Below the pieces are notes generated by a model. That model was not told the DNA's origin, searched no databases, and saw only the letters and a program-made list of their open reading frames with translations. Below, in pieces: positions 1-17,881 of a DNA stretch of 17,881 nucleotides. Origin of the DNA: Candidatus Hydrogenedentota bacterium (lineage in GTDB: Bacteria > Hydrogenedentota > Hydrogenedentia > Hydrogenedentales > JAGMZX01); assembly GCA_029556545.1 (NCBI GenBank), contig JAKQEQ010000178.1:1-17881 (forward strand). Reading direction: 5' to 3'. The position numbers were made by a program, and so were the translations under genes. The stretch's first letter is position 1; each line of letters starts with the position of its first letter.

Positions 1-21
1 GCCGAATACGAGATGATGTAA
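1..21 (+). CDS. 3' end of an upstream gene (partial)
   Basis: The first 18 bases read as six sense codons (AEYEMM) followed by TAA at 19-21, 23 bases before the next start codon. This is the likely end of the preceding late gene. In many podoviruses that are not close T7 relatives, the gene upstream of the portal block is the large terminase subunit, but six residues cannot identify it. The frame is assigned only because it ends just before the next gene's ribosome binding site. The frame starting at base 3 also stays open into the next gene. Confidence 0.35.
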   Translation, partial: AEYEMM

Positions 22-44
22 ATTCAGGGAAACGGGGAGGGCTC

Positions 45-371
45 ATGTCCATTTTCGGATTGGTCGAAGACATCACGGGCATCACCGCATCCCGCGAGCG
101 CGAGAGACAGAAAAACACACTCGCCCAGGAACAGCGCGAAGAGATCCAACGCCGCCTGGATGAGCAGGCGCGCACCCGAGCGATCGAACGCAACCAGCGC
201 GGAGTCGGAGCGGGCGCCGCGATGCTCTCGCGCCCCGTGAGCGCCGCCCAGCTCATCGCGCCCGCAGCTCCGGCGTCACTGTCCGCGCCTCCCGCGACGG
301 CGCCCGGAGGCCTCAACGCTCGCCCAACGCCTTCGCCGAATCTCAACCGCTCCCCCCTGCTGGGGCGATGA
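45..371 (+). CDS. Small unknown protein upstream of portal
   Basis: 108 residues, not recognised by sequence. Residues 1-50 are charged and probably helical (many Arg, Glu and Gln). Residues 55-108 are rich in Ala, Pro and Ser and probably disordered. No transmembrane segment or signal peptide is evident. The start is supported by a strong GGGGAGGG at 34-41 just before ATG 45, although the frame stays open upstream to the window edge. Its stop overlaps the portal start (ATGA at 368-371), so the two are probably translationally coupled. T7 has a small virion/tail-assembly gene, 7.3, in this position with a similarly low-complexity product. That parallel is positional only, and no homology is claimed. 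Confidence 0.7.
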   Translation: MSIFGLVEDITGITASRERERQKNTLAQEQREEIQRRLDEQARTRAIERNQRGVGAGAAMLSRPVSAAQLIAPAAPASLSAPPATAPGGLNARPTPSPNLNRSPLLGR

Positions 372-1984
372 TGGCCGACGAACTCGCAACCGCCATACTC
401 ACGCGCCTAGGCCAGCTCCAGAGCCGCCGCGCCTCGTTTGAGGAGCAGTGGAACGCGATCGATGAATACGTAGCTGGTGCTGCGCGCTTCGGTCGCGGAA
501 CCACGCCAGGCGAAAAGCGTGGGCTTAAGATGTTCGAGTCCACCCCGATCATCGCTGTGAACCGCCTTGCCGCCGCGCTGTCGTCGCTGATGACCCCGCA
601 AAACGAGCAGTGGCACCGCCTGGAGATGGAGGGCGAGGACGACCACGCTTCGAAGGTCTACGCCGACGAGGTGACGCGCCGCCTATTCAAGGCTCGCTAC
701 GCCTCGACAAGCGGGTTTTCCACCCAGATGCCCGAGTGGTACAAGTCCCTGGCTCGATACGGTACGGCCGTCGGAATGGTGATGGACTACACCGGGATCA
801 AGTACCGAAATCTGTCGCTAGCCACGGTCTACATCGACGAGAATTTCCAAGGCGAAGTCGATACCGTATATCGTCGCTACGCCCTCGACGCTCGCCAGGC
901 GCTGCAGCAGTTCGGCGATCGCGCACCAGAGAAGATCCGCGCCGCCGTGGAGGCCGGGAAGGACGACAAGTTCTGGTTCATCCAGTGCGTGTGCCCGAAT
1001 ACCGATCGCGACCCCGGGCGACGCGATGCGAAGGGCATGGCGTTTTCGTCGGTGGATATTTGCGAGGACACCAAGGATGTGGTGTACGAGGGCGGATACC
1101 GCTCGTTCCCGTTTTTCGTCGCGCGGTTCTCCGTCTCGGACGGCGACATCTATGCCTACTCGCCCCTGATGGAGATTTTGCCGACAGTCAAACTCGCCAA
1201 CTCGATGAAGAAGACGACCCTGCGCGCTGGCCACCTGGCGACGGATTCGCCGCTCCTGACGGCCAACGACGGCGCGCTCCAGCCATTCCAGCTGGTCCCT
1301 GGCGCTCTGATTCGCGGCGGAATGGTCGACGGGAAGCAAAATGTTGCCCCGCTCTACACCGGCAAGAATGTTCCGTTTTCCCTGGAGTTGATGGACCGCG
1401 AGCGCCGCACGATCAACGACGCGATGTTCGTCTCCTTGTTCGAGATTCTGGCCGAAGACCGCCGCCAAATGACAGCCCAGGAAGTCCTGCAGCGCGCCCA
1501 GGAGAAGGGCCAACTGCTTGGCCCCGTGGCATCAGGCATCGAGCCGGCGCTCGGCATGATGATCGAGCGCGAAATGGACATCCTGGCCGCAGCCGGAGCG
1601 CTCCCGCAGGAGCCGGATTCCGTCCGCGAGGCTGGCGGCTACTACCGCGTCCGCTACACCTCGCCGATCACGCGCGCGCAGAAGGCGGGCGAAGGCGTCG
1701 CCGTGATGCGGATGATCGAATCGACAGCGGCAATCGCACAGTTTGATCCTACCGCGCCCAAGCGCGTCAAGTGGGATGTGGCGCTTCAGGTCTTGGCGGA
1801 CGCCCAAGGCCTGCCGTCCAAGGTGCTGCGGTCGGACGAGGAGATGCGCTCCATCGAGGCGCAGGATGCCGAGGCCGCAGAGGCGCAAGCGATGCTCCAG
1901 GCGGTCCCCGTGGCCGCGCAGTCCGCAAAGTACCTCGCCGAGGCGCAAGCGCTGGCCGGATCGCCTGAAGGCAGTTCGTTCTGA
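368..1984 (+). CDS. Portal (head-to-tail connector) protein, T7 gp8-like
   Basis: 538 residues, almost the size of T7 gp8 (536). The portal forms the dodecameric ring at the head vertex, nucleates assembly and is the channel for DNA packaging and ejection. The family pattern is clear. It starts with a helical segment (LGQLQSRRASFEEQWNAI). Next come the conserved FESTPIIAVNRLAAALSSLM block near residues 56-75, the YKSLARYGTAVGMV block near 125-138, and a region around ITRAQKAGEG before a charged, Ala-rich C-terminal tail. This fits the head-tail connector family PF12236. Two adjacent ATGs are possible starts, 368 and 371. A GGGG at 362-365 sits better for 371, which would remove one Met. The gene overlaps its upstream neighbour by four bases and ends in TGATG, overlapping the next start by one base. 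Confidence 0.95.
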   Translation: MMADELATAILTRLGQLQSRRASFEEQWNAIDEYVAGAARFGRGTTPGEKRGLKMFESTPIIAVNRLAAALSSLMTPQNEQWHRLEMEGEDDHASKVYADEVTRRLFKARYASTSGFSTQMPEWYKSLARYGTAVGMVMDYTGIKYRNLSLATVYIDENFQGEVDTVYRRYALDARQALQQFGDRAPEKIRAAVEAGKDDKFWFIQCVCPNTDRDPGRRDAKGMAFSSVDICEDTKDVVYEGGYRSFPFFVARFSVSDGDIYAYSPLMEILPTVKLANSMKKTTLRAGHLATDSPLLTANDGALQPFQLVPGALIRGGMVDGKQNVAPLYTGKNVPFSLELMDRERRTINDAMFVSLFEILAEDRRQMTAQEVLQRAQEKGQLLGPVASGIEPALGMMIEREMDILAAAGALPQEPDSVREAGGYYRVRYTSPITRAQKAGEGVAVMRMIESTAAIAQFDPTAPKRVKWDVALQVLADAQGLPSKVLRSDEEMRSIEAQDAEAAEAQAMLQAVPVAAQSAKYLAEAQALAGSPEGSSF

Positions 1985-2271
1985 TGTTCGATGGAGACGA
2001 AACTGAGCTCGCCCGGCGCGAGCAGCAGGAGCGATCCGCGATCCGCGAAGCGTTTCGCACAACCTTTTTCTCCCCCGGCCCCGCGTCGGAAATCGTCCGC
2101 AGGCACTTGGCGCGGTTCTGTTGCGCCGATGGGTCCACGGTTCGAATTTCTCCAATGTCTGGCACGATTGACCCCCTCGCCACCGTGATGGCAGAGGGGC
2201 GGCGCGAGGTGTGGCTTGCGATCCACGCAGACGCCGGGATTGATCCGATCACGGGAAAACCAAAGGAATAG
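1984..2271 (+). CDS. Bbp19-like small phage protein
   Basis: 95 residues between portal and scaffold. From memory of the family, it resembles the small Bbp19-type proteins of BPP-1-like podoviruses. It has an N-terminal charged helix with AIREAFRTTF, a segment EIVRRHLARFCC, and a C-terminal helix containing the typical EGRREVWLAI near residues 70-80. The molecular role of these proteins is not known to me. The start ATG overlaps the portal stop (TGATG at 1982-1986). The only purine run upstream, GAAGG at 1967-1971, is 12 bases away, so translation is probably coupled to the portal. The family call rests on motif likeness, not a search. Confidence 0.65.
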   Translation: MFDGDETELARREQQERSAIREAFRTTFFSPGPASEIVRRHLARFCCADGSTVRISPMSGTIDPLATVMAEGRREVWLAIHADAGIDPITGKPKE

Positions 2272-2274
2272 ACC

Positions 2275-3132
2275 ATGGCCGACACAACCGGATCCGCCGC
2301 CCTTCTGGGTGCGGGCAACCCTGGCGACCCCAACGCGGGCGCAGGCCAACCCGGAGCCTCCGCTCCGCAACCAAAGCCAGCTCCTGGCGGCTCCTGGCTT
2401 GACGGGATCGAAGACCCGGACGTGAAGGCGTGGGCCACAAAGAAGGAGTGGAAATCCCCTGCCGACGCCCTTCTTTCCCACCGGGAGCTCGAAAAGCGGT
2501 TCAGCGGCGAGAAGGTCGTGGTACCGAAGGGCGAAGATGACGCCATCGGCTGGGAGGCATACTTCAAGGCTGGCGGTCGCCCCGACACCCCCGAGGGCTA
2601 CGAGCTGGACAAACTCGAAGGCATCGACCCCGAGAACGCCAAGGCCGTGGCCGCAAAGTTCCACGAGCTCGGCTTGCCTGCCATGAGCGGGAAGAAGCTG
2701 GCCGGGTGGCTCGAAGAGCAGCGGGCCCAGCGCGCAGCCCGCGAAGACGAGGACTTCCGCCAGCGCTCCGCCGCCGAACTCGCTGACGTTCGCCGCGAGT
2801 GGGGCGGAGCGTACAAGGCCAAGGAAGAGGCTGCAAGGCGCGGCGCGATGCTGATGGGGTTCGACGCACCTACCCTTGAAAGGATTGAGCGCGTCGTCGG
2901 AACCAAGGCGATGATGGAGCGGTTCGCGGAGCTTGGGCAGAAGATCGGCGAGGCCCCCGCGCGAGGAGTCCAGCAGGGCGGGGCATCGGCCTACATGACG
3001 CCAGCCGACGCCGACGCAAAGATGAACGAACTGCAGACCGATGCCGCCTGGGTGAAGCGGTTCACCGATGGCGGAGCCAAGGAGCGCGCCGAATTCGACC
3101 GCCTTCTGAAGATTTCGGTGTCCGGTGGATAA
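2275..3132 (+). CDS. Capsid assembly scaffolding protein, T7 gp9-like
   Basis: 285 residues (T7 gp9 has 307). Scaffolds fill the procapsid, guide capsid protein into the right shell and leave before DNA packaging. Residues 1-40 are Gly/Ala/Pro-rich and disordered. A conserved-looking block DPDVKAWATKKEW with SPADALLSHRELEKRF follows near residues 48-80, then GRPDTPEGYELD, a long charged helical middle with few aromatics, and a C-terminal helix (TPADADAKMNELQTDAAW, then a lysine/arginine-rich end) like the capsid-binding tail of podovirus scaffolds. The position directly before the capsid gene agrees. A ribosome binding site AAGGA lies at 2263-2267, seven bases before the ATG. The stop codon is overlapped by the GTG start of the next small gene. 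Confidence 0.88.
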   Translation: MADTTGSAALLGAGNPGDPNAGAGQPGASAPQPKPAPGGSWLDGIEDPDVKAWATKKEWKSPADALLSHRELEKRFSGEKVVVPKGEDDAIGWEAYFKAGGRPDTPEGYELDKLEGIDPENAKAVAAKFHELGLPAMSGKKLAGWLEEQRAQRAAREDEDFRQRSAAELADVRREWGGAYKAKEEAARRGAMLMGFDAPTLERIERVVGTKAMMERFAELGQKIGEAPARGVQQGGASAYMTPADADAKMNELQTDAAWVKRFTDGGAKERAEFDRLLKISVSGG

Positions 3133-3292
3133 GTCGCTTGCGGAAATCCGCTTGGAATGCTTACGTTTAGCCTATCGCGCCGACCAGGTCCCTGACCAAA
3201 ACGTCGCGAGAGCGGAAAAGCTATTCGAATGGGTGACGGTAAAGGGCAAACCGGAAACGGACCCACCAAAAACGCCGAAGCCCAAGAGCTGA
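3125..3292 (+). CDS. 55-residue protein between scaffold and capsid (GTG start)
   Basis: This short frame starts with GTG at 3125, inside the last codons of the scaffold gene, and ends with TGA at 3290-3292. An in-frame TGA at 3107-3109 bounds it upstream, so GTG 3125 is the only reasonable start. The product begins MDKSLAEIRLECLRLAYRAD, a clean amphipathic helix, then QNVARAEKLFEWV, and ends in a Pro/Lys-rich tail (TDPPKTPKPKS). Small proteins of this shape often sit between scaffold and capsid genes in podoviruses; I know no function. No good ribosome binding site is visible (GAAG at 3108-3111 is 13 bases away), so it is probably coupled to the scaffold gene by the eight-base overlap. The protein-like composition is the main evidence that it is real. 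Confidence 0.7.
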   Translation: MDKSLAEIRLECLRLAYRADQVPDQNVARAEKLFEWVTVKGKPETDPPKTPKPKS

Positions 3293-3350
3293 TCCGCTAG
3301 AAATACGGTCCCGACAGCGTCGGAGAAGCCTCAGCCAATGACCACACATC

Positions 3351-3360
3351 AAAGGAGGGG
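3351..3360 (+). promoter_or_regulatory. Strong ribosome binding site of the capsid gene
   Basis: AAAGGAGGGG ends six bases before ATG 3367 and contains a full AGGAGG. It is one of the best Shine-Dalgarno matches in the window, which fits the need for far more capsid protein than any other product. The 74-base gap before the capsid gene (3293-3366) also holds a small perfect inverted repeat, CCGAC-AGC-GTCGG, at 3311-3323 without a T tract. I see no convincing promoter in it. Confidence 0.75.
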
Positions 3361-3366
3361 GCTATC

Positions 3367-4263
3367 ATGCCCGACGCAATCGAACTGCGGACAAAGCAGT
3401 ACAACAAGATCCTGGAGCTGGTCGCACAGCAGACGCGCTCCAAGCTGATCGACAAGGTCGAGACCGGATCCCACACCGGCACCAGCGTTTCCGTGTGCGA
3501 CAAGCTCGACGAGTTCGAAATGGACCCGGTGACCGCCGTTGGCGCGCCGATCATCCATTCCGCGCAGAACTACGAACGTCGCTGGGTTCGCCCCGTGAAC
3601 TTCTACAAAGCCTTCCTGCGGGACACCTTCGTGCAGCTCGAGTCGGAGATCGACCCGCAAGCGAAGCTCATGGCCGCGTCCATCGCCGCCATCAATCGCG
3701 CCCAGGATGACCGGATTATCGCCGCGTTCTTCGGTGACGCGATCACCGGAGCCGACGGCACCACCACGACCACCTGGGCAACGGAAGGCTCCAGCTCGGT
3801 CGTCCCCGTGGAGGAAGGCGGCGGCGGATCGGCCGTCGGGCTGAATGTCGCCAAGCTCAAGGCTGCGCTCGAAATCCTCATGAGCAACGACGTCGACATC
3901 GAGTCGGAGCAGATCTACATCGGCTACAACAGCAAGGCTCACAGCCACCTGCTCGCCGAGGCTCAGATCATCTCTCTCGACTACAACGAAAAGCCCGTGC
4001 TGAAGGACGGCCGAATCATGTCGTTCCTCGGCATGAACTTTGTCCACACCCAGCGCGTCACCAGGGACAGCAACGGCTACTACCGCCTGCCTGTGTGGAC
4101 CAAGAAGGCCATGCACTTCGGAACCTGGAAGGCTCCGCGCGGCGATATCTCGCAGCGCAAGGACATCCAGGGGCTCCCGTGGCAGGTCTACCTGGACGGG
4201 TCGTTCAACGCCACCCGCGTGGACGCCAAGCGCCTCGTGGAAATCAAGATCACCGTGTCCTAA
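3367..4263 (+). CDS. Major capsid protein (HK97-type fold expected)
   Basis: 298 residues forming the icosahedral shell. Position after the scaffold, a very strong ribosome binding site and sequence pattern all agree. There is an N-terminal helix, then a block around residues 58-75 (IIHSAQNYERRWVRPVNF) and a long spine-helix-like segment with IDPQAKLMAASIAAINRAQDDRIIAAFFGDAITG near residues 97-130. A Gly/Ser/Thr-rich loop (TTTTTWATEGSSS, EEGGGGS) comes next, then a C-terminal half with YIGYNSKAHSHLL and FLGMNFVHTQRV. The motif order with RR..P and R..DD.IIAA..G resembles the phage capsid family that includes BPP-1-type podoviruses rather than T7 gp10 itself. The residue length is below T7 gp10A (345). 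Spontaneous cross-linking or cleavage cannot be judged from sequence. Confidence 0.9.
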   Translation: MPDAIELRTKQYNKILELVAQQTRSKLIDKVETGSHTGTSVSVCDKLDEFEMDPVTAVGAPIIHSAQNYERRWVRPVNFYKAFLRDTFVQLESEIDPQAKLMAASIAAINRAQDDRIIAAFFGDAITGADGTTTTTWATEGSSSVVPVEEGGGGSAVGLNVAKLKAALEILMSNDVDIESEQIYIGYNSKAHSHLLAEAQIISLDYNEKPVLKDGRIMSFLGMNFVHTQRVTRDSNGYYRLPVWTKKAMHFGTWKAPRGDISQRKDIQGLPWQVYLDGSFNATRVDAKRLVEIKITVS

Positions 4264-4274
4264 GGGGGGGCAAA

Positions 4275-4772
4275 ATGGCAGTCGTCAACATCAATAGCAC
4301 CGACGTTGCGGCCATCCTGGCATCGGGCGCCACGCTCGTCGCGCCGGGTCATGCCGTCCATGTGTTCGTCGGAACCGTCGAGTCGGCCAACGGGGATTCC
4401 GCCGGATCCACCTACCGCCTTGCCACGGTCCCGTCGAACTTCATTCCGACCAAGCTCGATCTCGCCTGGGACGCCCTTGGCGGGTCGTGCGCGGCGGATG
4501 TCGGGGTCTACGAGTCCTCGACCGGCGCGGTCATCGACGCCGACGAGTTCGCTTCGGCGGTCTCGCTGGTCAACGCGGGCGCCTGGACGAGCGAGCTGGA
4601 AGAGGCAGGAGCCGCCGACATCGCCAAGATCGGACAGCCGATGTGGCAGCGTATGGGCCTGACCGCCCAGCCCGTCCCCGGCAAGTCTTACGACATCGTT
4701 GCTACCCTCACCGCAGCTTCGGCGGCGGCGGGGACTCTGGCGATGCGCTTGACCGGCTACTACGCCAACTGA
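4275..4772 (+). CDS. Putative capsid decoration (cement) protein
   Basis: 165 residues starting at ATG 4275, not at the earlier in-frame ATG 4095, which lies inside the capsid gene. An AAGGGGGGG ribosome binding site at 4262-4270 ends four bases before the ATG. The protein is rich in Ala, Val, Gly and Thr with alternating hydrophobic stretches, as expected for a beta-rich fold (GHAVHVFVGTVES, YRLATVPSNFIPTKLDL, SYDIVATLTAA). It has few charges and no transmembrane segment. Immediate linkage to the capsid gene, with the terminator right after, suggests an abundant virion protein such as a decoration or stabilising protein, as BPP-1 Bbp16 is in the equivalent place. The function comes from position and composition, not from recognised homology. 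Confidence 0.72.
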   Translation: MAVVNINSTDVAAILASGATLVAPGHAVHVFVGTVESANGDSAGSTYRLATVPSNFIPTKLDLAWDALGGSCAADVGVYESSTGAVIDADEFASAVSLVNAGAWTSELEEAGAADIAKIGQPMWQRMGLTAQPVPGKSYDIVATLTAASAAAGTLAMRLTGYYAN

Positions 4773-4778
4773 TACACC

Positions 4779-4807
4779 GGGGGAGGACATCACTCCCCCT
4801 TCTTTTC
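4779..4807 (+). terminator. Intrinsic terminator after the capsid genes
   Basis: A perfect seven-base-pair stem, GGGGGAG (4779-4785) with CTCCCCC (4793-4799), six of the pairs G-C, closes a seven-base loop GACATCA. It is followed directly by TTCTTTTC at 4800-4807. It lies seven bases after the decoration-protein stop. This matches the place of the T-phi terminator after gene 10 in T7, where it lets capsid genes be transcribed more than the downstream tail genes. The T tract is broken by a C, so read-through is likely and would feed the tail genes. Confidence 0.8.
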
Positions 4808-4819
4808 GGAGGGCTTCAA

Positions 4820-4999
4820 ATGGCGTACACGTACATCGGCATCGACCCGTCCAAGGGTGCGGAAGACATCACGGTCGGTTCTTCGACCACCAGCAAGGCG
4901 ATCGAGCTTCGCGTTGACACCGCGAAGATCACGAGCCGCGCCGAGATTACCGCTCTTGTGAGCCTCCTCAAGGATTACATCGAGACGGTTCCGCTCTAG
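4820..4999 (+). CDS. 59-residue unknown protein after the terminator
   Basis: This gene starts at ATG 4820 with a strong GGAGGG at 4808-4813, six bases upstream. The longer frame from 4487 lies within the previous gene and is not used. The product begins MAYTYIGIDPSKGAEDITVG and continues with a beta-like stretch (KAIELRVDTAKI) and a C-terminal helix (AEITALVSLLKDYIETV). It is not recognised. It has no membrane segment. Its place between the capsid terminator and the gp11-like adaptor, and its good ribosome binding site, argue that it is a real small morphogenesis protein. A head-completion or chaperone-like role is only a guess from position. Confidence 0.68.
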   Translation: MAYTYIGIDPSKGAEDITVGSSTTSKAIELRVDTAKITSRAEITALVSLLKDYIETVPL

Positions 5000-5042
5000 C
5001 CTAGGCGGTTCACGGTGTAGATTTTAGGCACGGAGGGAACTC

Positions 5043-5645
5043 ATGGCCTCGCAAGTCGACATCGTGAACCACGCCTTGACCAGGCTCGGCGAAGCTCGGA
5101 TCCAGGACATGGGCGAAGACTCCAAGGCGGCGGAAGAAGCGTCCGCCGTCTGGGACCTCCTGCTCGACGCGGAGCTTTCCGCGAACAACTGGAAATTCGC
5201 CACCAAACGCGCTTCTCTCCCGGCATCCGCAACGCCCCCGGCGTTCGGCTTCGCTCGCGCATTCCCGGTTCCCGCTGATTTCCTCGCGCTGTCCTACGTG
5301 GTCGGGCAGAACGCGCAGGACACTTCCGACTATCGCCCTGACGCGCTGGCGACATTCGAAATCGAGGCGGGGCAGATATTGACGGATCTTCCGGCGCCGT
5401 TGCGGATCGTCTATGTAGCTCGCGTGACCGATCCGAACCTCTGGGACTCTGGATTCCGTAACGCATTCGCGATCAAGATGGCGCAAGCCTTGTGCTACAC
5501 GCTGACCCCGCTTCGCGAGGGCCGCGAACAGCTCCTGTTCCGCGAGTACCAAATGGCCGTCGAGACGGCAAAGCAGAGATCCGCGATCCAGGCACCCCCG
5601 CAGTTCGCCCAGGACTCCACTTGGTTTGCTGAGAGGGAATCGTAA
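5043..5645 (+). CDS. Tail tubular protein A / adaptor, T7 gp11-like
   Basis: 200 residues (T7 gp11 has 196). The protein forms the adaptor ring between portal and nozzle. The N-terminus is typical: SQVDIVNHALTRLGEARI, then helices with AEEASAVWDLLLDAELSANN (residues 31-50) and the family-like NWKFATKRASL. FPVPADFLAL near residues 76-85 and a final helical region ending REYQMAVETAKQRSA also fit. The ribosome binding site GGAGGG at 5032-5037 is five bases before the ATG. The stop codon overlaps the start of the nozzle gene (TAATG at 5643-5647), so the two tail-ring proteins are translated together, matching their joint use in the tail. Confidence 0.9.
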   Translation: MASQVDIVNHALTRLGEARIQDMGEDSKAAEEASAVWDLLLDAELSANNWKFATKRASLPASATPPAFGFARAFPVPADFLALSYVVGQNAQDTSDYRPDALATFEIEAGQILTDLPAPLRIVYVARVTDPNLWDSGFRNAFAIKMAQALCYTLTPLREGREQLLFREYQMAVETAKQRSAIQAPPQFAQDSTWFAERES

Positions 5646-8317
5646 TGGGTGGCACTTCGGCGTCGTACCTCAAGGCGTCATTCAACGCTGGCGAGCTGTC
5701 CCCCCTGTTTGGTGGCCGCGTCGATCACGTCAAGTACGCCCACGGTCTGAAGCGGTCTCAAAACGCGATCCCCGTGGTGCATGGCGCCGTGACTCGGCGA
5801 CCAGGAACCGTGTTGGCAAAGGACAACGGCGCAGGCGTCGACGACTCCAGCGCTTGCCCCGTGCTCGTGCCGCACGACGTATCTGGCGACGAGGCGTGGA
5901 TCTACGTGATCGGCAAGAAGTCGGAGCGCGTGAAGGTCTTCCGCAATCGCGCGGAGGTGCCGGTTTGGTCTCTCAGCTATCCGTTCTACGAGGATGCCCG
6001 GCGAGCTGACGGAACGTCGAAGATCTCGCGCGCGCAGAAGGGCCGCGACCTCTACATGGCCGACGACGGGAGTTCCCCCGCCATCGTCCTGACGAACAAC
6101 GAGTCGACGGTCATTCAGTTCAACCTGTTCAACAACACCGGGCGCCCGCACGGCGTTCTTAGCGACTCCAATCCGACGCCATACGTCCAGAACTACGACA
6201 CCCCGCCGTTCCAGGCTTACGAGCCCGAGAAGAACGTCGTCATCGAGACGGCTGGAAGCGTCGAGATCGGGAGCCTTCCTCTCCTGAACGAACTCATCGC
6301 GCCCACCGGCACGTTCGCTGGCGCGCTGGGTCGGCGGATCGTGTTCAACCCCGACGATTTCGAAATGAAGGACGACGCCGGAAACTTCACATTCAAGGAG
6401 TGGGCGAAAGGGCTCGTCGTTGACCATGGCCAAATCGTGCGGCACCAGGGAAGATGGTACCAAGTGCTCGTCACGGTCAGCCCGTACAAAGCGGCGCTGA
6501 ACACCGAGCCTCTCCATGAGTACGGCGCCATCTACTCGCCCAAAACGGGTGTCGGATACAAGGCGCAGATGGGCTACATCGGGAACGGCCATTTTTCATG
6601 CCAGATCAACTCGAATCCATCGGCGGTCCCTGGTCGCCCTGGGTTTGAGTCGGTTTCCGTCTATTGGGACATGACCAACGCGCCGAAGTTCAAGACTTCG
6701 CGCTGGGCGTGGGCCGCGGTTGCTACCGGCAAGAATCCGGAGCCCGGCGCGGCCTATCCCGATAACCTGGCTCTTTGGCGCTCTCGCCTCGTCCTGTCGT
6801 GCGGCGGTAAACTGTTCTTCTCCGTCGCTGGAAAATTCCGCAGCTTCCGCCAGTACGACGGATCCGGACACATCACGGCCGACCAATGCGTATCCGTGGA
6901 GATCCCTTCCCGCCAGCTCGTGTCGACCGAATGGATGGTCTCGCAAGACTCACTCATCATCGGGTCGAAAGTTGGCGCTTTCGAGGTGCGCGAGGCGTCC
7001 GACGCCGTGTTCGGCCCCGGGAACGTGCGCATCGACCAGGTGACCACGTTCGGCTCGCACAACGTCGAGGCGGTCACGGTCGACAACCATATCCTCTACA
7101 TCGGTAAGGGCGGAAAGCGGCTGCATGCATTGGGGCGAACAAGCGAGGGATGGAGGTCCATCGACCTATCCGCCATCGCCGACCACATCGGAGCCAGCGG
7201 ATTCACGGAAATGGCCTGGCAGAACGAGCCATGGAAAGTCCTCTGGCTGACCACGGGCGCGGGCGACCTCGTTGGCTTGACCTGGAATGCCGACCAGGAT
7301 GTCTTCGGGTGGCATCCTCACCGAACCATCGACGGAGACAAGATTCGAGGCATAGCGTGCATACCGTCTCCATCCGGCCTGATTGATGACCTCTGGCTCT
7401 CGGCGCTCCGGTACAGTAGCGACGACGGCGCTGGCGTGCCGCAGTACCGGCGCACAATCGAATACCTTGCGGATGCTCACCAGGACGGCGGCGACCTGCG
7501 CGAGGCACGGTACAGCGATTCGCTGATCCACTTCGATGGATCCGTGATCGGCGACAACTACGGGCTGAACCTGACGGGCGGCACGCTCTGGGACGAGTCC
7601 GAGCTCCTGACACTGGAAAGCGTTGCCCTCCTGTTTGGCGTGGCGGGATCCGCGTTCACAGCCGACATGGTTGGCGACGTGGTTCGGCTGGTCGAGAGCG
7701 CCCCCGGCCCGATCCCTGGCCCCAAGGATAGCGGCGAGTATATCGACTTGCTCGTGGAATCCTTCGCGTCGGCTACCGAGATCGCAGTCCGGCCCCTGCG
7801 CGCGGTCCCGGAGCGATTCCGCGCCACACCCGCGCAATGCTGGCAGATCCGACGCACAGCGTTCGCGGTCGCACACCTGGATGGGCGGACGGTGGATGTG
7901 CTGGCCGACGGCTGCGCGCATCCGCAAGTCCAGGTGGTCGACGGGGTCGCGACGCTCCAGGAGCACGCATGCAAAGTCACAATCGGAATCCCCGCGTGGG
8001 AACTCCTGGAGACGATGCGGATCGAGCTTGGCGCGGAGACGTCCACCACGATCGGCAAGATCAAGCGAATCTCACATACGACGCTCCGGTTCCTGGAGTC
8101 TGTTGGGTGCTGGATCGGAAACGGGATAGCATCCAGGGAATTCACCTTCCGCAAGCCGTCCGACCGGATGAACGCTCCCGTGCCTGCTGTGACCGGCGAC
8201 GACCGGCGCGACTTCGTGACCGGCAACGGGCCGGACGGAACGATCGTGATCGAGAACCGCCAGCCGCTGCCCATGACGATCATCTCGATCGCTGCTGACC
8301 TGATTTCCGACACGTGA
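5645..8317 (+). CDS. Tail tubular protein B / tail nozzle, T7 gp12-like
   Basis: 890 residues (T7 gp12 has 794). It forms the hexameric nozzle at the tail tip, bound to the adaptor and contacting the fibres. The N-terminus is diagnostic: SFNAGELSPLFGGRVDHVKY (residues 11-30), then KRSQNAIPVVHGAVTRRPGT, as in nozzle proteins of many podoviruses. The middle has repeated beta-strand blocks expected of its propeller-like domain, such as NLALWRSRLVLSCGGKLFFS, DSLIIGSKVGAFEV and VEAVTVDNHILYIGKGGKRL. The C-terminal 250 residues are also beta-rich. No enzymatic motif is visible. A ribosome binding site AGAGGGA at 5632-5638 precedes the start by six bases, and the start overlaps the adaptor stop by one base. 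It is followed after ten bases by the first ejection-protein gene. Confidence 0.92.
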   Translation: MGGTSASYLKASFNAGELSPLFGGRVDHVKYAHGLKRSQNAIPVVHGAVTRRPGTVLAKDNGAGVDDSSACPVLVPHDVSGDEAWIYVIGKKSERVKVFRNRAEVPVWSLSYPFYEDARRADGTSKISRAQKGRDLYMADDGSSPAIVLTNNESTVIQFNLFNNTGRPHGVLSDSNPTPYVQNYDTPPFQAYEPEKNVVIETAGSVEIGSLPLLNELIAPTGTFAGALGRRIVFNPDDFEMKDDAGNFTFKEWAKGLVVDHGQIVRHQGRWYQVLVTVSPYKAALNTEPLHEYGAIYSPKTGVGYKAQMGYIGNGHFSCQINSNPSAVPGRPGFESVSVYWDMTNAPKFKTSRWAWAAVATGKNPEPGAAYPDNLALWRSRLVLSCGGKLFFSVAGKFRSFRQYDGSGHITADQCVSVEIPSRQLVSTEWMVSQDSLIIGSKVGAFEVREASDAVFGPGNVRIDQVTTFGSHNVEAVTVDNHILYIGKGGKRLHALGRTSEGWRSIDLSAIADHIGASGFTEMAWQNEPWKVLWLTTGAGDLVGLTWNADQDVFGWHPHRTIDGDKIRGIACIPSPSGLIDDLWLSALRYSSDDGAGVPQYRRTIEYLADAHQDGGDLREARYSDSLIHFDGSVIGDNYGLNLTGGTLWDESELLTLESVALLFGVAGSAFTADMVGDVVRLVESAPGPIPGPKDSGEYIDLLVESFASATEIAVRPLRAVPERFRATPAQCWQIRRTAFAVAHLDGRTVDVLADGCAHPQVQVVDGVATLQEHACKVTIGIPAWELLETMRIELGAETSTTIGKIKRISHTTLRFLESVGCWIGNGIASREFTFRKPSDRMNAPVPAVTGDDRRDFVTGNGPDGTIVIENRQPLPMTIISIAADLISDT

Positions 8318-8327
8318 GGTGCGATAG

Positions 8328-8777
8328 ATGGACCCTCTGACAATCCTGGCAGGAATCAAGCTCGGATCCTCGATCCTCTCGACCGTGGGCGGGCTCTCGC
8401 AGGGCTCCGAGGACGCGGCAGCGCAGCGCCTGGCGGCCGAACGTGCGCAAGCGAACGCCCGCGCAGCAATCCGCAAGGGAGAGTCCGACGTCGGGATGGT
8501 CCGGCGCCAGGGCGGGCGAGTGATGGGCGCCCAGCGGGCCGCGATCGCCCAATCTGGACTAGGTGCAGGCGGGACCAATGCCGCGCTGGTGGCCGAGTCT
8601 GCGCGCAACATGGAAGCGGACGTAGCCAACACGCGGATGGAAGCGGCGCTCCGGGCGGCGGATGCAGCCGACCAAGCGCGCCAGTTCAGACAGCAAGCGT
8701 CGAACACCAAAAAAGCCTCGTACATCGGCGCGGCATCGAACATCCTTTCCACCGCGTCCCGTTTTTACGGAGGCTGA
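8328..8777 (+). CDS. Internal virion (ejection) protein, T7 gp14-like
   Basis: 149 residues, shorter than T7 gp14 (196). In T7, gp14 sits at the base of the internal core, is ejected first and forms the pore in the outer membrane. Here the N-terminus is short and hydrophobic (LTILAGIKLGSSILSTVGGL), followed by a long Ala/Arg/Gln-rich helix with few aromatics. GGRVMGAQRAAIAQSGL and GAGGTNAALVAESARNMEAD lie in the middle, and the C-terminus again is moderately hydrophobic (IGAASNILSTASRFYGG). This arrangement is typical of gp14-like proteins. GAGGTG at 8316-8321 is the ribosome binding site. Position between nozzle and the large ejection proteins supports the call strongly. Outer-membrane action presumes a Gram-negative host, which the window does not prove. 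Confidence 0.85.
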   Translation: MDPLTILAGIKLGSSILSTVGGLSQGSEDAAAQRLAAERAQANARAAIRKGESDVGMVRRQGGRVMGAQRAAIAQSGLGAGGTNAALVAESARNMEADVANTRMEAALRAADAADQARQFRQQASNTKKASYIGAASNILSTASRFYGG

Positions 8778-8780
8778 CCG

Positions 8781-11684
8781 ATGCCCAAGATTCCGACCTA
8801 CGAGCAACATACGTCCACCCCGTCCGGAGAGCGCCGCGTCGCTGTTGGTCCGACCGACCAATCCGGCGCGATGCTGACCGGCCTTGCCAATGCCGTCACC
8901 GATGCGGCCAGCGTGGCGGGTGCCACGATCCAGCGCAAGCGCGATGCGCAGGCGGCGGCGCTGGACGCCTACGACCGCCAGCAGGATGCGCTGAGGCGCG
9001 TGGAGGCGAAGGAGTGGGCGGACAACGCGGCAACGGATGCCCTGCTACGCAAGCACGAGCGGATGGCCGAGATGAAGCGTCAAATCCCAGCCGGCGCCGA
9101 CTTCCTGGAAGAGTGGCGCAAGGAAGAGGCCGCGATCGACGCCGAGGTGAAGGGTTCTGCGCCGGCGGGAAATCCGTACTTCGGGAACGCCCTGGATTCG
9201 CAACTTTCGAACCAGCGCCAGTCCTTCCAGCTCGCGGCGCTCCAGTACCGCGAAGCGTCGCGCGCGGTCAAGACGGAATTCGACTTCGAGAAGAAGATCG
9301 ACACGAATCGGAAGATCCTTCAAAAGCTCCCGGCCCTTGATGCCGACGCCAAAGCCTTCGAGCTGGTCCGCGAGATGGAGGCGGACGCAGGGCTTGCTCT
9401 CCTTCCGCCGAACCAGGCCGAAGCGCTGGCCGAGAAGAAACGCCAAGACCTGGCCGAAACCGTCTTCGAGCAACATTTGCAGAATCCCGAGGATGCGCAA
9501 AATCTGCTCAACGCCATCGATGGCGCTGGCAGCATTCACTTTGTGCGCAAGGCTGGAACCAACCGCGCCAACGGCAAACCGATCTCCGGCGGGAAGTGGG
9601 ATTCAAAGCTCCGGGCGGCGGCGGAAAAGTACGACCTGGACCCGTCCATTCTGATCGCGACCATGATGCAGGAAAGCACGGGGGATGAACGTGCCGTCTC
9701 GCCAAAGGGCGCGCAAGGTCTACTTCAACTCATGCCAGGAACCGCCCGCGACCTCGGCGTGGACCCGTCCGACCCAGACCAGAACATCGACGGCGGCGCC
9801 CGCTACCTCGCGCAGCAGATCGAGCGTTTCGGATCGGTCGCGAAGGGCTTGGCGGCCTATAACGCTGGACCTGGAAATCTTTCGAGCGCGATCCGCAAGG
9901 CGGAAGCCGCAGGCCGCCCGAATGATTGGCGCGAGTTCCTTCCAAAGCCGAAAGAAACCGTTCCATACGTCGCCGAGATCATGAATCGCGCGGGAATCAA
10001 GGGCGACGGATCCGACCAGTACGAAGCGATCCAGGAAGAGGGAATCAAGATCCAGGCGCTGGAGTACGCCACCCCGGAGCAGATCGCCAAGTTCCGCAAC
10101 CAGGCGGAAAGCTACGTCGCGCAGGCGGCACGAGCCCGCACCCAGCAGAACCGCGACGAGCTGCACGCGCGGGAAGCGTCGACCAAGACCGCAGCGGCCA
10201 CCGGTGCGGAGATCAAAGATCCCGTCACCATCGACGACTACCTGGCCGCAGGTTACGACCCGCAGGCCGCAGTGGTGCGCATGGCGTTGCTTCGTCCGTA
10301 CCAGGAAATGGCGCCGTTCGTTCGCGAGATGGCGAACATGCCAAAGGCACAGCGTGACGCTGAAGTCGCCAAGCGCGACCCGGCCGGGACTGGAGCGGCG
10401 GGATACGACTTCGACGCCAAGAGCGATGCCTACAAGCTCGCGAAGGCCGCAAACGAGAGCATCGACAAGCAGATCGCGGCCGATCCAGCCGGGTACGCCG
10501 TTCGGCATAATCCGTCAGTGAAGCGCGCCAAGGAAACTCTGGATATCGTGCTCCAGACGCCAGGCGTTCCGGCTGTCAACATCCGGGCATCCGTCGACGC
10601 CTATGTCGCCGAGGTGTCTTCCTTCCAGACGGCGCAAGGCGTCGAAACCCCCGCGATCCTCCCGCAGAACGAGGCAGACGCGATCAAGTCCAGCTGGTAC
10701 GGCCAGGCGGACGGCCCGCTCCGTGCAGCCGAAACGATGTCTCAGCTCGCCACAGTCTACGGCCAGCACTACGGCGGCGTCTTGCGCCAGCTTGCGAAGG
10801 ACCTCCCATCTGAAGCGCTCTGGGTTGGCCAGCTCGCCAGCGATCCCGCGACACTTGGCGTCCGGCAACAGCTCGCCGCAGCGTCGAAGACGTGGCCCAC
10901 GCTGACGGATATCCCGGCGCGGAAGGGGATTGAAAACGCAGTGGACGCAGAGTTCGCGGTCTACCAGAATTCGCTCCGGTCCACAAGCGCCGACGGCGGC
11001 GCCAGGGCGTGGGCGCAGCTCCGAGACGGCGCAGTCAAGCTGGCGGCTCTCAAAGCTGCGCAGTCCGGAGCGACGCCCGAGGTGGCCGCGCGCCATGCTT
11101 TCGCGGAGTTGGTGGGAAATCATGTGGAGTTCTTCAAGGCGGATCGCGCGATCTCCGCATTCGGTGGCGAGGCAGTCTACAACAGCGACGTAATCCGCGT
11201 TCCGAAGACGTGGCGCGGAAAGGCTCTCAATCAGGAGCCCGAAGACGTCGTGGACGGCGCCAAAAAATGGCTGCGCCAAGTCCTGCCGGCAATGGAGTTC
11301 CAAGCAGACCGGTCCCAAGCCGTTTTCCGCGCCGACATCAAGGAACGGGGCGGGTGGGTGACCTCTCCCGAAGATGATGGCCTCGTGCTCATGCTTGGAT
11401 CCGCGCCGGTACGGACCAAGGACGGAAAGCTGGTCAAGATCTCGTGGGCCGAGGCGGCGGATCTCGCGGAGATGCCGGAGGAGGACGGCCCCGGCTTCGT
11501 GTCGCGAGCTTTGGAAGCTGCGTCCAATTGGTTCATCGCGCCGCCGACGCCAGACGCGAAGCCCGTGCCAGAGCCGATCCCGCGGCAGCGCAATCAGACC
11601 GGGCGAATCCCGGAAGGTATAGATTTGAGGAAGCCAATGCAGCCGCTTCCAGGAGCGCCGCGAGACCGCCAGTTCAGGAGATAG
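8781..11684 (+). CDS. Ejection protein with lytic transglycosylase (SLT) domain
   Basis: 967 residues in the gp15 position. Residues 31-240 are charged, helical and coiled-coil-like. Residues about 272-405 form a soluble lytic transglycosylase domain (SLT, PF01464 type): catalytic Glu298 in MMQESTG, GLLQLMPGTA at 313-322, NIDGGARYL at 335-343 and AYNAGPG at 359-365. These are the family's core motifs and look intact. Residues 405-967 are mostly helical, with a Pro/Arg-rich end. The enzyme would cut glycan strands locally so DNA can cross the cell wall. In T7 the transglycosylase is at the N-terminus of gp16 and gp15 has none, so here the enzyme sits in the middle of the preceding protein. The ribosome binding site CGGAGG lies eight bases before the ATG; the gene starts three bases after the gp14-like stop. 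Confidence 0.9.
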   Translation: MPKIPTYEQHTSTPSGERRVAVGPTDQSGAMLTGLANAVTDAASVAGATIQRKRDAQAAALDAYDRQQDALRRVEAKEWADNAATDALLRKHERMAEMKRQIPAGADFLEEWRKEEAAIDAEVKGSAPAGNPYFGNALDSQLSNQRQSFQLAALQYREASRAVKTEFDFEKKIDTNRKILQKLPALDADAKAFELVREMEADAGLALLPPNQAEALAEKKRQDLAETVFEQHLQNPEDAQNLLNAIDGAGSIHFVRKAGTNRANGKPISGGKWDSKLRAAAEKYDLDPSILIATMMQESTGDERAVSPKGAQGLLQLMPGTARDLGVDPSDPDQNIDGGARYLAQQIERFGSVAKGLAAYNAGPGNLSSAIRKAEAAGRPNDWREFLPKPKETVPYVAEIMNRAGIKGDGSDQYEAIQEEGIKIQALEYATPEQIAKFRNQAESYVAQAARARTQQNRDELHAREASTKTAAATGAEIKDPVTIDDYLAAGYDPQAAVVRMALLRPYQEMAPFVREMANMPKAQRDAEVAKRDPAGTGAAGYDFDAKSDAYKLAKAANESIDKQIAADPAGYAVRHNPSVKRAKETLDIVLQTPGVPAVNIRASVDAYVAEVSSFQTAQGVETPAILPQNEADAIKSSWYGQADGPLRAAETMSQLATVYGQHYGGVLRQLAKDLPSEALWVGQLASDPATLGVRQQLAAASKTWPTLTDIPARKGIENAVDAEFAVYQNSLRSTSADGGARAWAQLRDGAVKLAALKAAQSGATPEVAARHAFAELVGNHVEFFKADRAISAFGGEAVYNSDVIRVPKTWRGKALNQEPEDVVDGAKKWLRQVLPAMEFQADRSQAVFRADIKERGGWVTSPEDDGLVLMLGSAPVRTKDGKLVKISWAEAADLAEMPEEDGPGFVSRALEAASNWFIAPPTPDAKPVPEPIPRQRNQTGRIPEGIDLRKPMQPLPGAPRDRQFRR

Positions 11685-11685
11685 G

Positions 11686-14600
11686 ATGCAAACCTTCGTC
11701 GACGCCTCAAGCTACGATTCGCCCGATCCCCAGCGCCTTCCTGCGGGATTCGGGCGCGGCCTTGTTGCGTCGTTCGAAGAGACCGCGATCTCGGGCCCGG
11801 TGTTCGGCGGCTACTTGCTCAACGAGGTGCGCAAGGCTGGCAAAACCGGGCGCCTGCTCTCCCAGGAAGAGGCGAAGGCGTACATCGCCGCCGAGGGCTT
11901 CGCGGACATTGACGTTCCGGAAACCGGGCTGACCGACGCTCAAGCGGAAATGCTCGTCACCTTGCGCCGCGACCGGCAGGAAGGCGAAGACGTGATCTCC
12001 CGCGCGTCCGGCGTCGCAAACTTCGTCGGCGGCGTCGGAGGCGGATTTGCTGATCCGGCGATGGGCCTCCTGAACTTCGTCCCGATCGTTGGCGCTTCCC
12101 GGGAGGCCGCGATCATCGCCCGCGCATCTGCACGTTCTGGAGCGCTTGGCCGTCTCGGCGCGCGCGCGGCTGTTGGTGCCGTTGAAGGCGCAGTGGGCGG
12201 TGTGATGTCCGCGCCGTTGACTGGCCTCGTCAAAGAGGGCTTTGGCGACGACTATACCATGGCGGACACGCTGGCCGAAATCGGCACGAGCGCGATTTTT
12301 GGTGGTGCGATCCAGGGCGGAACCGGAGCGCTTGCAGATGCCGCCGCCAAGCTGGCAGACCGATCTTCTCGCGGATGGATCAAGAAGCATTTCGGTACCG
12401 AATCGCTGGAGTGGAAGAAGATCGAAGATCAGGACAAGGCGCTCCGCGAAGCATTTGCACCCGAGAAGGCGGCAGAGATCGACGATGAGGTAGTGCGAGC
12501 TGCCGATGACGCCGAGGCCGTGGTGCGGCTCGAGGAACCTGCAGCGACGCCGGAGCGCGTTTCCCAGGCTGTCCGCGATGCGTTAGGGGATCGCCCGATC
12601 CTTCGCGCTGCCGACGAGGGCGCGGATCCGTTCTCGGTCTCCGTGGCCCGTGCGATCCAGGCTTCCCAGGAAGCCGTCGCCGCCGATCCAGCCGGGATCA
12701 TGCCGCTGGTGAAGGTGTTCGACGCCATCGCCAAGGATCGCCAGAAGGGTCTTTCCGTCGCCGAGAGCATCGAATCCGGCGCGCTGTCGAAGATGGGGCC
12801 GACCCAGGTTGAAGCCGCTCGCGTGGCGATGGAGATTCATGACCAGCCGGAGCGGATGCAGCGTTTTGTCTCGTCGTTCGTGGAGGCGCGCAAGAACTGG
12901 AACAGCAAGATCGCGTTTGAAGAGGCGATCGCGAAGGTGTCCACGCTGGACGGCCCGGCCGAGAAGTTCCGCGCGGCGCCCGAAGCGACCCGCCAGAACG
13001 CCGAGGCGGTCGCTTCGTTCCAGGAAGAGGCAGGGACCAGAATCAACCCCGAGCGCGTGATCGACGCCGATGTCAGAGCGGAAGGCGGCGGCGCTCCGGA
13101 GGTCGCCAAGGAGATCCAGAAGGCAGGAGACCCGGAATACCGCTACGACGCCCGCGACCTCAAGGATGCGTCCGAGAAGGCGCGCAAGGCGGAGGCCGAG
13201 CCGGTCCGCGACGACTACGACGCCATGGCCGACGAGCAGGAAGAGGTCCTGCGCAAGCTCCTGGAGGAAAGCGGGGTAGAAGCGAAGTTCGCCGAGGGGA
13301 AAGAGCTGCCCGAATCCATCGACATCGACGGCGTACAGCGCAGCACGAAGGATTCCACGGGGCGCAGGCTTGGGCGGACAGAGGAGGAGGTCCGCAACTT
13401 CTGGAATTGGTTCGGTGACTCGAAGGTGGTGGATGAGGCGGGGAATCCGCTGGTAGTTTACCATGGGAGCCCCACGCCGGAGGGTATTACGGAATTCTCC
13501 CCGGGCGGCAAGCAGGGTTCTCGACTGAGCGGGGACGCTTACGGCGTGGCCAGTTACTTCACGTCCTCCCCAGGTGAGGCCTCAATCTATGCTCGGGATG
13601 ATGGGGCGGTTTTCCCGGTATATGTCCGGGGCGAGATACTAGACGTTGACTCCAAACTTTCCGAAGTGCAGTCGGACAGAGTTTCACAGCTTGCAAGCGA
13701 GGTGATGCTGCCCTCTGACAAAGCTAGATTCGCAATTGGTCGAGAGGTTCGGAGTTTTGACGACGTCCGAGACGCTCGTGACTTCTTTGACGCCCAGCGT
13801 AAGAACTGGGAGGCTTTTGGCGACGGCATGGATCGGGCCAAACCAGAGGCTCGCGCGGATGGTGGGGAATACCAAGTCGAGTTCACAAATTTCGACGCGG
13901 ATGTGAGGATCGAAACCGGCGAAGACGCGTTCACCCTGTTCAAAGCAATCGGCTTTGACAATATCGCCGCAGCGGGCTTTGACGGGTTGATGTTCGCTCG
14001 GGACGGCGGGGCGAAATGGGTCGTTATGCAGCGCCCGGAGACAAACGTCAAATCCGCCATCGGCAATCGCGGCACATTCGACCCAACGAACCCCGACATC
14101 CGCATGGCCGAGGGCGCGACGGAATCTGATCTCCGCATCCAGGACGCCGCCGCCGCAATCGAAGAGCGATTCGGCGCCGGAACGATCGAGACGGCGCGCA
14201 AGGCCGGATTCGAGATCGTTGCCGCCAAGGATCTCCCTGAACAGGCTCAGCGCGCCAACGTGGTGGGCGTGACCGTCGGGAAGAAGTCCTACCTCGCCGC
14301 CGACCGCATGAACCGCCAGGACGCCGCAGCGTACTTCCTGCATGAGTACGGCGTCCACGTCGGCATGGAAGGCATGCTGGGCGCCAAGGGCTTCGCGGAC
14401 ATCCAAGCGAAGGTCGGCGACCTGCTTTCGCGCGACCCGGATCTACAAGCCGTTGTCATGTCACTGGTTCCGACGACGACAAAATCCGCCCACATCGCCG
14501 AAGAACGCCTGGCCTACCTCGTGCAGCACATGGAAGGCGTCCTGTCTGGGCGTGAGGACTGGCCCAAGGGGGCCGCGTGGCTGCGCGTGGCCGATCCCGA

Positions 14601-17520
14601 AACCCGCCGCGCCATCGTGGAGCTGGTGCGCGAGATCGTCGCAAAGGTCAAAGCCTACCTCTACTCGGAATTTCCGGCCTTGCGCGGGATGGAACTTTCC
14701 GCCGAGGACATCCACGCCATCGCGGTGCGGTCGCTCCAGCACGGTGCCGAGATGGACCGGCGCGCGCGGTTCGCCGAGTCGGGCGGCACCCCAGAGCTGG
14801 ACGAGATCAAGGCGGCAAAAGAACTATCCAAGCGCGTGCGCGACGTGTACCGCAAGGCTTACGACAAGGTTGCGTCGGTGTCTGACCAGATGGACCGCGA
14901 GCAACTCACGGCGGCGGCTATGTCGGCCGGCCTGGACGAAGCTGAGGCGCGCGGACTGGTAGACCGGTTCCGCAAATTCCAGGGAGACGCCAAGGCCGCA
15001 GCCGATGCCCACGAGTCCGAAGTGGCGCTCAACCGGTACCGCGCCACCCTGAACGCCGTTCGCCTCCACGAAGGCATGAGGATCATCCTCGGGTTCAAGG
15101 GGCGCGAAGCTGAAGGCGCGCTGGCGCTTGACGGCGGATCAGAGCACAACCGGTTCGGCGCGCGTGCGAGCGCGGACTACTGGCGCCGCTCCTGGAAAGA
15201 CATCCTGCAGAACGGCGCGGCCCAGGAGATGCACAAGGCTGGACTCTGGAAGCTCGCGCGGCGCAAGGAGTTCTCGCGCAACATCATCAATGCGCTCTAT
15301 GACGTGCAGACGAACACGACGGAGAACCTCGGGAAGACCTACACCAAGGATCATCTGGCCGTCGCGAAGATCATGGAGAAGTACCAGCGCATCGGCTTGA
15401 TGGAGATGAAGCGTCACGGAGTCGACATCGGCCAGCTCGAAGGCCGTATGCTCCACCAGGATCATGACGCATGGGCCTTGCGCAACTTCGCGAACAACGC
15501 GCGCACTGGCGCAACCCGTTCAGCGATTCGAGGCTTGTTCCCGTCTAAGAAGCGGATCAACATCGGCGACCCCAGGCATCGTGAGGCGTGGATCGACTTC
15601 GTGATGCCTCTGCTCGAGGAAAAGACCTACGACGGGCGCGTGGTGGACCGCGAATACCTTGCGGGCGTCTACGACCTCCTTGCGGGTTTCAAGGAGCCAT
15701 CGCAAGACGCCGACCTCCTGGGTGGGCGCTACGGGCCCGGAGGTGTGAAGGGCGAAGCCGAACGGCGCTCAGGCATGGCGCGCAACTTGAAATTCAAGGG
15801 GCCGGACGAGTGGGCGGCGTACCAACAGCGGTGCGGAAACCCCGACTTCATGTCGAACTTCATGGGCGAACTGGACGGAATGGCGCGCTCCATCGGAATG
15901 ATGCGGGTCTACGGGCCGGGTGGCGAGTTCACGCGCCAGATGATGCACCAGGCCGTCGGGCACCAACTGAGCGGCGTATCGGCGCTGAAGTGGCAGAACT
16001 CCAGGAAGGACCGCGAAACGTCGCTGGCCGTGCTGAACGGCTCCGTGAATATCCCGGCGTCCGAGGTGATCGCGAACGTGGCCACGAACACGCGAAACAT
16101 CTTCAAGGCTTCCATTCTGGGCGGGGCGATCCTCTCGCAGACCGGTGACTTCGTAAACGTCGGGAAGGCCCGCGCCCTGCGGTTCAATCGCGGCATTGGC
16201 GGGGTGTACGGGGAGACGCTTTCGCACGTGCGCGACTTCATGCGGACGATCAAGCCTGGAGCCGCGCAGAAGGCCGTCATTGAGGCGTTCGGCGCGGACA
16301 TCGACGCAACGATCGGCGGGCTCTTGCGCGAGGTCGAGAGCGGCGACTCCAGGGGCTTCACGTCGCGTCTGGTCGAAAAGGTCTACCAGTACCAGGGCGC
16401 AACCTGGCTCAATCGCCACAACCGGCAGGCGGCGGCGCTGGGGATGTCGAATTGGCTCGGGAGCGAATCGCGGCGCGGCTGGAATGAGATCGAGCCGACG
16501 ACGCGCGAATTCCTGCAGGAGCACCGATTCACAGAAGCCGACTGGGAGTTGATCCGCCGCGGCGAGATGATCGCGGACGACGGGCGAAGCTACCTCACCC
16601 CGGAAAGCGTCGCGGCGCTGTCGGATGAGGCGATCGCCGACCATCTGCGCGCCACCGGAAGCCAGGCGACAGAGCGCCACGTTGCGGCCTGGCGCGTGGA
16701 CACGGCCAACCATATTTCGGCGATGATGACGGACTACGTTTCCCAGGCGCTGAAAGAGCCGTCGATCCGCTCGCGCATGGTCACCACGGGCGGAACTCAG
16801 GCGGGGACATGGTCGGGCGAACTGGTCCGCTCCATGTGGGATGTGAAGTCCTTCATGGTCTCGCAGGTCCAAAATGAGATCCAGACGGAGCGATTCGGGC
16901 GGTCAAGCGACCCTCGGGCGCGGGTCAAGGCGGGGTCGGCATCGCAATATCTCGCCATCGCCAACTACATGGCCGCCATGACGATGGCGGGGTATGTGTC
17001 CTACGTCCTCAAGGGGTGGGCATCCGGCGTAAGTCGTCGCGGACTCCTGGACCAGAACAACGAAGACGACCGGATCTTGTGGTTCGACCTCCCGATCTTC
17101 GACGACCGCGTTCTCTTCGCGTCGATGGCCCAGGGCGGCGCGCTGGGCATCTACGGCGACTTCCTGTTTTCCGATAATGACCGTTTCGGCGGCGGATTCC
17201 TGCAGACGCTTTCTGGCCCGTCCATCGGCAAACTGGAGGACATCTACAAGATTTGGCGCGCCTGGAAGACTGCTGGCGACGACACCGACCCGGAGAAGGC
17301 GGAACGGGAGCGCGGGGCGTTGGCGAACCAAATGGTGCGAATGCTCAAGGGATCCATTCCCGGCTCGAACCTGTGGTACTCGCGCCAGATCTTGGACCGG
17401 TACATCTGGTGGAACATCCAAGAGGCCATCAATCCCGCTGCGCTGGACCGGCTGGAGAAGTCGGCGGCGAAGCGGGGGGATGATTACGTGTTCACCCGCC
17501 CCACAGACGCGCGGAACTGA
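11686..17520 (+). CDS. Giant gp16-like ejection/polyvalent protein with ADP-ribosyltransferase-like and zincin-like domains
   Basis: 1944 residues (T7 gp16 has 1318). Residues 1-105 contain a gp16-type lead (LSQEEAKAYI, then GLTDAQAEMLVTLRRD). Residues 106-226 are Gly/Ala-rich and hydrophobic, possibly membrane-inserting. Residues 226-560 are charged helices. Residues 567-806 are an ADP-ribosyltransferase-like domain (FWNWFGDSKVV, VVYHGS, YFTSSPGEASIYA, GFDGLMF, then GNRGTFDPTNPDIR). Residues 861-950 are zincin-like with HEYGVH at 886-891. Residues 1030-1944 are helical and end with QGGALGIYGDFLF at 1816-1828 and a tail common to large podovirus ejection proteins. AGGAG at 11676-11680 is the ribosome binding site, one base separating it from the previous stop. 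It is probably ejected into the host. Enzyme activities are inferred from motifs. The frame is uninterrupted. Confidence 0.85.
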   Translation: MQTFVDASSYDSPDPQRLPAGFGRGLVASFEETAISGPVFGGYLLNEVRKAGKTGRLLSQEEAKAYIAAEGFADIDVPETGLTDAQAEMLVTLRRDRQEGEDVISRASGVANFVGGVGGGFADPAMGLLNFVPIVGASREAAIIARASARSGALGRLGARAAVGAVEGAVGGVMSAPLTGLVKEGFGDDYTMADTLAEIGTSAIFGGAIQGGTGALADAAAKLADRSSRGWIKKHFGTESLEWKKIEDQDKALREAFAPEKAAEIDDEVVRAADDAEAVVRLEEPAATPERVSQAVRDALGDRPILRAADEGADPFSVSVARAIQASQEAVAADPAGIMPLVKVFDAIAKDRQKGLSVAESIESGALSKMGPTQVEAARVAMEIHDQPERMQRFVSSFVEARKNWNSKIAFEEAIAKVSTLDGPAEKFRAAPEATRQNAEAVASFQEEAGTRINPERVIDADVRAEGGGAPEVAKEIQKAGDPEYRYDARDLKDASEKARKAEAEPVRDDYDAMADEQEEVLRKLLEESGVEAKFAEGKELPESIDIDGVQRSTKDSTGRRLGRTEEEVRNFWNWFGDSKVVDEAGNPLVVYHGSPTPEGITEFSPGGKQGSRLSGDAYGVASYFTSSPGEASIYARDDGAVFPVYVRGEILDVDSKLSEVQSDRVSQLASEVMLPSDKARFAIGREVRSFDDVRDARDFFDAQRKNWEAFGDGMDRAKPEARADGGEYQVEFTNFDADVRIETGEDAFTLFKAIGFDNIAAAGFDGLMFARDGGAKWVVMQRPETNVKSAIGNRGTFDPTNPDIRMAEGATESDLRIQDAAAAIEERFGAGTIETARKAGFEIVAAKDLPEQAQRANVVGVTVGKKSYLAADRMNRQDAAAYFLHEYGVHVGMEGMLGAKGFADIQAKVGDLLSRDPDLQAVVMSLVPTTTKSAHIAEERLAYLVQHMEGVLSGREDWPKGAAWLRVADPETRRAIVELVREIVAKVKAYLYSEFPALRGMELSAEDIHAIAVRSLQHGAEMDRRARFAESGGTPELDEIKAAKELSKRVRDVYRKAYDKVASVSDQMDREQLTAAAMSAGLDEAEARGLVDRFRKFQGDAKAAADAHESEVALNRYRATLNAVRLHEGMRIILGFKGREAEGALALDGGSEHNRFGARASADYWRRSWKDILQNGAAQEMHKAGLWKLARRKEFSRNIINALYDVQTNTTENLGKTYTKDHLAVAKIMEKYQRIGLMEMKRHGVDIGQLEGRMLHQDHDAWALRNFANNARTGATRSAIRGLFPSKKRINIGDPRHREAWIDFVMPLLEEKTYDGRVVDREYLAGVYDLLAGFKEPSQDADLLGGRYGPGGVKGEAERRSGMARNLKFKGPDEWAAYQQRCGNPDFMSNFMGELDGMARSIGMMRVYGPGGEFTRQMMHQAVGHQLSGVSALKWQNSRKDRETSLAVLNGSVNIPASEVIANVATNTRNIFKASILGGAILSQTGDFVNVGKARALRFNRGIGGVYGETLSHVRDFMRTIKPGAAQKAVIEAFGADIDATIGGLLREVESGDSRGFTSRLVEKVYQYQGATWLNRHNRQAAALGMSNWLGSESRRGWNEIEPTTREFLQEHRFTEADWELIRRGEMIADDGRSYLTPESVAALSDEAIADHLRATGSQATERHVAAWRVDTANHISAMMTDYVSQALKEPSIRSRMVTTGGTQAGTWSGELVRSMWDVKSFMVSQVQNEIQTERFGRSSDPRARVKAGSASQYLAIANYMAAMTMAGYVSYVLKGWASGVSRRGLLDQNNEDDRILWFDLPIFDDRVLFASMAQGGALGIYGDFLFSDNDRFGGGFLQTLSGPSIGKLEDIYKIWRAWKTAGDDTDPEKAERERGALANQMVRMLKGSIPGSNLWYSRQILDRYIWWNIQEAINPAALDRLEKSAAKRGDDYVFTRPTDARN
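13384..14103 (+). other. ADP-ribosyltransferase-like domain (polyvalent-protein type) within the giant ejection protein
   Basis: Residues 567-806. The opening FWNWFGDSKVVDEAGNPLVV with YHGS (His593) and the later YFT (Tyr624) match the His and Tyr positions of ADP-ribosyltransferases seen in phage polyvalent proteins. The closing KSAIGNRGTFDPTNPDIR is the linker that usually follows such domains. Third-position GC falls to 110 of 180 codons across 13441-13980, against 15-19 per 20 in blocks sampled outside it. At the usual third catalytic position, near GGAKWVVM (775-782), I see Lys777 and not an obvious Glu, so activity is uncertain. Confidence 0.7.
14266..14535 (+). other. Zincin-like metallopeptidase segment within the giant ejection protein
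   Basis: Residues about 861-950. HEYGVH at 886-891 follows a helix (NRQDAAAYFL) and is followed by VGMEGMLG. Glu939 and Glu940 in AEERLAYLV could supply the third ligand. The spacing is HExxxH and not the classic HExxH; similar HExGVH motifs occur, to my knowledge, in metallopeptidase-like domains of polyvalent phage proteins. A role in processing the giant protein or a host target is possible but unproven. Confidence 0.5.
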
Positions 17521-17544
17521 GTAGATTTTTCGAAGGGGTGAACC

Positions 17545-17881
17545 ATGACCGTCGCGACGCAAGAAACTCTCATCGAATACGCCGGGGATGCATCTTCGAC
17601 GGTCTTTGCCCTGGACTTCCCGTTCGTTGACGCGACGTGCTTGAAGGCCGTCAAGATCGACGGCGCCGGAATCTCTACCCCTGTGACCATCACGGACACC
17701 AACGGCGGGAGCCAGCGGACGGGGTGGGATGTCACAATCTCCGAGCCTGTCGGTATAGGCTACACCCTGCGGATCTACCGGGACACCCCGATGATCCAGC
17801 CGAAGGTCTACACCGAGAACGACCCTTTCCCTGGGCGCTCGCACGAGATTGGCCTGGACCGCCTCACGATGATCGTCCAGG
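17545..17881 (+). CDS. Tail fibre, T7 gp17-like N-terminal anchor (partial, cut by window end)
   Basis: The first 112 residues of a longer protein. It begins MTVATQETLIEYAGDASSTV, then FALDFPFVDATCLKAVKI, and later GYTLRIYRDTP and HEIGLDRLTMIVQ. This is the pattern of the T7 tail fibre N-terminal domain (PF03906), which docks trimeric fibres onto the short tail: a Y..D..S..F..DFPF opening, a G..L.I.R.TP strand and a final L.RL.M helix. A GAAGGGG ribosome binding site at 17532-17538 ends six bases before the ATG. It lies 24 bases after the giant ejection protein, the same order as gp16-gp17 in T7. The receptor-binding part lies beyond the window, so host specificity cannot be assessed. Confidence 0.9.
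   Translation, partial: MTVATQETLIEYAGDASSTVFALDFPFVDATCLKAVKIDGAGISTPVTITDTNGGSQRTGWDVTISEPVGIGYTLRIYRDTPMIQPKVYTENDPFPGRSHEIGLDRLTMIVQ

What the first reader, a model, noticed from the sequence alone, without database searches (positions are those of the whole stretch)
13384..14103. ADP-ribosyltransferase-like domain embedded in a podovirus ejection protein: a possible injected effector
The 1944-residue protein has gp16-type ends, is encoded in the gp16 position, and carries an ADP-ribosyltransferase-like domain at residues 567-806 (FWNWFGDSKVV, YHGS, YFT, NRGTFDPTNPDIR). Known: gp16-type proteins enter the host with the DNA, T4 injects the ADP-ribosyltransferase Alt, and polyvalent proteins (Aravind and co-workers) are thought to be delivered with mobile DNA. 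Inference: this phage delivers an enzyme as part of its DNA-ejection machine, joining effector delivery and genome entry in one polypeptide.
Basis: partly seen in the sequence, partly recalled or inferred. Interest (0 to 1): 0.8.

Follow-up and report, generated by a model that had tools for sequence, protein, structure and literature searches.

The report
Enzyme cargo in phage ejection protein
A short-tailed phage carries a predicted ADP-ribosylating enzyme, together with a predicted protease, inside the protein that helps push its DNA into the host; relatives carry other enzymes in the same slot, which suggests that this part of the DNA-entry machine doubles as an effector carrier.

Summary
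Residues 567-806 of the 1944-aa product (window 13384-14103) match Pfam ART-PolyVal above its cut-off (E 6.8e-13), keep the H/Y/D residues of that family, and give an ART-like AlphaFold model (pTM 0.66; best matches PARPs, an anti-CRISPR structure, diphtheria toxin). The protein is truly gp16-like: with family profiles, its first ~235 residues match T7 gp16 219-406 (E 3e-8) and its last ~850 match T7 gp16 564-1147 (E 2e-7); scrambled controls give E >= 0.13. Relatives show that this is a variable cargo slot: usually two separate genes without recognised cargo, but also ART-PolyVal, exotoxin-type ART, ddrB-ParB, RadC or PBECR5 RNase. Virion ARTs and 'polyvalent proteins' are known, and a solved cyanophage A4 pre-ejectosome chain aligns to this ART model. 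New here is the identification of a T7-gp16-type ejection protein as a polyvalent effector carrier. Virion presence, ejection, activity and target are inferred, not shown.

The parts
11686..17520 (+). ORF of 1944 aa: gp16-type ejection protein with polyvalent cargo
   Evidence: AGGAG-type ribosome site 5' of ATG
11686..12390 (+). N-module (residues 1-235), homologous to the T7 gp16 region 219-406 (TMH I)
   Evidence: phrog_3003 E 1.2e-31; profile-profile with T7 gp16 prob 95, E 3.3e-8, controls E>=0.13
12391..13383 (+). linker, residues 236-566, acidic, no recognised domain
   Evidence: no Pfam match above chance; net charge -25
13384..14103 (+). ART-PolyVal domain (residues 567-806), with an insert around residues 652-755 relative to the family
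   Evidence: Pfam E 6.8e-13; model and fold search
13462..13464 (+). H593, first triad residue (67 of 70 relatives have H)
13555..13590 (+). Y624 (aromatic or His in 68 of 70) and Y635 (Y/F in 65 of 70): candidates for the triad Tyr
13981..13983 (+). D766, last triad residue (68 of 70)
14116..14976 (+). zincin-like metallopeptidase region (residues 811-1097)
   Evidence: conserved in L033, L058, L065, L113 and 34 viral loci; dN/dS 0.09 against L113
14341..14358 (+). HEYGVH (H886-H891), HEXXXH zinc motif
   Evidence: HEXXXH class described in PMC5512222
14500..14505 (+). E939/E940, candidate third zinc ligand (E(E)xLxYL)
   Evidence: E invariant in 5
14977..17517 (+). C-module (residues 1098-1944), homologous to T7 gp16 564-1147 and epsilon15 gp17
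   Evidence: phrog_684 virion structural protein E 1.8e-114; T7 E 2.1e-7; epsilon15 gp17 E 1e-139
8781..11684 (+). preceding ejection-operon protein (967 aa) carrying the transglycosylase (SLT, residues 278-377)
   Evidence: Pfam SLT E 1.5e-24; phrog_992/phrog_342
8328..8777 (+). gp14-like internal virion protein
   Evidence: phrog_418 E 2.4e-21; weak Pfam T7_gp14

Best explanation
The gene encodes the large ejection protein of a podovirus, a homologue of T7 gp16 in which the N-terminal membrane-region module and the C-terminal cytoplasmic module have been joined around a cargo: an ART-PolyVal ADP-ribosyltransferase and a zincin-like HEXXXH peptidase. Made late and packed in the head core, it would be ejected ahead of the DNA, insert in the inner membrane through the N-module, and expose the cargo on the cytoplasmic side at the DNA-entry hub. 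There the ART would transfer ADP-ribose from NAD+ to a host target (transcription or defence proteins being the likeliest) in the first moments of infection; the peptidase may release the ART or process the protein. Shown here: the domains, the homologies, the order, the recurrence and exchange of cargo at this point. Inferred: packaging, ejection, topology (transferred from T7), catalysis, target, role of the peptidase.
For: ART: Pfam over cut-off, triad residues kept, model with ART-fold matches: Foldseek 6kyf prob 0.99, VIA Z 7.6 PARP1, 7.5 6kyf, 7.1 diphtheria toxin, viral ART-PolyVal models E 1.5e-13. gp16: both modules match T7 gp16 in order; PHROG T7-gp16 family phrog_342 also hits the transglycosylase of the preceding protein and both modules in relatives. 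Placement: published T7 model puts TMH I at 243-410 and 411-1118 in the cytoplasm (PMC8954989); cargo falls between T7 positions ~406 and ~564. Recurrence: ART-PolyVal between the two modules in nine other metagenomic viral loci (one of them, L169, is cut off before the C-module), on the N-module protein of Vibrio phage 1.182.O, and on the gene before the C-module gene in two prophage-like loci. Peptidase region under purifying selection.
Against: No virion proteomics or ejection data for this protein. T7 topology is itself a composite model. NAD+ use not tested; T7-like ejection needs unfolding through a narrow channel, which an ART and a peptidase would have to survive. Most recognised ART-PolyVal relatives sit in other polyvalent proteins (none of the 80 nearest has the gp16 modules), so gp16 is only one carrier. 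The contig is a fragment; its host is unknown.
Confidence: 0.7

Rival explanations
1. The peptidase cuts the protein before packaging (as proposed for P1 DdrB), so the ART never becomes part of the ejected gp16 chain: it acts in the producing cell, or is packaged as a separate internal protein like T4 Alt.
For: HEXXXH peptidase lies directly between ART and C-module; P1 DdrB is cut before packaging and carries a similar domain (PMC5512222). In several relatives the ART-bearing protein and the C-module are separate genes anyway.
Against: N4 vRNAP with a peptidase domain is packaged uncut (PMC5512222). In relatives with the ART on the other side of the peptidase (L174, L175, L180, L185, L187) a single cut would not free it in the same way.
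Confidence: 0.15
2. The ART is injected but is a counter-defence enzyme that switches off a host defence complex, rather than a T4-Alt-like modifier of RNA polymerase.
For: Best Foldseek match of the model is an anti-CRISPR protein structure, 6kyf (prob 0.99; from memory this is AcrIF11, an ART-type anti-CRISPR). Other cargo in the same slot (ddrB-ParB, RadC, PBECR5) belongs to families discussed as early counter-measures in PMC5512222.
Against: Fold likeness says nothing of target; PARPs and diphtheria toxin score as high.
Confidence: 0.35
3. The ART domain is a catalytically dead structural spacer in the ejection protein.
For: Foldseek match to PDB is modest (best E 1.5e-3) and the window's domain has a long insert; one relative (L169) has R at the His position.
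Against: His and Asp are kept in 67-68 of 70 relatives and all triad candidates in the window; the slot is usually without recognised cargo, so no spacer is needed; unrelated enzymes replace it.
Confidence: 0.1
4. The fusion is an assembly chimaera of two genes and an unrelated ART gene.
For: Metagenomic contig of 17.9 kb with composition unlike most other contigs of its bin sampled.
Against: A separate assembly (L113, 96.9% identical DNA) reads through from the ART tail over the peptidase to the C-module in one frame; the same order occurs in L172 and others.
Confidence: 0.02

Closest known systems
Polyvalent proteins with ART-PolyVal (Iyer, Burroughs, Aravind 2017, PMC5512222), incl. Roseovarius Plymouth podovirus 1 vRNAP-ART
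   Same: ART of the H-Y-D type in a very large multidomain protein among late genes, in a family of proteins where zincin-like peptidases are the commonest partner; predicted to be injected
   Different: There the named podoviral carrier is an N4-type virion RNA polymerase; here it is a T7-gp16-type ejection protein. The text of that paper does not mention gp16 or internal virion proteins
T7 gp16 / epsilon15 gp17 ejection proteins
   Same: Both modules match T7 gp16 in order; C-module matches epsilon15 gp17; operon order the same
   Different: Transglycosylase on the previous protein; ART and peptidase inserted between the modules; 1944 aa against 1318
Cyanophage A4 pre-ejectosome chain 9k3a_B (A-4L ORF27, 1717 aa)
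   Same: Solved pre-ejectosome chain of which residues within 951-1601 align to our ART model (Z 7.3, 135 residues), with a YHGT...GTYFSKSSQAA motif at 1424-1462
   Different: No detectable gp16 N- or C-module; annotated 'tail protein'. The paper (Hou et al. 2025 PNAS) is not held, so what its authors said of this domain is unknown to me
T4 Alt
   Same: ART packaged and injected with DNA (per PMC5512222)
   Different: R-S-E clade, free head protein, not part of an ejection conduit
Vibrio phage 1.182.O gp16 ('coil containing protein')
   Same: phrog_3003 N-module followed by ART-PolyVal E 3e-17, next to a phrog_684 gene
   Different: Two separate genes, no peptidase recognised between

Membership tests
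ART-PolyVal / Tox-ART-HYD2 | Profile match over curated cut-off | tested here: met
   50 bits against 31.2
ART-PolyVal / Tox-ART-HYD2 | H, Y, D active site | tested here: met
   H593, Y624/Y635, D766; which Tyr is catalytic not settled
ART-PolyVal / Tox-ART-HYD2 | ART fold | tested here: met
   Model pTM 0.66; viral ART-PolyVal models E 1.5e-13; PARP/6kyf/diphtheria toxin Z 7.1-7.6, Foldseek 6kyf E 1.5e-3: consistent but not high-scoring
ART-PolyVal / Tox-ART-HYD2 | NAD-dependent ADP-ribosylation | not testable with these tools
   needs enzyme assay
T7-gp16-type ejection protein | N-terminal membrane-region module (T7 219-406) | tested here: met
   hhalign prob 95, E 3.3e-8; controls E>=0.13
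T7-gp16-type ejection protein | C-terminal cytoplasmic module (T7 564-1147) | tested here: met
   hhalign prob 93.6, E 2.1e-7
T7-gp16-type ejection protein | gene order gp14, gp15, gp16 before the tail fibre | tested here: met
T7-gp16-type ejection protein | N-terminal transglycosylase on the same chain (not a universal feature: absent in P22-like phages) | tested here: not met
   SLT is on the preceding protein; PMC8954989 calls this feature phage-specific. For this reason I say homologue of gp16, gp16-type, not an orthologue of full length
T7-gp16-type ejection protein | presence in virion and ejection | not testable with these tools
   only homologues annotated as virion structural or internal virion proteins
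Zincin-like MPTase of polyvalent proteins, HEXXXH class | HEXXXH plus downstream Glu in a following helix | tested here: inconclusive
T4 Alt family | R-S-E active site | tested here: not met
   H-Y-D residues instead
Polyvalent proteins | several effector domains in one large protein of a mobile element near virion genes | tested here: met
   ART + peptidase-like region inside a late-gene protein; relatives with ddrB-ParB, PBECR5, RadC

The most novel reading that the evidence does not exclude
T7-gp16-type ejection proteins have a standard cargo slot between the membrane module and the cytoplasmic DNA-entry module, into which phages repeatedly swap effector enzymes (two kinds of ART, ddrB-ParB, RadC, PBECR5 RNase), often with a built-in peptidase that may release them: the DNA-entry conduit is also a protein-delivery device, and cargo is placed by topology at the site where the genome enters.
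Probability: 0.55. Interest if true: 0.78.

Novelty: new variant of a known kind. Interest (0 to 1): 0.6.

Why it matters
Polyvalent proteins were predicted to be injected, but how they are carried in podoviruses other than N4-type phages was unclear. Finding them built into gp16 gives a carrier, a predicted topology and a testable order of events. It turns the middle of gp16-like proteins into a place to look for early counter-defence enzymes, and cultured relatives (Vibrio phage 1.182.O; for the ART alone, Caulobacter phage Jess A) make it testable.

Tried and rejected
First ART model from 12 sequences was poor (pLDDT 51) and Foldseek found nothing usable; replaced by a 70-sequence model. 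Single-sequence hhalign of T7 gp16 was too weak (prob under 4); only family profiles on both sides gave significance. PDB profile searches with the C- and N-modules found no true match; the ART profile gave only weak diphtheria toxin/PARP12 hits (E 0.01-0.09). The search for related loci with the C-module as a single protein, and with the 12-row ART alignment, gave nothing. Relatives in the bin's phylum: none of 67 other genomes has the C-module, so host assignment by relatives failed. A tree put the window outside the clade of fused proteins, but on a very long branch; a test does not reject joining them (p-AU 0.568), so one or two fusion events cannot be told apart. T4 Alt membership rejected on active site. 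The A4 ejectosome paper and the epsilon15 papers are not held.

Full report
WHAT WAS CLAIMED AND WHAT IS THERE. The finding concerns residues 567-806 of a 1944-residue protein. The open frame is 11686-17520 on the + strand and the residues map exactly to 13384-14103; the quoted motifs are at 572-578, 592-595, 624-626 and 794-806. Pfam ART-PolyVal (PF18760) matches residues 583-798 with E 6.8e-13, well over its curated cut-off. In the whole 6.1-Mb assembly it is the only such match, and 14 control genomes have none.

SURROUNDINGS. The window is a late-gene block of a podovirus: portal (368-1984), Bbp19-like (1984-2271), major capsid (3367-4263), tail proteins (5043-5645, 5645-8317), gp14-like internal virion protein (8328-8777), a 967-aa protein with a transglycosylase (8781-11684), the 1944-aa protein, and the start of a tail fibre (17545-). 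This is the order gp14, gp15, gp16, fibre of T7 and gp14-gp17 of epsilon15.

IS IT gp16? PHROGs gives phrog_3003 for residues 6-222 and phrog_684 'virion structural protein' for 1098-1940. In cultured relatives (Pseudomonas Flu_PA14/Ab31 type, Vibrio 1.182.O, Pelagibacter HTVC035P) these two families are two adjacent genes; SPN1S has the same two-gene layout with a different family as the first gene. The PHROG family of T7 gp16 (phrog_342) touches both in relatives: positions 225-429 hit the phrog_3003-type protein and 1055-1221 the phrog_684 protein, while its first part hits the transglycosylase of the window's preceding protein. I then compared profiles: 98 N-modules against seven T7-gp16 homologues gave prob 95, E 3.3e-8, covering T7 219-406; 136 C-modules gave prob 93.6, E 2.1e-7, covering T7 564-1147. 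Reversed and eight column-shuffled controls gave E 0.13 or worse. Epsilon15 gp17 matches the C-module with E 1e-139.

WHERE THE CARGO LIES. The review of ejection proteins (PMC8954989) divides T7 gp16 into transglycosylase plus tape (1-228), TMH I (243-410), a cytoplasmic part (411-1118) and TMH II (1119-1290), the whole being a composite model. The N-module ends at T7 ~406 and the C-module match begins at ~564, so the cargo sits just after TMH I, on the side modelled as host cytoplasm. This topology is transferred from T7, not measured here; the N-module is Gly/Ala-rich but only one 19-residue stretch passes my hydropathy threshold.

THE ART. In an alignment of 70 ART domains, H593 is H in 67, D766 is D in 68, K789 is K in 68; position 624 is aromatic or His in 68 and position 635 Tyr/Phe in 65. 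This fits the H-Y-D active site described for these domains (PMC5512222). The model from that alignment has mean pLDDT 72 and pTM 0.66, with the core at 84-92 and a poor insert. Foldseek against the PDB: best 6kyf, an anti-CRISPR, prob 0.99 (E 1.5e-3); among the following weak rows are the MbcT toxin, PARP4, rifampin ADP-ribosyltransferase and Tpt1. VIA-align: PARP1 Z 7.6, 6kyf 7.5, 9k3a_B 7.3, diphtheria toxin 7.1; Z under 8 is not strong alone, but nearly every row shown is an ART. Predicted viral structures: ART-PolyVal proteins from E 1.5e-13.

THE PEPTIDASE THAT WAS MISSED. Residues 811-1097 hold HEYGVHVGMEGMLG and a conserved E(E)xLxYL, shared with L033, L058, L065 and L113. A scan with this region found 34 viral loci. 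HEXXXH zincin-like peptidases of polyvalent proteins are described in PMC5512222. Compared with the 96.9%-identical copy L113 the region has dN/dS 0.09 and the C-module 0.21: the frame is under selection as protein.

A CARGO SLOT. Among 80 viral and 48 genomic relatives found with the C-module, most have a two-gene form, with a separate middle protein of about 400-600 residues; of the middle proteins of that size that I scanned, only that of Vibrio 1.182.O has a Pfam match over cut-off, the ART. Others carry, on the protein before the C-module or in a fused 1.8-2.9-kaa protein: ddrB-ParB (L033, L077, L122, L131, L141, L174, L177, L178, L181, L182, L185, L186), RadC (L034, L035, L041, L051, L055), exotoxin-type ART (L044, L049, L093), PBECR5 RNase (L185), ART-PolyVal (Vibrio 1.182.O, L150, and L155 just at the cut-off). 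The peptidase scan gave proteins with the N-module, ART-PolyVal and peptidase, and the C-module where the contig reaches that far, in L168-L170, L172, L174, L175, L180, L185 and L187; the ART lies before or after the peptidase, and L170 has two. L172 (1988 aa) has the window's exact order. L168/L169 and L174/L180 are near-copies, so this is about seven distinct sequences. On a tree of 100 C-modules, ART-PolyVal needs at least 9 changes, and the fused proteins other than the window and L118 form one clade (SH-aLRT 100); the window, on a long branch, can join that clade (p-AU 0.568). The cargo has thus probably been gained or lost repeatedly.

PRECEDENT. Virion ARTs are known (T4 Alt), polyvalent proteins were predicted to be injected, and an N4-type virion polymerase with ART is on record (PMC5512222; PMC9503650, which finds ARTs in only about 3% of podoviruses). 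That 2017 text never mentions gp16 or internal virion proteins, and my searches of the held library found no paper joining the two. The strongest precedent came out of the fold search: chain B of the cyanophage A4 pre-ejectosome, identical to A-4L ORF27 'tail protein', with a YHGT...GTYFSKSSQAA motif at 1424-1462. It lacks detectable gp16 modules. Its paper (Hou et al. 2025) is cited in PMC12810830 but not held, so I cannot say whether its authors described an ART.

HOW IT MOST LIKELY WORKS. Late synthesis, packing with the core, ejection before DNA, membrane insertion by the N-module, exposure of ART and peptidase in the cytoplasm by the DNA-entry hub, ADP-ribosylation of a host protein at once; the peptidase may free the ART. 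Steps up to 'gp16 homologue with intact-looking ART at that point' are shown; all later steps are inference.

HOST. The contig lies in a bin of a phylum of which 68 genomes are held; none of the 67 others has the C-module. Tetranucleotide correlation of the window with other contigs of the bin is 0.34-0.53, against 0.30-0.81 among those contigs themselves, and a near-copy occurs in a MAG labelled Verrucomicrobia. Nearly all genomic relatives are Pseudomonadota. The contig may be a misbinned free phage; I do not name a host.

Noticed in passing
L295 (Anabaena phage A-4L, ORF27, 20116-25269 -): Solved pre-ejectosome chain 9k3a_B, annotated 'tail protein', has an ART-like motif at residues 1424-1462 and, by eye, a ParB-like stretch just before it (about 1330-1400).
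   Followed up: partly
L044:6304-9798, L093:5757-9335, L049:3-968: Middle ejection proteins with a different, exotoxin-type ART (PF03496, E 1e-11 to 5e-31); L044 also weakly HipA-like: a second ART family in the same slot.
   Followed up: partly
L131:7289-9484, L141:6598-9666: Caulobacter/Brevundimonas loci where transglycosylase and ddrB-ParB lie on one protein before the C-module gene, closer to the T7 arrangement.
   Followed up: no
L024:10213-16332 (Caulobacter phage Jess A gp039, 'lysis protein'): LPD22 + ART-PolyVal + HEXXH motif in a 2039-aa protein at the gp16 position, but with an unrelated C-terminal family (phrog_9880).
   Followed up: partly
L026:7154-8854 (Vibrio phage 1.182.O): Record calls it 'coil containing protein'; it is an N-module plus ART-PolyVal (E 3e-17). 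A cultured phage for tests.
   Followed up: partly
L113 (MWDT01000261.1) against window 14062-17881: 96.9% identical DNA in MAG Verrucomicrobia ADurb.Bin122: the same phage type in two bins, pointing to a free or misbinned phage.
   Followed up: partly
L133, L135, L152 upstream proteins (1129-1317 aa): Large middle ejection proteins in Rhizobiales/Sphingomonad prophage-like loci with no Pfam match at all: unknown cargo.
   Followed up: no
L170:5277-10988: One fused ejection protein with two ART-PolyVal domains flanking the peptidase.
   Followed up: no
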